Assembly (NCBI RefSeq): GCF_003544915.1
Contig: NZ_CP032097.1
Location: forward strand, 1,984,001 to 2,048,000
Direction of reading: 5' to 3'
Length of the DNA stretch: 64,000 nucleotides
Origin: Arcobacter ellisii
GTDB taxonomy: Bacteria > Campylobacterota > Campylobacteria > Campylobacterales > Arcobacteraceae
The translations under genes were made by a program, and so were the position numbers. The notes under the pieces are model-generated. The model was not told the origin of the DNA, did no database searches, and was given only the letters and a program-made list of their open reading frames with translations. Position 1 is the stretch's first letter. Each line of letters starts with the position of its first letter. This document shows positions 1 to 64,000 of this stretch, piece by piece.

Positions 1-2175
1 ATCTAAAGTTTTTTTACAACATTTCTCTAAATAAAAATCTTCTTTATCTTTTTGAGGTTTGAAAAAATATCTAAAATCATCAATTGTATTTGATAAATAT
101 TTTGAAGTATTTAGTATAGAATCAAGTGTTTTATAAAAAAACTCATCATCTAAATCATTCATCTCTTTTTTCAACTTCATCCCACTTGCATTTGTTGTGA
201 TTAAAGATAAAGGTTGTCTCCATTGATGGGCAATATTTTCTATCATCTGTCCCATTGAAACCATTTTTTGTTGCTGAGATAAAAGCCTATCTTTTTTTAA
301 ATTTTCTTCTACTTCTTTTTTTATTCTATCTTCAAGTTGAAGATTTATTTCTGTTAGTTTTTTTGTTTTTTCATCAACAGCCTTTTGTAACTGTAAATTC
401 AATTTTTTTAAAAGTTTTTGTCTATATAAAATTGCTATAAAAATAAACATCAAACCTAAAGAAATTTTCCAAATAATAGAATAATCAAACTCTTTTTTAT
501 GTTTAGTAAAAATCCATTTATTAAGCATCTCATTTTTAACTAAATCATCAATACTCAAAACAGCTTTTTGTAATATTCCATATAAAATATTATCATCATG
601 GTTTACAGCAATTGCGATATCCATACTTTCATCTAATTTTGCAGAAATAGAAATTTTACTTAAATACTTAGTTTGAATTTTATACCATGAAGTTGAAATT
701 GCATCAACATGACCAAAAGTTTCCCCATCCAAAATCTTTTTTATTCCTTCATCAATATTTTTTACAGGAATAAATTCTATATCTTTATACTTTTTTTCTA
801 ACTCATTAATAATTGCATAATTTTCAATAACTGATATTTTTTTCTTTTTTAAAGAACTTAAATTATTTATAAAAGAGGTATCACTTTTTGTTAATAAAAC
901 CAAAGGAATGTTTAAATATGGTTTTGTAAAACTTAAATATTCTTCCCTATCTTTTGTCCAAACAGCCGAAGATAAAATATCACATTTTTTACTTTTTGCT
1001 GATTCTAAAGACTCATGCCAACTTGATGTTTGAACTAATCTAATTGGCTTTTTTATTCTCTCTTCTATTAAAGAGATAAAATCAGCAACAAATCCTACAA
1101 ATTTTTCATCTTTTATATCACTATATGGCATTGCATTTGGTACAACACACATAGTTATAATATCCCTTTGTTCTAAATATTTTTTTTCAGAATCTGAAAA
1201 TGTTAGATTTCTTAAGTTATTTAGGTCAAAAACAAATTTGTTTAAATCTACAGGTTTTTGAATCAATCCCATAAGATTATATAAATCATAAATTCTTTGA
1301 ATTTTATCTTTTTTAATTTCTCCTAAATTTGCTGTATTAAAATAAGATAACTTTCTTAACTCTTTTGCTTCATAAATAAGTTCATTTTTCTTTAAATTTT
1401 GAGTGTTGTATTTTTCAATAATCAAATTTGCACTCTCTTCAATATTTGAGTAGGCATACTCCCAACCTTTTAAAGAGGCTTTTTTGAATAATAATACAGT
1501 GTTTAAATCATTATTAATTAAATTTTCACTTGTATATAACATATCACTATACATATCAAATCCAAATTTTTTTGGATCAAATACATTATACTCTATACCT
1601 TTTTTTTGAAGTTCATATGGTGCTTTTGAAATATATGCAGAAATTACATCTGTATTTTTATTTATTAAATCATTTATATTATGAGTATGTTTTAAAAATT
1701 TTAAATTTTCTAACTTAACTTTATTTGATACAATCATAGCTTTTAATGAAACTTCACTTGCATCATCAATTGTAGTCATTATTTTTTTATTTGAAAAATC
1801 TTCAATATTATGTATTTCTGATTCTTTTGTACTTATCAGAATTAAGGGTGTTGCTTGAAAAAGTGCATATAAAGCAACTATATTTCTATCTTTTGTTCGC
1901 TCTAATATTAAAGTTTCTCTTCCAACTGCAAAATCAACTTTTCCATCACTTACTTCTTTTGGAATATCTACACCAAAAGAGAATGGAATAATTTCCACAT
2001 CTAAACCTACCTCTTCATAAAAACCTTTTTCTTTTGCCATATAGTAACCAGCAAATTGAAATTGATCAAGCCATGACAAATGTAAAGTAACTTTTTTTAA
2101 TTCTTTTGAATGGGAGATTGTTGAAATAAGTAATAATAATAAAATAAAAAATTTTAATTTTTTTATAAATATCAA
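1..2175 (-). CDS. Sensor histidine kinase with two periplasmic solute-binding domains (3' end outside window)
   Basis: The frame is open from a TTG at 2175 (GAGGA just upstream) to the left edge, giving 725 residues without the C-terminal ATPase domain. An N-terminal signal or membrane segment is followed by an NMT1/THI5-like binding domain (about residues 25-240), then a second SBP_bac_3-like domain (about 320-550), a membrane helix near 565-587, a coiled coil and a HisKA box. The phosphoacceptor is His650 in the motif IAHQWRQPL. This is a membrane kinase that should sense a periplasmic solute; the ligand cannot be read from sequence. NMT1-type domains often bind pyrimidine or thiamine-precursor-like molecules in other families. 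The neighbouring purH is a separate unit on the same strand. The family call is firm, the ligand unknown. Confidence 0.85.
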   Translation of the reverse strand, partial: MIFIKKLKFFILLLLLISTISHSKELKKVTLHLSWLDQFQFAGYYMAKEKGFYEEVGLDVEIIPFSFGVDIPKEVSDGKVDFAVGRETLILERTKDRNIVALYALFQATPLILISTKESEIHNIEDFSNKKIMTTIDDASEVSLKAMIVSNKVKLENLKFLKHTHNINDLINKNTDVISAYISKAPYELQKKGIEYNVFDPKKFGFDMYSDMLYTSENLINNDLNTVLLFKKASLKGWEYAYSNIEESANLIIEKYNTQNLKKNELIYEAKELRKLSYFNTANLGEIKKDKIQRIYDLYNLMGLIQKPVDLNKFVFDLNNLRNLTFSDSEKKYLEQRDIITMCVVPNAMPYSDIKDEKFVGFVADFISLIEERIKKPIRLVQTSSWHESLESAKSKKCDILSSAVWTKDREEYLSFTKPYLNIPLVLLTKSDTSFINNLSSLKKKKISVIENYAIINELEKKYKDIEFIPVKNIDEGIKKILDGETFGHVDAISTSWYKIQTKYLSKISISAKLDESMDIAIAVNHDDNILYGILQKAVLSIDDLVKNEMLNKWIFTKHKKEFDYSIIWKISLGLMFIFIAILYRQKLLKKLNLQLQKAVDEKTKKLTEINLQLEDRIKKEVEENLKKDRLLSQQQKMVSMGQMIENIAHQWRQPLSLITTNASGMKLKKEMNDLDDEFFYKTLDSILNTSKYLSNTIDDFRYFFKPQKDKEDFYLEKCCKKTLD

Positions 2176-2296
2176 GTAGATTCCTCAGTTTATGGTGTTT
2201 GAGTATATCTAATTTTTGTTAAAAATGTAAATAGGAAAAAGGAAAAAATTTATACCAAAACTAAAAAGTTAATGGTATAAATTTTATAAAAATATA

Positions 2297-3829
2297 TTAA
2301 TGTAAGAAGTGTCTAATTCCAGAGAAATATAAAGCCATATCATATTCATCAGCAGCAGCAATAATTTCATCATCTCTGATACTTCCACCTGGCTCAATTA
2401 CACATTTAACACCAGCCTCAGCTGCTGCATCAATGCTATCTCTAAATGGGAAAAATGCTTCAGATGCTAATACTGCACCAGTTACATCAAGTCCCATATC
2501 TTCTGCTTTTCTTAAAGCTGCTTTAGAAGCATCAACTCTTGAAGTCATACCCATACCAACAGCAACCATTGCAGAATTTTTAACATAAACTACACAGTTT
2601 GATTTTGTCAAACTTGCAATTTTATAAGCAATTTCCATATCTTTTACTTCTTGCTCTGTTGCTATTCTTTTTGATTTTAAAATAGAATTTCTAACTTCAT
2701 CTTCTTGTACTTTATCAGCATCTTGGAATACAAATCCACCATCAACTCTTTTAAAGTCAATTGCATCATTTGCAAGTTCTAAATATTCAGTTCCTTGCTC
2801 AAATAATTTGATTCTTTTTTTAGCTTCAAATACTGCAACTGCTTCAGGAGTGAAACTTGCTGCAAAGATAACTTCTAAGAAAATTTCATTCATTTTTTCA
2901 GCTAATTCTTTATCAACACAACCATTAACAGCAACTACTCCACCAAAAGCAGAAACTGGGTCACATTTTAAAGCTTCAACATAAGATTCTAAAAGTGTAT
3001 CTTTAATTGCAAATCCACATGGATTTCCATGTTTTACTATACAAATAGCTTTATCTTTTCCAAATGCAGCAGCAATTCTTGCAGCTCCACTAATATCACC
3101 CATATTATTAAAACTTGCTTCACCTTTTATTGTTTTAAATTTATTTGTAAATTGTGAATCAAACTCATATAAAGCACCTTTTTGATGTGGGTTTTCTCCA
3201 TATCTTGTATCAAATACTTTAGACCCAACAATAAATTGTTTATTTCCAAAACCATTATTAAATCTTTTATTCATATAGTTTGCAATCATTGAATCATAAG
3301 CAGCTGTATGCTCATAAGCTTTAATCATCATATCTCTTCTAAACTCAACAGTATTAGTGTCATTTTTAAGATTATTTAATACTAAATCATAATCAGCAAC
3401 ATCAGTAACAATAATAACTGAATCAAAGTTTTTAGCAGCACTTCTAACCATTGCTGGTCCACCAATATCGATATTTTCAATAATTTCTTCAAAATCATCA
3501 GTTTTTTCAATAGTTGCTTTAAATGGATATAAATTAACACATACTAAATCGATACCTTCAACACCAAGTTCTTTAGCTTGGTCTAAATGTGATTGTTTAT
3601 CACGTCTATGTAAAATACCACCGTGGATATAAGGATTTAATGTTTTAACTCTTCCCTCAAAACATTCTGGAAATTTTGTAACTTCATTTGCTTCAATTAC
3701 AGCAATTCCTGCATCTTTTAACTTATTATATGTTCCACCTGTTGAAATAATTTCATAACCTAATGATACTAATTCTTTAGCAAAATTCTCAACACCACTT
3801 TTGTCGCTTACACTAATTAATGCTCTCAA
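2297..3829 (-). CDS. purH: Bifunctional AICAR transformylase / IMP cyclohydrolase
   Basis: PurH performs the last two steps of purine synthesis: formylation of AICAR with 10-formyl-THF, then ring closure to IMP in the cytoplasm. The 510-residue length is normal for the family. The N-terminal third is the MGS-like cyclohydrolase fold, beginning [11 protein letters not shown]; the rest is the transformylase domain, including the KHGNPCG segment. The start is TTG at 3829, preceded by GGGGA at suitable spacing; no ATG fits better. A second purine gene, purL, lies 2 kb away but is separated by a plus-strand gene, so they are not one operon. Confidence 0.97.
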
Positions 3830-3976
3830 TTTTTTTCCCCAAGTCTTATAATTTTTTGTGATTATACAAAAAAACCAATTAGGACTTGCTTCATCAAAAA
3901 CTGTATATTTTTTATCTCTTAAATAATTATTTTCTATGTTACAATTTATTCATTGTATTATAAGAAGGAGCAATAA

Positions 3977-5794
3977 TTGGTAAGTTTTAATGAAATAAAT
4001 CTTTTATGGATATTGGTTAGTGCATTTTTAGTTTTTATGATGCAATTGGGTTTTTCATTAGTTGAAACAGGTGTTGTTAGAAGTAAAAATACAATAAATG
4101 TTGCTATGAAAAATCTTATTGATACAGTCTTTAGTATTATATTTTTCTGGTTATTTGGTTTTGGACTAATGTTTGGAATGGATAGTTTTGGACTTATAGG
4201 TATTGATAAATTTTTAATTGATGGAAAAGATTTACAACTAAATGGGTTTTTCTTTTTTCAAGCAATGTTTGCTGCAACTGCAATAACAATTGTTTCAGGA
4301 GCAGTAGCTGAAAGAATAAAATTTAATGGATATATTGTTGTAGCAATTATTGTAAGTTCAATAATTTATCCAATTTTTGGACATTGGGCATGGAATGATA
4401 ATGGTTGGTTAAAAGAGTTAGGATTTGTTGATTTTGCTGGGTCTACTGTTGTTCATTCTGTTGGAGCTTGGATTGGACTTGCAGGTGCAATTGTTTTAGG
4501 ACCAAGACTTGGAAAATTTAGAAAAAATAAAACCATATATTTTGCACCAAGTAATCATAACTTTATAGTTTTTGGGGTATTTATTCTATTTTTTGCTTGG
4601 TTTGGTTTTAACGCAGGAAGTTTACTTGAGTTTAAACCTGAAGTTACATCAATTTTATTAAATACTTTACTTGCAGGTGTATTTGGTGGTTTAAGTGCTT
4701 GGATAATAACTTTATTTAGTAAAGAAAAAGTTGGTGTTGAAATCTTTAGTTTTGGGATAATTGCTGGACTTGTTGGAATTACAGCAGGTTGTTATGAATT
4801 TAATGCAATTCAATCAGCATTTGTAGGTTTTATATCTTCATTTATCATGCATTTTACAGATATTTTTTTAACAAAAAAATTAAAAATTGATGACCCTTTA
4901 AGTGTTGTTAGTATTCATGGATTTGTTGGTGTTTGGGGAACTATTGCAGTTGGGATATTTGCAAATTTACCTGAAAACTTTACAAGGTTACATTTTATTT
5001 ATGTACAAACTTTAGGAGTTTTTGTAGCTTTTATATTCTCTTTTTCTTTTGGTTTATTAGTATTTTTATTTCTTAAAAAAGTTAATCTTTTAAGAGTTAG
5101 AAAAAAACATGAAGTTTTAGGATTAAATAGAAGTGAACATAATGCAAAACTTCCTTGGGTTGATACTATTCAAAGTATTATCCAAATAATGAAAACAGGA
5201 AATTTAGATAAAAAAATTTATGAAGAAAGAGATACTGAAATAGGAATTGTTTCAAGATTTTTTAACTACTTACTTAGTATTTTAAAAGAAAAAAATGCTG
5301 AACTAAAAAAATCAAATAAAAATCTAAGTGTCAAAGCATACCATGATAATTTAACTAAAATTTTAAATAGAAATGGTTTTTTAAAAAGATTATCTGAAAT
5401 AAACAATAAATATACACTTGCAATTATTGATATAGATAAATTCAAATCTATAAATGATACTTATGGTCATGATGTTGGAGATTATGTTCTAAAAGATTTA
5501 GCAACTTTAATTTCAAATAAAATAAGAACAACGGATATTTTTGCAAGATGGGGAGGAGAAGAATTTGTTTTAGTTTTAGATACTCCTGATTTATTACAAG
5601 CTCAAAATATCTCTGATAATTTAAGAAAAGAAATTGAAAATTCAAAATTTAAAACTGTTGGAAAAATTACTATTTCAATAGGTATTAGTGAATTTAAAAC
5701 TAAAAATGATACTTTTGAAGATGTGTTTAAAAAGGCTGACCAAGCTTTATATCAAGCTAAAATGAGTGGAAGAAATAGAGTTTTTGTTTATTAG
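3977..5794 (+). CDS. Ammonium transporter (Amt) fused to a GGDEF diguanylate cyclase
   Basis: Residues 1 to about 370 are a full Amt channel of about eleven membrane helices. Both pore histidines are present, His160 in the VVHSVGAW segment and His314 in the SIHGFVGVWG segment. A HAMP-like linker (about 395-450) joins it to a GGDEF domain with an intact active site, RWGGEEF at 524-530, and the DNLTKILNRNGF opening at about 457. The start is TTG at 3977 with AAGGAG six bases upstream. The fusion suggests that ammonium passage or binding controls c-di-GMP synthesis. Amt-GGDEF and Amt-histidine-kinase fusions are known in a few bacteria. No glnK gene follows, which is unusual for Amt genes. It is transcribed divergently from purH. 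Confidence 0.93.
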   Translation: MVSFNEINLLWILVSAFLVFMMQLGFSLVETGVVRSKNTINVAMKNLIDTVFSIIFFWLFGFGLMFGMDSFGLIGIDKFLIDGKDLQLNGFFFFQAMFAATAITIVSGAVAERIKFNGYIVVAIIVSSIIYPIFGHWAWNDNGWLKELGFVDFAGSTVVHSVGAWIGLAGAIVLGPRLGKFRKNKTIYFAPSNHNFIVFGVFILFFAWFGFNAGSLLEFKPEVTSILLNTLLAGVFGGLSAWIITLFSKEKVGVEIFSFGIIAGLVGITAGCYEFNAIQSAFVGFISSFIMHFTDIFLTKKLKIDDPLSVVSIHGFVGVWGTIAVGIFANLPENFTRLHFIYVQTLGVFVAFIFSFSFGLLVFLFLKKVNLLRVRKKHEVLGLNRSEHNAKLPWVDTIQSIIQIMKTGNLDKKIYEERDTEIGIVSRFFNYLLSILKEKNAELKKSNKNLSVKAYHDNLTKILNRNGFLKRLSEINNKYTLAIIDIDKFKSINDTYGHDVGDYVLKDLATLISNKIRTTDIFARWGGEEFVLVLDTPDLLQAQNISDNLRKEIENSKFKTVGKITISIGISEFKTKNDTFEDVFKKADQALYQAKMSGRNRVFVY

Positions 5795-5812
5795 GAAGAG
5801 AATTCTTCCTAA
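5790..5812. terminator. Bidirectional hairpin terminator between amt-GGDEF and purL
   Basis: A near-perfect inverted repeat (ATTAGGAAGA ... TTCTTCCTAAT) overlaps the stop of the transporter gene and lies just before the convergent purL stop. AT-rich tracts follow on both sides. Confidence 0.7.
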
Positions 5813-5825
5813 TAAATTTTATTTA

Positions 5826-8039
5826 TTATAAATCTTGTTCAATTACTTGTTTAAATCTATTGAAATAAACATAACTAGCTTTATCTAAATCTTTATAGAT
5901 ATCATTAATAGAGATTTTATCTCCACCAACTTTACCAATTCTTGAATATTCGATATTAAATGATTTTGCAACATTTTCAAATGCTTCACAGTTTTCAGGT
6001 TTTACTTCAACGATAGCTCTACTTAAAGATTCAGAGAAAATATCTTTTGAATCATTTAATGAAACAGAGATTTCAATTCCAATATTACCCACAACTGCCA
6101 TTTTAGCAGCACTAATTGCAATTCCACCAACATTTACATCTTTTGCAGCTTTTAATAAACCTTGTTTATTTGCTTCAATAACTGTATTCCATAAAGCTAA
6201 CTCTTTTTCAAAATTTACTTCAGGATGAGCACCAGCAACTTTTCCATACATTTTTTTCATATATAAAGAAGCACCAAACTCTGATTTTGTTTCACCTAAA
6301 AGATATAAAATATTTCCATTTTCTTGAACACAAGAAGGTAATACTTTATTTGCATCTTCATTTACTCCAACCATTGCAATTGAAGGTGTTGGGAAAACTC
6401 CTACTCCATTTGTTTCATTGTATAAAGATACATTTCCACCAATAACAGGAGTATTTAACTCTTTACAAGCTTTTTTAATACCTTCGCAAGAAGCTGCAAA
6501 TTGCCACATAACTTCAGGATTTGTAGGGTTACCAAAATTTAAACAATCTGTAATAGCTTTTGGAACTGCACCAGTCATTGCTACATTTCTTCCAGATTCC
6601 ATAACAGCAGCGGCTGCTCCTAATTCAGGATTAATATAACAAAGTCTTGTATTACAATCAGCACTCATAGCTAATGCTTTTCCTGTCTCTTTGATTCTTA
6701 TACTTGAACCATCAAGTTTACCTGGACCTTTGATTGTATTTGTTTGAACCATTGAATCATACTGAGAATAAACCCAAGATTTATCAACAACTTCCATATC
6801 GCAGAATAAATCATCAAATGCAACTTGATTAGAAATCTCTTTGTCTAATTTAATATTTTCAATTCCATCTAAATAAGCTGGTTTTTTTGTTGGTCTATCT
6901 AAAACTGGTGCTTGTTCAGAAACTGGTTGAACAGGAACTTCCGCACATTTTTCACCATGCCAGAATAATTCCATATTTCCAGTTGCAGTTACTTCACCAA
7001 TAACAGCAACATCTAATTCCCATTTTTCAAAAATATCAATAATTGCTTGTTCACAACCTTTTTTAGCACAAATAAGCATTCTTTCTTGAGATTCAGAAAG
7101 CATAAAGTCATAAGGAGTCATTCCCTCTTCCCTTGCAGGAACTTTATCTAAATGCATAATCATTCCAGAACCACTTCGTCCAGCCATTTCAAATGAAGAT
7201 GAAGTAAGTCCAGCAGCTCCCATATCTTGAATACCAACAATTAAATCTGCTTTAAATAGTTCTAAACAAGCTTCAAGTAATAGTTTTTCAGTAAATGGAT
7301 CTCCAACTTGAACTGTTGGTCTTTTTGATTCAGAATCTTCATCAAATGCTGCACTTGACATTACAGCTCCACCAAGACCATCTCTACCAGTTTTAGAACC
7401 AACGTACATTACAGGATTTCCAATACCTTCTGCTTTTCCATAGAAAATTTCATCAGCTTTTGCTAAACCTAAAGTAAATGCATTTACAAGATTATTTCCT
7501 GCATAACACTCTTCAAATGTAGTTTCTCCACCAATTGTTGGAACTCCCATACAGTTACCATATCCACCAATTCCAGCAACAACACCTCTTAATAAAAATC
7601 TGTGTTTTTGTGCTGTTTCACTGTTTCCTTCAATTGAAGCAAATCTAATTGAATTCATATTTGCAATAGGTCTTGCTCCCATTGTAAATACATCTCTTAA
7701 AATTCCTCCAACTCCAGTTGCAGCACCTTGGTAAGGCTCGATAAATGATGGGTGATTGTGTGATTCCATTTTAAATACAGCAGCATATCCATCACCAATG
7801 TCAATAACACCAGCATTTTCACCTGGACCTTGAATAACCCAAGGAGCTTTTGTTGGGAAACCACTTAAATATTTTTTACTTGATTTATATGAGCAATGCT
7901 CAGACCACATAGCAGAGAAGATACCAATTTCTACATAGTTTGGTTCTCTTCCTAAAATTTCTTTTATATTTTCAAATTCTTCAAGTGTTAAAGAGTGAGC
8001 AAGTGCTATCTCTTGAAGGTTCATCTCTTGTTTTTGCAT
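5826..8039 (-). CDS. purL: Phosphoribosylformylglycinamidine synthase, small-type PurL subunit
   Basis: PurL converts FGAR to FGAM using ATP and ammonia delivered by PurQ with PurS. At 737 residues this is the short PurL, without the fused glutaminase seen in gamma-proteobacteria, so separate purS and purQ genes should lie outside the window. The sequence shows the early [11 protein letters not shown] segment and the ATP-binding [10 protein letters not shown] region typical of PurL. The ATG at 8039 has AAGG upstream; an in-frame ATG a few codons later is possible. The gene is alone, convergent with the Amt gene. Confidence 0.97.
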
Positions 8040-8102
8040 CTTTCGCCTTAAAATATGGTTGTTATTTAGGGCGATTATATCTAAAAAGAGTTAAAAAAAA
8101 TT

Positions 8103-9062
8103 TTAATCCTCTGTTAGAATTTTCACTTCATTATTAGCTACTTCTAAAAATAGTTCTTTTTTCCCATAAAATTTCACTGATGGACTTAAATATTCTTCAT
8201 CCATCAAAACTTTATACATTTTTTTATTTAAAGAGTTTGGATAAGGTGCAATATCAATATTTTTAAAAGTTATAGTTTTATCTTCATTTTTTGAAAAAAT
8301 TTGCTTTTTATAATCCTCAAATTGTGCAAAATTTGATTTATCTGATTTTTTAAACTCTTTAGAATAAAATGATAAATACTCTTCAATATTAGAATATTTC
8401 CAAGCATCTTTCCATTTATATATTGAACTTAAAATCAATGCAATATCATCTTTAGAAGCTTTCTCAAACTCATTTTGACTTGTTAATAAAATTGTTTTTT
8501 TATAGTCAATATTTTTTTCTAAATTTTCTAACTCTTGATTATCTAAAGCAATACATCCTCTTGTAAATTTTTCTCTATCTCCTTGAAAAGGCATACCATG
8601 TATCCAAATACCTGAACCTTTTTTATCTAAACTCATATCAAAAGAGTTAGGATAAGAAGTAACTAAGGCAAAAGGACCATAAAACTGGTCGACTTCTGTC
8701 TTTTTTTCAATTAATTCATATGCACCTTCAGGAGTCTTTTTATCACCTTCAAGATACTTATCACCTTGGCTTTCTCCTACAATTACACTATTTCTTAAAA
8801 CTAATTTATAATCATAACCAATTTTTTCATATAAAGATAATTCTGATTGCTCTTTTTGAGCAACAATTACATACTTTTTATATTCATAATATCCCAAATC
8901 AACATTTTTATCTGCCAAATAACTTTTCCAATAGTTAATATCTTTTAAACTATTTTCAATCTCTTTTTCTACTTCACTAATACCTTTAAATCTATACAAA
9001 TTTACAAAATCATTTGCATATAAGTTCAAAGCAATAATAAAAACCATTATAAATTTCAACAA
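8103..9062 (-). CDS. pgp2: Pgp2/Csd6-like L,D-carboxypeptidase (YkuD fold plus NTF2-like domain)
   Basis: A signal peptide (KFIMVFIIALNLYA) is followed by a YkuD domain with the IHGMPFQGDR and RGCIAL catalytic segments, giving the expected His and Cys. The C-terminal 110 residues look like the NTF2-like domain found in Campylobacter Pgp2 and Helicobacter Csd6. Those enzymes trim tetrapeptide stems to tripeptides in the periplasm and are needed for helical shape. The start is ambiguous: TTG at 9074 is possible, but GGAG six bases before the TTG at 9062 favours the shorter form. It is divergent from an M23 peptidase of the same process, with about 80 bp between them. Confidence 0.85.
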   Translation of the reverse strand: MLKFIMVFIIALNLYANDFVNLYRFKGISEVEKEIENSLKDINYWKSYLADKNVDLGYYEYKKYVIVAQKEQSELSLYEKIGYDYKLVLRNSVIVGESQGDKYLEGDKKTPEGAYELIEKKTEVDQFYGPFALVTSYPNSFDMSLDKKGSGIWIHGMPFQGDREKFTRGCIALDNQELENLEKNIDYKKTILLTSQNEFEKASKDDIALILSSIYKWKDAWKYSNIEEYLSFYSKEFKKSDKSNFAQFEDYKKQIFSKNEDKTITFKNIDIAPYPNSLNKKMYKVLMDEEYLSPSVKFYGKKELFLEVANNEVKILTED

Positions 9063-9141
9063 ATCGTACTCCAACTATCTTTAAGTTGCGCAATTGTATA
9101 ATACCCACCCTAATTATTCAATAAATAAAAAGTGAAGAACT

Positions 9142-10332
9142 ATGAAAAAAATTATTTTATCAACTATTATTTTTTTTAATTTTTTATACTCAGCACAAGT
9201 TGAAGAGTTAAATTGGCCAAGAGGAGAGAGTTTTTTAACTTTTTTAGATAAATACAAAATCTCTCAAAAATTATATTTTGATTTAGAAAAAGAAGATAAA
9301 GAATTATGTTCAGAAATTACAGCAGATAGAACTTATTATCTTTATACAGAAGATGATGGAAGTTTAAATCAAGTTTTAATTCCTGTATCAGAAGATATCC
9401 AACTTCATGTTTATAAAGATAGCAATAACGAATATAAATTTCAAACTTTACCTATAAATTATACTGAACAAACACAAACAGTTGCCATTCAAATTACAGA
9501 ATCTGTATCTCACGATATTCAAAAAGCAACAGGAGATGTAACTCTTGCTGCTGTATTAAAATCACTTTTTCAAGATAGTGATGTTAACTTTAGAAAAATG
9601 CAAAAAGGTGATTTTATTGCCTTAAAATATTCTCAAAAATCTTATTTAGGTAAAGCTTTAGGTATGCCTGATTTAACTGCTGCAATGGTTCAAATTTCAG
9701 GAAAACCTTTTTACAGATTTAAAAATGAAAAAGATGATAAATATTATGATGAAAAAGGTGTTGGTTTCACAAAATCATATTTTTTCCAAATGCCAGTTAC
9801 CTATCAAAGAATTTCAAGTGTCTTTACCAACAAACGTTGGCATCCAGTTCTTAAAAGATTTAGAGCTCATTTAGGAACAGATTTCGCTGCACCAACAGGA
9901 AGAAATATCTATGCAGCAGCAGATGGAAGAGTTGAATTTATGGGTGTAAAAGGTGGTTATGGTAATGTAATTATTATAAATCATGGAAATGGTTATAAAA
10001 CTTTATATGCTCATCAAAAGAATTTTGCAAAAGGTATTAGACAAGGGGCAACTGTAAAAAAAGGAACTCATATTGGTTATGTTGGAAGTACAGGTCTTAG
10101 TTCAGGTCCTCACTTACACTTAGGTTTATATAGAAATGGAACGGCAATTGATCCAATGACAGTTATTACTAAACCAAAAATCGAAGGTCTTGATGGAAAA
10201 GATAAAGCAACTTTCTTAGCTAATACAAAAAACATCATACAAAAATTTGATTCTGAAATGCAAAATGAAAATAGAACAACTCCAAATAAATTTGAAAGAG
10301 TTAGTGATAGAAGTGATATAAATATATTATAA
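9142..10332 (+). CDS. pgp3: Secreted M23 (LytM) peptidase, Csd3/Pgp3-like
   Basis: The protein has an N-terminal signal peptide and, in residues of about 240-340, an M23 metallopeptidase domain with the zinc ligands in HLGTDFAAP and PHLHLGLY. Overall length (396) and layout match Helicobacter Csd3 and Campylobacter Pgp3, which act as D,D-endopeptidases and carboxypeptidases that loosen crosslinks. The preceding region (about 60-200) probably corresponds to the inhibitory and second domains of Csd3. It is divergent from the Pgp2-like gene. Assignment to this exact subfamily rests on length and context, so other M23 peptidases remain possible. Confidence 0.8.
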   Translation: MKKIILSTIIFFNFLYSAQVEELNWPRGESFLTFLDKYKISQKLYFDLEKEDKELCSEITADRTYYLYTEDDGSLNQVLIPVSEDIQLHVYKDSNNEYKFQTLPINYTEQTQTVAIQITESVSHDIQKATGDVTLAAVLKSLFQDSDVNFRKMQKGDFIALKYSQKSYLGKALGMPDLTAAMVQISGKPFYRFKNEKDDKYYDEKGVGFTKSYFFQMPVTYQRISSVFTNKRWHPVLKRFRAHLGTDFAAPTGRNIYAAADGRVEFMGVKGGYGNVIIINHGNGYKTLYAHQKNFAKGIRQGATVKKGTHIGYVGSTGLSSGPHLHLGLYRNGTAIDPMTVITKPKIEGLDGKDKATFLANTKNIIQKFDSEMQNENRTTPNKFERVSDRSDINIL

Positions 10333-10342
10333 AAGGAAAAAT

Positions 10343-10684
10343 ATGGCTTTATTAAATAATGATAAAAATGTTTTGCCTTTAAGTAGTATATCTGAATTAC
10401 TAAACGCAAAAATAAGAACTCTTAAAATGTATGAAGAGAAGGGACTATTCCCTCAAGAAAACAATAAAATCAAAAAATTATATTCTATAAATGATGTAAA
10501 ACTTATTGCATTTGTTCATTATTTAGCAAATATAAAAAAAATAAATGCAAATGGAATTAAATACATTTTAGAAATAATCAATGAAAATATGGATGAACAA
10601 AATAGAAATCAATTCCTAGAAATCATTGAATCTAAATTAGAAGACGTTTCAGAAAATGAAATTCAAGATTTAGAATCTTTCTAA
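10343..10684 (+). CDS. MerR-family transcriptional regulator
   Basis: A 113-residue protein with an N-terminal MerR winged helix: LNAKIRTLKMYEEKGLFPQ is the recognition-helix and wing region, followed by a short helix. It lacks the cysteines of metal-sensing MerR proteins and has no effector domain, so it resembles small HspR-type members. It starts 10 bp after the M23 peptidase stop with AAAAGGAA upstream and is probably cotranscribed with it. The target is unknown; the ectoine operon downstream is a candidate by position only. Confidence 0.75.
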   Translation: MALLNNDKNVLPLSSISELLNAKIRTLKMYEEKGLFPQENNKIKKLYSINDVKLIAFVHYLANIKKINANGIKYILEIINENMDEQNRNQFLEIIESKLEDVSENEIQDLESF

Positions 10685-10840
10685 AAATTTATAAATTTAA
10701 CTACATAATTCTCTAAAATATCCTAAAAATATTTTTTCTCTAAATAAAATTACAAAATTTCCTACATAGCCCTATTCATAGTCTTTTAAGCAAGATATTT
10801 TATTATTTATTCATTATAAATTAAGCCAAAAGTAAGTCTT

Positions 10841-10918
10841 ATATGTTATAAATTTACATATAAAAAGTATTTATTTTACACATATAATGTAATTTATTTA
10901 CTTAAATAAAGTAAAAAG
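10841..10918 (+). promoter_or_regulatory. Probable promoter and operator region of the ect operon
   Basis: The 242-bp gap before ectA holds two inverted repeats: ATATGT-N9-ACATAT at 10841-10861 and TTACA-N7-TGTAA at 10876-10892. The second contains TATAAT (10883-10888), a possible -10 box. The ectA ribosome site AAGGA follows. The symmetry suggests a regulator binding site, possibly for osmotic control; no EctR gene is adjacent. The rest of the gap (10685-10840) is AT-rich with nothing recognisable. Confidence 0.45.
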
Positions 10919-10926
10919 GATAAGTA

Positions 10927-11418
10927 ATGAACTCCAGTTTTTTATTAAGGAAACCAGATAAAAATGACTCAAAAGAAATCTTTCAACTAATAAAATCAGT
11001 TGGAACTCTTGATTTAAACTCCCAATACCTCTATTTACTCCAAACAACTCACTTTCAAAATACATGTAGCGTTGCCATTTACAATGAAAAAATTGTTGGT
11101 TTTGTTTCAGGATATATCATTCCTGATGATAAAGAAACACTTTTTATTTGGCAAGTTGCTATTAGTAATGAAGTTAGAGGTCAAAATCTAGCTATGAAAA
11201 TTATCTTAGATATATTTAATAAAAACAACACATCTAACAATATTAAATATATTTTATCTACGGTATCTCCAAGTAATAAAGCATCTCAAAGAGTTTTTGA
11301 AAAAATTGCCATTAAACTTAATACAAAAATTGAAAATAAAACACTTTTTTCAATAGATGATTTTTTTGATGCACATGAAGAAGAGATTCAATATTTAATT
11401 GGACCAATAAATAACTAA
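10927..11418 (+). CDS. ectA: L-2,4-diaminobutyrate N-gamma-acetyltransferase
   Basis: EctA is a GNAT-fold enzyme that acetylates diaminobutyrate, the second step of ectoine synthesis. The 163 residues contain the acetyl-CoA-binding region around VAISNEVRGQNLAMKII and begin with the FLLRKPDKNDSKEI pattern usual for EctA. It is the first gene of ectABCD, with short gaps between the genes, and starts at ATG after AAAAAGGA. Operon context makes the call certain. Confidence 0.96.
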   Translation: MNSSFLLRKPDKNDSKEIFQLIKSVGTLDLNSQYLYLLQTTHFQNTCSVAIYNEKIVGFVSGYIIPDDKETLFIWQVAISNEVRGQNLAMKIILDIFNKNNTSNNIKYILSTVSPSNKASQRVFEKIAIKLNTKIENKTLFSIDDFFDAHEEEIQYLIGPINN

Positions 11419-11431
11419 AAAAAGGAATAAA

Positions 11432-12712
11432 ATGAGAATATTTGAAAATTTAGAATCAGAAGTAAGAGGATATATTAGAAGTTTTCCAACTATATTTAAA
11501 AAAGCAAAAGGTGCTATTTTAACAGATGAACAAGGAGTTGATTATATCGACTTTTTTGCAGGAGCTGGGACATTAAATTATGGACATAATAATGAACATA
11601 TTAGCAAAGCATTGATTGAATATTTACAAGAAGATGGAATTGTTCATGGTCTTGATATGGCAACAGTAGCAAAAAAAGAGTTTTTACAAACTTTTGAAAG
11701 TCACATTTTAAAACCAAGAAATCTTGAATACAAAATCCAATTTACAGGACCAACAGGAACAAATGCTGTTGAAACAGCACTTAAACTTGCACGTCTTGTA
11801 AAAGGAAGAAGTAATATTATAGCTTTTACAAATGGTTATCATGGATTATCTCAAGGTTCACTAGCAGTTACAGGGAATAATGAATATAGAGATGAGAGTT
11901 ATATTAGTAGAACAAATGCAACTTTTATGCCATTTGATGGCTATTTTGGAGATATGAACACACTTAGCTATTTTAGAAAATTTTTAAGTGATGGAAGTAG
12001 TGGTGTTGATTTACCAGCGGCTGTGATACTTGAAACTATTCAAGGAGAAGGTGGGATAAATGTTGCTTCAAAAGAGTGGTTACAAGAACTAGAAGCTATT
12101 TGTAGAGAGTTTGATATTTTATTAATTATTGATGATATTCAAGTAGGGAATGGAAGAAGTGGAGATTTTTTCTCTTTTGAATTTGCGGGAATAAATCCTG
12201 ATATGGTAACTCTTTCCAAATCTATTGGAGGAGGTCTTCCAATGGCAATTTTATTATTTAAACCACACTTAGACCAATGGAAACCAGGAGAACACACTGG
12301 AACTTTTAGAGGAAATAATCTAGCTTTTGTTGCTTCAAAAGTATCACTTGAACAATATTGGCAAAATGACAATATTTCAAAAGCAGTGAAATATAAAGAA
12401 AAAATATTAAAAGATTATTTAGAAAAAATTGCTTCAAAATATAAAGATGATTATGAAATAGAAGTTAGAGGAAGAGGATTAGCCTATGGATTTGAAATTA
12501 AAAATGACTCTTCAATGGCAAGTGATTTATCAAGTTACTCTTTTCAAGAACAACTAATAGTTGAAACTTGTGGAAGTTTAGGACAAGTTGTAAAATTTTT
12601 ACCCCCATTATTAATAGATGAAGAGTTACTTTTAGAGGGTTTAAAAAGATTTGAGAAAGCTGTTGATAAACTAATTGTTGAAAGAAAAAACAACTTAAAA
12701 GGAGAGTTTTAA
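11432..12712 (+). CDS. ectB: Diaminobutyrate-2-oxoglutarate transaminase
   Basis: EctB is a class III PLP aminotransferase that makes 2,4-diaminobutyrate from aspartate semialdehyde, the first committed ectoine step. The 426 residues include the cofactor-binding FTGPTGTNAVE region, the IIDDIQVGNGRSG segment with the conserved Asp, and the lysine in TLSKSIGGG. The ribosome site AAAAAAGGAA precedes the ATG by about six bases. Its stop overlaps the ectC start by one base (TAATG). Confidence 0.97.
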   Translation: MRIFENLESEVRGYIRSFPTIFKKAKGAILTDEQGVDYIDFFAGAGTLNYGHNNEHISKALIEYLQEDGIVHGLDMATVAKKEFLQTFESHILKPRNLEYKIQFTGPTGTNAVETALKLARLVKGRSNIIAFTNGYHGLSQGSLAVTGNNEYRDESYISRTNATFMPFDGYFGDMNTLSYFRKFLSDGSSGVDLPAAVILETIQGEGGINVASKEWLQELEAICREFDILLIIDDIQVGNGRSGDFFSFEFAGINPDMVTLSKSIGGGLPMAILLFKPHLDQWKPGEHTGTFRGNNLAFVASKVSLEQYWQNDNISKAVKYKEKILKDYLEKIASKYKDDYEIEVRGRGLAYGFEIKNDSSMASDLSSYSFQEQLIVETCGSLGQVVKFLPPLLIDEELLLEGLKRFEKAVDKLIVERKNNLKGEF

Positions 12713-13107
12713 TGATAATAAAAGATATAAAAAAAGATGTAATTGGAACTTCAAAAGAGGTATTTGCAAAAGATAATCAATGGATTAGTAGAAGAATGCT
12801 TTTAAAAGATGAAGGTATGGGGTTTTCTTTTCACGAAACAATCATAAAAGCTAATACAAAAACTCATATTCACTATAAAAATCATTTAGAAGCTGTTTAT
12901 TGTGTAAGTGGTGATGGGAAAATTGAAGATCTGAAAACAGGTGAAATTCATAATATTTATGATGGAGTTATGTATGCCTTAAATAACAATGATGAACACT
13001 ATTTATATGGAGGAAATGTGGATATGAGACTAATTTGTGTTTTTAATCCACCACTTACGGGAACAGAAAATCATGATGAAAATGGTGTTTATCCATTAGT
13101 TAATTAA
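12712..13107 (+). CDS. ectC: L-ectoine synthase
   Basis: EctC is a metal-dependent cupin that cyclises N-gamma-acetyl-diaminobutyrate to ectoine. At 131 residues it has the family length; the HYKNHLEAVYCVSGDGKIED segment is the characteristic cupin motif with the metal and substrate ligands. It is translationally coupled to ectB through a TAATG overlap. Confidence 0.97.
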   Translation: MIIKDIKKDVIGTSKEVFAKDNQWISRRMLLKDEGMGFSFHETIIKANTKTHIHYKNHLEAVYCVSGDGKIEDLKTGEIHNIYDGVMYALNNNDEHYLYGGNVDMRLICVFNPPLTGTENHDENGVYPLVN

Positions 13108-13118
13108 AAAGGAAAGAT

Positions 13119-14000
13119 ATGAAAGATTTATATCCATCAAGAGGAAATGAAGAAAAAATAATAAAAAGAATTGATAAAACAGTATATTCAGAAATTAAAG
13201 TTGGAAAATACTCTTTAGATGAAAAAGAACTCAAAATTTATGAAAAAAATGGTTTTATCATTTTGCCAAATATCTTTGATGAAAAAGAACTAAAAAAATA
13301 TAAACAAGAGTTGAAAATTTTAGAGCAAAATGAAAAACTTAAACAAAAAGAAGAATATATTTCTGAACCAGAAGATAATAAATTAAGAACCATTTTTAAT
13401 CAACATCTATTTAGTAGAATCTATAAAAAATTATCAAAAGATTCAAGGATTTTGGACAAAGTAAAACAAATATTAGGTAGTGAAGTATATATTCATCACG
13501 GAAGAATAAATGTCAAAAGAGCTTATAGAGGAAAATCTTTCCCTTGGCATAGTGATTTTGAAACTTGGCATAGTGAAGATGGATTACCAAATTGTAGATG
13601 TTTATCTACTTGGATAATGCTTACTGATAATACACAATTTAATGGTCCTTTATATCTAATCAAAGAAAGCCATAAAAAATTTGTTTCTTGTAAAGGGGTC
13701 ACACCAAAAGATAATTATAAGAAATCTTTAAAAAAACAAGAATATGGAGTTCCAAGTATCAATGCAATAAAAGAGTTATCAAAAAATGATAAATTAGTTG
13801 CAGCCCTTGGAAAAGCAGGAACATTAGTTTTACATGATGGAAATATTCTTCATGGAAGTGCTGATAATATATCTCCTGAAGATAGAACAAACATTTTTTT
13901 TGTTTATAATAGTGTAAAAAATACTCCTGTTAAACCTTTTGCCTCAAAAACTCCAAGAGCAGACTTTTTATGTTTAAAAGATTTTAAGGCTTTAAAGTAA
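13119..14000 (+). CDS. ectD: Ectoine 5-hydroxylase
   Basis: EctD is an Fe(II)/2-oxoglutarate dioxygenase that converts ectoine to 5-hydroxyectoine. The diagnostic block FPWHSDFETWHSEDGLP gives the His-x-Asp iron ligands, and LHDGNILHGSADN supplies the distal His. Length (293) is normal. It is the last gene of the operon, ending at a perfect palindromic terminator. No aspartokinase gene accompanies the cluster, so precursor comes from the general aspartate pathway. Confidence 0.96.
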   Translation: MKDLYPSRGNEEKIIKRIDKTVYSEIKVGKYSLDEKELKIYEKNGFIILPNIFDEKELKKYKQELKILEQNEKLKQKEEYISEPEDNKLRTIFNQHLFSRIYKKLSKDSRILDKVKQILGSEVYIHHGRINVKRAYRGKSFPWHSDFETWHSEDGLPNCRCLSTWIMLTDNTQFNGPLYLIKESHKKFVSCKGVTPKDNYKKSLKKQEYGVPSINAIKELSKNDKLVAALGKAGTLVLHDGNILHGSADNISPEDRTNIFFVYNSVKNTPVKPFASKTPRADFLCLKDFKALK

Positions 14001-14025
14001 ATCAATAGAAAATTTTCTATTGATT
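14000..14025. terminator. Bidirectional terminator between ectD and folE
   Basis: A 26-bp perfect palindrome (AATCAATAGAAAA and its complement) lies exactly between the convergent stops of ectD and folE. Confidence 0.85.
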
Positions 14026-14597
14026 TATTTATGTAAAGAATTAGAAACTATTGATAAAAACTCATCTTTAGTTTTTTTATTAGATTTAAAAAGTCCTCTA
14101 AGAGCAGAAGTCACAGTCGTTGAACAAATTTTTTCAACTCCTCTCATTTCCATACACATATGTCTTGCATCAATCATAACTGCAACACCTTTTGGTTTTA
14201 AATACTCATTTAATGCATCACAAATTTGTTCTGTCATTTGTTCTTGTATTTGTAATCTTCTTGCAAAAACATCTACAACTCTTGGTATTTTTGAAAGTCC
14301 AACAACTTTTCCATTTGGAATATATGCAACGTGAGCTTTTCCAATTATTGGTAACATATGATGTTCACAAAAAGAGTAAAATTCAATATCCTTTACTACT
14401 ACCATTTCATCATTTGTTGAAGTAAAAAGTGCTTTTTCTATTATCTCTTTTGGATTTTGGTTATATCCACTACACATAAATTCAAAAGCTTTTCTAACAC
14501 GACTTGGAGTATCAATTAGACCTTCTCTAGTAATATCTTCTCCAATATGCGTAAGAATTGTTTTTACTGCATTTTCAAATTCAACTTCTTTAGCCAT
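14025..14597 (-). CDS. folE: GTP cyclohydrolase I
   Basis: FolE converts GTP to dihydroneopterin triphosphate, the entry to folate synthesis. Conserved [19 protein letters not shown] and the [11 protein letters not shown] zinc and active-site segments are present. The ATG at 14597 (AAAGGA eight bases upstream) gives the normal 190 residues; the longer open frame reaching 14645 would overlap corA and has no better start signal. It lies downstream of corA on the same strand. Confidence 0.96.
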
Positions 14598-14635
14598 TAA
14601 AATTTTTCCTTTAACTTTGTTTTTAATAAAATTTA

Positions 14636-15589
14636 CTAAATCCAACCCTTCTTTTTAAATATTAAAATAGGAGTTATTGATGCAATTATCATAAATATTA
14701 TTGAGAAGACATATCCATATTCCCAATGAAGTTCAGGAATAAACTCAAAGTTCATACCATAAATACTTGCTATCAATGTAGGTGGAAGAAATATAACATT
14801 TACAATAGTAAAGATTTTTATAACTTTATTTTGCTCAATACTTAATATACCAATAAAGATATTTTGTAAATAATCAAGTCTCTCAAAATTAAAATTTGTA
14901 TGGTCGATTAACGACTTAATATCTTTTAACATAATTGGTAATTCATTTTTATCATCAACAAATTTTTGAGATTTTAATAAAGAGTTTAAAATTCTTTGTT
15001 TATCTGTTAAATTTTCTCTAATTTTCATATTCAAATCTTCAAAAGTAGAGATTTTTTCAAGAATCTCTTCATCATCATTTGAATAATCTGTAAATACGTG
15101 TTTTCTAATTTTTGTAATCTCTTTAGATAAATTCTCAATTGTATCCGCATCAGCATCAATTCTAATATCAATAATTTGACAAAAAATTGAATAACCTGTT
15201 TTAAATTCTCTTGGAGATATCAAAAGTTTTTTAGTAAAAGTATTAAAACTCTCTAACTTTTTATATCTAACTGAGATTAAAAGTGCACCTTGTAAAATAA
15301 AAGATACTGTTTCATTGAAAGCTGATTTATTATCATTTATCAAGAAGTAACTGTTTATCTCTATTCTATTATTTTCTTCCCAATATCTCGAACTCAGCTC
15401 AATCTCTTCACTCTCTTGTTTTGTAGGAAATTTCATATCAAATAAGTTTTCAACTGCTCTTATCTCATCAATTGTTGGTAAAAGCATATCTATCCAAATT
15501 ACACTATTTTTATCTTCTGTAGAATCAAGAAACTCTATTCCTTCAATTACAGTAAGTCTATTTCCTTTTTTTACATAACAATTAATCAA
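14636..15589 (-). CDS. corA: CorA-family divalent cation (Mg2+) transporter
   Basis: CorA forms a pentameric Mg2+ channel in the inner membrane. The 317-residue protein has a long, acidic cytoplasmic domain, then two C-terminal membrane helices with the signature GMN in [17 protein letters not shown] on the loop between them. The start is TTG at 15589, preceded by AAAGGAG at six bases. It may form a unit with folE. Confidence 0.93.
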
Positions 15590-15601
15590 GGTTACTCCTT
15601 T

Positions 15602-16792
15602 TTAAATGTTTATCATATTTTCCATATCCCAAATAGGCATAAATATTGCCAATACTATCCAAAGAATCAACCCCATAATCATTACTAAAAATGTGGGTTG
15701 GATTAAAGATATTAGTAAATTCATTTTATCATTAAATCTATTTTTATAAATCTTTTTTATTTCATCTATTGTAATACTCAAAGAGTTTGAAATCTCTCCT
15801 GTATTTATTAGATTTAAAACTATATCATCAAATATTTGTGTTCTTAAAAAAGAGTCATTGATACTTTTTCCATTTTGTAATAAACTATCAATTATATATA
15901 TTTTATCTAATAGATATTTGTTTTTTAATAAAATTTTTGAAGAAATAAAAGCTTTGTGAAATTCATAATTAGATTTAAGCATTATATCAATCACTAAAAA
16001 GAGTTTATAAAGTTGCATATTTAGATAAATATCTTTTATTAAAACAATTTTTTCTACAAGAAATTTATCCAAAAAATATCTAAACTTATCATTTTTTTTA
16101 TAAATTAATATTATAAAAATTATAATAAAAGATAAAAAAATAAGGAAATAAGAAGAGTAGTTTTCAAAAAAATATTGAATTTCTAATAATATTTTTGTTG
16201 CTAGTGGCAACTCAGCTTGTGTTTGGGAAAAAAGCACTTTAAATTTAGGTATTACAAAATTGAATATTGTAAATAAAGAGATAAAAAAACTAATTACTAA
16301 AATAATAGGATATGAAATAGCTTTATAAAAACTTTTTTTAATTTCGATACTTTCTTTCAATAGTTTACTCAGAGCTTTTATATTTAAAGTTATATTTCCA
16401 TTTTCTTGTGATATTTTTAAAAAAGATGTTATTAGTTGATTTAGTTTAAATTTTTCTAAGTTTTCTTCTACTGGTTTTCCATTTGATAAAGAAAATTTTA
16501 TTGTTGTTAGAAATTCAATCAAATTTTTATCTTTTTTATTTTTTATCAAAATATCTAAGGCATCTGAAATATTTATATTTGATTGAAGCATCAAATTTAA
16601 TTCATAAAAAAGCAGATTTAATTTTTTTTCATCTAATCTTTTTTTTCTTTTAAATTCAAAAATAAAACTCTTTGTACACTCTTCTATTTCAACAATATTT
16701 TTAGGTAATTTTTCATTTGATAAATTGAAAGTTTCTAAAATAAACTCCTCTACCTCTTTATCATTTTGATATCTTATTTTATACTTTTTCAT
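15602..16792 (-). CDS. gspF: Type II secretion / type IV pilus inner-membrane protein, GspF/PilC family
   Basis: The 396-residue protein contains the two T2SSF repeats, each followed by membrane helices (about residues 165-190, 210-230 and 365-388). GspF/PilC is the integral-membrane platform on which the assembly ATPase acts. Its ATG overlaps the gspE stop (TAATG), so the two are translationally coupled. No pseudopilin, secretin or prepilin peptidase gene is in view, so the secreted or assembled product is unknown. Confidence 0.85.
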   Translation of the reverse strand: MKKYKIRYQNDKEVEEFILETFNLSNEKLPKNIVEIEECTKSFIFEFKRKKRLDEKKLNLLFYELNLMLQSNINISDALDILIKNKKDKNLIEFLTTIKFSLSNGKPVEENLEKFKLNQLITSFLKISQENGNITLNIKALSKLLKESIEIKKSFYKAISYPIILVISFFISLFTIFNFVIPKFKVLFSQTQAELPLATKILLEIQYFFENYSSYFLIFLSFIIIFIILIYKKNDKFRYFLDKFLVEKIVLIKDIYLNMQLYKLFLVIDIMLKSNYEFHKAFISSKILLKNKYLLDKIYIIDSLLQNGKSINDSFLRTQIFDDIVLNLINTGEISNSLSITIDEIKKIYKNRFNDKMNLLISLIQPTFLVMIMGLILWIVLAIFMPIWDMENMINI

Positions 16793-18153
16793 TAATAAGT
16801 AACCACCTTATATACCTCTTCGAGTGAGGTTAAATTCTCTTTTACTTTATTTTTTCCATCATCTAAAATAGTTTTAAAATTTACACTCTTTAAATACTCT
16901 TTAAACTCTTTTATTGAAGCTTTTCTAAAAATCAAAGATGAAATCTCTTCATCAATTTCTAAAATCTCTGCAATACAAGACCTGTCATAAAATCTAGTAA
17001 AATTACATTTTACACAACCACTTGAACCACAATATTTACAATAGTTCAATACTAATCTTTGAGCCATAATAAGTTTTAAAGTTGTTGAAATCAAAAAAGG
17101 GTCTGCTTGTAAATCAATCAATCTTGAAATAGTTTCAATTGCACTATTGCTGTGAATACTTGCAATTACTAAATGACCTGTTAACGAGGCTTGAAGGGCA
17201 ATATCTAAAGAAAATTTATCTCTAATTTCTCCAATAAATATAATGTCTGGATCCTGTCTCAAAATATTTTTTAATACAACTTCAAAACTTAGCCCAATTT
17301 TCTGATTTATAGGAACTTGACAAATTGAATCTATTTTATACTCTATTGGGTCTTCTACTGTGATTATCTTTTTTTCTTCACTATTTAACTCTTTTAAAAT
17401 TGAGTATAAAGTTGTAGTTTTACCACTTCCTGTTGGTCCAGAGATTAAAATCAACCCTTGTGTTAATTTCAAACTTTTTTTTAAAATTTCTAATAAATCA
17501 AAAGATAATCCCAAAGTTTGTAGATTTTTATCTATATTTTTATTGTCTAATATTCTTAAAACTATGGATTCAGCTTCAAGTGTTGGCATAGTTGAAACTC
17601 TAAAATCATATTTTTTATTTTCAATATTTAAAGAAAAACGACCATCCATTGGAAGACGTATCATTGTCATATCTAAATTTGAAATAAGTTTTATATAAGA
17701 AGATATAAATCTAAAAAATTCACCTTGAAATGTAAAAAAAGTTTTCAACTTACCATCAACTCTAAATTTGAATATTACTAAATTTTTATATTTTTCAATA
17801 TGAATATCACTAGCTCTTACTTCAATAGAAAAGAGTAATAACTCATCTAAAAATCTATTTACATATTTTTCAAAACTATTTTGAAAAATAGATTTTTTTG
17901 CAAGAGAATAAAGGGATATTTTTCTATTTAGATTTGCTAAAATAAAAAGTAATTCAAGTTCGTCTATCTCTTCAAAACTTATCAATTTACTAAAATCATC
18001 TTTTATACTATTTAGATTTGAAGCTCTACAAATTGCAACTTTTAAATAGATATTATCCTCAAAAATAGGAACTATTTTATTTTTTATAAAATACTCTTTA
18101 TCATATTTTTCAAATAAAGAATAGTCAATTAAATTTTTCAAAATAGTTTTCAT
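16792..18153 (-). CDS. gspE: Type II secretion / type IV pilus assembly ATPase, GspE/PilB family
   Basis: The 453-residue ATPase has Walker A GPTGSGKTTT, Walker B DIIFIGEIRD, a His box at GHLVIASIHSNSA and a tetracysteine zinc motif CKYCGSSGCVKC near residues 370-382. These are the diagnostic features of GspE/PilB hexamers, which power pseudopilus growth from the cytoplasm. The N-terminal domain is shorter than in many GspE proteins. Its start (GGAG upstream) overlaps the preceding gene by 29 bp. Confidence 0.93.
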   Translation of the reverse strand: MKTILKNLIDYSLFEKYDKEYFIKNKIVPIFEDNIYLKVAICRASNLNSIKDDFSKLISFEEIDELELLFILANLNRKISLYSLAKKSIFQNSFEKYVNRFLDELLLFSIEVRASDIHIEKYKNLVIFKFRVDGKLKTFFTFQGEFFRFISSYIKLISNLDMTMIRLPMDGRFSLNIENKKYDFRVSTMPTLEAESIVLRILDNKNIDKNLQTLGLSFDLLEILKKSLKLTQGLILISGPTGSGKTTTLYSILKELNSEEKKIITVEDPIEYKIDSICQVPINQKIGLSFEVVLKNILRQDPDIIFIGEIRDKFSLDIALQASLTGHLVIASIHSNSAIETISRLIDLQADPFLISTTLKLIMAQRLVLNYCKYCGSSGCVKCNFTRFYDRSCIAEILEIDEEISSLIFRKASIKEFKEYLKSVNFKTILDDGKNKVKENLTSLEEVYKVVTY

Positions 18154-18802
18154 TGTGCAACTCCAATTTTATCTCTTCAAATTCATTTTTAAGTAAAACA
18201 GAATTTTTTTCGATTTTTACCAATACAAAATTTTCTATTTTTTCATTCTCTTTTATCCATTTTTCATTTATCAAAGCATATTTTGAAATAATTGCATTTA
18301 TTTTAAACTCTATTCTTTTCTCTTTTTTTACTTCATCAAAATTTTTATTTTTTTTATTTTTCAAATCTTTTATATAAAAATTATTCAAATCAATTTTTAA
18401 ATTAAATTCAAAGTCGTTAACTTCATCTTTTGTAAAAACTAAAGAATCTATTTTTGTAAAATTATTTATATTTTCAATCTCTTTTATAAATTCTAAAATA
18501 GACTCTTTTTTTGCTTTTCCTTTTAATAAAATTTGTTTTTCAACTCTATTATTTGTAAGAATCAATACCTTATTTTTACTTGCTAATTTTTCAAGTATTG
18601 AAAATAACTCAGAAAATGAACCATCAAAATTTTTATTGTCATATTCAGAAAAATCAATTTTTGGCAAGAGTTGTGATTCATCTTTGATACTATTTCCAAG
18701 AAAGAAAAAATATAAAAATGCAAAAATAAGTAGAGGAAAAATATATAATTCAATTTTTATTTTCTTTGAACTATTTAAAAACTTATTATTTAGATAACTT
18801 AA
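18125..18802 (-). CDS. Single-pass membrane protein, possibly GspM/PilO-like
   Basis: One N-terminal membrane helix (IELYIFPLLIFAFLYFFFLG) is followed by a Lys/Glu/Asn-rich periplasmic domain of about 190 residues with a ferredoxin-like alternation of strands and helices. No family motif is visible. Position between an L-like gene and gspE suggests the GspM or PilO role in the inner-membrane assembly platform. I chose the ATG at 18802; an ATG at 18820 is also possible. Both overlap the upstream gene. Confidence 0.55.
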   Translation of the reverse strand, partial: LSYLNNKFLNSSKKIKIELYIFPLLIFAFLYFFFLGNSIKDESQLLPKIDFSEYDNKNFDGSFSELFSILEKLASKNKVLILTNNRVEKQILLKGKAKKESILEFIKEIENINNFTKIDSLVFTKDEVNDFEFNLKIDLNNFYIKDLKNKKNKNFDEVKKEKRIEFKINAIISKYALINEKWIKENEKIENFVLVKIEKNSVLLKNEFEEIKLELHNENYFEKFN

Positions 18803-19667
18803 CATAAATAACAACTTCATAAAGATTTTTATTTTCAAGAAAATTAAATGAGGAAGAGAGTAAATAATTTTTATTTTTTTCTAAAAAAGCATAAATATTC
18901 TCTTTTGAATCGGAAATTAAAACTATTTTTTGGCTGTTTTCTTTAAATTCATAAGAGATTAAATCTAAATTTTCAGATTCAATTTTTTTTAATAATAAAT
19001 CTAAGTTTTCATAAAAGCTTGAAAATTGATATTTGTTTTTTAGCTCTTTAGATGAAACAAAATCATTGGATACAAATTCAGAATTTTTTATAGTTATTTT
19101 TTCTAAATAAAAAGAATAAAACAGAATTATTAAAATAATTAGATAAAAAATGTAAAAATAAAATTCATAATTAGATTTTTTGTTTATTGGTTTAAAAGAA
19201 GTTTTGATATCACTTTTAAGATATTCATTTTTTAGTTTTTCAAAATCATTATTATCAAATCTTCTATAATTTTCAATTTTTATAGAAAACTTTTTATTCA
19301 AAAACTCTATAAATTCTTCTATTGGTAAATTTAAACTAAATCTTTGAAAATAGTAAAAAGAACCATTTTTAAATAAACAAAAGAAATCTTCACATAAATA
19401 TAAATCAAAACTTTTTTTAATTTCATCTTTATAAAAAAGCTCAAAAACTTGAAATTCAAAATATTTATAATCATTTTCTAAAATAAATATCTGATAAATA
19501 TTTAATTCTTCAATATAAGTTGTAAAAATTTTATCACTCTTTTTAATATCAAAATTATTAATTTTTAAAGAAGAATTGATAAATTTTTTTAGATTTTTTT
19601 CTTTTATTTTTTCAGTAACTTCTATTTCTAGAAAATTTTGTTGATTTAAAGGAGAATAAATTATCAT
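18786..19667 (-). CDS. Bitopic membrane protein, possibly GspL/PilM-PilN-like
   Basis: A cytoplasmic domain of about 170 residues precedes one membrane helix (YFYIFYLIILIILFYSFYL) and a periplasmic domain of about 90 residues. This is the topology of GspL, which recruits the GspE ATPase to the membrane. No sequence motif confirms it. It is the first gene of a four-gene overlapping operon (L-like, M-like, gspE, gspF). Confidence 0.5.
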   Translation of the reverse strand: MIIYSPLNQQNFLEIEVTEKIKEKNLKKFINSSLKINNFDIKKSDKIFTTYIEELNIYQIFILENDYKYFEFQVFELFYKDEIKKSFDLYLCEDFFCLFKNGSFYYFQRFSLNLPIEEFIEFLNKKFSIKIENYRRFDNNDFEKLKNEYLKSDIKTSFKPINKKSNYEFYFYIFYLIILIILFYSFYLEKITIKNSEFVSNDFVSSKELKNKYQFSSFYENLDLLLKKIESENLDLISYEFKENSQKIVLISDSKENIYAFLEKNKNYLLSSSFNFLENKNLYEVVIYVKLSK

Positions 19668-19759
19668 CTAAAGCTCTTTTTTTATAACTTTTTGAATTAT
19701 AAAGTATATAAAAATTAAGCTTAATGATAATAAATTATATTATTATTTAATAACTTTTT

Positions 19760-20644
19760 TTAAGAATTTATATCGTAACCTAACTCTTTTAATCCATCTT
19801 TATTTTTTGTCCAACCTTTTTTAATTGAAACAAAAAGTTCAAGATAACATTTTTTACCAGTTAATTTTTCTATTTTAACTCTAGCATCTCTTCCAATTCT
19901 TTTTATTGCAGTTGCACCTTTACCAATAATCATACCTTTTTGAGTATCTTTTTGTACAATTATTGTTGCTTTTACTACATCTACATTGCTTTTTTCTTCA
20001 ACTTTATTTATCATAACATCTGTTTCATAAGGAATTTCATCACTAATATTTTCAAAAATTGATTCTCTAATAAACTCTTTAAAAATATCTCTTAAATGTT
20101 CTGTTGTAATAATTTCAGGGTCAAATAAATATGGATGAACAGGTAAATATTTAACTACATTATTCAATATATCAGATTGTTTAGTCTGTTTTTTTATAGA
20201 TACAGGAATAATACACTCATATTTATCAGAAAATTGTTCATATTCTTTCATCTTTTCGATAATTTGTTCATTTGTAACAAAATCTATTTTTGTAAGTAAT
20301 AAAATATGTTTTACATTTTTTTTATTTTTTAATAAAAAATCTTCATAATAAGAGATTTTATCTGTAACAGGAGCTAAATATAATATTAAATCACAATCAC
20401 CCATAGCTTTTAAAGCTTCTTCAAGCATAAATTGATTTAAAAGTTTTTCTGTTTCATGAATTCCTGGAGTATCAACAAATATAATTTGATCACTATTATG
20501 CATAACTATTATATTTGATCTTTTTCTTGTTGCGTTTGCTTTATGTGATACCATAGCAATTTTTTCACCAACAAGCCAATTTAAAAGAGAACTTTTTCCA
20601 GCATTTGGTCTCCCAACAACTGAAACATATCCGCATTTTGTCAT
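19760..20644 (-). CDS. era: GTPase Era
   Basis: Era binds 16S rRNA during 30S subunit maturation. The 294 residues show G1 GRPNAGKSS, G3 DTPG, G4 TKID and a C-terminal KH domain with GMIIGKGATAIKRIG. The ATG at 20644 has GAAGG upstream. In this lineage era is downstream of comM; here comM is interrupted, but the gap to its C-terminal part is still only 70 bp. Confidence 0.96.
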   Translation of the reverse strand: MTKCGYVSVVGRPNAGKSSLLNWLVGEKIAMVSHKANATRKRSNIIVMHNSDQIIFVDTPGIHETEKLLNQFMLEEALKAMGDCDLILYLAPVTDKISYYEDFLLKNKKNVKHILLLTKIDFVTNEQIIEKMKEYEQFSDKYECIIPVSIKKQTKQSDILNNVVKYLPVHPYLFDPEIITTEHLRDIFKEFIRESIFENISDEIPYETDVMINKVEEKSNVDVVKATIIVQKDTQKGMIIGKGATAIKRIGRDARVKIEKLTGKKCYLELFVSIKKGWTKNKDGLKELGYDINS

Positions 20645-20714
20645 TATTTACCTTCATTTATAAATTAACTAGATTTTAACATATTTTTACTCCAAAGGGC
20701 TTTAATTTTGTGCC

Positions 20715-21554
20715 TTATCTTCTCCTAAAATTCAAACTTTGTAATAAATCATTTTTAGTAATTATTTCATTGTCATTTAAATCAGCAATTGTTCTTGCAA
20801 CCTTTAAAACTTTATTAATACTTCTAAAGGATAATTGATAATTTATTCTTGCTTTTTCTAAAATATTAAGACTCTCTTCATCTAAAATACAATATTTTTT
20901 TATCTCTTCATCACTTAATTTTCCATTTAACTCTTTTTGTCCTCTTTGTTTTTGTTTTATAAAAGCCTTGATTACATTTTCGTGTAACTCTTTAGAAGTA
21001 ACTTTATTTTTTGAATCATTAAAACTATCATTCATCACAAGATACAAATCAATCCTATCTAAAAATGGTTCACTCAAACGATTCTTATATCTTTGAATTT
21101 CAAGTTCATTACATCTACACTCTTTTACACTTGATAATAAATTCCCACAAGGACAAGGATTCATGGCAGAAATAAAAGTAAATTTCGTTTCATACAAAAT
21201 TTTATTATTTACCCGTGAAATTAAAATTTTATTATCTTCCAAAGGTTCTCTTAATGCTTCTAAAACAGTTTTTGAGAAGTGAGGTAATTCGTCAAAAAAG
21301 AGTAAACCATTATTACTTAAAGCAATTTCTCCCATCTTTGCATTTGAACTTCCACCTCCAAATATTGAAGATTTTGTTGCACTATGATGGGGAGAACGAA
21401 ATGCTCTTATTGGTGAAAAATCAACCTCTTTAAAATCTAAAGCTTGAAGTTTAGCTTTTTCTAAAATCTCTTCTAAACTCATAGGTGGCATTATATATTG
21501 AACTCTTTTTGAAATCATAGATTTTCCACAACCAGGACTTCCCTCCATAATCAA
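20715..21554 (-). pseudogene. comM: comM, C-terminal part (AAA+ ATPase half), separated by island 1
   Basis: This piece carries the Walker A motif GSPGCGKSM, Walker B LLFFDELPHF, and the zinc-binding CPCG...CRCNE segment of the magnesium-chelatase-like ComM helicase. It lacks the N-terminal Lon-protease-like domain, which lies at 35918-36616. Residues before IMEGSPG come from the island. Joined, the two parts give about 505 residues, the normal ComM length, with the junction inside HHL|IMEG. ComM promotes branch migration in natural transformation, so that function is presumably lost or reduced. Confidence 0.9.
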
Positions 21555-21625
21555 ATTATAAGTATGTACTAATATAGATAATGAATCTAAATTTTTTAAA
21601 TTATTTATTATGCTAATATTTAAAT

Positions 21626-22981
21626 ATGAAAATATATATTAACAATGAATGGCACATATCTACCATTATAAATAATGTAAGCATTGAATTCTCACATGCT
21701 AATGCATATAGTAAATATTTAACATTAATTAAAAATTTATCTCCAATAACTATTAAAAATAATATGAGTAGTTTAAATAAATTTTGGATTTGGTCATTAG
21801 CGGTATCTCCAGAGGATAATGAAAGTCTAGCTTATTATATAGCAAGATATAGATTAGATTTAGAAAAAGGTTTTATTATATATGACTATAATAAAGAAGA
21901 AAAAGTAAAATTTCCAATAAGTATAATTAGATCCAATAGTCAAACAACAATTGATAATGAAGTAACAAATATTAAGAATTTTTTTACTTGGTTGTCAGAA
22001 ACTGATGATAAGTTTAATATGAATAGAAATACAATTAATCTAAAAAAAGAATATTATAGAAAAATAAATGGTAAACACTCTGACTATATTAGTACATACA
22101 TAAATAAACTCTCAAGAGAAAGAATCTTAAAAAAAGTCTACAATATACCATCAAATAAAAAAAGAATTGTAAATGTAGAAAAAGCTTTTCCATATGATTA
22201 CTTTATAGAATTGATTAAAATATCAGATATAAGAGAAAAATTATTATATCTTTTAATGGGAGGAACTAGTGCTCGAATATCACAAGTTCTAAATTTAACT
22301 ATATATGACATTGATTACGAGAATATGAATGTTTACTTATCTGATCCTAGTATTGATGATGAGAATCAACGAGGATATTTAGGAGAAACTAGGAAAAAAT
22401 GGCTTTTTGAAAAATATAATATTGATGTAAAATATCAACATCCTCATAATTTGATACAATTTAAATACCCTATTCCCAAAAGACCTAATACACCTCTTTA
22501 TTGGCTAAATGAAGAAATAAAACTTTTATTTTTTGGATTCTTATCAGAATATAATATTTTTCCAGAAAATCAACGTATGCCAATACATCCTTTCTTTTTT
22601 ACTAAAAAGAATGGAGAAAGACTTTTATATAAACCCGTTTATAATAAATTTTTAAAACATTGTGAAATTTTGTCCAACTATTATAATGATAAAAACTTAT
22701 TAACCTTTTCTCCTCATTCTTTAAGACATATGTGGGGAAATTATTTAGCAGAACTATATTCTCTGGCAATTAATATTGAAGATTATTCAAATGCTGAAAA
22801 AATTAAAATTTATGCAAAAGAAGGTATGGGACATTCAAATGAAGATTCAACTAAGTTATACTTTAATATAAATTTTAATAAAGATTTCAAAGATATTACT
22901 TATGAACTATCTTCACTGATTAACCAATATAAACATCTTCCTCCTCAAATTTTTACACAAGGTTTAAAAAATGAAAATTGA
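21626..22981 (+). CDS. Tyrosine recombinase, TnpA-like (first of a trio)
   Basis: The 451-residue protein has the catalytic residues of tyrosine recombinases: Arg at about 217 (TSARISQVLNL), the HSLRH box at about 364, and GHSNEDSTKLYF with the nucleophilic Tyr at about 411. An N-terminal SAM-like domain (about 25-130) precedes it. The next gene starts inside this one (11-bp overlap). In Tn554-type elements all three proteins are needed for integration. The gene lies at the element edge reading inward, as expected. Confidence 0.88.
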   Translation: MKIYINNEWHISTIINNVSIEFSHANAYSKYLTLIKNLSPITIKNNMSSLNKFWIWSLAVSPEDNESLAYYIARYRLDLEKGFIIYDYNKEEKVKFPISIIRSNSQTTIDNEVTNIKNFFTWLSETDDKFNMNRNTINLKKEYYRKINGKHSDYISTYINKLSRERILKKVYNIPSNKKRIVNVEKAFPYDYFIELIKISDIREKLLYLLMGGTSARISQVLNLTIYDIDYENMNVYLSDPSIDDENQRGYLGETRKKWLFEKYNIDVKYQHPHNLIQFKYPIPKRPNTPLYWLNEEIKLLFFGFLSEYNIFPENQRMPIHPFFFTKKNGERLLYKPVYNKFLKHCEILSNYYNDKNLLTFSPHSLRHMWGNYLAELYSLAINIEDYSNAEKIKIYAKEGMGHSNEDSTKLYFNINFNKDFKDITYELSSLINQYKHLPPQIFTQGLKNEN

Positions 22982-23558
22982 TAAAAGAAAATATAATGAC
23001 AATTCTAGAGAATGGAATAATACTAAAGTAGAAGAAAGAAAATTAGCATTAAAAGTAACTTGTCAAAAGATTCTCAAATTACAAGAACCTATTACCTTTT
23101 CACATATAGCTAAAACTATGAAATTATTATATGAAAAGAATATTACATTAAGTGCACAGACTATTTCACAAACAAATATATATAGATCTATATGTAATGA
23201 TATTCTAAATATTGACGATATTCCTGAAAAAAAACGAAAAATTGAAAATACTTCAAGAATTGAACTTTCAAATGAACTTCATAAAAAAAAGATTCTGATT
23301 TCACAACTTACCAGAGAAAATAAAATACTCAGAGAACGAATTCAAAAATCAAATATCCCAGAAAATACATTTAGTGAATATTCTATCAATACAAGAATTG
23401 ATAAGGTATCAATAGAAATTATAAATATACTAATTAATGAACTAATTAAATTAGGTGACTTCTATATTGATAGAAATGGTTTAATCAGAGAAACTGATGG
23501 AAAAATATTTATTTCCAATCAAATATTAGAATTATTTAATATAAAAAAGGAAGCATAA
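22971..23558 (+). CDS. Small TnpC-like accessory protein of the recombinase trio
   Basis: A 195-residue, strongly charged protein with a predicted coiled coil around residues 95-125 (NELHKKKILISQLTRENKIL). Size, coiled coil and position between two recombinases match Tn554 TnpC, which biases orientation and efficiency of transposition. No catalytic residues are seen. It overlaps tnpA by 11 bp and abuts the large recombinase without a gap. Confidence 0.75.
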   Translation: MKIDKRKYNDNSREWNNTKVEERKLALKVTCQKILKLQEPITFSHIAKTMKLLYEKNITLSAQTISQTNIYRSICNDILNIDDIPEKKRKIENTSRIELSNELHKKKILISQLTRENKILRERIQKSNIPENTFSEYSINTRIDKVSIEIINILINELIKLGDFYIDRNGLIRETDGKIFISNQILELFNIKKEA

Positions 23559-26456
23559 ATGGAATACGTAAAATATGTAGATGAATTTCCTGAAATAAAC
23601 TATACTAATAAATATCTAATATTAAAAAAATATAAAAATGATTTCCATATTTTTTACAATGATATACTAAAAGTTTATTTACCACACTTACTCAATATAA
23701 AAACATTAAAATTAAAAACTAGCCATAAAATGATTGAATTATTGAGCAATGGAAATTGGCAAGAGTTAAAATATTATCCACGAATCAGAGAATCAATTAT
23801 TACAGAAGATAAAATACATTTTAAAGATTTTAGAGACTGGAATGATTATTTTATCCATATTGATAGTAAATCATCTTATCCAATTTTTAAAACTACAGAT
23901 ATAAAAAAAAGAACTCATTATGGTCCTGCACCATTCAATCTTATTGCTGAATTTATAATAATTTTAGCAAGTAAAGGAATACTTAAAACACCTTTATATT
24001 CTACTTCATTATATTTCTCTAATAGTCCTTTTGTATTAAATTTTTTTGAGAAATATTTTAAAACAAATCAAATTTATCAAGAATTAAATAATTCACTAAA
24101 TTTTTACTTTAAATCTACTGTAAATAAAACATTTATCAACAGTATAATACTTTTAAGTTCAAATATAAATTATAAGAATATAACTGATAAAAATATAGAA
24201 AATCTTCAAAAATATTATAAAGATAATAACTTAAATTTAACAAAGTATGAAAAGAAAGACAATGTTAATAAAAAAAATGATATTTTCTCATATACTAATT
24301 CTCAATTAGAAAAGCTCCCTCTTATATTTATCAAGCTTGGTGCAAACGTAAACACGATATCACAGAAAAAAGCTAAAAACAAAACCATTGATGATTATTT
24401 CGACTATTCAAAAAAAATTTTAGAACAAAAAAGATTTAATACAAATCCTCAATTCAAAGAAATGGTATTTTCTTTTTTCAAACAACTTTATCTTGTTGAT
24501 AGATTAACAATAGATACAATTAGACAAAAAATTAGAATACTACTTGATTTTTTAAAAGAACTTGTTGAAACTTTTAACCACACATACATTACAAAAGAAA
24601 AAATGCAAAGCTATCTTGATTACCCAATTAATGAGAATACTTATCAAAAATATCTAAAAGAAAAAGAAAAAAAAGGAGTAACTAGTGAAGAACTAATCAG
24701 ATCTCAAGGCATTGTAATTGATTTCTTAAATAGTACAAATCTTTACTATGGAATTTTTAAAGAAAATACTAGAGTTAGATTTAATTCATATAAAGGTGCA
24801 ACTTTATTTAGAGAATCACTAGATGAAGAAGTTTATAATTTAATAATAGATATTTTACTAAATCGTCCACCTTATATAAAAAACTTAAAAAAGTGGGGTT
24901 CTGTACAATGTGATTGGTCCAATTGGTGGCCACATAAAGTAATTCCTTTTTTGCCACTATCTCTATTATTACACTTACATCTACCACTAAGATCTGCTCA
25001 CATACTTAATTTAGATAGAGATAACTTTTTATTACTAAATCCAGATGACTCTATAAAAGGATTTTATATAAATACAGATAAGAACACATCTAAAAAAGAT
25101 TTACATATAATCCCTAATATATATAAAAATGAACTAAATATATATAAGGAGCTGATAAAATTAAATAAAAAAATGTTTCCAAATCTTAAAAAAGTGAAAT
25201 ATAAAAATGATATAAATTCACCTTGGGAGGAATTTTATCCTTTATTTCCAAACTTTGATGGAGATAATGTGATGTCAAGAACAATTTATGAACATTATTT
25301 CAAAATAGTTGTTCTAATGGCCCAATTTGAGATTTATAATAAGAATAAAGATATCTTAATTGCATGGTTTGAAAATTCAACTTATTTTCCAAAATCAATT
25401 AATGAAATTGAAAATTTAAGTGCACGTACTATTCAAACAAAAGTTAAATTATCATTTGGACTACACTCATTGAGAGTTACTGGAGCAACAAGATTATTAA
25501 GGATGGGGTTTCCACCACAAATAATTAGATTATTTACAGGACATAAAGGTGTAAATACATTAATTAATATTTATCTTAAAATTCCTCATAAAGAATTAAT
25601 TGAATCTTATTTTAAAATTAGTGATAATATTAACACTTCTACCCCTAAAGGATTAAACAACTCACTAAGATATATCCCTTCATCAATAGTTTCCCCGATA
25701 AAAAACAAAACACCTGAAAAAATCTTAATGGAACTTAAAAAAAATCATCTTTTTACATTAAAAAGAATAGTTACTGATGTTAGAAAAACAACAAATACTA
25801 GAATTGAGATAGATAATGGATTAGAAGTTATGTCAGAAATACATTGGACTCATTGGCAAAGTTATAGTTTTGGTATTTGTGGAAAACCTGATGTATGTCC
25901 AATTGGAGCAGAAAATAGATGTTCTTTATGTCCTTACTTAGCTACAGGTCCCTTATTTTTACAGGGAGTAATAATAAAAACTCAACAAATTCAAAAAAGA
26001 ATTTTAGTACAAAGTAATATAATTGCAGAGAATAGGAAACTTGGACAATATGAAAAAAATAAATCTTTTCATAAACAACAATCATCTGATATAGAAGAGC
26101 TTGCAGGTTGGTATGAAATTATTAGTTTAATTGAAAAAAAAATAAAAGAAGATATTAAAGACAAAGAATTAGGAAATAAAATTATAAAATCAAAAGAAAG
26201 AGACCTACAACTAGTTTATTATGAAAATGTATCTGAAATTGATGGTCTCATAAAAATTTATGAAGAAGCAAAAATGTTAAATCTTTATAATCCTGATATT
26301 GAAGATACAATTTATAGATTATCTTCAAAAATCATAAAATATTGTATGAATAATAACATTAATGAAATAATTCAATATATTGATGAACCAACAAAAGTAA
26401 TAGAGTGGTTTATACCTCAAAAAGAAATTAAATTTAATAAAAAATATTTAACTTAA
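23559..26456 (+). CDS. Large tyrosine recombinase, TnpB-like, with C-terminal cysteine cluster
   Basis: The 965-residue protein contains a catalytic core with Arg near 477 (LPLRSAHIL), LHSLR near 636 and GHKGVNTLINIYL with Tyr near 671. A C-terminal block at about 774-800 has the cysteines of CGKPDVCPIG and CSLCPYL, probably a zinc site, then a helical tail. Tn554 TnpB is shorter (about 630), so this belongs to a long branch like those in recombinase-trio islands of proteobacteria. The stop is 69 bp from the convergent cargo operon. Confidence 0.87.
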   Translation: MEYVKYVDEFPEINYTNKYLILKKYKNDFHIFYNDILKVYLPHLLNIKTLKLKTSHKMIELLSNGNWQELKYYPRIRESIITEDKIHFKDFRDWNDYFIHIDSKSSYPIFKTTDIKKRTHYGPAPFNLIAEFIIILASKGILKTPLYSTSLYFSNSPFVLNFFEKYFKTNQIYQELNNSLNFYFKSTVNKTFINSIILLSSNINYKNITDKNIENLQKYYKDNNLNLTKYEKKDNVNKKNDIFSYTNSQLEKLPLIFIKLGANVNTISQKKAKNKTIDDYFDYSKKILEQKRFNTNPQFKEMVFSFFKQLYLVDRLTIDTIRQKIRILLDFLKELVETFNHTYITKEKMQSYLDYPINENTYQKYLKEKEKKGVTSEELIRSQGIVIDFLNSTNLYYGIFKENTRVRFNSYKGATLFRESLDEEVYNLIIDILLNRPPYIKNLKKWGSVQCDWSNWWPHKVIPFLPLSLLLHLHLPLRSAHILNLDRDNFLLLNPDDSIKGFYINTDKNTSKKDLHIIPNIYKNELNIYKELIKLNKKMFPNLKKVKYKNDINSPWEEFYPLFPNFDGDNVMSRTIYEHYFKIVVLMAQFEIYNKNKDILIAWFENSTYFPKSINEIENLSARTIQTKVKLSFGLHSLRVTGATRLLRMGFPPQIIRLFTGHKGVNTLINIYLKIPHKELIESYFKISDNINTSTPKGLNNSLRYIPSSIVSPIKNKTPEKILMELKKNHLFTLKRIVTDVRKTTNTRIEIDNGLEVMSEIHWTHWQSYSFGICGKPDVCPIGAENRCSLCPYLATGPLFLQGVIIKTQQIQKRILVQSNIIAENRKLGQYEKNKSFHKQQSSDIEELAGWYEIISLIEKKIKEDIKDKELGNKIIKSKERDLQLVYYENVSEIDGLIKIYEEAKMLNLYNPDIEDTIYRLSSKIIKYCMNNNINEIIQYIDEPTKVIEWFIPQKEIKFNKKYLT

Positions 26457-26525
26457 TTCTAAGTAATATTGAATAATATTCACTAATGAAAATATCTATT
26501 TATATTCCTTCACCATTAAACTTTA

Positions 26526-27101
26526 TTACTTAAAATAATATCTAATGTCTTTTTTTGACATATTATTTGTATTTAGTAAAAGAAGATTATACATTCCCGA
26601 AAGTTTTTGATTTCCTTCTAATGTAATTACAACATGCTTTTCATCTTTATTTTCACAATATTTTGGATTATCAAAAGTAAAAAAAGTTCTACAAACAAGA
26701 GGTCTAAATTGATAAATACTACAAATACCTTTATCTTGATTTAAAAAAGGGCAATAGTCATTTGTATTAATTTTCTCAATATTTTGTCTTTTATATTCAG
26801 TATTTCTTTCTATATATTTAATTTCTAACTCTGAAACGTCAACTGGTATCTTACAACAATGTGAACAACCTTTTTGACATACAGTAATTTCATCAATACT
26901 AGTATTAACTAAATCTGCATATGTATACAGTTTTTTTAATTTTGATAAATCTTTATAATTACCTTTTAGACTATTCATGAAATCTTTTTCTTCTTTTTCA
27001 ACTGAAAAATTAATAGGTCTAAATTTTAATCCTATTTTTTCTTCAGCTTGTTCTTTTGTTTGATACCTTTTTATTATTTTTTCATCAGTTCCAATATTCA
27101 T
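26526..27101 (-). CDS. YkgJ-like cysteine cluster protein, fourth gene of the E2-E1/JAB operon
   Basis: The 191-residue protein has eight cysteines in the YkgJ pattern: Cys75, 79, 82, 83 (CxxxCxxCC), then Cys117, 127, 137 (RPLVCR) and 149. Such proteins are presumed to bind a metal or Fe-S cluster; their biochemistry is poorly known. It starts five bases after the JAB peptidase stop and is last in the operon. A link to ubiquitin-like systems is not something I know from the literature, so its role here, for example as target, redox partner or effector, is open. Confidence 0.8.
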   Translation of the reverse strand: MNIGTDEKIIKRYQTKEQAEEKIGLKFRPINFSVEKEEKDFMNSLKGNYKDLSKLKKLYTYADLVNTSIDEITVCQKGCSHCCKIPVDVSELEIKYIERNTEYKRQNIEKINTNDYCPFLNQDKGICSIYQFRPLVCRTFFTFDNPKYCENKDEKHVVITLEGNQKLSGMYNLLLLNTNNMSKKDIRYYFK

Positions 27102-27105
27102 TTAT

Positions 27106-27576
27106 TTATTCCTTAAAATATTTTATATCATAAAATTTTAAACCGTTAAATGATTTAAACCAGTTTTCTTTTCTTCCCAAAATTAAATAAAGTAATAAGT
27201 TCTGTTGAACTTTACTTTGATAATAATTAACAAAAAATGTTTTATAATCTCTCAAGGACGGCTCTGCCTTCCATTGAGGATGAGTATGCCAATCACCTAA
27301 GTAAGTGATTTGTCCATTACTTTGTTCCCATATTCGTTCAATATTCTCTTGTAAATAGTTTACATTCAGTTCTAAGCCATATTCACTTGAGTTTAAAGGA
27401 TTATCTTCAAAAAAATGAGTGATTTCAATAGTGTTGTTTTGAGGATATAATTTTCCTAAAATAACACCACCTTTTTCTCTATTAAATTCAAACTGACGTA
27501 AAGTTAAAAGTTCTTGTTTCAATTGATTACTGATATAAACTTTTAAATTTTTATTTTGGAATTTGATTTTATTCAT
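27106..27576 (-). CDS. JAB/JAMM metallopeptidase (Mov34/MPN fold), candidate deconjugase
   Basis: The 156-residue protein has a complete JAMM site: Glu34 (REKGGVILG), His97 and His99 (GDWHTHP), Ser107 and Asp110 (PSLRD). In eukaryotes and in CBASS (Cap3) and Bil systems this fold cleaves ubiquitin-like proteins from targets or trims their precursors. It lies four bases after the E2-E1 fusion, so processing or removal of a small protein made by this operon is the natural inference. A role like RadC or cysteine-release JAB proteins is less likely given the neighbours. Confidence 0.9.
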   Translation of the reverse strand: MNKIKFQNKNLKVYISNQLKQELLTLRQFEFNREKGGVILGKLYPQNNTIEITHFFEDNPLNSSEYGLELNVNYLQENIERIWEQSNGQITYLGDWHTHPQWKAEPSLRDYKTFFVNYYQSKVQQNLLLYLILGRKENWFKSFNGLKFYDIKYFKE

Positions 27577-27580
27577 ATTT

Positions 27581-29245
27581 CTAAAAATTTCTTTTAATTA
27601 AAGTATTTTCATTTATAGAATATCCATCTTTTAGATATTTATTTAAATTTTCAATTTCACCAATTGAAGTCCAATGTGTTTCAATTTTTTCATCTAATAA
27701 ATATTTTACAATCATATTTGCAAAATGATTTAAATGCAAATTTGCGTTTAAATATGTATATGGCATATAATTGGAATTACACCCAACATCACTTTTTACA
27801 AATTCTAATGTAGCTTTTCCATCTAAAAATGTGATTTCTTTAAATAAGCTATTCATATTAAATTCTTCACTATTAATTGAATCATCAAATAATAATGAAT
27901 GTCCTATTGATGCAGTAGCTTCAAACCAACAAGATATAACAGCCTTAACATTCCCATTAATCGCATCTCTAATGATTTTTTCTTCAATATGATTTGCATC
28001 GCTTCCTAAGGCAGTTATAATTAAGTCACATTCCGTTAATTTTTCAAATTGATTCTCAACATAATCATCAATTGCATTTATATTAATATCTAAAAACTGT
28101 TTTTCTAAATAAGTTTTAAGTGCTAAAGCTTTATTTTGTTCAAGATACTCCATACCAAGTAAATGTCTTGCTATATTATTTGAACTTAATGTCTCTGGAT
28201 CAATTAATACAATATTGGTACAACCAATTTTAATTAATTTGTGTGCTAATGAAGACCCAACTGAACCGCAACCTACTATGGCAATCTTTTTCCCTTTTTT
28301 ATTTACATTAACATTCATTAAAGTTCCACCTCTTTTATATAACCTACTATTAGAAATATCCATTGCTAATATTCCATAAATTTCTTTGTTTGCATTTTCT
28401 TTATTAAGAAAAGGATTAATAAAATTCATTACATGAGTTGATTTCTTTTCATTAAAATAAATGCCTGCATAATGAATTTCTTTTGTATTTGGTATATTGA
28501 AAGAAAATAAAATAGCGTGAACTACGTTTTTTATCTTTTTAATTTTTTGAAGATTACTTAAATATCCAAGCTTTATAATAAGGTTTTTTAAGTCATCATA
28601 AGTTTTAGGTATGTTGTTTTCTAACTCTTTTTCAAAATTTATATATAGAATTTTATTTTTACTATATTCATAATTTGCACTTTTACAAAATTGTTTTATG
28701 AATTTTTCTTCTTCTATAAAAAGTAATTCTTGAATTTTTGTTTTAACAATATATGCATCAAGTAGTTTAAAAGACTTATATTTAGTAATAAGATCTTTAT
28801 TATAATGAATTTTTCCTCTTGCACTACACCAATAACTGTCGAATTCATCAAAAATTTCATTTTTATCAAATTCATTATTTTCAATTTTACTTAAAAATTC
28901 TTCAAGTCGATTATATGAATCACATAGTAAATCGTAAGGATTTTCATAATATAACTTATCTTCTTCCGCATTTAAACATATTCCATAAGCATTAATTCTA
29001 TCATTAAATTGCTCAATATGTGGGTATCTTAGAAACATGCTTTTATTAGTTGTATAGAATTTTGGATACTTTAATGGGAAATTATGACTGATTTCAGTTA
29101 TAATCTCCACAGAAGATTTATTAATAATGAAAAATTTACTCATTAATAACAAATCTTTACTATCTGATTTAGATGTGTCTATAAAATTTAATTCCTCCAA
29201 ATATCCCTTCGCCAAAAGTTGATTTGAAGTTAAATTATTAGGCAT
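27581..29245 (-). CDS. E2-E1 fusion: ubiquitin-conjugating-like domain plus ThiF/E1 adenylation domain
   Basis: Residues of about 20-130 resemble an E2 fold: the FPLKYPKFY segment, then the candidate catalytic Cys90 in YGICLN, and the NPYDLL helix. A central region of about 170 residues has no clear motif. Residues of about 315-500 form an E1 domain with nucleotide loop GCGSVG (325-330), Asp349, Asn356 and Arg360 (NNIAR), and candidate thioester cysteines Cys439 (ISCWFEA) and Cys489 (VGCNSN). This layout is that of Cap2 in CBASS, but no CD-NTase gene is present. The ATG at 29245 is chosen over a start 15 bases earlier; it overlaps the DUF1508 gene by 8 bp. Confidence 0.85.
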   Translation of the reverse strand: MPNNLTSNQLLAKGYLEELNFIDTSKSDSKDLLLMSKFFIINKSSVEIITEISHNFPLKYPKFYTTNKSMFLRYPHIEQFNDRINAYGICLNAEEDKLYYENPYDLLCDSYNRLEEFLSKIENNEFDKNEIFDEFDSYWCSARGKIHYNKDLITKYKSFKLLDAYIVKTKIQELLFIEEEKFIKQFCKSANYEYSKNKILYINFEKELENNIPKTYDDLKNLIIKLGYLSNLQKIKKIKNVVHAILFSFNIPNTKEIHYAGIYFNEKKSTHVMNFINPFLNKENANKEIYGILAMDISNSRLYKRGGTLMNVNVNKKGKKIAIVGCGSVGSSLAHKLIKIGCTNIVLIDPETLSSNNIARHLLGMEYLEQNKALALKTYLEKQFLDININAIDDYVENQFEKLTECDLIITALGSDANHIEEKIIRDAINGNVKAVISCWFEATASIGHSLLFDDSINSEEFNMNSLFKEITFLDGKATLEFVKSDVGCNSNYMPYTYLNANLHLNHFANMIVKYLLDEKIETHWTSIGEIENLNKYLKDGYSINENTLIKRNF

Positions 29246-29660
29246 ATCTTTTTTCTGCACTTCTTTCTGGTTTAACAGTCACTGTTGCTGCTGTTCCTGT
29301 ATTCGAAGATGAAGTTTCATCTACAAGTACCAAACTTATTCCATGTTTTTTTACAGATTCAATTCCATTGTTTCTTGCTTCTGTTGTAGAATACATTTCA
29401 CTTGTACCAATTATTTTATGGTTTTTTGCACATAAATTAAAATACGGACTTTCATCTTTTGCTACTAATCTTTGATAATTTTCATCATCTTCACAGTTTT
29501 TTCTTACTGATTCAATACCAGTTAATGCATCATGTCTGTTAACATAATTCTCTGATTTTAAAATCACTTGGTGATTCGCAGCCTTTAAAACCCAATGATA
29601 AGGTTGTTCTATACCATCATGTTTATATAAAACATAATATCCATTTTTTTTATCGTTCAA
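29238..29660 (-). CDS. DUF1508/YegP tandem-repeat protein, possible ubiquitin-like modifier or substrate
   Basis: The 140-residue protein has two DUF1508 repeats, about 7-53 and 70-107 (the second with KIIGTSEMYSTTEARNNGIESV), and a flexible tail 113-140 rich in Ser, Thr and Lys ending in RYA. Known DUF1508 proteins such as YegP are small and of unknown function. It is first in an operon with an E2-E1 enzyme and a JAB peptidase, the place where a ubiquitin-like protein or CD-NTase is expected. The start is TTG at 29660 with AAGGAG upstream. Domain call firm; role inferred. Confidence 0.85.
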   Translation of the reverse strand: MNDKKNGYYVLYKHDGIEQPYHWVLKAANHQVILKSENYVNRHDALTGIESVRKNCEDDENYQRLVAKDESPYFNLCAKNHKIIGTSEMYSTTEARNNGIESVKKHGISLVLVDETSSSNTGTAATVTVKPERSAEKRYA

Positions 29661-29683
29661 ATTGAACTCCTTGTGTTAATATG

Positions 29684-29720
29684 TACTAGTATATAGAAAC
29701 TAGTATTAGAATGATACTAA
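29684..29720. promoter_or_regulatory. Repeated ACTAGTAT operator-like sites in a divergent promoter region
   Basis: The 245-bp gap between the DUF1508 gene and the WYL regulator contains ACTAGTAT twice as a direct repeat 14 bp apart (29685-29692 and 29699-29706), followed by an inverted half site GATACTAA. The sites lie upstream of both genes, so autoregulation and control of the operon by the WYL protein are plausible. Confidence 0.45.
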
Positions 29721-29905
29721 AAAAAGAAACAAAAGTCAAATATAGTTCTAAAATAAAAGAATCAAAAGAAATAAATATCAATTTTTTTTCTAAAATTAAA
29801 GAATATATATGTACTAAATATTACAATATATTAAAAATTTACTTGATTTTTTATCATAATTAATGATAAAATACTTTTTATTAATTATAAATAGGACAAA
29901 TAAGT

Positions 29906-30796
29906 ATGATAGAAAGAGTGAAAGAAATTTATTTAAAATTATATAGGGAAGGTTACTCTTGTACAAAAAATAAATTAAAAGACTATTTTAAAGTTACTGA
30001 AAAAACCATAGAGAATACTTTAAAGCCTTATTCCAAAGTTATAATTTATGATAAGCAATTAAAAAGATATAGGTTTACTAAACTTTTACCAGATTTTATC
30101 CCTTATGAGGTTTTTTATGAAATATTTAGTGAAAGTATTGCAAATAGCACTATAAAAAAAGATTTTCTTAAAATAAAAAATCTATTCATGCAAGAAAATG
30201 ATGGTATTGTTATGATTAGTACTTCTGATTTATCAGATTTTGCAAAAAAAATTATAATGTTCACAATTGCTATAAATGATAATAATATCTTAAAAATTGA
30301 ATATACAAAAAATGGTGACCAAAAAGAAACTAAAGTTATAAAACCTCATACAATAATATGTAATGGTTTTACATATTATTGTTATGCAAGTTATGAAAAA
30401 CGAAATGAAAAGGATGTTGGTTCTATAAGAACATTTGAATTTAATCGAATAGGTAACGTTGAAAGTTTAGAATTTTTATCTGATGAAATATTCAAAATAG
30501 AACAAAATGGTAATGCTTTTGGTCCATATGAAAAAAATAAATATATTGTTTTAGAATTTGATAGAATGAGCACAGATTTTTTTAGAAAATCAAATATTTT
30601 TCAAAATTCTACTTATGAAATTATTGATATTAATGAAAATACTTTAATTGCAAAAATGTATTACAATAGTTTAGAAATTGAAGTAGTAAAGCTCATTCAA
30701 CAATGGATGCCACATATAAAAATTTCAGATGATGATGAAAATAAAAGTAAAGTTTATAAAATAATAAAAGATAATTTTGAAAAATTAATTTTTTAA
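29906..30796 (+). CDS. WYL-domain transcriptional regulator
   Basis: A 296-residue protein with an N-terminal winged helix (about 1-60: KNKLKDYFKVTEKTIENTL), a central WYL domain (about 125-205) and a C-terminal WCX region ending in the usual VVKLIQQWMPHIKI. WYL regulators often control phage-defence operons and may respond to nucleic acids or nucleotides. It is divergent from the DUF1508-E2/E1-JAB operon. The ATG follows AGGACA. Confidence 0.88.
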   Translation: MIERVKEIYLKLYREGYSCTKNKLKDYFKVTEKTIENTLKPYSKVIIYDKQLKRYRFTKLLPDFIPYEVFYEIFSESIANSTIKKDFLKIKNLFMQENDGIVMISTSDLSDFAKKIIMFTIAINDNNILKIEYTKNGDQKETKVIKPHTIICNGFTYYCYASYEKRNEKDVGSIRTFEFNRIGNVESLEFLSDEIFKIEQNGNAFGPYEKNKYIVLEFDRMSTDFFRKSNIFQNSTYEIIDINENTLIAKMYYNSLEIEVVKLIQQWMPHIKISDDDENKSKVYKIIKDNFEKLIF

Positions 30797-30805
30797 AAGA
30801 AATTT

Positions 30806-30820
30806 GTTTCCTCAGGAAAC
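30806..30820. repeat. 15-bp palindromic repeat, copy 1
   Basis: GTTTCCTCAGGAAAC, symmetric about the central C. An identical copy lies at 31624-31638; together they bracket the two small plus-strand ORFs. Confidence 0.75.
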
Positions 30821-30854
30821 TTAAACACATACAACTTTTCAATAGAAAATAAAA

Positions 30855-31043
30855 ATGTTAAATTCAAAAGAAAATAAGAAAATTAACTTTAAAAATGATA
30901 TTTCAAACAAATTTATTGATCATTTTTCTTGTATATTTAATTCTAAAAAATTATTAGAAGTAATGAAATACCACCAGGAATATAGTATTAAATGTATCTA
31001 CATTCCCTTAAATTACTCAAATGGAAATGGTAATGGATTATGA
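30855..31043 (+). CDS. Small hypothetical protein
   Basis: A 62-residue open frame rich in Lys, Asn and Ser, ending with a Gly-Asn repeat. It lacks a clear ribosome site and no family is recognised. Support is limited to its position between the two palindromes and its pairing with the next ORF 30 bp downstream, so it may not be a real gene. Confidence 0.3.
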   Translation: MLNSKENKKINFKNDISNKFIDHFSCIFNSKKLLEVMKYHQEYSIKCIYIPLNYSNGNGNGL

Positions 31044-31073
31044 AATTTAACTTTTTTTGTAAAAAATTCTAAA

Positions 31074-31460
31074 ATGAAAATTATAATTTCAAAACATGCT
31101 ATAAAAAGAAGAAAACATTATTTACCTATCAATAAAGATATTTTAATTCAATTAGTAAAACAAATTGATGACAAATATTTTATTTCAAAAAGAGATGATA
31201 ATGCATATAAAATAGGATATAAAGGTGCAATTGCAATAATTGAAAAAAATGAAAATTCTTTACTCTTGATTACAGCTTATGGTTTTCAAAGATTTGATTA
31301 TAAAATCGGTAATAATAAATTTAAAATTTCAATAGCTCTTTCAAAAGAAGAAAGAAAAAAGATTAGAGAAAATAAGAAAAATATATTTTCAAATATTGAA
31401 ATATCTGAGCATGATAAAACAATAGCTAATAATTTTGAAAGAGAAAAATGCTCATGTTAG
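31074..31460 (+). CDS. Small basic protein, possibly DUF4258/RelE-like
   Basis: 128 residues beginning KIIISKHAIKRRKHYLP, a pattern like DUF4258 and related RelE-fold proteins in which an H-A-x-x-R segment begins the domain. The body alternates strands and ends in a charged tail with a CSC terminus. With the preceding small ORF it could be a toxin-antitoxin pair, but the resemblance is weak and no strong ribosome site is seen. Confidence 0.45.
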   Translation: MKIIISKHAIKRRKHYLPINKDILIQLVKQIDDKYFISKRDDNAYKIGYKGAIAIIEKNENSLLLITAYGFQRFDYKIGNNKFKISIALSKEERKKIRENKKNIFSNIEISEHDKTIANNFEREKCSC

Positions 31461-31623
31461 AATTAGAAGAATTTTATTTCAAATATTTTTCGAAATAAAA
31501 TTCATATGCTTAATGTATTAAAATATTTAATAGATTAATATTTGCAGTTTTTACAATTAATACTATTTATTCTTATTTAACTACAAATATTTTTCAAAAT
31601 ACTTATATTTAGAGTTTAAAAAA

Positions 31624-31638
31624 GTTTCCTCAGGAAAC
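31624..31638. repeat. 15-bp palindromic repeat, copy 2
   Basis: Second exact copy of GTTTCCTCAGGAAAC, downstream of the small ORFs. The surrounding stretch 31461-31726 is AT-rich and holds nothing else that I recognise. Confidence 0.75.
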
Positions 31639-31726
31639 AGAAAAAAGTCGCTTCAAACTTCATATGAAAGTTTAATTACTAAATTACAATTTTTTAGTTG
31701 TATATTAGTACTATTAAATAACTTTA

Positions 31727-32872
31727 TCAATGAATATATACCTGTCGTGAAACCAAGGAATTATCATTATGTATTGGGATAATTTCTCTTGTAGATTTAT
31801 CAAAATAATTTTGTGTAATTTCATAGGCACTAAACAAATCATCATCCAAAGGAATATTTGCATAAGGATTATAATATATATGTAATCCATCTAGGTGAGA
31901 TTCATAATGTTCTGATAAATTACAAAAATGTACATCAGAACCAAAAACAATATCATCCATTGGTATTCTCATTGATATTACAGTATGTGTTTGAGATAAT
32001 TTTATTTCTTTATAACCTAAACTTTCAATACCATAAGTGTTAATATGTTTGTTAAAATCTTCAATTCTAAAACGAGTAGATTTAATCGTAGTATTTGACA
32101 TTTGACTTTGTGAAATGGCTTTTCCAAAAGTTCCAGTAGTTGAAAAAATAATAGCACTTATTTCTTTATAAGAATCATTAGTAAAAATACCCAAATTTAT
32201 TTCTTTCCCATTATTATTTACAATATGATTTATTTTTTTTGATGAACTGTTATTTATATCTCTCATTGTTGGTGGAAGCACTCCAAATAAAACTTGATTA
32301 ATTAAAGTATTATTTTGTGTATGGGAAAGATGATTATCAAAAGGAGCTAATGCAATTACAAATGGTTTATCTCTAACATGTTCTAATTCAGAATAAGGAT
32401 TTTTCTTATTATTTATACCAACAAATAAATCTTTTTTATCTTTTATTTTTCCTAATAGTTTTAGTATTGAATCTTTAGAACCATCATTTTTTTTTGTATT
32501 TATAGTTTCATTAAATGCTTTTTCAGAATAGTAACCCTCATCATTTGATGATTTATTGTTACTTGTAACTGCTTCAACATTTACTGTTCTTCCAGATGAA
32601 TGAATTAAATTAAAATCTGGACTTTCTTTCGAATAATCAATTTTGAAGCCCAAATCTTGAAAAGCTTTATTAAGATAAAGTTCCCATAAAGATGAATTAA
32701 ATGATATTTGTAATTCTTTAACAAATTTATCTTCTTCTTTCTTTCTTGCATCTAAACCTTTAGACCAATTTTCTAATATAGTCAAAACATTTTTGTATTT
32801 TTCATCCTTAATTATTTTCTTAAAATAAGGGTGTAATTGTTCATCCTTTACTCTGGGTGTAAATAAATCCAT
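31727..32872 (-). CDS. Putative PD-(D/E)XK-like nuclease paired with the TrlF-type ATPase
   Basis: Unrecognised family, 381 residues. The N-terminal third suggests a PD-(D/E)XK nuclease core: Glu64 in SSLWELYLNKAF, Asp86 in SPDF, and Glu100 in VNVEAV, where the usual Lys is replaced by Val. The rest has no motif I know. It starts 25 bp after the stop of the PHP-ATPase gene and is surely cotranscribed with it. Together they look like a sensor-ATPase plus nuclease defence pair; the nuclease assignment is tentative. Confidence 0.55.
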   Translation of the reverse strand: MDLFTPRVKDEQLHPYFKKIIKDEKYKNVLTILENWSKGLDARKKEEDKFVKELQISFNSSLWELYLNKAFQDLGFKIDYSKESPDFNLIHSSGRTVNVEAVTSNNKSSNDEGYYSEKAFNETINTKKNDGSKDSILKLLGKIKDKKDLFVGINNKKNPYSELEHVRDKPFVIALAPFDNHLSHTQNNTLINQVLFGVLPPTMRDINNSSSKKINHIVNNNGKEINLGIFTNDSYKEISAIIFSTTGTFGKAISQSQMSNTTIKSTRFRIEDFNKHINTYGIESLGYKEIKLSQTHTVISMRIPMDDIVFGSDVHFCNLSEHYESHLDGLHIYYNPYANIPLDDDLFSAYEITQNYFDKSTREIIPIHNDNSLVSRQVYIH

Positions 32873-32897
32873 TTTTTTCCTTTATACTCTATTTATT

Positions 32898-35570
32898 TTA
32901 TAAAACTTTCAATCCATATATTTCTTGTCTACGAATAAAAGCTTGTTTCCCACCTTCTAATATTGAACAACATAATTCACGGGTTGCATCATTATCTATT
33001 GAACCAGAATCTATGATAAATGATTTAATACTTGTACTTTTTAGAGGAATAACTAATTCTGCATCTCCTAAAACTGCAATATTTGGATTATGAGTTACAA
33101 CAATGACTTGTCTTTTTTCTTTAATTCTTCTAAGATTACTTACTATCGTTTTGTAAATAAATTCACTATCTAAATTATCTTCAGGTTGATCAATTAATAA
33201 AGGAACTCTACTCTTTGATTGAATAAGAATTGCAAGAAGAATCGATTGTTGTTGACCTAAAGATAATTGAGAAATTGAGCGACTTAAATATTTCTTAGCT
33301 CCGTTATCATCTATTATTTTTGTTACTGATAAACTAGGTTTATCATCATATTTAAAAGCTTCAAAATCCTCATATTTATAATTATCTATTGCTCTTTCAA
33401 TAATATTATTAATTTCTTCATCTTGAAAAACTCTTTTTCCATCTTCTTTAATTTGTGCGAGAGATGATAAATTTTTTTTCTTAACCCCTTCACAAAAGTC
33501 CATGACAGATAATTCATTAGCTATTATTTTTGCTTTAGAAACTTGTGATGTTCGCCATCCCATTAGATCTTTTATTGAGTTCTCAAATTCTGGAGAATAT
33601 GTACTTTCTTTATATTCTGCTTTTATAAAAAATTCATCTACTGCATCCTTTAGATTATTATTAATTACATTTGAAAACAAAAATCGTTGTTTATAAATTT
33701 CTTTCTTTACTTCTTTTCTTCTTTTTATTAAATCTTTTCTATTTTTTTCTAACTCTTTAAGTTCATTTAAAATTTCTTCTTGCTTTTTTAACCTATCTTG
33801 ATAATATGCTAAATCTTTAATTATTTGATTAATTTTTCCTAAATCAAAAGGTATTCCTTGCTTTTCTAATTCACTTTTTTTCTCATCTATTTTTGTTAAA
33901 ATATTTTTTTCTTTATCTTTCCATAAATCCAATTGAATTTTAAGTTCTCCAACTTTGGGAACAAGTTCCTCATTTAATTTTACAGAAGTTTTTTTAACTA
34001 CATTTGAAAATTCTTCAACTATTATTTTAACTTTTAAAAATTCTTCTTTTCCAATAATTATTTCATCATCAGTCATTCCTGAAAATGATTTAAATGCTTC
34101 TTCATCATTTAAAACATCTCTATAATTATCAATTAATTTTTTGAGTTTAGATATCAATTCATCACGAATCTTTTTTTCATTAGCTAATGACATTTGATAC
34201 TTAACTAAATCTCCAACTTTATCTTGTTCTAATTTTTTAACTTTCTCTGATATATTAGTAATTTGTTTTCTTGTATCAGGAATACCCTTTACCTCAATAC
34301 GTGCTTTAGTTAAAGAGCTTTGATTTTCTAAAAGTAATTCACATAATTCTTGATCTTCTTTAATTAATGGCTCTATCTCAATAAAGCTATCTAAAAAATC
34401 AAGCAATACTTTTGGGTTATCATCACTATGTTGAATCGTCGATGCAGTTTCTCCTTGTCCATAACTCTCAATAGGAATACGTATAATTCCATCTGTCATG
34501 TCTGTTATGTTAATGCTAGATGAATTCTTTTCTCGTTTAAACTCTATTTGTCTACCTGTTTCATCCTCATAAAACATACTTATTTCATCAGACCATATAT
34601 CCGTGTCTTTAACTTTAGATGTTGAAACATTTCCTGAAACTTCTCGTAATGACTCTAGCATTGTTGACTTTCCAGTCCCTCTTCCTCCAATTATGCATGT
34701 AAGATTTTTACTAAATCTTATTTTCTGTTCATCTAATAATCCACCTTTAAATTTTAAGCCAATAAAATGGGGAATTTTTTCTGGAATCATATTTTCAAGT
34801 CTAACCCTAGATTCATAGCTGATTAAAGCTATTTTAAGAGCATGAAAACTTAATGAATCAACTTTAAAACGTGTTAATCTTTTATCTCCATCTGCATTAG
34901 TCCCTAATTTATCCAATTTATGGGCATCAGAAGACATAATTTTTGGTAAAATCAAATCAAAACGCTGTTCTAATTTTGTTCTTCGTTCATTTAAAAGCTT
35001 TTTTCTATCATCATTAGTATCTACATCTGTATAATAATCAATACTATTTTTTGAACTAATTTCTAATGCTAACAAGCTTGGATGAATAAAAATATCCTCT
35101 ATAACTTTGTTGAATCGTCCTATAACTTTTTCAAAACCTGAGTCTAATTCAATATGAGCAAGAACTCCAAACCCATTAAATTCACTTGCGAATCTCAAAC
35201 ATTGAACTATGCCTTGCTCACATCGTTCCTTATCGTCTGAAATAGTGAGCTTACCAAAAAACTTTCTTAATTGTTCATATGTTTCAAAATAAACTAATAA
35301 ATGACCTTGCGTAGTACTAATTTCAATACCGGGAATAACAAGAATATTTTTATTATTAGCATAATCAATTGCTTTCTTAGAGTTCTGAATCTCATTATGA
35401 TCTGTAATACTAATTATAGAAAGATTATTCTCAATTGCTATATCAACAATATTTTGTGGCGTCATACTAGAATCTGTCACATCAAATGAACCATCTTTTC
35501 CATAAGAATGTATATGTAAATCAGCTCTTACAAAATCGGCCCCAAAATTTAAGTTATTTATTTCTTCCAT
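32898..35570 (-). CDS. TrlF-type protein: PHP phosphoesterase fused to an SMC-like ABC ATPase
   Basis: The 890-residue protein begins with a PHP domain (ADLHIHSYGKDG, ITDHNE, PGIEIS; about residues 15-240), then an ATPase with Walker A GGRGTGKST at about 290, a long coiled-coil section (about 400-690), ABC signature LSLGQQQS at about 768 and Walker B LLIDQPEDNLDS at about 790. PHP domains hydrolyse phosphoester bonds. The combination is found in TrlF-like proteins encoded near defence genes. It is the first gene of a two-gene operon near the right end of the island. Confidence 0.85.
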   Translation of the reverse strand: MEEINNLNFGADFVRADLHIHSYGKDGSFDVTDSSMTPQNIVDIAIENNLSIISITDHNEIQNSKKAIDYANNKNILVIPGIEISTTQGHLLVYFETYEQLRKFFGKLTISDDKERCEQGIVQCLRFASEFNGFGVLAHIELDSGFEKVIGRFNKVIEDIFIHPSLLALEISSKNSIDYYTDVDTNDDRKKLLNERRTKLEQRFDLILPKIMSSDAHKLDKLGTNADGDKRLTRFKVDSLSFHALKIALISYESRVRLENMIPEKIPHFIGLKFKGGLLDEQKIRFSKNLTCIIGGRGTGKSTMLESLREVSGNVSTSKVKDTDIWSDEISMFYEDETGRQIEFKREKNSSSINITDMTDGIIRIPIESYGQGETASTIQHSDDNPKVLLDFLDSFIEIEPLIKEDQELCELLLENQSSLTKARIEVKGIPDTRKQITNISEKVKKLEQDKVGDLVKYQMSLANEKKIRDELISKLKKLIDNYRDVLNDEEAFKSFSGMTDDEIIIGKEEFLKVKIIVEEFSNVVKKTSVKLNEELVPKVGELKIQLDLWKDKEKNILTKIDEKKSELEKQGIPFDLGKINQIIKDLAYYQDRLKKQEEILNELKELEKNRKDLIKRRKEVKKEIYKQRFLFSNVINNNLKDAVDEFFIKAEYKESTYSPEFENSIKDLMGWRTSQVSKAKIIANELSVMDFCEGVKKKNLSSLAQIKEDGKRVFQDEEINNIIERAIDNYKYEDFEAFKYDDKPSLSVTKIIDDNGAKKYLSRSISQLSLGQQQSILLAILIQSKSRVPLLIDQPEDNLDSEFIYKTIVSNLRRIKEKRQVIVVTHNPNIAVLGDAELVIPLKSTSIKSFIIDSGSIDNDATRELCCSILEGGKQAFIRRQEIYGLKVL

Positions 35571-35917
35571 TGTTTTTTATTCCCTATATATTATTGTTGT
35601 TGTTTATCTATCATAAAGTATTGAAATAATTATATGAACTAGTTTCACAAATATGTTGTTTTACTCTTTTGGGGTATAACTTATTATCATTTTTATAATA
35701 CACAAATGAATTCCTCTTTAAGTTTTAAAGTAACTAACTATTAGTTACAAGTGATTATATAATAATTAATACAATGATTTATTTATTAATCTAAATAAAA
35801 ATATATTATTCAGTATAATTTTGTAACATTTCAAGTATAAATTTGTAGATTCTATATACTTTCAATATAATGAATTAAAAATAACACCTTTAAATAAGAA
35901 CATTTTTTAATTCATGG
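35571..35917. other. Non-coding right end of island 1
   Basis: 347 bp of AT-rich sequence with no credible gene. It holds one clear inverted repeat, GTAACTAA-CTA-TTAGTTAC (35730-35748), and the promoter region of the TrlF-type gene. The repeat could be a terminator-like structure or a recombinase arm site. Confidence 0.5.
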
Positions 35918-36616
35918 TTAAAGTTCAGTATATATTAGGTGGTGATTTCCAGCTGCGCAAATCATAGCAGCATATTTAGCCATATCTTGCCCAATAACAT
36001 CACTGAAATCTTCAGGATAATTTGTTTCATAAAAATATTTTTCACTATTTATTTCTAAAATCTTATGTTTAATCTCTTTTTTTTCATATAAGAATTCTTC
36101 TTTTTTTTCACTCTTGATAAACTCTATTGCTTCGTTTAACTCTTTCACTTTATAAATTTGTAAATTTGGAATATTTACTAATTTTTTTGCACTCTCTTCA
36201 CAAACAACAACTTTTTTTACTTCACCCTTTTTCACAAGAGATAAAACCATAGGAAAAATCAAAGTTGTATCTTTAATATTCCCATCAAGAGCCAATTCAC
36301 CAAAGAAAAAAAAGTCATCAAAGTTAATTTTTTTATTATCATAAAATGCTATTTGTAAAGCAATTGCTAAATCAAAATGAGTTCCTTTTTTTGATATTTC
36401 AGAAGGAGAGAGATTTACAATAATTTTTAAAGGAGGAAATTTAAAACCATTAATCAATAAAGCAGATTTTACTCTCTCCTTTGATTCACTAATACTTGTA
36501 CTTATCATTCCCACAATCGTAAAAGTCGGTAATCCTTTAGTAAACGTTGATTCAACATCAATTGAAATTGCATCAATTGTGTCTAAAGAGGCTGATTTAA
36601 TTATTTTCATATTCAT
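35918..36616 (-). pseudogene. comM: comM, N-terminal part (Lon-protease-like domain)
   Basis: 232 residues from the ATG at 36616 match the N-terminal Lon-protease-like domain of ComM, ending DFSDVIGQDMAKYAAMICAAGNHHL. The next codons (IYTEL, stop) come from the island. The ATPase half is at 20715-21554, 14.4 kb away. The interruption falls just before the Walker A motif, so this fragment cannot bind ATP. Confidence 0.9.
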
Positions 36617-36774
36617 ATTCTTTCTATTTAATAACTTTTTTAATTATATTAAATAATTGATTAATTTTTATAATCTAATTCAATTAGAAAAAATATTTCA
36701 TTGCAATAATTAAAGAGTAAATAAAATTTTTATCTTCACTTGCTATAATACGCAAAAAAACTAGGAATTATTAT

Positions 36775-37155
36775 ATGTCATCAACTATGAATTGTCCTGA
36801 ATGTAACCATGAAATTTTAACAAGAATGGGAACTATTTGCCCAAATTGTGGTTATACTGTTGGATATTTTAATGGAGATATAAAAAGAAAAAAATATGCA
36901 AAATTCTTTGCATTAACAGTTTTTACACCTTTTATCTCTTTTATTACTATTATATTTGCTCAATTAAATAAATATACAATGTTTATTGGTATTGCAATAT
37001 TCTTTTATTTAGCAATAAAATCTTGCCCTATTTCATTTAAAGAGATTTTTTTAACGAAGTTTGAAAAAATATTTTTTTGGTTAATTTGGGTTTTAGCAAA
37101 CAGTTTAATATTTTCTTTGATAGTTAATATTTTAATTAAGACTATGAAGGGATAA
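36775..37155 (+). CDS. Zinc-ribbon membrane protein
   Basis: The 126-residue protein starts with a zinc ribbon, MNCPECNHEI...GTICPNCGY, giving four cysteines, followed by three predicted membrane helices (about 45-62, 65-82, 98-120). Such proteins are common and of unknown function. It stands alone, convergent with def across a perfect hairpin. Confidence 0.75.
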   Translation: MSSTMNCPECNHEILTRMGTICPNCGYTVGYFNGDIKRKKYAKFFALTVFTPFISFITIIFAQLNKYTMFIGIAIFFYLAIKSCPISFKEIFLTKFEKIFFWLIWVLANSLIFSLIVNILIKTMKG

Positions 37156-37174
37156 AAGATATTTATCTTTTATC
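37151..37174. terminator. Bidirectional terminator between the zinc-ribbon gene and def
   Basis: Perfect 11-bp stem GATAAAAGATA with a two-base loop between two convergent stops; T-rich sequence follows on the plus strand. Confidence 0.8.
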
Positions 37175-37678
37175 TTTCATCTTTTTTTTCCACTCTTTTT
37201 CGAATTTTTTTCTTTTAAGAATAGATAAATTTTCAATAAACAGATGTCCTGATAAATGTTCCATTTCATGTTGCCAAGCAACAGCTAAGAAACCTTCACA
37301 TTCCATAGTTTGTTTTTCACCAAATCTATTACAATATTCAACAATAATATGTTGTGCTCTTGTCACATCTTCACTAAATCCAGGAACACTTAAACACCCT
37401 TCAGTGAAAACTTGAGTTCCATCTTTATGTGTAATAATTGGATTTATTGCTTCAATCAAATCATCTCTATTTTGAATATCATCTTCATTTGGAAGATTTA
37501 TAATTAAAACATTTAATGGAATTGCAACTTGAATAGCAGCAAGCCCTACTCCATTTTGAGATATCATTGTTTCATACATATCATCTAAAAGAGTATGCAG
37601 TTCACTATCGAACTGCTCTACATCTTTAGATTTTAATCGAAGTAATTTATTTGGATAAGTTATAACTTCTCTAATCAT
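37163..37678 (-). CDS. def: Peptide deformylase
   Basis: Removes the formyl group from the first Met of new proteins. The three family motifs are present: GVGLAAIQV, EGCLSVPG and QHEMEHLSG, giving the Cys and two His metal ligands. The ATG at 37678 is preferred to a TTG one codon earlier. It is last in tig-clpP-def, a grouping that links nascent-chain folding, processing and degradation. Confidence 0.96.
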   Translation of the reverse strand: MIREVITYPNKLLRLKSKDVEQFDSELHTLLDDMYETMISQNGVGLAAIQVAIPLNVLIINLPNEDDIQNRDDLIEAINPIITHKDGTQVFTEGCLSVPGFSEDVTRAQHIIVEYCNRFGEKQTMECEGFLAVAWQHEMEHLSGHLFIENLSILKRKKFEKEWKKKMKDKR

Positions 37679-37689
37679 CAATAACTTTC

Positions 37690-38274
37690 TTATTTATGCT
37701 TTGCTATAACTTCATCAATTAAACCATAAGCACAAGCTTGTTCTGCACTCATAAAATTATCTCTATCTGTATCTTTTTCGATAATTTCTAATGGTTGTCC
37801 TGTTTGTTCAGCAATAATAGAGTTTAAAGAATCTTTCATTCTTTGAATCTCTTTTGCTTGAATTTGAATATCTGTTGCTTGACCTTGAGCTCCACCTAAT
37901 GGTTGGTGAATCATAATTCTTGAATTTGGTAAAGAGTATCTTTTACCTTTTGTTCCAGAACTTAATAAAAATGCACCCATTGATGCAGCTTGTCCTATAC
38001 AAATAGTACAAACATCAGGTTTTATATAATTCATAGTATCATAAATTGACATACCACTTGTAATTACTCCACCTGGAGAGTTGATATATAAATAGATATC
38101 TTTATCTGGGTCTTCAGCTTCTAAGAAAAGTAACTGTGCAACAACTGTTGAAGCTACTGCATCATTTATTTCTCCACTTAACATAATAATTCTATCTTTT
38201 AGAAGTCTTGAATAAATATCATAACTTCTTTCACCACGTCCAGTTTTTTCAACTACATAAGGTATATAACTCAT
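37690..38274 (-). CDS. clpP: ATP-dependent Clp protease proteolytic subunit
   Basis: The 194-residue serine protease subunit has its catalytic Ser in [11 protein letters not shown] and its His in [14 protein letters not shown]. It forms the tetradecameric chamber used with ClpX or ClpA. It begins 14 bp after the tig stop and ends 11 bp before def. Confidence 0.97.
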
Positions 38275-38288
38275 AATTAATCCTATTT

Positions 38289-39590
38289 TTATTTTCCTAA
38301 TTTTTCATCTAATAATTTAGATATAACTTTCTCTTCAATCATAGACATTTTAATTGCAGGTAAATATCCAGCTTCTTGGTATTGTTTTACAACTTCTTGT
38401 GGATTTTGTCCCATTTGCATTGCTTCATAATAAAGAACTTGCATAACTTCTTGGTCATTTACTTGAACATTTTCAGCTTTTGCTAAAGCATCAATAATAA
38501 ATGTAGCTTTTACTGAATTTACCGCATCTTGTTTTAATTCATTTCTGATTTCTTCTACTTTTGAAGCATCTTCTTTTAATGCGTTAATCTCTTCTTCACT
38601 CATTGTTCTAATTTTATTGTTTAGAGCAAAATTGATTTCTTGATCAACTACAGAATTTGGTAATGCAAATTCTATTCTCTCAACTAAAGTTTCTAAATAT
38701 GCAGGTTTTAATTCTTCTCTATAGTATTTAGATTTTTCTTCAGCTTTCATTTGCTCTTTTACTCTATCTCTTAATGTATCAATAGTTACATTTTCTTGAC
38801 CTGGTAACATTTTTTGTGCAAATTCATCATTTAATTCAGGAGCAACTTTTTCTTGAATTTCATGTAAAGTTACTTTAAATACAGCTTCTTTTCCAGCTAA
38901 ATTTTTAGCTTGGTAAGATTCTGGGAAAGTTACAGTAATATCTTTTTGCTCATCATATTTCATACCGATAATTTGTTCTTCAAATCCTGGGATAAATGAA
39001 CCTGAACCTATTTGTAATGGGTATTTTTCAGCTTTTCCACCTTCAAATGCTACACCATCAACAAAACCTTCAAAATCAATTAAAGCGAAATCACCATCTT
39101 TTACAGCTCTTTTTCTTGCAATTTTTTCTAATGGAGCAGAAGATGAAGCGATTTCAGTTAATCTTGCATCAATCTCTTTAATATCTACATCAATATCTTT
39201 TACTTCAGGAATTAATGATTTATAATCACCTAAATCAATATTTGGTTTACAAGCTACTGATAATTCAATTTCAATTGATCCATCTTCTTTTTTATCAAAT
39301 TTAGTAACAGTTGGCTCACCAATTAAATCTTCATTTTTAATGTTTAATAGTTTTAAACCATCTTTTAAAACTTTTCTAACTGCATCAGCTTCTGCATCTT
39401 CTTTTAATTTTTCTGCAAATCTTTGTTTTACAACAGCAACAGGAACTTTACCTTTTCTAAATCCCTGAATATTCATAGTTTTAGAAGCTTGTTTTGCAAC
39501 TTTATCTAAGTTTGCTTCTATCATCTCTTTTGCAACTGTTGCAGTTATAACTGCATTTGCTTCATCAACTCTATTTGCGTTAAATTCCAT
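38289..39590 (-). CDS. tig: Trigger factor
   Basis: Ribosome-bound chaperone of 433 residues. The ribosome-docking signature GFRKGKVP is in the N-terminal domain (about 43-50), followed by a PPIase domain (about 155-240) and a long helical C-terminal domain. The ATG at 39590 has an adequate upstream site (CGGAG). First gene of the tig-clpP-def operon. Confidence 0.96.
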
Positions 39591-39681
39591 TAAATTTACT
39601 CCGATTGTTATAATTTTAACGCAGATTTTATCTAAAAATTACTAAGGCTTTACTAAAATACCTTTTTCAAAGGAGTTTTAG

Positions 39682-41346
39682 TTGAATTTTGTCTACTATA
39701 AAGTACTATTTTTGATGTTGATACCTAGCTTTATCTTAATGTATTTTATACTTACAAAACAAAATAAATTGGAAAACTATTTTTCCAAAACTGCTCTAAA
39801 TAAACTTAGTATTTCAAATCAATACTTTTCAAACAAAACAAGAAATATTATTCTTTTTTTATCGCTCATTTTTATGATTATTGCATTAGCTCGTCCTGTT
39901 ACTAATGAAAAAATAAATAATTCTGAGACTTCATTAACTCCAATAATAATTGCAATTGATGTATCAAAATCAATGAAAGCAGTTGATTTATTTCCAAATA
40001 GATTAGAATTTGCAAAACAAAAACTTTTAAATATTTTGGATAATTCTAAAACAGAAGCTATTGGAGTTATTTTATTTGCAAAATCCTCTTTTTTACTTTC
40101 ACCTGTAACTGAAGATTTCAACTCTTTAAAAATTTTGATAAAAAATTTGGATACAGGAATAAATTTTGATAATGGAACAAACATCTATTCGACTCTTGAA
40201 ACAACAAATAAATTATTGAAAAATTATTCAAATAAAAATCTTCTTTTATTAACAGATGGTGGAGATAAAGAAAATTTTGACGAAGAGATAAATTTTGCAA
40301 ATAAAAATGACATCAAAATTTATACTTTAGCACTTGCTACATCAAATGGTTCAGCGATAAAAGAAGAAAATGGAAATTATTTAACAACAAAAGATGGGAA
40401 AATTGTTAATGTAAAACTAAACTCAAAAATAAAAGATTTAAGTTTAAAAACAGATGGTGGATATATTGAATACTCTTTAGATAATAAAGATATTGAACAA
40501 ATTTTAGATGATATAAATTCTAAATCTAATAAAGAAAAATTTGAAGAAAGAAAATATAAAACATACACTGAACTTTTTTATTATCCATTAACTATTGCAA
40601 TTTTTTTACTTTTAATTGCTTTTTCATCAATGCCCACTTTAAAAAGAACAAAACTTCCTATTTTTATTCTATTTTTTAGTTTCAATTTTACAAATTCACA
40701 ACTAATTGCTTCTTCTATTTTTGATTTTAAAACTATAAAAGAAGCCAATAAAGCTTATGAAAATCAAGATTATAACAAAGCATTAAAAGAGTTTGAAAAA
40801 CTTGATTCAAATGAATTTAGAGACTATAACTTGGCAAATAGTTTGTATAAAGAGAATAAATTCAAAGAGGCGATTGATATCTATAAAAATATAAAAACTT
40901 CATCAAATGATTTAGAGTTTAAAAAACTTCATAATCTAGGAAACGCCTATGCAAAAAATAGTGATTTTCAAAATGCAGTTGATAGTTATGAAAAAGCTTT
41001 AAAATTAAAAAATGATTCAACAACAAAAGAAAATCTACAATTAGTGAAAAAACTTTTAGATAATAAAAAAGATGATAATAAAAATCAAAACAAACAAGAT
41101 GAACAAAAAAATAACAAAGAGAATCAAAAACAAGAAGAAAATAAAGAAGATTCATCTCCAAAAGATGAAAATAAAACAAAAAAGCAAAATCAAAAAAATT
41201 TAAAAAATGAACAGTTAGAACAAAAAGAAGAAATCTCTAATTTTGAAGAAGAAAAATGGTTAAAAGAGCTTGAAAATCAAAAGACAAATTCAATGCTTAA
41301 AAAAATGGAATCTTCAAAAGAAGATTCCATCTCTAATCCTTGGTAA
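39682..41346 (+). CDS. BatB-like VWA protein with TPR repeats
   Basis: Two N-terminal membrane helices precede a VWA domain with its metal site DVSKSMKAVDL and TDGGDK (about 85-290). A third helix (about 300-318) leads to TPR repeats (about 365-460) and a Lys/Glu/Asn/Gln-rich low-complexity tail. This combines BatB and BatC features of the aerotolerance (Bat) systems, whose role is still unclear. No batA, batD or MoxR ATPase gene is adjacent in view. The start is TTG at 39682 with AAGGAG six bases upstream. Confidence 0.82.
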   Translation: MNFVYYKVLFLMLIPSFILMYFILTKQNKLENYFSKTALNKLSISNQYFSNKTRNIILFLSLIFMIIALARPVTNEKINNSETSLTPIIIAIDVSKSMKAVDLFPNRLEFAKQKLLNILDNSKTEAIGVILFAKSSFLLSPVTEDFNSLKILIKNLDTGINFDNGTNIYSTLETTNKLLKNYSNKNLLLLTDGGDKENFDEEINFANKNDIKIYTLALATSNGSAIKEENGNYLTTKDGKIVNVKLNSKIKDLSLKTDGGYIEYSLDNKDIEQILDDINSKSNKEKFEERKYKTYTELFYYPLTIAIFLLLIAFSSMPTLKRTKLPIFILFFSFNFTNSQLIASSIFDFKTIKEANKAYENQDYNKALKEFEKLDSNEFRDYNLANSLYKENKFKEAIDIYKNIKTSSNDLEFKKLHNLGNAYAKNSDFQNAVDSYEKALKLKNDSTTKENLQLVKKLLDNKKDDNKNQNKQDEQKNNKENQKQEENKEDSSPKDENKTKKQNQKNLKNEQLEQKEEISNFEEEKWLKELENQKTNSMLKKMESSKEDSISNPW

Positions 41347-41373
41347 AACAAAAGATTAATAATCTTTTGTTTT
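41345..41373. terminator. Bidirectional terminator between the BatB-like gene and ppk2
   Basis: Perfect 14-bp stem (AAAACAAAAGATTA) with a one-base loop. It covers the BatB-like stop and the last codons of the convergent PPK2 gene; a T-run follows on the plus strand and an A-run precedes. Confidence 0.8.
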
Positions 41374-42474
41374 TCTCATTTGTAAAAGTTCTTTTTGAAC
41401 AGAGATATTAACATCTTCATTAGCTTCAAAATCTAAAGAATAGTTTCTACCATCATAATCAACAGAATTTAAAATAATCTTCATAGCCTCTAAACGTGCC
41501 AGATGTTTATTATCACTTCTTACAATATGCCAAGGTGCACTTCTTGAAGTTGTACGTCTAAGCATTTCATATTTTTTTTCAGAAAATTCATCCCATAAAT
41601 CTTGTGCTTGCATATCAACTTCTGAAAATTTCCATTGTCTTAATGGATCATGTATTCTTCTATCAAATCTTCTTTTTTGTTCCTCTTTTGAAACAGAAAA
41701 ATAAAGTTTAATTAAAATCATTCCCTGTCTTACTAAATCTTGTTCGAAATTAACAATATCTTCCATAAAAATTTCATGTTCTTCAGGAGTACAAAATCCA
41801 AAAATTGGCTCAACCATTGCTCTATTGTACCAACTTCTATCAAATAATACTATCTCTCCACCTGTTGGAAAATGAGTGATATATCTTTGTAAAAACCATT
41901 GGTTTTTTTGCGTTTCAGTTGGTTTTCCAAGAGCAACTACTCTATAATGTTTATTATTCATATATCTAGTAATTCTTCTAATTGCTCCACCTTTTCCAGA
42001 AGCATCTCTTCCTTCAAAGATAATAATCATTCTTTTATTCTCTTTTTCTAACCAATTTTGAAGTTTAATCAACTCAATTTGATATTTTTTTAAAGCTTCC
42101 AAATCATAAATCTTTTGAATTCCTTCTGATAAAACATGTGGGTTCAGTTTTTCATAATTACCTAAAATTGATTTTAAAAAATCATTTTCTTCTTTCAATT
42201 TTTTTAAAACTTCATTATCTTTAGTTACCAATTTTTCTTCCTCTAAAGTAGTTTTTTCTTCTGTTTTTGATATTATAGAATCCTTAAATGATTGCATCAA
42301 TTCTATGGCATCTTTTCTTGTTAGATTATCTTTTTTTGTATAACCTAAAACTTTCACATATCTTTTTTTATCATGCTGAAATCTAACTATATATTTTCTT
42401 CCAAACTCAGGATGAGTCTCTTTAGAAATATATAAACCGCTATAATTTGTTCTTTCAAATTCATTCAAATTCAT
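41356..42474 (-). CDS. ppk2: Polyphosphate kinase 2 with an N-terminal integrase-arm-like domain
   Basis: PPK2 moves phosphate between polyphosphate and nucleotides. The catalytic domain (about 125-350) has Walker A EGRDASGKGG, the FDRSWYNRA Walker B segment and the lid. The first 70 residues look like the arm-type DNA-binding domain at the N-terminus of phage integrases, with GRKYIVRF and KRYVKVLG strands, then a coiled coil. The ATG overlaps the preceding ppk2 stop (TAATG). Different PPK2 classes prefer NDP or NMP; I cannot assign the class. Confidence 0.9.
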   Translation of the reverse strand: MNLNEFERTNYSGLYISKETHPEFGRKYIVRFQHDKKRYVKVLGYTKKDNLTRKDAIELMQSFKDSIISKTEEKTTLEEEKLVTKDNEVLKKLKEENDFLKSILGNYEKLNPHVLSEGIQKIYDLEALKKYQIELIKLQNWLEKENKRMIIIFEGRDASGKGGAIRRITRYMNNKHYRVVALGKPTETQKNQWFLQRYITHFPTGGEIVLFDRSWYNRAMVEPIFGFCTPEEHEIFMEDIVNFEQDLVRQGMILIKLYFSVSKEEQKRRFDRRIHDPLRQWKFSEVDMQAQDLWDEFSEKKYEMLRRTTSRSAPWHIVRSDNKHLARLEAMKIILNSVDYDGRNYSLDFEANEDVNISVQKELLQMRKTKDY

Positions 42475-43415
42475 TATGGTAACCTCGCAAATTTATTGTC
42501 TTGTTCCATATTTTCTATCTCTTCAGAACCACTTATTAAAATATCTCTATCAATATTAAAAATATCATCATTGGTTTTTTTCTCATAATCTATGTTAGAT
42601 AAAATATGTCTAATACAATTTAGTCTAGCTTTTTTCTTGTCATCACTTCTAATTACAATCCACGGGGCAATATCTGTATTTGAAGCCATTAACATAGAAA
42701 ATTTAGCAATTGTATACTTTTCCCATAAATTTTGAGACTCTTTGTCAACAGGAGATAATTTATATTGTTTTAAAGGGTCAACTTCTCTTTTTTTAAATCT
42801 TTTTAGTTGTTCTTTTTTTGAAACAGAAAAATAAAATTTCATCAAAATTATTCCTGATTTAACTAACATCTTTTCAAATTCTGGAACTTCTCTTAAAAAT
42901 TCATGATGTTCTTCAGTTGTACAAAATCCCATAACAGGCTCAACACCTGCTCTGTTGTACCAAGATCTATCAAAAAATACAATCTCACCTGCACTTGGAA
43001 GATGTTGAGTATATCTTTGAAAATACCATTGTGTTTTTTCTATATCACTTGGTTTTTCTAAAGCAACAACCCTTGCACCCCTTGGATTAAGATGTTCTGT
43101 AATTCTTTTTATAGTTCCACCTTTTCCAGCAGCATCTCTTCCTTCAAAAATCATTAAAATTTTTAAACCTTTTTCTTTCACATGATTTTGAAGTTTTAAA
43201 AGTTCAATTTGAAGTTTAGTTAACTCTCGTTCATACTCTAAAGTCTCTTTTCTAACCCAAATTTGTACTTTTTCTACACCATCATCATCTTTTTCTTTTA
43301 GTTTATTTCTTTTTCTACTTTTATCTTTATAATCATGTTTTAATGACTCTTTTGTATCAATAACTTCCATATCTGAAAATTCGTTATTTATTATATTTCT
43401 TTCATGCCCCGACAT
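42474..43415 (-). CDS. ppk2: Polyphosphate kinase 2
   Basis: A second, shorter PPK2 (313 residues) with EGRDAAGKGG, FFDRSWYNRAGVEP and a Lys/Asp-rich N-terminal extension of about 50 residues. It is upstream of and translationally coupled to the longer paralogue, so the two may form a mixed complex or split NMP and NDP phosphorylation. It follows nspC by nine bases, so it may belong to the polyamine gene string. Confidence 0.93.
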   Translation of the reverse strand: MSGHERNIINNEFSDMEVIDTKESLKHDYKDKSRKRNKLKEKDDDGVEKVQIWVRKETLEYERELTKLQIELLKLQNHVKEKGLKILMIFEGRDAAGKGGTIKRITEHLNPRGARVVALEKPSDIEKTQWYFQRYTQHLPSAGEIVFFDRSWYNRAGVEPVMGFCTTEEHHEFLREVPEFEKMLVKSGIILMKFYFSVSKKEQLKRFKKREVDPLKQYKLSPVDKESQNLWEKYTIAKFSMLMASNTDIAPWIVIRSDDKKKARLNCIRHILSNIDYEKKTNDDIFNIDRDILISGSEEIENMEQDNKFARLP

Positions 43416-43424
43416 TATTTTCTC

Positions 43425-44573
43425 CTATGAAAGTCTTACTTTATAGTCATTATACCCAAAGTTTTTTATAATTTGATAATTACTTTCATTATGTTTTATA
43501 ACAATTGATGGTAATTTTATACCATTAAAAGTTGTTGTTTTTACCATCGTATAGTGAATCATATCTTCTAAAATAATTTTATCTCCCACTTTTAATGGCT
43601 CATCAAAAGAGTAATCACCAATAATATCACCAGATAAACAAGTATTTCCACCTAATCTATAAGTATATTTTTTCTCACCAGCAACACCACTATTTCTAAT
43701 CATTGCTCTATATGGCATTGCAAGAGTATCTGGCATATGAGCTTCAGCACTTGTATCTAAAATTGCTAAATCCATACCATTGTGAATTACATCTAAAACA
43801 GTTGCCACTAAATAACCCGTTTGCCAACCTATTGCTTCACCTGGCTCCATATAAACTTTTAAATGAGGATATCTTGATTTAAAATCTTTTAAAAGTTTGA
43901 TTAATCCTTCAACATCATAATCAGCTCTTGTAATATGATGACCACCACCAAAATTTACCCATTTTAATCTGTCAAAATATTGGCTAAAGTTTTTTTCAAA
44001 AGCTGCAAGTGCACCTTCAAGTGCATCAACATTTTGTTCACAAAGAGCATGAAAATGAAAACCATCTAAAAATTCTAGTAAAGATTCATCAAAATTTGCT
44101 TTTGTTGTTCCCATTCTTGAAAATGGTGCGCAAGGATTATATAAATCTACTTCAACTGATGAGTATTCAGGATTTAATCTAATACCTAAAGATACTTTTC
44201 CAAAAGCTTTATCTTTAAATCTTTTTAATTGACTAAAAGAGTTAAAAACTAGATGATTTGAGATAGATATAATTTCATCTATTTCTTCATCTTTAAAAGC
44301 AGGACTATATGTATGAACTTCTCCACCAAACTCTTCTTTTGCAAGTATTGCTTCATGAAGTCCTGATGCACAACAACCTTTAAGATATTTTTTACATAAA
44401 TCAAAAGTTGAATGCATTGCAAAACCTTTAAGAGCAAGAAGAATATTGATATCTGCTTCATCTTGAACTCTTTTTAAAAGTTTTAAATTTTTTTCAAGTA
44501 AAACTTCTTCACAAACAAAAGCTGGACTTGGAAGCTTGTCAAAACTATCTACTGTTGTATAATTATTCTTCAT
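43425..44573 (-). CDS. nspC: Carboxynorspermidine/carboxyspermidine decarboxylase
   Basis: A PLP enzyme of the alanine racemase/decarboxylase fold III. It releases CO2 from carboxy(nor)spermidine to give spermidine-type polyamines. Seen: PLP-Lys in [11 protein letters not shown], the HALCEQN segment, and [11 protein letters not shown]. The 382-residue length is typical. Its start overlaps the rubredoxin gene by 11 bp; the matching synthase lies just upstream. Confidence 0.95.
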
Positions 44574-44727
44574 ATGCTATAAAATCTTCTTTCCCTACTC
44601 CACAATCTGGACAAGACCAATCTTGGGGTAAATCTTCAAATGCAGTTCCTGCCTCAATCCCACTATCAGGATCACCAACAGCTGGGTCATATATATAGTC
44701 ACAAGCTGTACAAATATATTTTTGCAT
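44563..44727 (-). CDS. Rubredoxin
   Basis: A 54-residue protein with the two rubredoxin iron knots, [12 protein letters not shown] and [10 protein letters not shown], and the typical Asp/Pro-rich middle. It is a small cytoplasmic electron carrier that helps detoxify oxygen species or serves oxidoreductases. AAAGGAG lies seven bases before the ATG at 44727. It sits between the two polyamine genes, overlapping nspC by 11 bp, and is easily missed because of its size. Confidence 0.95.
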
Positions 44728-44752
44728 AATAAACTCCTTTATTTAAGATTTA

Positions 44753-45946
44753 TTATAACTCTAAAATTTTCCAAGGTAAACCTTGAGTCATTAACTCATC
44801 CATAAATGGTTTTGCATCAAACTCTTCAATATTAAATACTCCTGTATTTTTCCAAATACCTTTATATAATAATTTAGAACCAATCATTGCAGGAACTCCT
44901 GTAGTATAACTTACAGCTTGTGCTCCTGTCTCTTTATAACACTCTTGGTGGTCACAAACGTTATAAATATAAACTTTTCTTGGTTTTCCATCTTTAATAC
45001 CTTCAATGATACAACCAATATTTGTTTTACCTACAGTTCTTGGTCCAAGGCTTGCTGGATCTGGTAATAATGTAGTTAAAAATTCAATTGGAGTAATCAT
45101 CATACCTTTATGTTCAACTGGCTCAATACCTAACATTCCAACATTTTGTAAACAATTCATATGTTGAATATAAGCATCACCAAAAGTCATAAAAAATCTA
45201 ATTCTTTTTAAACCTTTAATATTTTTTGATAAAGATTCTAACTCTTCATGATATAGTAAATAAGATGGTTTTACACCAACTTCTGGATAATCATGGTCAA
45301 CTCTAATTTCTAAAGGAGTTGTTTCAATCCATTGACCATTTTCCCAATATCTACCATTTGCAGATACTTCTCTTAAGTTAATTTCTGGATTGAAATTTGT
45401 TGCAAATTTATACCCATGGTCACCAGCATTACAATCCATAATATCTATATAGTGAATCTCATCAAATAAATTTTGTTGAGCATATGCACAAAATACTCCT
45501 GTAACACCTGGGTCAAAACCTGAACCTAATAATCCCATAATTCCAGCTTCTTTAAACTGTCCATCTCTTTCCCATTGAAGTTTATATTCAAATTTTGCTT
45601 CATCTGGATGTTCATAATTTGCAGTATCTACATAATCTACTTTACATTTTGTACAAGCATCCATAATTGTTAAATCTTGATATGGTAATGCTACATTTAA
45701 TACTAATTTTGGATTTACTTTTTCAATTAATTTTATTAATTCATCAACACTGTCAGCATTAACACTGGCTACATCAATTTTTACACCTTGATTTTTTAAA
45801 ATATCAGCAGCAATTGCTTCACATTTAGAAACTGTTCTAGAAGCTAATGTAATATGTTCAAATGTGTCAATATTCATTGCACATTTAACAGTGGCTACTC
45901 TACTTACACCACCTGCCCCAATAATTAAAATACCTTTTTTGCTCAT
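44753..45946 (-). CDS. Carboxynorspermidine synthase (saccharopine dehydrogenase family)
   Basis: An NAD(P)-dependent enzyme that condenses aspartate semialdehyde with putrescine or diaminopropane. Seen: Rossmann loop ILIIGAGGVSRV at the N-terminus, GLLGSGFDPGVT and DCNAGDHG, as in the Lys1-like carboxynorspermidine synthases next to nspC in Vibrio and Campylobacter. Length 397. With nspC it forms the alternative spermidine pathway. It shares its precursor, aspartate semialdehyde, with the ectoine pathway. Confidence 0.93.
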   Translation of the reverse strand: MSKKGILIIGAGGVSRVATVKCAMNIDTFEHITLASRTVSKCEAIAADILKNQGVKIDVASVNADSVDELIKLIEKVNPKLVLNVALPYQDLTIMDACTKCKVDYVDTANYEHPDEAKFEYKLQWERDGQFKEAGIMGLLGSGFDPGVTGVFCAYAQQNLFDEIHYIDIMDCNAGDHGYKFATNFNPEINLREVSANGRYWENGQWIETTPLEIRVDHDYPEVGVKPSYLLYHEELESLSKNIKGLKRIRFFMTFGDAYIQHMNCLQNVGMLGIEPVEHKGMMITPIEFLTTLLPDPASLGPRTVGKTNIGCIIEGIKDGKPRKVYIYNVCDHQECYKETGAQAVSYTTGVPAMIGSKLLYKGIWKNTGVFNIEEFDAKPFMDELMTQGLPWKILEL

Positions 45947-46097
45947 TTATTTACTCCGATATATTTTTATGTAACCATTATACAATTTTAAAGTATAAGA
46001 AAGAATGAAACAGAATTAAATTTATTATTTGATAACAATTTGATTACAATTAACGTGCTTTTAATAATTGCTTATGTAAACTTCGTTTTTAAGTTAT

Positions 46098-46494
46098 GGG
46101 GATGACTTGGTATCGATTAGAGCAGTGAGTATAAGTTGCATGTCGGCCTGAACATGCCGTTACGCGGTTCATTTTTTTTAGACGCAAACAATACAAATTA
46201 CGCTCCAGCTTACGCAAAAGCTGCGTAAGTTTAACAACTTACTGACTCGCCTAACGGCTTGAGTCTTTGGAGACTGGCACTACAGATTCTATCTATGTAG
46301 ATAATTGCTGGTTCAACCTAGATAGATTATTTTTGAGGGATTGATTGAACTTCAAAAAGAAATTCCAAATCTTAGCTTTATGATTGCTTCGGGAGTTGAG
46401 TTGTCATTAAGTGAAATTTTTCAACTCTGCTAAACATGTAGACGCTTATATAAGCTGTTTTAAGACTGCGGTTCGATCCCGCACATCTCCACCA
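46098..46494 (+). ncRNA. ssrA: Transfer-messenger RNA (tmRNA)
   Basis: The 5' end GGGGATG can pair with CATCTCC before the encoded CCA at the 3' end. The T arm GGTTCGATCC is clear. The internal tag frame starts at 46184 and ends at TAA 46226-46228, encoding ANNTNYAPAYAKAA, of the type found in the Campylobacterota. tmRNA rescues stalled ribosomes with SmpB. Its 3' end is the attachment site for the integrase that follows. Ends are estimated from the acceptor stem. Confidence 0.95.
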
Positions 46495-46636
46495 TTAACT
46501 TTTTCAACTTTCTTAAATTCTAATCAAACTTCATCAAACCTCTTTACAATCGGGCTTTCTAAAGGTATAATACTTTTTCAACAATTATCAATTTTAATCA
46601 ATAATTGTCAAATCAGGTTACTAATAGGTTACTAAA

Positions 46637-47737
46637 ATGGCATATATAAATTCAAAAAAATTTGGTTCAACTGTTCAACATTATAAAAAAGAAAATGGTG
46701 ACATTAGTTATTATATAACTTACAAAGATGAATTTAACAAATTAAAAAGAATTAAAGTTGGTGATAAATCACAAGGTATAACAGAACCTTATTGCAATAG
46801 AAAAAGAAATGAGATTTTAAATAAAATTAGATTGGGAGAAGATATTCCAATCAAACAAAAAAAGAAAGATTCTACAACGCTTAATAGCATTGCAGAAATA
46901 TATTTTACAGATAAAAAATCAGCTGAAAAAAGAAAATCAAAATATGATATTCATATCAAGCCAGTTTTTGGAAATTCAAATGTTAATAGCATCAAAAGAG
47001 AAGATATTTTAAACTTTAGAAACCAAATACTAGAAAAAGGAAAATCTTTACAAACAGCAAAAGGAATTATCCAATTAATTTCTACTATTTATAATTATAA
47101 TATTCAAGAAAAATCACTAAAAACATTTAATCCTGCAATTGGAATAAAGTGGGATAAACAATATAAAATAGATAATACAAGAGAAAAGTATCTTGACCTA
47201 AATGAGATTAAATTATTACTCTCTGAAATATCAAACAACCCTACTCTTTTATTGTTTGTTGAACTTTCATTACAAACTGGTGGAAGATTAGAAACTATCT
47301 TACATATTCAGAAAAAACATATAAATTTTCAAGAAGGTTCAATTCAACTAAAAAATCTAAAAACAAATGACACATACACAGGTTTTATCCAAGATGAACT
47401 ATCAAATAAATTAAAAGAAATTTGTGAGAAATTGAATGTGAATGATTATGTTGTACATTTTGAAAAAGGTAAAAAATCTACATCAAGACAAATTCAAAAT
47501 CGTTTACAACCTATAATGAATGAACTTTTTAATCAAGGTTTAGAAAAAAATGATTCTAAAAATAGAACTGTAATTCATACACTAAGACACACTTTTGCAT
47601 CTCATCTAGCTATTAATGGAACTCCAATTTTTACAATAAAAGAACTAATGAATCACTCTGATATTGAACAAACTATGAGATATGCAAAACTTGCTCCTGA
47701 TTCAGGGAAAAAAAATGTACTTAATCTTTATAGATAG
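46637..47737 (+). CDS. Phage-type tyrosine integrase
   Basis: 366 residues: an N-terminal arm-binding domain (about 1-60), a core-binding domain (about 75-165) and a catalytic domain with Arg in TGGRLETIL, the HTLRHTFASHL box and MNHSDIEQTMRYAKL containing the Tyr nucleophile. It reads away from ssrA, the arrangement of islands that insert into tmRNA. The ATG follows the TTACTAA region without a strong ribosome site. The 256 bp after it are AT-rich with only a hairpin. Confidence 0.93.
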   Translation: MAYINSKKFGSTVQHYKKENGDISYYITYKDEFNKLKRIKVGDKSQGITEPYCNRKRNEILNKIRLGEDIPIKQKKKDSTTLNSIAEIYFTDKKSAEKRKSKYDIHIKPVFGNSNVNSIKREDILNFRNQILEKGKSLQTAKGIIQLISTIYNYNIQEKSLKTFNPAIGIKWDKQYKIDNTREKYLDLNEIKLLLSEISNNPTLLLFVELSLQTGGRLETILHIQKKHINFQEGSIQLKNLKTNDTYTGFIQDELSNKLKEICEKLNVNDYVVHFEKGKKSTSRQIQNRLQPIMNELFNQGLEKNDSKNRTVIHTLRHTFASHLAINGTPIFTIKELMNHSDIEQTMRYAKLAPDSGKKNVLNLYR

Positions 47738-47962
47738 TATTATTTTGCGTAGAAGATTAACTTATTTTAATATATAATCTCTTACATTTTAAGTACGATA
47801 ACTTGTTTTTTGAATTGTTAGACATTATGTTTTATCTTAATTTCATAAATATTTAAATTCATCTTTTTTATCATCATCTGATTCAACTTCTATATCTTTA
47901 TTTAAAAACCTATAATATAGAACTTTTATAAAAAATAAGGCTTAATAAAAAATGTACCAAAA

Positions 47963-47990
47963 ATTAAATTTATCTAATAATAAATTTAAT
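47963..47990 (-). terminator. Hairpin downstream of the retron-like operon
   Basis: Inverted repeat ATTAAATTTAT ... ATAAATTTAAT (11-bp stem, AT only) a few bases after the reverse transcriptase stop. Weak as a terminator because it lacks GC pairs. Confidence 0.4.
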
Positions 47991-47993
47991 AGT

Positions 47994-49082
47994 TTATTGT
48001 TTAAATACTACATAGTATTTTTCTAATAATATACTTCCTATCCTATGATTTATTGATTTAACAAAGTAAATTTTTCCCAATAAATGTTCTTTAAATGATT
48101 CTTCTGAAGAAAAAGCTGTCTTTGAAGTTTTTTTTAAATGACTCTCAAGTCCATACTTATCAATGTAGTACATTGTATTATTTATATAATTAACTATTTT
48201 TTTAGAAGGTTTAAGTTCTCCATTAATGATATTAACTCCTGTAACTTTTTTAATCATCTTAGGAGACACTATTCTAATTTTAGAATTATTTAATTTTAAA
48301 GAGTATTTCTTTAATATTTCTCTTATATCAGATACAATTTTTTGACAAGTATCATAAGTTTCAAAATCTCCAGAAATTGACATATCATCAGAATATCTTG
48401 TATAAGAACTACTTGAGTATTTTTCCAATAATAATGCAATCTCTTCATCAAATTTGCTTGCATAGAGATTTGATATTTTAGGACTAGTACAAGCTCCTTG
48501 GGCTAAAACTCATTTGGACTTAAAATAAGGTTTTATTTTATCTTTAAAATCATTGGGTTCAGCTATAGTACATAATCTTGATAATTCTAACGAGAGTAAT
48601 TTGGGATAACCTAATTCAAAAAATATTTGATAGACAGAATCTTCTTTTATTGAACTAAAAAAATCTTTAATATCTAATTTAATTAACCAGTTATCAGAAA
48701 TATGAGCTTCAGCATTTTTTTTAATTGAAGAATTTTTTTCATATGCAGTAGAGTAAACACTTGATTTTAACCTGTCAAGTATATTATTCTTAATCCATCT
48801 CTGAACAACAGCAAGATTTTTTCTAGGGATATATAATTCTCTAAGTTTATTGTTTTTTTTGATAACTTTTTTTTGATAAGGTTTTACTCTACGTTGAGTA
48901 TAATAAAGTAATGTTTTATAATCTTGATTTGTTAATATTGCAAGATTTTTTAAAGTAAAAATAGGTTCAACATTATTTTTAGTTGTTTCTTCCCATATTT
49001 TTCTACATTCTAACAAATATTTATCAGAAATTCTTTTTGTATCAAAAGGATTAAAGGTATTTTCTATTAAATATGTACCCAT
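47994..49082 (-). pseudogene. Retron-type reverse transcriptase with an in-frame TGA
   Basis: Two pieces in the same frame are separated only by a TGA at codon 191 (48510-48512). Joined, they give 362 codons. Retron hallmarks are present: NAEAH (123-127, the NAxxH motif), LDIKDFFSSI, QGACTSPKISN, the catalytic YSDD (230-233) and VTG (280-282). The codon is probably a mutated TGG, since Trp is reasonable before the VLAQGA loop. The ATG at 49082 has AAGGAG five bases upstream. Truncation at 191 removes the active site unless the stop is read through or is a sequence error. Confidence 0.88.
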
Positions 49083-49085
49083 TTC

Positions 49086-49215
49086 AGCTCCTTTGGAGCT
49101 TAAATAGATTGTAAGTATGTAGTTGAGCATATACTTACAATTCTATTTAAGTTACGAAGTAAAATTATCCTTAATTGTTTTATAGCAACTACTATAAACC
49201 GTTTGATAAACAAAC
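49086..49215 (-). ncRNA. Candidate retron msr-msd RNA
   Basis: Between the effector and the reverse transcriptase, the minus strand can fold into short hairpins (49201-49215 GTTTG/CAAAC; 49179-49198 TTTATAG/CTATAAA) and then a long one at 49099-49151: two 10-bp stems (CTTAAATAGA and TTGTAAGTAT with complements) with a one-base bulge and a 12-base loop. Short msr-like hairpins followed by a long msd-like stem just upstream of the RT is the retron layout. The a1/a2 end pairing and the branching G were not identified. Confidence 0.55.
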
Positions 49216-49220
49216 AATCC

Positions 49221-50414
49221 CTACACATCTATTTTTATACCTTTAATCTGAGTAGGATAATACACTATTTTTACTTTATTATCTATTACTTTATTATCTT
49301 TTAGATCACTATTCTTCTGATAAATATTTTCATGCAAAGATTCAAATTTAGTTATAATTTTTTTACCTAATGCTGTTAACCTTGAATTACTCTTGGCACA
49401 AGAAATTAAACCATATTCACTACAACAATTTAGTATTTTTTTGAATTGAATATCATTAATTTTTGAAAAATATAAAAATTTCTCTTTTATTTTGAATTTC
49501 TTTCTCAAAAATAAAAATAAAATAGTATCTATTAGTAAACCCATACCATTATTTCTTGAAATTTTTTTCATTATTAAAATTTCCCCTTGAAATTCCATAT
49601 CTTCTTCCATATACTTTAAAAGTCTTATATATTCATTCTTTAAATTAAAATATGCTGTTTTATAATTTAATTTAACTTTTTTATCAACAAAAAGTGGTGA
49701 TTTTTCTGATGCTTGTTTACACCATAAAATTGAAGGTGTATTATTAGGACAGTTGTTATAAAAAACAATATTACTACATATATTTCCATATCCAAATCTA
49801 GCATTTATGCATTGTTCCTTTTTTAAATATTTTGAAAAACTATTACATATAAAATCTTTATCAAAAGATGTTCCTTTAACTTCATATATGTAATCATTAA
49901 TAAAACTAAACTTACTCTTTATATATTTTTCAGCATCTAAATATAATACTATGGAAAGTATGCAAACCTTAATTTTTTTTAAAGAGGTTAATGATCTAAT
50001 TCTTTTTAAAATGACTTCATCAATTAAAGAAATATTATCAACCATTGTTCCGCCACTTCCTACAAACTCATCAACAAAAAAAATTATGCTATTTCTTTCT
50101 ATTTTTCTATCTAAGGACCAAAATAAATTGCCCTTTCTATTAAACTTTTTTTTTATATTGAATACAAATGCAGAATCACTTTTAGGTTCTACCTTTTTTA
50201 AATTTAAGGAGTTAATAGGAACTATATAAACATCTTTATATCCCTTTATTTCCTTTTCAATTCTTGAAACTAAATTATTAGTATAGAAATCATAATCAAC
50301 TTGATCGATAAAATTAATATCTTCAATAAGCTTACGAGCACTTTTTAAACTACTACTATCAAATTGTTTTAGCCAATCATCTAACTTTTTTTTATCTAAT
50401 AAATTAATATCCAA
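49221..50414 (-). CDS. Phosphoribosyltransferase-like protein with C-terminal winged helix (retron effector candidate)
   Basis: The 397-residue protein has a PRTase PRPP-loop-like motif VDEFVGSGGTM (114-124) after a Rossmann-like strand, and a C-terminal region near 315-375 like a winged helix (CSEYGLISCAKSNSRLTALGKK). PRTase-plus-winged-helix effectors are a recognised class of retron partner (type III, from memory). It lies directly upstream of the structured RNA and RT. The start is TTG at 50414 with GGGGA seven bases upstream. Confidence 0.72.
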   Translation of the reverse strand: MDINLLDKKKLDDWLKQFDSSSLKSARKLIEDINFIDQVDYDFYTNNLVSRIEKEIKGYKDVYIVPINSLNLKKVEPKSDSAFVFNIKKKFNRKGNLFWSLDRKIERNSIIFFVDEFVGSGGTMVDNISLIDEVILKRIRSLTSLKKIKVCILSIVLYLDAEKYIKSKFSFINDYIYEVKGTSFDKDFICNSFSKYLKKEQCINARFGYGNICSNIVFYNNCPNNTPSILWCKQASEKSPLFVDKKVKLNYKTAYFNLKNEYIRLLKYMEEDMEFQGEILIMKKISRNNGMGLLIDTILFLFLRKKFKIKEKFLYFSKINDIQFKKILNCCSEYGLISCAKSNSRLTALGKKIITKFESLHENIYQKNSDLKDNKVIDNKVKIVYYPTQIKGIKIDV

Positions 50415-50455
50415 GTTTTATCCCCATAAATCTTATATAAATAACTAAATCTATA

Positions 50456-51379
50456 TTAAATTCGCTGTAAATTTGTTGCATAAGTTAAAACATTTTTTTC
50501 TTTTTTCGTAACATCATATACATTACTTATAACAGCTGTACTTAATCCTACTACTGCACCTAGAGTCCCACCTGTTAATGCTCCACCAACAAATCCTACT
50601 AATGGTACAACAATATGCTTAGATTGATTCATCCAAAGCCTACTAATTTCATGATTTAGTTTTGCTAAATCTTCTTCAAAATCTCTTTTTGCACTACTCA
50701 ATAAGTCTTTTCTTTCTTCTAAAGTTTTACCATTTAAAACTGTTAGAGTAATTTTTTCTATTTTTCTTCTATATTCTTTAACAGTATCCTTATTTCTATC
50801 TCTAAACTCTCTAATTTTCTTTAAATCAACTATTCCACTAGGTAAAGGCATTGTAAAGTTTAAAATTTCATCTTTTATTACACTATCATTAAGTAAAGAA
50901 TCAAACTCTATATCATTTGTAAGAGGAGTAGCTTGTAGATTAGTTTTAGTACATAAATCTATTGCCAAGTTTTTCATAAAAATATTTGCTAATACACTAT
51001 CCATTTCATACCATGGATAAGTTAAATTTTTAATTACTCCTAAATTTAACAACTCACTGCTCAAATTACCAATCTTTTCTATATGTATCTTTGTAGTATT
51101 ATTTTTATTAATTTTACCTTCTTTAACAAAATACTTTGCAATATCTAAGAATGATTCTCTGAAGCTTTCAAGTTCAGTAGTATAATCTAGTGGCATAATA
51201 AATTCAAATAACTCTTTATCTTCTTTTAATTCCATCATTAAAGGACTTAAATCAGTTTCACAATGCTTAACTTGATAAGGAACAATAGAATACATTTTAT
51301 CCCAATATAATAATCTTTTCATTAACCAATCTGATTCTGGTATATTAATATATGGATAATATAAAGCATTTTCTCTCAT
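50456..51379 (-). CDS. DUF6236-like protein at the end of the ABC three-component operon
   Basis: 307 residues beginning ALYYPYINIPESDWLMKRLLYWDK, the opening typical of DUF6236 proteins. A C-terminal glycine-rich hydrophobic segment (about 268-290) may enter the membrane. Function unknown. Its ATG directly abuts the ATPase stop with no gap, showing translational coupling. It may be an accessory effector of the ATPase system; the retron effector gene follows after 41 bp. Confidence 0.65.
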   Translation of the reverse strand: MRENALYYPYINIPESDWLMKRLLYWDKMYSIVPYQVKHCETDLSPLMMELKEDKELFEFIMPLDYTTELESFRESFLDIAKYFVKEGKINKNNTTKIHIEKIGNLSSELLNLGVIKNLTYPWYEMDSVLANIFMKNLAIDLCTKTNLQATPLTNDIEFDSLLNDSVIKDEILNFTMPLPSGIVDLKKIREFRDRNKDTVKEYRRKIEKITLTVLNGKTLEERKDLLSSAKRDFEEDLAKLNHEISRLWMNQSKHIVVPLVGFVGGALTGGTLGAVVGLSTAVISNVYDVTKKEKNVLTYATNLQRI

Positions 51380-53416
51380 TTACTTTCCTTCTTTTATATC
51401 TTTTATTTCTACTATTGCTCTTTTACCTATTTCAATAATTTTAATATCTTCTTTAAAGCCTTTTAGTATCTCATCAAATTTATCTCTTTGATTATCTGCA
51501 ACATCTTCAAAAGATGCAAAAACTAAACTTTGACAATTCAATTTACTAAGTTTTTTAAATAATGCTGTTTGACTTGATTCTGTCATAGCATGTTGTGCAG
51601 GTTCATCAAATAAAAACAATCCTAAATGATTTCCATTTTTTACAGATGAAACCTCATATAAAGAAATTAAATATGCCCATAGTGATCTTACAAAATCACT
51701 TGCAGAAGAATTATATTTTATCGGTTGAGGAGCATCATCTCCAATTTTAACCATTGGAAAATATTTTGAAGGATCTTTTTTCGCAATCCATATTTGGTCT
51801 TCTCTTTTACTACCATAAATAAACTCTTTTAATAATAGTTTAAAATTATCCTCTAACATTTTCAATTTCTTATTATCCTCTAAAGACATTTCATAAGGTT
51901 CTTTAGTTTTTTCATTTGCATCCCATTTTTCAGCAATTTCTTTTAATTCAATATATAATTCAATTAACTCTTTGTTTATTGAATTTAATCTAGTAATCTT
52001 ATTTTCAATGTTTACAAGCTCTTTCATAGTAGCTAAAGAAGGTAGATTTTTATCACTTACAAAATCTTTTTCAAGATAACTAATAATCTCTTTATCTACT
52101 TCGTATTCTTCTTTTAATTGATTGTAATATTTTTCTTCATTATCTATTTCTTTTTCTAAAACACTAATATATGTTTTTAGAATTTCATCTTGTGACTTTA
52201 AGTAGTCTTTATTTTCTTGTAATCCCATAACTTGGATATGTTTATAAAGTGTAGGAGAAATTGGATTTTCACAAGTTGGACAAATTCCTTCAAAAGCTTT
52301 TATTGTATTATCTGCACCCTTTGTGTAATTTCTAATTTTCAATAGATCAGTTAATTCATCCATCTCATTTGATAACTTATTCTTTTCTTTTTTTAAACTA
52401 TCTAATTCATTTTTTTTGACTTTAATTACACCTTCAAAGTTTAATAAACTATCTAATGATTTTTTTAATTTAGTATTCAATTTTATAATTTTTGCTTCTA
52501 TATCACTCTTTGGAGTATCAATATTAGACTCAATTTTCTTTTTTTCTTCTTCTAATAATTTTTTATAGTTTTCTAAAGTAACACTTTCTTCATTAACTTT
52601 AAAATATATTGTATATTTACTTTGGGCTAATGATTCTAAACCTCTAACTTCATCAGGAAATCTATCAAAAACACCAGAAATTAAATTAACTTTATCTTTT
52701 ATAATATTAACTTTTTTATCCCAATTTAAACTAATTTCTTTCTTTTTATCTTCATATTTATTTTTTGCTTTTTCATATTCAAATGTACTCAAATTTAAAA
52801 TATATTCAACATTTCTTTTTTTTGCATCTTTAATACCAAAATATGGAATTGTTGCAAAAAAATCTGTCCATCCAGTTATCTGTTCAATAAAACAAGATGT
52901 AAAAATTGTCTGCAAATATAATTTACATTCCCCACCATCATTCTTTGGTACAATCGGTAAATTTAAACCTAAAAAACTCTCAAAATATGTAAAAAAACCC
53001 TTTTTATGTTGAGCAGAATTTGGGTCATGTAAGAAATAAGGTTCAATATTTTCACCATCTGTAACTTGAATAATTCTAGGTTCTATATCATAATGCTTAA
53101 CAAATCTTTTTAATAATATGCTTTTTCCTGATAAGTTCAATACTTCCAATGTTACAGAAGATGTTTTAATATCTAAATCTATACCTTTATTGTAGGGTAC
53201 TTGATTTTTTAATATTGAATCAATTGCAACAGTATTTTTACCACCTAATAGTTCTTCCATTCCTAATGCATAAAATATTGCAGATGCAATTGTACTTTTA
53301 CCAGAATGGTTATCACCCTTTATGATATTTAATCCTTCTATAGAAAATTCAATTTCTCTACCAAATTTTTTATCGGCTGTTTCAATTTCAATATTTAACT
53401 TTTTGATTCTTAACAT
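51380..53416 (-). CDS. SMC/Rad50-like ABC ATPase of an ABC three-component (ABC-3C) system
   Basis: 678 residues: Walker A GDNHSGKST (34-42), YALGMEELLGG after it, coiled coils with a zinc-hook-like CPTC at about 375, and a Walker B region FLFDEPAQHA near 597. The IIKGDNHSGKST ... MEELLGGKN pattern is that of ABC-3C ATPases. These are proposed biological-conflict proteins working with a small middle component and an effector. It lies one base after the middle component. Confidence 0.82.
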   Translation of the reverse strand: MLRIKKLNIEIETADKKFGREIEFSIEGLNIIKGDNHSGKSTIASAIFYALGMEELLGGKNTVAIDSILKNQVPYNKGIDLDIKTSSVTLEVLNLSGKSILLKRFVKHYDIEPRIIQVTDGENIEPYFLHDPNSAQHKKGFFTYFESFLGLNLPIVPKNDGGECKLYLQTIFTSCFIEQITGWTDFFATIPYFGIKDAKKRNVEYILNLSTFEYEKAKNKYEDKKKEISLNWDKKVNIIKDKVNLISGVFDRFPDEVRGLESLAQSKYTIYFKVNEESVTLENYKKLLEEEKKKIESNIDTPKSDIEAKIIKLNTKLKKSLDSLLNFEGVIKVKKNELDSLKKEKNKLSNEMDELTDLLKIRNYTKGADNTIKAFEGICPTCENPISPTLYKHIQVMGLQENKDYLKSQDEILKTYISVLEKEIDNEEKYYNQLKEEYEVDKEIISYLEKDFVSDKNLPSLATMKELVNIENKITRLNSINKELIELYIELKEIAEKWDANEKTKEPYEMSLEDNKKLKMLEDNFKLLLKEFIYGSKREDQIWIAKKDPSKYFPMVKIGDDAPQPIKYNSSASDFVRSLWAYLISLYEVSSVKNGNHLGLFLFDEPAQHAMTESSQTALFKKLSKLNCQSLVFASFEDVADNQRDKFDEILKGFKEDIKIIEIGKRAIVEIKDIKEGK

Positions 53417-53417
53417 T

Positions 53418-53864
53418 TTAACTCCACAAACTTTTTAACTTATCTACATTTTTATCAGTTAATTTTTTCCCAATATTTTTTAAAAACTCTTGTTCTACAT
53501 TAAAAATATCTAACTTAATTATATTCTTTACGAATTTTGAACCAACATCAGTGAGTAAATATTTTTTTCCATCAAAACTACATAACTTATCATTTATCAT
53601 AAAAGTCAAGACAGAATTATTTTTAATATCGATAGTCCATAATCCTATTGATTCTTCACAATCATTACTAATACTATTTAATAAATTTGCTTGTCTAGAT
53701 TTATCTTTAAAACACCATAATAAAAGATGTATTTTTAATAGTGAAATTTTTTTGTCAGAACCTGCTCCAGTATAATTCATAATTAGCAAAATCATTACTT
53801 CTATGTATATTATTCTTGAATTTGTTTCTATGTCAATAGGTTTTTTTGTTACTTCAAATCTCAT
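53418..53864 (-). CDS. Probable ABC-3C middle component
   Basis: A 148-residue mostly helical protein between protease and ATPase, starting RFEVTKKPIDIETNSRIIYIEV. Its size, position and the LLKIHLLLWCFKD helix followed by a winged-helix-like half fit the ABC-3C middle components. It overlaps the protease stop by one base (TAATG) and precedes the ATPase by one base. Assigned by context and general pattern, not by catalytic residues. Confidence 0.7.
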   Translation of the reverse strand: MRFEVTKKPIDIETNSRIIYIEVMILLIMNYTGAGSDKKISLLKIHLLLWCFKDKSRQANLLNSISNDCEESIGLWTIDIKNNSVLTFMINDKLCSFDGKKYLLTDVGSKFVKNIIKLDIFNVEQEFLKNIGKKLTDKNVDKLKSLWS

Positions 53865-54991
53865 TATATGTCCTCAACAACAAAATTAATATTGCAATCT
53901 AATAACCATTTTGACATAACATATCCTGATAATTTATCTAATAAGCTATTTGTTATAAACTCAAATTCATTATTTATAGATTCTTTTATGTAAGATAAAA
54001 GTTCAATAATTCTTGTTTGACCTATATATTTTGTTTCTATTGAATCACTATAATTTGACTCTATATATTCCAACATATTTTCTAAAAGATGTAACCAACT
54101 ATCTTTAAATTTAGTATGAATAACTGTAAGTTCATCAATAACTATTTCACCATTTAAGTATTGCTCAATACGAAGTTTATTTTTTTTAAATACATCAATT
54201 TGAGGAAAAATTGTTTCATGTTTTCTATTTAAATGATTAAAATTTATATTTTCTTTTTCTTTAAAATTATTCAATTCATCTTGTGTGATTTTAATTTTAT
54301 CTTTTTTCATTTGTTCTGTAATATCTTCAATGGTTTTAAATTCATCAAATTCAATATTAAATAAGTTAGATTTATATAAATCAATTAGAGTATTTGCTTT
54401 AGCACCATTAAAAACACCCGATGAATTTAAAAGTTCATTTATACATCCAACAATATATAACTTATTATATTGTTCGAAAAAAACACCACTTCCAGACAAG
54501 CCATTAATATTATCTATTGCGTCATCTGCTGAACTATCATCATTCATATTATTTATCTTTAAAGTAATTGATGTAGTAGTTCTTTGATCACAAGTTACAT
54601 CATTAAATGGATGAGAATTATTTCCACCATTAATTGCTTCAGGGAAACCTCTTAAATAATATTTTTTATCATAATGTGCTTTATCTAAAACTACTAATTT
54701 AGGTAATTCAAAATTTAGATTATCAATTTTTAATAAAGCTAATGTATTTAAGCTTTCAATATTTAATATAGAAATATTAGTTCCAGTGAAATCTTCAACA
54801 ATTAAATTTTCTATTTTTGTTTTGTAATCTGCATTCTTACCAAAAATCGTATGATGTACTGTAATTACATAAAATTCATTATTACTTTGTAAAATTACAC
54901 CTGTTCCAACCTCACTTGAATTATCAATTTTTAATGTAATTTTAACAGTAAGCATTTCAACTTTATCAATAACATGTTTATTATTAGGCAT
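53864..54991 (-). CDS. Trypsin-like serine protease with ABC-3C C-terminal domain
   Basis: Residues of about 15-205 form an S1-like protease with His in ITVHHTIF, Asp in LALLKID and the nucleophile in GLSGSGVF. The C-terminal 140 residues are helical and probably dock on the ABC-3C complex. This would be the effector, activated on infection. It starts just inside the metallo-beta-lactamase stop region (spacing two bases). Confidence 0.8.
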   Translation of the reverse strand: MPNNKHVIDKVEMLTVKITLKIDNSSEVGTGVILQSNNEFYVITVHHTIFGKNADYKTKIENLIVEDFTGTNISILNIESLNTLALLKIDNLNFELPKLVVLDKAHYDKKYYLRGFPEAINGGNNSHPFNDVTCDQRTTTSITLKINNMNDDSSADDAIDNINGLSGSGVFFEQYNKLYIVGCINELLNSSGVFNGAKANTLIDLYKSNLFNIEFDEFKTIEDITEQMKKDKIKITQDELNNFKEKENINFNHLNRKHETIFPQIDVFKKNKLRIEQYLNGEIVIDELTVIHTKFKDSWLHLLENMLEYIESNYSDSIETKYIGQTRIIELLSYIKESINNEFEFITNSLLDKLSGYVMSKWLLDCNINFVVEDI

Positions 54992-54993
54992 AT

Positions 54994-56010
54994 TTATTCC
55001 TCTAGCTCAAAAATATTTTTATCAAATACACATTCACAGTTATATTTTTCTTCTTCCTCTTTTGTTAATAATCTTACTTTCTTTGATTCATATTGCTCTC
55101 TTGGATAGTTAAAATATAAATATATCTTTTGATTTACATCTCTTCCTTTATTGCATAATATTCGAGCAATTGTTTGTATGTGTGGGTTTTGATCTGTTCC
55201 ATTTGTTGAAAATATAAAATGATTACAGTTAACCAATTCCAAAAACTCTATACTTGTATTATATTTACTTCCATGATGTGATAATTTAATATAATCTATT
55301 TTAAATTTTTTATTTGAAGAATAACCATTATTTTTTAATGTATTTACAATAACACTATTTTTTGCATCTCCTAAAAATAAAATACAAATATCTTTATATT
55401 TAACTTCAAAAGCTAAGCTACTCCAATTTGCAATATCATTTTTATAGTTTACTTCTTCAAATTTATCATTTGCTATTTCATCTAAATTTCTATTGTCAAT
55501 TTTTTTAGAGGATGTCATTAGTGTACTTTTTTGTTCTTTTTCAATTTCTGACCAATTTTTTTCTAACTGAATTAAAGATTCTATACTAGGAGATAAAAAT
55601 TCAACTGTAAAATCATTATCTATCCGTTTAGAACCAATAATTACTGGTACATCATTTACTTTTATATTTTGTTTTTTTAAGTGTTCTACTAAGTTTATTC
55701 CATCTGAAATAGAAATTAAATTCGAATTATTCTTTTTAATTAAATTTGCTGAATTAAAAATGACTTCTTTTAGTTTTATAGAATTTTTACTACTAAGAAG
55801 TTTATTAATTCCTCCTATATGATCTCTATCTATATGGGTTACAATTATTAAGTCTAATTGGTTTAAACCCGCTATTATATGTTTGATTTCTTTTGTATAA
55901 ATTTCACCTACACCACCATCTATTAAAATATATTTTTCACTATTGCCACTTTTATATCTTATTAAAATTGAATCTCCACTACCTGCTTTCAAAATATTTA
56001 CTTGAAACAT
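54994..56010 (-). CDS. ComEC-like metallo-beta-lactamase-fold hydrolase
   Basis: 338 residues with the metal site THIDRDHIGG (HxDxDH), the early GSGDSILIR and LIDGG segments, FLGDA, and the ComEC-type SHHGS. It is the first gene of the ABC-3C operon. Stand-alone ComEC-like MBL proteins are often found with proteases and ATPases in defence loci, where they may cut nucleic acid. It is not an intact ComEC: no membrane domain is present. Start ATG with GGAAT upstream. Confidence 0.83.
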   Translation of the reverse strand: MFQVNILKAGSGDSILIRYKSGNSEKYILIDGGVGEIYTKEIKHIIAGLNQLDLIIVTHIDRDHIGGINKLLSSKNSIKLKEVIFNSANLIKKNNSNLISISDGINLVEHLKKQNIKVNDVPVIIGSKRIDNDFTVEFLSPSIESLIQLEKNWSEIEKEQKSTLMTSSKKIDNRNLDEIANDKFEEVNYKNDIANWSSLAFEVKYKDICILFLGDAKNSVIVNTLKNNGYSSNKKFKIDYIKLSHHGSKYNTSIEFLELVNCNHFIFSTNGTDQNPHIQTIARILCNKGRDVNQKIYLYFNYPREQYESKKVRLLTKEEEEKYNCECVFDKNIFELEE

Positions 56011-56107
56011 TATTTATTCCTGCTCTTAATAAATTTCTTTAACTCTTATTTGTTATTTTAGAGTTGTTTCATTAATAAAATATACCTTATAGTTATTTTA
56101 AGAAAAC

Positions 56108-56171
56108 ATTATACCTATCAAATGCCTCTTTTGTGACTCTTTTTTTATTTTTTATAAAAATTATTGATTTA
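56108..56171. repeat. Direct repeat, copy 1, flanking the WYL cassette
   Basis: Shares with 60495-60559 the sequence ATTATAC-n-TATCAAATGCCTC and the following TTTTGTGACTC, T-rich run and TATTGATTT. It covers the last codons of the WYL gene (Asn-Gln-stop). Confidence 0.8.
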
Positions 56172-57042
56172 TATATTCACTCAGCATATTATTTAACTTT
56201 GTTTGCAAGTATTGAGGTGAAACAATTTTAATATGTGGTAACCAATATTTCACAACTCTTAATATCTCATCATCATAAGAAACTATAGTAGAAATTATAA
56301 AATACTCGTCATTTTGTTTAAGTAGTTTTTTATTTGGCAAAATTTCTTTTCTTAAAAAATACTCTTTTGCACTATTATCAATTTTTAGTGTTACTTCAAT
56401 ATTTTCATTTGAAAACCAGTTAGTATCATTTCTTTCAATTTGTTCTAAAAACTCTTTTTTAGAAGTAAATTTTTTTGATTCATCTTCCCAATTAAACTTT
56501 TCTATTTTTGAAAATGTGAAGTTTTTTAGTTTATTGTTTTCATCAGCCAATAGATACCAGATACTATTATTGTTGATTAGCTTATATGGATTTACAACTC
56601 TAGGTTTATTTGAATATATGAAATTTACTGGACTATTTTTTATAATAGCAGCACTTAGTTGTTCAAAGCAATCTTTTTTAGAAGTAATATTTTCAAAGCC
56701 TTGATTTTTGATAAGATAGGCTTTATTTAGCTTTACATTTAAAATATCTGAAATAAAATCATTACTAAGTTCTGGGTAAAGCTCTTTTATACCACTTAAT
56801 GTGGCGAAGTTTTTAATATCTTGAAAGCTAAGTTTACCCAAAGCATAACTTTTCATACTGTAGTAATCACCTTTTTTATCAATAGGAATATAAAAAAGTC
56901 TTTCTTTTATATCCCTTTGAATTGTTCTGATATTTACATTGAACTCTTCGGCTAATTCTTTAGCTGTAAAACTTTCACCACTATTTAGTTTTGTTAAAAT
57001 AAGTGAAAGTCTAAGAGCTAGGGTATCATGTGATTTTTTCAT
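56161..57042 (-). CDS. WYL-domain transcriptional regulator
   Basis: 293 residues: an N-terminal DeoR/HTH_11-type helix-turn-helix (ESFTAKELAEEFNVNIRTIQRDI, quoted in part, about 19-42), a WYL domain (about 135-205) and a C-terminal WCX region with RVVKYWLPHIKI. It lies at the downstream end of the cassette on the same strand as the two unknown genes and could be cotranscribed with them, 27 bp apart. Its last codons lie in the direct repeat. Confidence 0.9.
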   Translation of the reverse strand: MKKSHDTLALRLSLILTKLNSGESFTAKELAEEFNVNIRTIQRDIKERLFYIPIDKKGDYYSMKSYALGKLSFQDIKNFATLSGIKELYPELSNDFISDILNVKLNKAYLIKNQGFENITSKKDCFEQLSAAIIKNSPVNFIYSNKPRVVNPYKLINNNSIWYLLADENNKLKNFTFSKIEKFNWEDESKKFTSKKEFLEQIERNDTNWFSNENIEVTLKIDNSAKEYFLRKEILPNKKLLKQNDEYFIISTIVSYDDEILRVVKYWLPHIKIVSPQYLQTKLNNMLSEYINQ

Positions 57043-57069
57043 TTACTATATAAGTATTCCCATAATTGT

Positions 57070-58671
57070 TTAAGCTTTGAATATTTTTAATTCATTTAGT
57101 TCTAATGTTCTATTAATTTCATCCATATCTTCTTTAACAGATTCAACCAAATTTTTAAACAATTCTTCATCATCTCTTTTTTTATCAATATAATAAACTG
57201 TCATAGTTACAGAAAGACCAGTTAATGTACCAATAAAAACAGTTGATAAAGTACTTGAATATGGTAATAAAATAGGAACAGTAGAAATTAATTTCTCAAC
57301 TGATTCCTCTGCTAAAACACCTAAACTGATTAGAACACCTGTAGCTAAAAGTTTTTTAGCTTCATGCATTGCATCTTCATAAGTCATGTTTTCTGGTGGG
57401 AAAACTAGCATTTTTACAGCACGAAATAGAGAAAAAATACCTTCTCTTATAATTCTTGCAACTTTTTTGCTCGTCGTTACAAACATATTAATAGCAACTG
57501 TAACTAAATTAGAAATAAATCCTGATATAAATCCATCTTTAAATGCAATAGCTGCTTCTTTCCATTTTTCTTTTATCTTATTTCCAATTCTTATTAATCT
57601 TTCTTTTAATATTGTAAAAAATTTTTCATCCTCAAAACCATTTGAGAATCCATTTTTATAAATATCAATAATTTCATCAAATAAAGCAGTAAAAAATTCA
57701 GTAATAACTAAACCTAATGCTTGTTGAATTCCCATTTTAAAACCTTCACTAGCTCCAGTAATTGCAGCATTTTTGACAAATTTTTCACTTGTATAATAAG
57801 CTGTATTAATTTCCTTATCTATTTCTTTTCTAGCTTTTTCATCAGATTCCATAGCTTTTTTATCATCAATTTTTGATAATTCTTCAAGTTTTCTCAATTC
57901 ATTTTGTTCTTGTATATTTAGTGAATCTTTTTGTTTTAATTCATCAATTTTTTCAAGCCTTTCATTCTTTTTATTAAGAAAAGTTTCCATATCATCAGCT
58001 TTTTTTGAGCGATTATTTGTAGCTGTTGTTGGTTTAAGATTTGTCTCTGTATTTGCTAAGGTACTTCCATCAATTTCTGCTAATACTCTTCCTGCATCAT
58101 CATGTATTTCTTTAGCAGATTTTATATGATCTAAATCATGACTTTGATTTGGATCTAGCTTACTTCCCGTCATATAATCAGTAGCATTACCATCTTTTCT
58201 ATCTTGTGAATATTTTCTATTGATATTTATAAAATCTGTATCTTTATGATATTCATCACTATTATAATCCCCTCTATTAGCATATTTGTTTTGTTCTTCT
58301 TCTGTAGAATAAATACCATTTCTTGCGTTATTGATAGTATCTACATTTCCACCTACTTTATCATAGACAGCAATAATTTTTCCAAGACCAAAAGGAGTTA
58401 CAATAGATTTTATTACTTCATTTTTACAATCTATAATCAGTTTATTAAATTTTTCCTCATGAAACTTTTTTTGAAAGTCTTCTAAAAATTCTTTTACTTC
58501 AGTTGAAGAAATACTAAAATCAGTATTATAAGTTTCTTCTAATCTATTCAAAGTTTTTTTTACTAAAGTATGTTCAACAATATTTTCATTTCTCACTTCT
58601 GATGACAAAATCAGATTCTTTGATTCTTTAAGTATCTGTTTTCTTTTATTAAATCGGTCAACCCTTTCCAT
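57070..58671 (-). CDS. Unknown membrane protein with a possible HNH-like segment
   Basis: Not recognised. The 533 residues comprise a helical N-terminus, a polar middle with SHDLDHIKSAKEIH and later NLKPTTATNNRSKK (about 160-225), a pattern reminiscent of HNH nucleases, a charged coiled coil (about 225-290), and a C-terminal half with hydrophobic segments (about 310-330, 385-405, 450-500) that probably cross the membrane. It is coupled to the next upstream gene by a nine-base gap. A membrane-linked effector is possible but unproven. Confidence 0.55.
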   Translation of the reverse strand: MERVDRFNKRKQILKESKNLILSSEVRNENIVEHTLVKKTLNRLEETYNTDFSISSTEVKEFLEDFQKKFHEEKFNKLIIDCKNEVIKSIVTPFGLGKIIAVYDKVGGNVDTINNARNGIYSTEEEQNKYANRGDYNSDEYHKDTDFININRKYSQDRKDGNATDYMTGSKLDPNQSHDLDHIKSAKEIHDDAGRVLAEIDGSTLANTETNLKPTTATNNRSKKADDMETFLNKKNERLEKIDELKQKDSLNIQEQNELRKLEELSKIDDKKAMESDEKARKEIDKEINTAYYTSEKFVKNAAITGASEGFKMGIQQALGLVITEFFTALFDEIIDIYKNGFSNGFEDEKFFTILKERLIRIGNKIKEKWKEAAIAFKDGFISGFISNLVTVAINMFVTTSKKVARIIREGIFSLFRAVKMLVFPPENMTYEDAMHEAKKLLATGVLISLGVLAEESVEKLISTVPILLPYSSTLSTVFIGTLTGLSVTMTVYYIDKKRDDEELFKNLVESVKEDMDEINRTLELNELKIFKA

Positions 58672-58679
58672 AAGAAATC

Positions 58680-59423
58680 CTATGCAACTTCTGGAAGATT
58701 AAGCATATATTCAATATTATCCTTTGCTTCTTGTAAAAATGTACTTTCATTATTTTCATTTTCATCTTTTTTATAAATAATATTTTTTACTACTTCTTGA
58801 AATGCAATTCTAAATTTTATTTCTGATTCATGTTCTATTCCATCAGACCAAATAACTGTTTCAACTAGTTCTTCTAATGATTTTAGACTTTCTGGAGGAA
58901 TTATTTCAAGATATTCTGTTAATGTGTCAATACTAGGAATATTTTTTTCTAAATCTTGTAACAAATCTTTTACATGCTGAGGATAATGAGTATTTCCTAT
59001 ACCACCTATAAACTCTTTTATATCCGTTGATTCGACTTCTGAAATATTTCCATCTGCATTAGCTGCTGCTAAACCTACCGCTGTAGCTGCAATAATAAAA
59101 CTAAAATATTCATTGTCAGATTTAAAAACTTCTAACATTTTTTTAATTTTTTCTAGTTCTTTTTTTAATTCAGCAACTTCATCTTTATTAGATTTTTCAC
59201 TATTCCTTCTACTATTTTCTTGTTCCTCTTCTTTTCTAGACATTGCATATCCTGCTGCTGCACCTGCTGCTCCTGCACCTACTGCAGCAGCAATAGTACT
59301 TGCTCCAGCTAAAGAACCTGCTAATGTTGCTGCACCAAGGATTGATCCACCACCAGTAAATGGTGCAGCTGCTACAGCTCCTACTCCTAAAGCTGCTAAT
59401 CCTAATATTTTTCCATAGTTCAT
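58680..59423 (-). CDS. Glycine-zipper membrane protein with TerB-like C-terminal domain
   Basis: The ATG at 59423 (AAGGAA upstream) gives 247 residues. The N-terminus is an Ala/Gly-rich hydrophobic segment (about 5-60) ending in GAAGAAAGYAMSRKEEE, as in glycine-zipper proteins that insert in membranes. A short coiled coil follows, then a helical domain (about 105-230) with ANADGNISEVE, a TerB-like acidic loop. The function is unknown; it pairs with the preceding membrane protein as a likely two-gene module. Confidence 0.6.
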   Translation of the reverse strand: MNYGKILGLAALGVGAVAAAPFTGGGSILGAATLAGSLAGASTIAAAVGAGAAGAAAGYAMSRKEEEQENSRRNSEKSNKDEVAELKKELEKIKKMLEVFKSDNEYFSFIIAATAVGLAAANADGNISEVESTDIKEFIGGIGNTHYPQHVKDLLQDLEKNIPSIDTLTEYLEIIPPESLKSLEELVETVIWSDGIEHESEIKFRIAFQEVVKNIIYKKDENENNESTFLQEAKDNIEYMLNLPEVA

Positions 59424-59545
59424 ACAATGTTCCTTCTTTTTATTATATCTCTTATAATACATTGTATTTTAAGAGATTGATGCAAAATTCTACACAAGAT
59501 AAACTTACAAAATTATTTTTATCACTAATAGTAGGTTGTATCATT

Positions 59546-59785
59546 ATGCATGACATTACTCCTGAACAGCTTTACCAAATAATTGGTAAAAATGTTGCAA
59601 AACACAGAAAAGCTAAAGGCTTATCTCAACTTGATTTATCATTACAAATGGGATATAAATCTGTTTCAGTTGTTTCAGGTGCTGAAATTTGTTATAGCAA
59701 CAAACATTTCAACTTAGAACAACTTTTAAAAATATCCCAAATTCTAGATATAGAATTATGTAATTTTTTTAAACAAGATGATTAA
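59546..59785 (+). CDS. XRE-family helix-turn-helix regulator
   Basis: About 79 residues with an HTH_3 domain: IGKNVAKHRKAKGLSQLDL, then a turn and recognition helix where SVVSGAE replaces the more usual sequence, and a closing ILDIELCNFF. It is divergent from the glycine-zipper gene, which it probably represses. The frame is open further upstream with an ATG at 59480; the start is uncertain because no strong ribosome site is seen. It overlaps the convergent gene by four bases. Confidence 0.8.
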   Translation: MHDITPEQLYQIIGKNVAKHRKAKGLSQLDLSLQMGYKSVSVVSGAEICYSNKHFNLEQLLKISQILDIELCNFFKQDD

Positions 59786-60375
59786 GCAATAATACTTTCT
59801 AATTTTCCAAATGCTCTTTTTATTTCTCTTGAGATAGTGATTCCATCCAAAGTCATTTCTAATTGATTTATATTATCAACAGTTTTATATAAATAAATTA
59901 GCTCTTGGATTAATTCTTTATTCTCTTTTGAATAAATTGAGAAATCATTTGAATTTATGATTATTTCATCTAAAATATTAAGCTGTTTACAAATATATTT
60001 TTCAACTTCTTTTAGAGTTTCAATATACTTATGAAAACTTTGAAATATTTCATTACCTATTGATGTAAAGTTATACTTTTTTTCTGTTGATTCAAAATCT
60101 ACACAAAAATCATCTTTAGGTAAATTATCTATTTCATTAACTGCCGTTCTAAGTTCTCTTAAAACACCACTATACAAATTACTTAAACTTTTTTCAAACT
60201 CTTTGATAGGTTCTTTTAACTCTGATAAAATTTCATTCTTTGCATCATCAAAAGAATTATTTTTATCCTCTGAAAAAGGATATATATCAAAAATACTTTT
60301 TTCACAATCGAAATATTTTTTTAATCCATATCCAGTTGCTGCTAATGCAACACCACCAAGTACATATTTTAACAT
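59782..60375 (-). CDS. Unknown protein with N-terminal membrane anchor
   Basis: 197 residues. It begins with a short Gly/Ala-rich hydrophobic segment (LKYVLGGVALAATGYGLKKY) and continues as an all-helical, acidic domain with probable coiled coils. No family is recognised. The anchor resembles that of the glycine-zipper protein two genes away, so the two may work at the same membrane. The ATG follows GGAGTGAGC. Confidence 0.5.
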   Translation of the reverse strand: MLKYVLGGVALAATGYGLKKYFDCEKSIFDIYPFSEDKNNSFDDAKNEILSELKEPIKEFEKSLSNLYSGVLRELRTAVNEIDNLPKDDFCVDFESTEKKYNFTSIGNEIFQSFHKYIETLKEVEKYICKQLNILDEIIINSNDFSIYSKENKELIQELIYLYKTVDNINQLEMTLDGITISREIKRAFGKLESIIA

Positions 60376-60494
60376 TGCTCACTCCTAATGTTTATTTATA
60401 GAAGTATGATATATAAGATTGACAGGTGATGTCGTTTTATCTTTTACTAGTAAATTATTTAATGGTTTTTTCTCAAAATAATTAACATTTGAAA

Positions 60495-60559
60495 ATTATA
60501 CATATCAAATGCCTCTTTTGTGACTCTTTTTTTATTTTTATTAAAATTTTTATTGATTT
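60495..60559. repeat. Direct repeat, copy 2, flanking the WYL cassette
   Basis: Matches 56108-56171 almost completely, with a few extra T/A bases near its end. It covers the final Asn-Gln-stop codons of the YagK/YfjJ-like gene. The two copies are 4387 bp apart. The rest of the 174-bp gap holds nothing else. Confidence 0.8.
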
Positions 60560-61140
60560 CTAGGTCTACCCCTTGTACTTTTTTCTTTTGGTAGAGTTCC
60601 TCTTGTAAATGCTCTATTTGTTTTATCATCATTTTCAGACTCTATAGATTGTTCATCTTTACATAAATAACTTGTTACATTCTCTAATAATATTTTTCTT
60701 TTTTCAGTATCCTTATAATCTATCATGCCTGTTCCATCGAATTTGTAACTGTTCCTATTGCAATTGTGAAAGCTTCCTTTACCATTTGTAATTTCATTAT
60801 TCCAGTATTCGCCGATTTGATTGACCTTATGTTCATCTTTCAATATTTTATTTCCGTCGAAAAAAAATACACAATGCATGTGTATTCCCTTATCTTCAGT
60901 ATATTCTCTTTTTATGATATAACCTTTTTTATGCTCGAAGATTGAAGGTTTACTTCTCATGTTATTTAACATTTTGTTAATGTCTTTATTTGCATCTTCA
61001 AGTGTTATTTCATTACTAAATGGCTTTTTATATCCTAAATCAAATCTTGCTACATTTAACTTTGAATTTTCAAGAAACAGTCTATTTATGTAACCCTCTG
61101 TACTAATTAACTGTTTTCTATTTCTTTTTTTCTTTTCCAT
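60550..61140 (-). CDS. YagK/YfjJ C-terminal-domain (inovirus-Gp2-like) replication protein
   Basis: 196 residues with the order typical of the family: GYINRLFLENSKLNVARFDLG (in part), then KGIHMHCVFFFDG, whose H-x-H resembles the metal-binding motif of rolling-circle Rep proteins, then IGEYWNNEIT and NVTSYLCKDE. Such proteins occur in integrative elements and filamentous-phage-like replicons. The ATG at 61140 follows GAGGATAAAAAT. It is downstream of an AT-rich region that could be the element's origin. Confidence 0.78.
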   Translation of the reverse strand: MEKKKRNRKQLISTEGYINRLFLENSKLNVARFDLGYKKPFSNEITLEDANKDINKMLNNMRSKPSIFEHKKGYIIKREYTEDKGIHMHCVFFFDGNKILKDEHKVNQIGEYWNNEITNGKGSFHNCNRNSYKFDGTGMIDYKDTEKRKILLENVTSYLCKDEQSIESENDDKTNRAFTRGTLPKEKSTRGRPRNQ

Positions 61141-61507
61141 ATTTTTATCCTCGTATTTATTTTTTTAATCATATATGTGTATAAGTTTTGTATACAAAAT
61201 ATAATTCATGTATAAGTATTATTTTTAAACTATTACTTACACTTACTACTTGCCATTATCTTTACTATCTAATATTTATATCTATTAATATAATAAATAT
61301 AAATATTATTAATAATATTAATAACCTAAATTAATAAAATTAAAATAGTTAAGTTTTCCTAGACAAACTTTTGTATACAAATCTTGAATATATAGGATTT
61401 CTTAACATTTCTAATTTAAGTGCCATATACAAAGTTAGGACAAATTTTTGATGATATTCAAGCAAAAAAAATAACCAATTTTATAGCCTAAACCTTTATG
61501 GCTTAGA
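61141..61507. other. AT-rich non-coding region with paired palindromes; possible replication origin or operator
   Basis: 367 bp without a gene. It holds two exact copies of the 12-bp palindrome TTTGTATACAAA (61187-61198 and 61370-61381) around a very AT-rich tract of TAATAT-type repeats (about 61260-61345). This lies directly upstream of the Rep-like gene. Paired protein-binding sites around an easily melted tract suggest an origin or an autoregulatory promoter. Confidence 0.45.
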
Positions 61508-61669
61508 CTATAATTTTGAATCTCTTCTTAACTTTTCAAGCTGCTTTTTTATTTTATATCTAAGTCTTTTATCCTTACTAGTAAGGGATAGAAGAAACTC
61601 CAATCCCTCTTTTGTCCAACCTTTGAAATTATTTTTGGATTCTTGATAAATATATTCATTTTTTAACAT
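61508..61669 (-). CDS. Small hypothetical protein coupled to the DUF2958 gene
   Basis: 53 residues, beginning LKNEYIYQESKNNFKGW and ending in a Lys/Arg-rich helix. Not recognised. Its ATG overlaps the DUF2958 stop in TGATG, which implies translational coupling and supports a real gene despite its size. The basic C-terminus could bind DNA. Confidence 0.55.
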   Translation of the reverse strand: MLKNEYIYQESKNNFKGWTKEGLEFLLSLTSKDKRLRYKIKKQLEKLRRDSKL

Positions 61670-61974
61670 CATAAAGCCTTTTTAATTACTGATAATTTAG
61701 TAGGTTTAAAAGATAAATCTCTTTCGACACCAATTCCAAGAGTTCCTTTTATAGATTTAATTTCTTCTAATGAAAAATATCCTAATTCTCCACTACAAAA
61801 TGGAGATTCTACATATCCAAAGCAAATATTCTTATCCATTGATATTATTTCAGTTATATACCAAGTCCAACCGTCTAAAAATAGCTTTACATAGGCTATT
61901 GGGTCATTTTGTTCTTCTGTCTCATAGAGTTCTGGAATATTTTTTAATAATTCATTTGGGATTAGCTTATTCAT
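61669..61974 (-). CDS. DUF2958 protein
   Basis: 101 residues with the DUF2958 pattern: IPELYETEEQNDPIAYVKLF, then GWTWYITEI, CFGYVES and ELGYFSLEEI. Such proteins are common on plasmids and conjugative elements, often near single-strand annealing or DUF932 genes; function unknown. Its start overlaps the Rad52-like stop. Confidence 0.85.
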   Translation of the reverse strand: MNKLIPNELLKNIPELYETEEQNDPIAYVKLFLDGWTWYITEIISMDKNICFGYVESPFCSGELGYFSLEEIKSIKGTLGIGVERDLSFKPTKLSVIKKAL

Positions 61975-62876
61975 TATGCAACTCCTTGTTCAATTGGTTT
62001 ATACCAAGTCTTAGACTTACTATCAAACCTAAAACCACAGGCTTTAATTGAGTCTTTATAAGCATACTGATTTTCTCCAATTACTATTAAAAATCCATTT
62101 TGCTCTATAACATCAAGTCCTAAATTGTAGAGTCCTTGATACTCATATTGGTCAAATGATTGGTTATTTTGGAAAGAGTTTTGTTGTGGATTATTTTGCT
62201 GATGGTTTGAATTTTGGTGTACATTTCTATTATTTGGATTTTGCACTTGCTGTTGCATAGTTTGATTTTGAGTCTGATTTTGTCTAGCTTGTTGCTGATT
62301 ACCAACATTTTTAAAGTTTGGATTAGTAGCTCTACTATTTACATTCTCATTTTGATAAGCATGTTGCTGTTGTTGGTTATTTTGTGGTGCTCTTTGATTA
62401 TAGTTTTGATTCTGATTAGCTTGATAAGAACTATCTTGATTTTGCTGATTTCTACTTTTATCATATAGTGAATTACCAAATTGATTCCCAAAACTTCTCA
62501 TGGCTCTTTTGAGTCCATCTGTAACAGCTTCTTTACCTGCATTTTCATAGGCATCATTTAAAGCTTTTGCAACACCACTTCCAAATCCTACATCTTGTCT
62601 TGAAATTGACTTAGTATGATTTTCATCTTTTACTATTAGTTTTACAACTGCTTTATAACACACTACAAAGTTTTGATTATGGTTTTGTTCTTGGCTTACT
62701 TGTTCAAGTTTTGAAATAAGATAAGACCAATTTCCATATCCAAATATTAAATTTGCAGTATCAATAACATCAAATCCTTCTATATAAGATAAAGATACAT
62801 TTCCTTTTTCTCTTGTTTTTATTCTACTAGAATCAAGTTCTGAATTTAGAACTTTTAGTTGATTTGCATTAAACAT
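61974..62876 (-). CDS. Rad52/Rad22-family single-strand annealing protein with Q/N-rich linker
   Basis: Residues 1 to about 145 form the Rad52-type annealing core: YIEGFDVIDTANLIFGYGNW, VGFGSG, and NAGKEAVTDGLKRAMRSFGNQFGNSLY (each quoted in part). A linker of about 100 residues is unusually rich in Gln and Asn. The last 50 residues form a small separate domain with CGFRFDSKSKTWYK. Phage and plasmid annealing proteins support recombination-dependent replication. First of a dense block with the DUF2958 gene. Confidence 0.88.
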   Translation of the reverse strand: MFNANQLKVLNSELDSSRIKTREKGNVSLSYIEGFDVIDTANLIFGYGNWSYLISKLEQVSQEQNHNQNFVVCYKAVVKLIVKDENHTKSISRQDVGFGSGVAKALNDAYENAGKEAVTDGLKRAMRSFGNQFGNSLYDKSRNQQNQDSSYQANQNQNYNQRAPQNNQQQQHAYQNENVNSRATNPNFKNVGNQQQARQNQTQNQTMQQQVQNPNNRNVHQNSNHQQNNPQQNSFQNNQSFDQYEYQGLYNLGLDVIEQNGFLIVIGENQYAYKDSIKACGFRFDSKSKTWYKPIEQGVA

Positions 62877-62893
62877 AGATTTATTTCTCCTTT

Positions 62894-63520
62894 CTATGCT
62901 ACTAATTTTTCAGATTGATAATCTTCAATTTGTTCTTCAATGAGCAAGATTTCATCTGTTTCTACAGTTTGAGTATTATTTGCTGATGTTCTTTTTGTAT
63001 TCACTTTTATTTTTGCTGGTGTTGTTATTGTAATAGGAATAACATCTACAAATTTCTTTAACTCTTTTTTACCTTCTTTAGTTTGTAAAGCTTTCTCTAC
63101 TGCTTCAATATCAACTGAGAACTTTACATATCCAAGATTGATAAGTGCTTCTTCATTTTTAATGATGATTTCATCTTTTGTTTTTGATGTTGCATTTGTT
63201 AGAGTTAGAGAACTAATGATATTTCCATCAATTCTGTCAATTCCATTTGCTATAAAAATATCAGCTACTTGTATTTTGGCAATATCTAAAGCAATAGTAA
63301 GTTTCTTTTTTAGTGCTTGTAAATCTGATATATCAGAAGTTAAACAATCAATTTTATTTTTAATCTCATTTAGAGAAAGTCCTATATAATCGGCTCTTTG
63401 ATAATATGGTTTTGAGGTATCTTCCAATATAGATTGGAGATACTCTTTAAAAAAGTTGTTTGGTTTATCATCTGAAAGATATTCTATTTGATTTTGTAAT
63501 TGGTAATTTACTAATTTCAT
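62894..63520 (-). CDS. Siphovirus Gp157-like protein
   Basis: 208 residues. N-terminal helices with YYQRADYIGLSLNEIKNKID and a coiled coil with DISDLQALKKKL, then a beta-rich part containing VDIEAVEKAL and the IPITITTPAKIKVNTKR strand near the end. This is the Gp157 pattern found in phages and integrated elements, where it occurs beside annealing proteins; biochemical role unclear. AAGGAG precedes the ATG at good spacing. Confidence 0.83.
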   Translation of the reverse strand: MKLVNYQLQNQIEYLSDDKPNNFFKEYLQSILEDTSKPYYQRADYIGLSLNEIKNKIDCLTSDISDLQALKKKLTIALDIAKIQVADIFIANGIDRIDGNIISSLTLTNATSKTKDEIIIKNEEALINLGYVKFSVDIEAVEKALQTKEGKKELKKFVDVIPITITTPAKIKVNTKRTSANNTQTVETDEILLIEEQIEDYQSEKLVA

Positions 63521-63530
63521 TCTTTACTCC

Positions 63531-64000
63531 TTATGCAGCAATTAGTGGTGATTCATAAGAACCATCTTTAATATTTGCTATTCTTTCAGCTATATCCCAA
63601 AGACCTTTATTGATTTCTACATCTTTAGAAATAGAAGTAATTTGTTTTGAAGTAAATCTTCGTTTAGTTTCTTTGTTATATCCTGATACTTTTGAAGAGA
63701 GGAAATTTTCTTGCAAGATATTTAAAACTGTATATAAGTCATCCTTTTCATCTTCAATTCTAAGTGGAGTTAAAAGTTCAGTTGGATTATCAAGTTCAAG
63801 GTGTTCTTCAAATCTTAAAGGCAAGGCACTTTGTAAAAAAGTCTCTTTTTCATTTTGATTTAGAGTTATAGATTCAAATTTTGAAATTTTATCAAGTAGT
63901 TTTGGTTTTATTTGAGTAATTTTATTTACAGCATCTATTACATCATTCTCTTTATCTCCTAAATGTTTGATTTTATAGCTATCAAATACGCTATCAGCGA
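63531..64000 (-). CDS. DUF932-family phage/plasmid protein (N-terminus outside window)
   Basis: The frame is open from the stop at 63531 to the right edge, at least 156 residues; the N-terminus lies beyond. Visible are ESITLNQNEKETFLQ, ALPLRFEEH and YTVLNILQENFLS, which match the C-terminal part of DUF932 proteins. These are frequent in plasmids and phages, with unknown function, and commonly lie near Gp157 and annealing genes. It is first in the visible block (DUF932, Gp157, Rad52, DUF2958, small ORF). Confidence 0.75.
   Translation of the reverse strand, partial: ADSVFDSYKIKHLGDKENDVIDAVNKITQIKPKLLDKISKFESITLNQNEKETFLQSALPLRFEEHLELDNPTELLTPLRIEDEKDDLYTVLNILQENFLSSKVSGYNKETKRRFTSKQITSISKDVEINKGLWDIAERIANIKDGSYESPLIAA

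What the first reader, a model, noticed from the sequence alone, without database searches (positions are those of the whole stretch)
26526..29660. Possible new ubiquitin-like system: DUF1508, E2-E1 fusion, JAB peptidase and a CxxxCxxCC protein
Four contiguous, partly overlapping genes encode an activating/conjugating enzyme with E2 Cys90 and an intact E1 nucleotide loop, a JAMM peptidase with all catalytic residues, and a YkgJ-like metal protein. No CD-NTase (CBASS) and no recognisable beta-grasp protein (Bil) is present. The first gene is a DUF1508 tandem-repeat protein where the modifier or primary substrate gene should be. I know of no described system with this gene set.
Basis: partly seen in the sequence, partly recalled or inferred. 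Interest (0 to 1): 0.85.

Follow-up and report, generated by a model that had tools for sequence, protein, structure and literature searches.

The report
CBASS-derived conjugation operon with YegP
A small operon on mobile DNA in Arcobacter-like bacteria keeps the ubiquitin-style attach-and-remove enzymes of a known phage-defence system but has swapped their usual partner for a small protein of unknown function (YegP/DUF1508) that carries a matching tail, so it may be a new kind of protein tag.

Summary
The genes are real and the reading is partly right. Three of the four genes form a recurrent operon: tailed DUF1508 (YegP), Cap2-like E2-E1, Cap3-like JAB. It stands in five distinct Campylobacterota loci (E2-E1 identity to the window down to 30%), with an 8-nt DUF1508/E2-E1 overlap and a divergent WYL-type gene in 5 of 5. 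YkgJ is not core: 0 of the 4 other loci have it. In a midpoint-rooted tree these E2-E1s are one clade, sister to Campylobacterota CBASS Cap2s that partner a CD-NTase. The DUF1508s beside E2-E1 have an extra, predicted-disordered tail ending [RK]YA; the sister loci's CD-NTases end R[MQ]A; 8 of 8 unlinked Campylobacterota DUF1508s read lack it, including one that keeps the same regulator. Best explanation: a type II CBASS conjugation module that changed substrate, so that DUF1508 is activated at its C-terminal alanine, attached to targets and released by JAB. Conjugation, targets and phage defence are inferred, not shown. Cap2-type enzymes without a CD-NTase already have a named precedent (6A-MBL), so this is a new variant of a known kind; DUF1508 as the conjugated protein was not found in print.

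The parts
29238..29660 (-). DUF1508 (YegP) protein, 140 aa, two repeats, TTG start behind AAGGAG; proposed conjugated protein
29241..29309 (-). C-terminal tail of DUF1508, residues 118-140, ending KRYA; predicted disordered from residue 119
29238..29245 (-). 8-nt overlap of DUF1508 stop and E2-E1 start, shared by 5 of 5 distinct loci
27581..29245 (-). Cap2-like E2-E1 fusion, 554 aa from the conserved ATG (ORF tool gives GTG at 29260)
28976..28978 (-). codon of E2 Cys90
   Evidence: computed; invariant in 10 of 10 rows (C95 numbering)
27779..27781 (-). codon of probable E1 Cys489
   Evidence: computed; invariant in 10 of 10 rows (C494 numbering)
27106..27576 (-). Cap3-like JAB/JAMM peptidase with all catalytic residues
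29906..30796 (+). divergent WYL-domain regulator (CapW-like by position)
29711..29739 (-). promoter-like TTGACT-17-TATCAT upstream of DUF1508 (such matches are not more frequent than chance in this region)
26526..27101 (-). YkgJ-like protein; same transcription direction, 4 nt after JAB; accessory, not part of the conserved core

Best explanation
A reversible protein-conjugation operon derived from the Cap2/Cap3 arm of type II CBASS in which a tailed DUF1508 (YegP) protein has taken the place of the CD-NTase. Shown by sequence: Cap2/Cap3-like enzymes with catalytic residues intact; recurrent linkage to a tailed DUF1508; the tail goes with the E2-E1 and not with DUF1508 or the regulator as such. 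Inferred: E1 adenylates the C-terminal alanine of DUF1508, holds it as a thioester (Cys489), passes it to E2 Cys90, and DUF1508 is attached to lysines of targets; JAB cuts after that alanine to reverse it. Inferred: the divergent WYL protein represses the operon and lets go on DNA damage or infection. Least certain is the outcome: I favour DUF1508 as a ubiquitin-sized tag on targets (about 0.5); second is DUF1508 being itself switched on by conjugation, as CD-NTases are (about 0.3). The gene after JAB (YkgJ here) is accessory cargo or a variable effector.
For: Core order in 5 of 5 distinct loci (window, L034, L011, L023, L012) with an 8-nt DUF1508/E2-E1 overlap in each. E2-E1s form one clade (97/95), sister to Campylobacterota Cap2s of CD-NTase loci. 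Tails end [RK]YA in 5 of 5; CD-NTases of the three sister loci and of L036 end R[MQ]A; in 14 held loci only 4 of the other 203 ORFs of 120 aa or more end [RK]xA. Tail absent in 8 of 8 unlinked Campylobacterota DUF1508s read, among them L057, which keeps a homologous divergent WYL (43%) but has no E2-E1 in its 12 kb. Tail predicted disordered, core confident. dN well under dS for DUF1508, E2-E1 and JAB in both pairs compared. In CBASS, Cap2 conjugates the CD-NTase by its C-terminal G or A, conserved only in operons with full Cap2 and Cap3, and Cap3 cuts there (PMC10097602, passages). Neighbours include a PD-T7-5 match and a TrlF-family ATPase.
Against: No biochemical or phage data. The 8-nt overlap itself limits the last two residues (second last Y, H, N or D; last V, A, D, E or G), so the tyrosine may be a coding constraint (my codon reasoning). 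All five loci are one clade in one phylum. The CD-NTase of L021, as annotated, ends KEV, so a terminal G/A is not universal even beside Cap2. In the E. coli CBASS studied, changing the terminal G to A lowered conjugation (PMC10097602). The E2-E1 model was too poor to test the tail site. DUF1508 has no known activity, and no effector is shared among the loci.
Confidence: 0.75

Rival explanations
1. A CBASS remnant: the operon lost CD-NTase and effector, and E2-E1/JAB are idle next to a chance DUF1508 neighbour.
For: No CD-NTase or known CBASS effector beside the five loci read. Truncated relatives exist: L017 keeps only what looks like the end of a CD-NTase (by eye), and the E2-E1 of L036 is interrupted by a transposase gene.
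Against: Conserved order and exact overlap in 5 of 5 loci at 30-74% E2-E1 identity, dN under dS, intact catalytic residues, and a tail specific to linked DUF1508s.
Confidence: 0.05
2. The E2-E1 serves a CD-NTase encoded elsewhere in the genome, and DUF1508 is an adaptor or regulator of it.
For: This genome has one CD-NTase at 1,284,418.
Against: That CD-NTase ends YGAK, not G or A, and its 12 kb stretch holds no E2-E1. The query that found it (8.2e-21 here) finds no match in 3 of 3 other genomes with the operon (G311, G428, G402). It does not explain the DUF1508 tail. The host of plasmid pCNAC48 was not tested.
Confidence: 0.05
3. DUF1508 is not a tag but an effector or sensor that is switched on when conjugated, as the CD-NTase is in CBASS; target identity matters little.
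For: Direct parallel with CD-NTase priming (PMC10097602, passages); DUF1508 stands alone with damage-type regulators elsewhere, suggesting an activity of its own (capKS-yegP in 57 of 443, PMC13373217).
Against: DUF1508 is a small fold with no recognised catalytic family and matches only YegP-type structures closely; no common downstream effector in the five loci.
Confidence: 0.3
4. The first reader's four-gene system, with YkgJ as an essential fourth part.
For: YkgJ starts 4 nt after the JAB stop in the window.
Against: 0 of 4 other distinct loci have it; the two close relatives read (L061, L062) follow a LexA/S24-like repressor gene (named by eye) and their genomes gave no E2-E1 match.
Confidence: 0.04

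Closest known systems
Type II CBASS, Cap2/Cap3 conjugation arm
   Same: Cap2-like E2-E1 fusion, Cap3-like JAB, upstream gene whose product ends in alanine, WYL regulator; sister clade in the tree
   Different: Upstream gene is DUF1508, not a CD-NTase; no patatin, SAVED or other known CBASS effector beside it
6A-MBL system (NCBIfam NF058523); [quoted passage not shown]
   Same: Cap2-type enzymes without a CD-NTase partner (for 6A-MBL taken from its name and description only)
   Different: Partner is a metallo-beta-lactamase; here matches are 61.0 (E2-E1) and 65.5 bits (JAB) against a cut-off of 320, and there is no MBL gene
[quoted passage not shown]
   Same: E1, E2 and peptidase operons; Bub operons can carry CapW, CapH+CapP or capK+capS (PMC13373217)
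   Different: Their modifier is a ubiquitin-like protein (recalled); here the modifier candidate has the YegP fold and the enzymes are a Cap2-type fusion
capK+capS-yegP loci (PMC13373217) and WYL/UmuD-YegP pairs
   Same: YegP next to a damage-type regulator
   Different: No E2-E1 or tail in those read here (L057, L077, L078); the 57 capKS-yegP loci were not examined

Membership tests
Type II CBASS | CD-NTase in the operon | tested here: not met
   No CD-NTase beside the operon in the five loci read (window); the one in this genome is remote
Type II CBASS | Cap2 (E2-E1) with catalytic residues | tested here: met
   PADLOC E1-E2 194.7 bits; solved Cap2 chains are the best E1-domain matches; Cys90, Cys489, GCGSVG intact
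Type II CBASS | Cap3 (JAMM peptidase) | tested here: met
   Motif intact in 8 of 8; but NCBIfam Cap3 NF050170 66.1 bits, below its cut-off of 200
Type II CBASS | Cyclic-nucleotide effector | tested here: not met
   No CBASS effector family hit among the window neighbours scanned; L011/L023 have a Zn-phospholipase C, of unknown trigger
Type II CBASS | C-terminal G or A on the upstream protein | tested here: met
   Alanine in 5 of 5 DUF1508s
Bil / Bub | Ubiquitin-like (beta-grasp) modifier | tested here: not met
   DUF1508 model matches YegP structures (2k49, 2k8e); no ubiquitin-like entry named among the 50 rows listed of 712
6A-MBL | NF058523 Cap2_3 protein above cut-off, with an MBL gene | tested here: not met
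   61.0 and 65.5 bits against 320; no MBL family hit in the ten window proteins scanned
CapW (WYL controllers) | WYL domain, divergent from the operon | tested here: met
   WYL PF13280 30.8 bits in the window; homologues at 50-58% to the window's in L034, L011, L023; L012 has a different WYL-type protein, kin to CBASS-locus ones
CapW (WYL controllers) | Represses the operon and releases it on DNA damage | not testable with these tools
   Only a weak match to a solved WYL protein (7qfz, E 0.0052)
DUF1508 / YegP | Two DUF1508 repeats with YegP fold | tested here: met
   PF07411 120.9 bits; 2k49 E 9.1e-14

The most novel reading that the evidence does not exclude
In this lineage DUF1508/YegP is a ubiquitin-like modifier that is not a beta-grasp protein: it is attached through a C-terminal alanine to cellular or phage proteins by a former CBASS Cap2 and taken off by a former Cap3. 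That would be a further substrate class for Cap2-type enzymes and a first activity for the widespread YegP family.
Probability: 0.5. Interest if true: 0.85.

Novelty: new variant of a known kind. Interest (0 to 1): 0.72.

Why it matters
It suggests that Cap2/Cap3 is an exchangeable conjugation module that can be pointed at a new protein by giving that protein a short tail, and it offers YegP/DUF1508, a family with structures released in 2008 and no known function, a directly testable one. It fits the recent report of yegP next to DNA-damage-controlled regulators of immune operons (PMC13373217, passages).

Tried and rejected
Without result: genome contigs with the window E2-E1 alone; viral contigs with E2-E1 (none) and with DUF1508 (one tail-less YegP, L056); phage records with E2-E1 (none) and DUF1508 (3 records, none reaching the tail). 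Pfam E2 model PF14461 in the own genome was uninformative because its controls were empty too. AF2 of the E2-E1 from a 4-row alignment was poor (mean pLDDT 45.6) and was not searched.

Rejected or disfavoured: YkgJ as core; a decaying CBASS remnant; service to the remote CD-NTase (see rivals). Wider range: 21 plasmid records match DUF1508; of these the Aliarcobacter one is the operon, 8 others were read (no ThiF or JAB annotated within 4 kb, no E2-E1 by tblastn; annotated YegP lengths 109-113 aa) and 12 were not (7 Escherichia, 3 Acinetobacter, Photobacterium, Dyadobacter). Of 249 plasmid records matching E2-E1 7 neighbourhoods were read, so other partners may be missed. Rows dropped before counting loci: L024 (562 of 564 E2-E1 residues as L011), L025 (same DNA as L012), L027 (same DNA as L023). 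Of the 9 unlinked DUF1508s, 8 ends were read; G472 was not.

Not in print: searches (YegP, DUF1508, UPF0339; E1-E2, JAB, CBASS, Bub, Bil, 6A-MBL). No listing links DUF1508 with E1/E2 enzymes; one search found one phage-genome paper holding both DUF1508 and ubiquitin, not opened. Only PMC13373217 (passages and section 7) and PMC10097602 (passages) were opened. The library lacks most subscription papers and all bioRxiv, so this is weak evidence of absence.
Full report
What is there. On the - strand of the window lie DUF1508 (29238-29660), E2-E1 (27581-29245 from the start shared by relatives), JAB (27106-27576) and YkgJ (26526-27101). DUF1508 and E2-E1 overlap by 8 nt; the other gaps are 4 nt. 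E2 Cys90, the E1 loop GCGSVG, the probable E1 Cys489 and the JAMM residues E34, H97, H99, S107 and D110 are intact. A WYL regulator gene diverges from DUF1508 (29906-30796 +).

Setting. The operon lies between three collinear genes, two of them matching tyrosine-recombinase families (21626-22981 above, 23559-26456 just under the Pfam cut-off; 22971-23558 no NCBIfam match), and a further cargo, all inside a split Mg-chelatase/ComM-type gene (20715-21554 and 35918-36616; the name comM is recalled). The cargo includes a PD-T7-5 match (31727-32872, PADLOC 433 bits) and a TrlF-family ATPase (32898-35570, NCBIfam 552 bits over its cut-off of 350). This is a mobile, defence-island-like setting; suggestive of phage defence, not proof.

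Recurrence. Identity to the window in the order L034, L011, L023, L012: E2-E1 74, 46, 46, 30%; DUF1508 76, 59, 62, 48%. Of 397 phylum genomes, 10 have an E2-E1 match at 1e-8: 2 are this operon (own, G311), 2 are CBASS (G320, G031) and 6 are short E1-region matches not followed. Of 104 family genomes, 6 match at 1e-20: 3 are this operon (own, G402, G428) and 3 are CBASS (G406, G416, G417). After JAB the genes differ: YkgJ in the window, Zn-phospholipase C in L011 and L023 (for L011; L023 by likeness), an unmatched small protein in L034, a resolvase-like gene in L012. YkgJ is therefore accessory.

Descent. In a maximum-likelihood tree of 15 E2-E1s the five DUF1508-linked ones form one group (97/95), sister to three Campylobacterota Cap2s whose operons begin with a patatin and a CD-NTase; the eight together are separated (100/100) from seven others, five of them CBASS Cap2s. 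The root is midpoint only, and L017, L022 and L037 have long branches.

The tail. DUF1508s beside E2-E1 are 140-166 aa; annotated plasmid YegPs read are 109-113 aa. The extra part is predicted disordered (pLDDT about 33, core about 95; best of five models, one of which was poor) and ends KRYA, KRYA, GRYA, GRYA or NKYA. CD-NTases of the three sister loci and of L036 end GRMA, ERQA, GRQA, GRQA; more distant ones end GNSA, SQGA, SQGA, ASGA, and that of L021 ends KEV. In 14 held loci 12 of 211 ORFs of 120 aa or more end [RK]xA: the 5 DUF1508s, 3 CD-NTases and 4 others (the loci were mostly chosen for holding these systems). DUF1508 is rare in the phylum: 12 of 398 order genomes at 1e-8, of which 3 reach the end of the tail model, all three E2-E1-linked. 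Of the 9 others, 8 were read and have no such tail. L057 is a natural control: DUF1508 with a homologous divergent WYL (43% to the window's) but no tail and no E2-E1 in 12 kb. Against: the 8-nt overlap restricts the last two residues, so the tyrosine in particular may be a coding constraint.

Selection. Nei-Gojobori dN/dS, window against L034: DUF1508 0.128/0.948, E2-E1 0.154/0.798, JAB 0.152/0.876; L011 against L023: 0.073/0.187, 0.059/0.211, 0.034/0.106. All three genes are held by purifying selection.

Mechanism. Known: Cap2 forms a thioester with the C-terminal residue of a CD-NTase and conjugates it mainly to lysines; a C-terminal G or A is conserved only where full Cap2 and Cap3 are present; Cap3 cleaves at that end (PMC10097602, passages). 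By transfer, DUF1508 is the conjugated protein here. Whether it is a tag or is itself switched on is open.

Regulator. The window WYL is homologous to those of L034, L011, L023 (50-58%) and L057 (43%); L012 has another WYL-type protein, kin to those of CBASS loci L013 and L037. So different regulators serve the same core, as in CBASS. Release on DNA damage is taken from CapW in other systems (PMC13373217, passages) and was not tested.

Known or new. It fails type II CBASS membership (no CD-NTase, no known effector), Bil/Bub (no beta-grasp modifier) and 6A-MBL (far under the cut-off), but works, by inference, like the CBASS conjugation arm. A non-CD-NTase partner is not unheard of (NF058523; 7 MBL operons in PMC13373217); DUF1508 as that partner was not found in print in the searches listed. 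That paper also reports yegP after capK+capS in 57 of 443 loci and suggests that these may be immune or stress pathways, which fits the WYL-YegP and UmuD-YegP pairs seen here. My reading: a damage-controlled YegP module joined Cap2/Cap3 once in Campylobacterota and gained a tail.

Limits. One clade, one phylum, no experiment, shallow sampling outside Campylobacterota, no usable E2-E1 model.

Noticed in passing
window 20715-36616: About 14 kb element inside a split Mg-chelatase/ComM-type gene, with recombinase genes of 451, 195 and 965 aa; the first matches the gamma-mobile-trio recombinase GmtY weakly (43 bits, cut-off 340). It may be a Campylobacterota counterpart of such trios.
   Followed up: partly
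window 31727-32872; L083 2763-3806: PD-T7-5-like gene in the element (433 bits) and a diverged homologue (116 of 329 aligned residues) beside an hsdM-like gene and a CD-NTase elsewhere in the same genome.
   Followed up: partly
window 31074-31460; L034 5805-6386: Gene downstream of the WYL gene shared by two loci (85 of 125 aligned residues), no Pfam or PADLOC match; may belong with the regulator.
   Followed up: no
L061, L062 (G292, G297): Close relatives of the window YkgJ follow a LexA/S24-like repressor gene (named by eye), a separate damage-type YkgJ module; YkgJ-like genes also match 1529 plasmid records.
   Followed up: partly
L017 5721-5900: Upstream of an E2-E1-JAB pair on a Ruminococcus albus plasmid stands a 59-aa ORF that looks like only the end of a CD-NTase, ending SESA (by eye).
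   Followed up: no
L036 5831-8529: CBASS locus with its E2-E1 gene interrupted by a transposase-like gene.
   Followed up: no
L077, L078: Tail-less YegP genes on plasmids stand beside umuD (Acaryochloris) or a WYL gene near a Y-family polymerase (Marinobacter), suggesting a general link of YegP to DNA-damage control.
   Followed up: partly
L024: Contig labelled Fusobacteriaceae carries an operon nearly identical to the Aliarcobacter plasmid pCNAC48; probably a binning error.
   Followed up: partly

Follow-up and report, generated by a model that had tools for sequence, protein, structure and literature searches.

The window, a stretch of 64,000 nucleotides of the Arcobacter ellisii contig NZ_CP032097.1, contains an operon in which a gene for a small DUF1508/YegP protein is followed by genes for an E2-E1 fusion and a JAB isopeptidase. 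The question raised by this locus is whether YegP is itself the protein on which the conjugation enzymes act and whether its C-terminal tail is the handle. An earlier note on this DNA had proposed the tail as a candidate conjugation handle, and both the restriction of the tail to E1-linked YegP proteins and its conserved end support that proposal. Established at the sequence level are the tail, this restriction, the intact E1, E2 and JAB residues, the kinship with Cap2 and the substrate position of the gene. We infer from them a Cap2-Cap3 ubiquitin-like conjugation module with YegP in place of the CD-NTase as the activated and conjugated protein, with a probability of about three in four; activation of YegP by its E1-E2 is considered probable to the same degree.

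Structure of YegP and its C-terminal tail

The YegP gene (29238..29660, minus strand) is the sole DUF1508 gene in this genome. It starts with TTG, preceded in the start region by an AAGGAG site, and encodes a 140 aa protein with two PF07411 stretches (2e-35), the candidate conjugated protein. The AlphaFold model has the two-repeat YegP fold at high confidence and matches the folds of 2k49 and 2k8e (TM-score about 0.9, normalised by target). The model matches YegP structures, and the list of matches contains no beta-grasp chain, which by itself does not exclude a beta-grasp fold. The C-terminus is Tyr-Ala, not the Gly-Gly of ubiquitin-like (beta-grasp) modifiers.

The last 28 residues, VDETSSSNTGTAATVTVKPERSAEKRYA (29241-29324, minus strand), had been described as a flexible, Ser/Thr/Lys-rich tail that follows repeat 2 and ends in EKRYA. 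The ORF translation agrees with its length, position and ending. The composition is Ser/Thr-rich and mildly basic, but Lys occurs just twice. Flexibility is predicted for residues 119-140 (29241..29306, minus strand; pLDDT <50), whereas the preceding VDET belongs to the YegP fold: strand 112-115 of the model ends within it, and in alignments it corresponds to the KDNT/EDLT that closes ordinary YegP. The conserved end of the tail, KPERSAEKRYA (residues 130-140; 29241..29273, minus strand), is a candidate E1 handle.

Ordinary YegP/DUF1508 proteins (UPF0339), such as E. coli YegP (2k8e), share the two DUF1508 repeats and the fold but have neither a tail nor an E1 neighbour and end 0-3 residues past the last strand; YegP of the window extends about 22 residues past its second repeat. 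That ordinary YegP proteins stop soon after repeat 2, as the note had it, is seen in E. coli 2k8e, in Shewanella 2k49 and in 15 genes from E1-free contexts, all of which lack the disordered tail.

YegP/E1-E2/JAB operons and conservation of the tail

Searches of genomes and plasmids yielded six distinct YegP/E1-E2/JAB operons: that of the window, L004 (genome G061), L005 (G016, on the same contig as L020, from an Aliarcobacter MAG), L013, L029 (G512) and L036 (G624). L013, the one additional operon obtained by tblastn against plasmids, is carried by plasmid pCNAC48 of Aliarcobacter cryaerophilus, whose annotation omits the YegP ORF; L021 is a near copy of it. The operons of G512 and G624 come from a different family within the same taxonomic order. 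Compared with the window, the E1-E2 proteins of L004, L005, L013, L029 and L036 are 75%, 46%, 47%, 30% and 30% identical, respectively, and the YegP proteins of these operons 76%, 61%, 58%, 48% and 38%. The single-protein scan of genome contigs gave no match, and an alignment scan gave near relatives and CBASS loci only.

The YegP tails of the six operons are SSSNTGTAATVTVKPERSAEKRYA, SSSDKGSATSAAATVTVKPERSSAKRYA, ...EEKPMVTKKPEKSGLAGRYA, ...EEKPVVTKKPEKSDLAGRYA, GSDGDNGSEGPVITNNPVRSKSNKYA and GENSGGVSTSEPKRSGSNRYA. Each consists of a linker of variable length, then T, P, [KR]-S and terminal [KR]-Y-A; the pattern P-x-[KR]-S-x(2,3)-[KR]-Y-A is present in 6/6 operons. All six are from Campylobacterota and form a single clade, and some pairs are close. 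A tail held in common by recent descent alone, with no function, would agree with this distribution, but such an explanation is highly improbable: lineages with 30% E1-E2 identity have kept the tail end while the linker has become unalignable, and YegP proteins of the window and G624 are identical at 7/13 of the last positions, above the 38% for the whole proteins. Outside Campylobacterota, the only E1-YegP operon found was L021, in a contig whose assignment to a Fusobacteriaceae MAG is probably a binning error; the genome searches were not centred on other phyla, and absence there is not implied.

The check set by the note was whether a conserved tail occurs only beside E1 genes. The tail is present in 6/6 E1-associated YegP proteins and 0/15 E1-free ones, with a conserved end and a variable linker. 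Of the 397 Campylobacterota genomes sampled, eight gave a DUF1508 match. In G000 and G512, where E1-E2 adjoins DUF1508, the profile is matched through its last position; in the six other genomes the match stops at position 112-122 of 149. Five of these (G058, G059, G083, G094 and G099) belong to the window's own family, and their YegP genes lie in a common chromosomal neighbourhood without E1-E2 and end in AEVTE or similar; the tail-less YegP of G271 has the C-terminus EVVEVK. In Pseudomonadota, Cyanobacteriota and Bacteroidota, nine YegP genes on plasmids, none accompanied by E1-E2 within the stretch read, stop 0-3 residues past the EDLT/KDNT strand. The chance of the 6/6 versus 0/15 split would be 1 in 54,264 for independent genes, a figure that is only a guide, since these genes are not independent.

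No relative of the E1-E2 protein was found in the viral contigs searched, and the YegP genes in these contigs are without the E1-linked type of tail. One of them (L065, 3995-4519) has a different C-terminal extension, which is repeat-like and ends in KRYK; it has no E1-like neighbour.

Gene overlap and codons of the tail end

The YegP stop codon and the E1-E2 ATG overlap by 8 nt (ATGCCTAA; 29238..29245, minus strand), and the same overlap is found in 6/6 operons, so the last two YegP residues are constrained in every member. The conserved end could accordingly be regarded as a by-product of translational coupling, with R-Y-A set by the needs of the DNA and a ribosome-binding site placed inside the tail codons. 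The xAT-G of the overlap does force Y, H, N or D followed by V, A, D, E or G, and AGGAAGAT in L005 and L013 resembles a ribosome-binding site. Several observations make coupling unlikely as the source of the conserved end. T, P and [KR]-S, located 7-13 residues ahead of the end, are also conserved, with synonymous codons that vary (ACT/ACC/ACG, CCA/CCT/CCC and AGT/AGC, for T, P and S, respectively). The Arg at -3 is encoded by CGT in G624 and by AGA elsewhere, and no purine-rich run resembling a ribosome-binding site was seen at the G624 tail end. In CD-NTases encoded beside related Cap2s, the R at -3 is retained together with the A at -1 even though the overlaps there are -2, 1 and 20 nt. Coupling also has no need for a disordered extension of at least 22 residues. 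The terminal Ala codon of the YegP tails is GCC or GCA. The overlap helps to fix Y-A and does not explain the motif; the R-Y-A signal could be partly driven by it, but the codon changes and the comparison with CD-NTases argue against the overlap as a full explanation.

E2-E1 and JAB enzymes

The E2-E1 fusion is a 554 aa protein of the Cap2 type (27581..29245, minus strand; PADLOC E1-E2, 5.4e-58). Judged by position, C90 is the putative catalytic Cys of E2 and C489 that of E1; H76, C90, G325, D349, R360, K372 and C489 are invariant across 22 E1-E2 proteins. The best Foldseek match of the predicted structure is 7to3 (Cap2-CdnD02; 4e-20), with Atg7 complexes next. VIA-align gave a Z of 20.1 for 485 aligned residues with an rmsd of 15.7, which means that the domains match those of Cap2 while their arrangement is uncertain.

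In a tree of the 22 E1-E2 proteins, the six YegP-linked enzymes form one clade (100/98). Its sister, among the type II CBASS Cap2s, consists of the CBASS Cap2s of G042 and G132, from the same order (99/98). Nesting of the YegP-linked enzymes within type II CBASS Cap2s is likely but not proven, because only midpoint rooting was used and the branch leading to Agrobacterium is long. At E1 positions 416 and 486, the latter lying three residues ahead of C489, the YegP-linked enzymes and their sisters carry acidic residues, which are mostly lacking in other Cap2s. Both are candidate tail-binding positions. A common tail groove would produce such a pattern, but it may stem from a single evolutionary event and is no more than suggestive.

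The JAB isopeptidase, of the Cap3 type (156 aa; 27106..27576, minus strand; PADLOC JAB, 1.4e-29), has the motif HTHPQWKAEPSLRD and a Glu in EKGGVILG. H-x-H-P-x7-S-x2-D and E-x-G-G are intact in the window and four relatives; in the sixth operon (G624), where the ORF was read by eye, the JAB motif is HTHPEKNPSPSLMD.

Comparison with CBASS substrates and other conjugation systems

Cap2 joins CD-NTases to targets via a C-terminal Gly or Ala, and most substitutions of this residue abolish both conjugation and defence; Cap3 takes the CD-NTase off without a scar (PMC10097602, PMC11153139). In the Bacillus cereus Cap2 substrate, the terminal handle is Ala331 (PMC11153139). A Cap2 substrate is expected to have a flexible C-terminal tail with Gly or Ala as the last residue; YegP has the predicted disorder of residues 119-140 and a terminal Ala in 6/6 operons. 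Trimming by JAB, which the note had considered a possible prerequisite for a protein ending in Ala, is not required, since Ala is a normal handle that Cap2 uses directly (PMC10097602, PMC11153139).

In most of the CBASS loci read, the CD-NTase gene lies directly upstream of cap2, like YegP, with gene overlaps of -85 to +20 nt, and most of the CD-NTases have a C-terminal Ala. Those of the sister group end in TSGRQA (G042, and likewise both G041 and a Sulfurimonas contig) or TSERQA (G132), which the YegP ends SNRYA and AGRYA resemble, and the Agrobacterium CD-NTase ends in GGRHA. R or K at -3 and A at -1 are common to the YegP tails and the CD-NTase tails of related Cap2s; at -3, the remaining CD-NTases carry N, Q, A or S, save two with odd ends (SGME and AKEV). 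The CD-NTases beside cap2 in L023, L024 and L025 (3013-4038) end in SSGME and that in L018 (2840-3916) in NSAKEV; trimming may be needed for these. In L007/L009 (G041), the CBASS cap2 is seemingly interrupted by a transposase gene, and the CD-NTase still ends in TSGRQA.

The YegP operon thus shares with type II CBASS the E1-E2 fusion and JAB families, a substrate gene directly upstream and a flexible substrate tail ending in Ala, but YegP occupies the substrate position. No CD-NTase was found in the stretches read of the six operons, and for this reason the operon is not classed as type II CBASS. The downstream genes differ between operons and none of them is a known, cyclic-nucleotide-responsive CBASS effector.

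In a literature search of limited coverage, no link between YegP and E1-E2 was found. The YegP/E1-E2 type is not among the operons described in the accessible part of Iyer et al. 2006 (PMC1779556), and in NCBIfam the only related entry is 6A-MBL. According to this entry (NF058523) and row 6a of Iyer et al. 2006, the 6A-MBL anti-phage system is likewise a non-CBASS operon based on Cap2/Cap3-like domains. It differs in having a metallo-beta-lactamase partner and a single E1-E2-JAB chain, whereas JAB in the window is encoded by a separate gene and has no such partner. The window scored 61 against profile NF058523, for which the cut-off is 320.

Bil and Bub operons attach ubiquitin-like modifiers reversibly, by means of E1, E2 and a peptidase that undoes the conjugation. 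The enzymes of the YegP operon would likewise allow reversible conjugation, but no ubiquitin-like modifier was seen there.

Proposed role of YegP

The arrangement suggests the following route. The E1 domain would adenylate the C-terminal Ala140 of the flexible YegP tail, and YegP would be handed over to the E1 Cys C489 and then to the E2 Cys C90. An isopeptide bond would join YegP to target lysines, possibly those of phage proteins, of an abundant host protein or of YegP itself. The JAB protein would cleave YegP off again, with no trimming beforehand.

The note had also allowed that YegP may instead be the target. YegP would then be an acceptor to which another protein is conjugated, with tail lysines as the acceptor site; Lys is present in the tail of most members, and a gene outside the operon could in principle supply the conjugated protein. 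The best-conserved tail residues are, however, C-terminal and do not include a lysine, and the G624 tail has a single Lys, in EPKRS. Neither a beta-grasp protein nor a CD-NTase is encoded in the operons read, and YegP occupies the CD-NTase position. Both this position and the type of tail fit a modifier better than an acceptor, and the acceptor role is very unlikely.

As the protein activated by E1-E2, YegP would plausibly be the second non-beta-grasp protein, unrelated to CD-NTases, to be conjugated via a C-terminal Ala by a bacterial E1-E2; cyclic-nucleotide signalling would be absent, and the conjugated protein itself would be the effector or a mark. This wider reading is favoured with less assurance than the activation of YegP. 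If true, the uncharacterised YegP family would gain a testable function, and E1-E2 modules would appear to switch substrates through a short C-terminal tail, with the tail chemistry retained.

Neighbouring genes, regulation and the defence island

The gene downstream of JAB is variable, and none is common to all six operons. In the window it encodes a CxxCxxCC protein (26526..27101, minus strand; PF03692, 3.9e-10), and relatives carry other genes there, including those for small unknown proteins in L033. A zinc-dependent phospholipase C follows JAB in L013 (7654-8592), L020 (7198-8136) and L021 (3893-4552) and is absent from the other operons; it is a possible membrane-attacking effector.

On the other side of YegP, a divergent gene (29906..30796, plus strand) encodes a WYL-domain protein (PF13280, 3e-7), a candidate regulator, which matches the solved WYL protein 7qfz only weakly. 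A divergent WYL-like gene is present in 5/6 operons, with several matches just below the Pfam cut-off; in pCNAC48, the 348-aa product of the divergent gene gives a weak DNA-binding match at most. The interval from the WYL gene to YegP contains an inverted repeat, TACTAGT-N8-ACTAGTA (29684..29705), a possible operator identified by pattern only and not conserved in L033. A promoter-like site on the minus strand (29711-29739), also identified by pattern only, has this inverted repeat just downstream. CapW (WYL) proteins are DNA-damage-responsive controllers of CBASS and Bub operons, and Bub operons are often under CapW-type regulators (PMC13373217). The YegP operon is probably kept repressed by the divergent WYL protein until DNA damage or infection occurs, and the output of the module is probably anti-phage or stress protection.

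comM/yifB (20715-36616) is divided into an N-terminal part (35918-36616) and a C-terminal part (20715-21554) by an island of roughly 14 kb, to which the operon belongs. A recombinase trio (21626-26456) opens the island, which also contains, near the operon, genes for a PD-T7-5 anti-phage protein (31727-32872; 1.6e-130) and a TrlF-type PHP/ATPase protein (32898-35570; 4e-165). These components support a defence role for the YegP operon, and the region is best read as a mobile island of defence genes that has inserted into comM.

YegP genes also occur near other regulators. In 57 loci, yegP follows capK-capS, beside a DNA-damage-responsive immune regulator and with no known role (PMC13373217); in the window, too, YegP adjoins a candidate regulator, but E1-E2 is not mentioned for the capK-capS loci in that source. 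Among the tail-less plasmid YegP genes, that of Marinobacter (L048, 1636-3324) is oriented divergently to a WYL gene, with a Y-family polymerase nearby, and that of Acaryochloris (L015, 3322-4300) adjoins umuD, a recurrent association of YegP with DNA damage genes.
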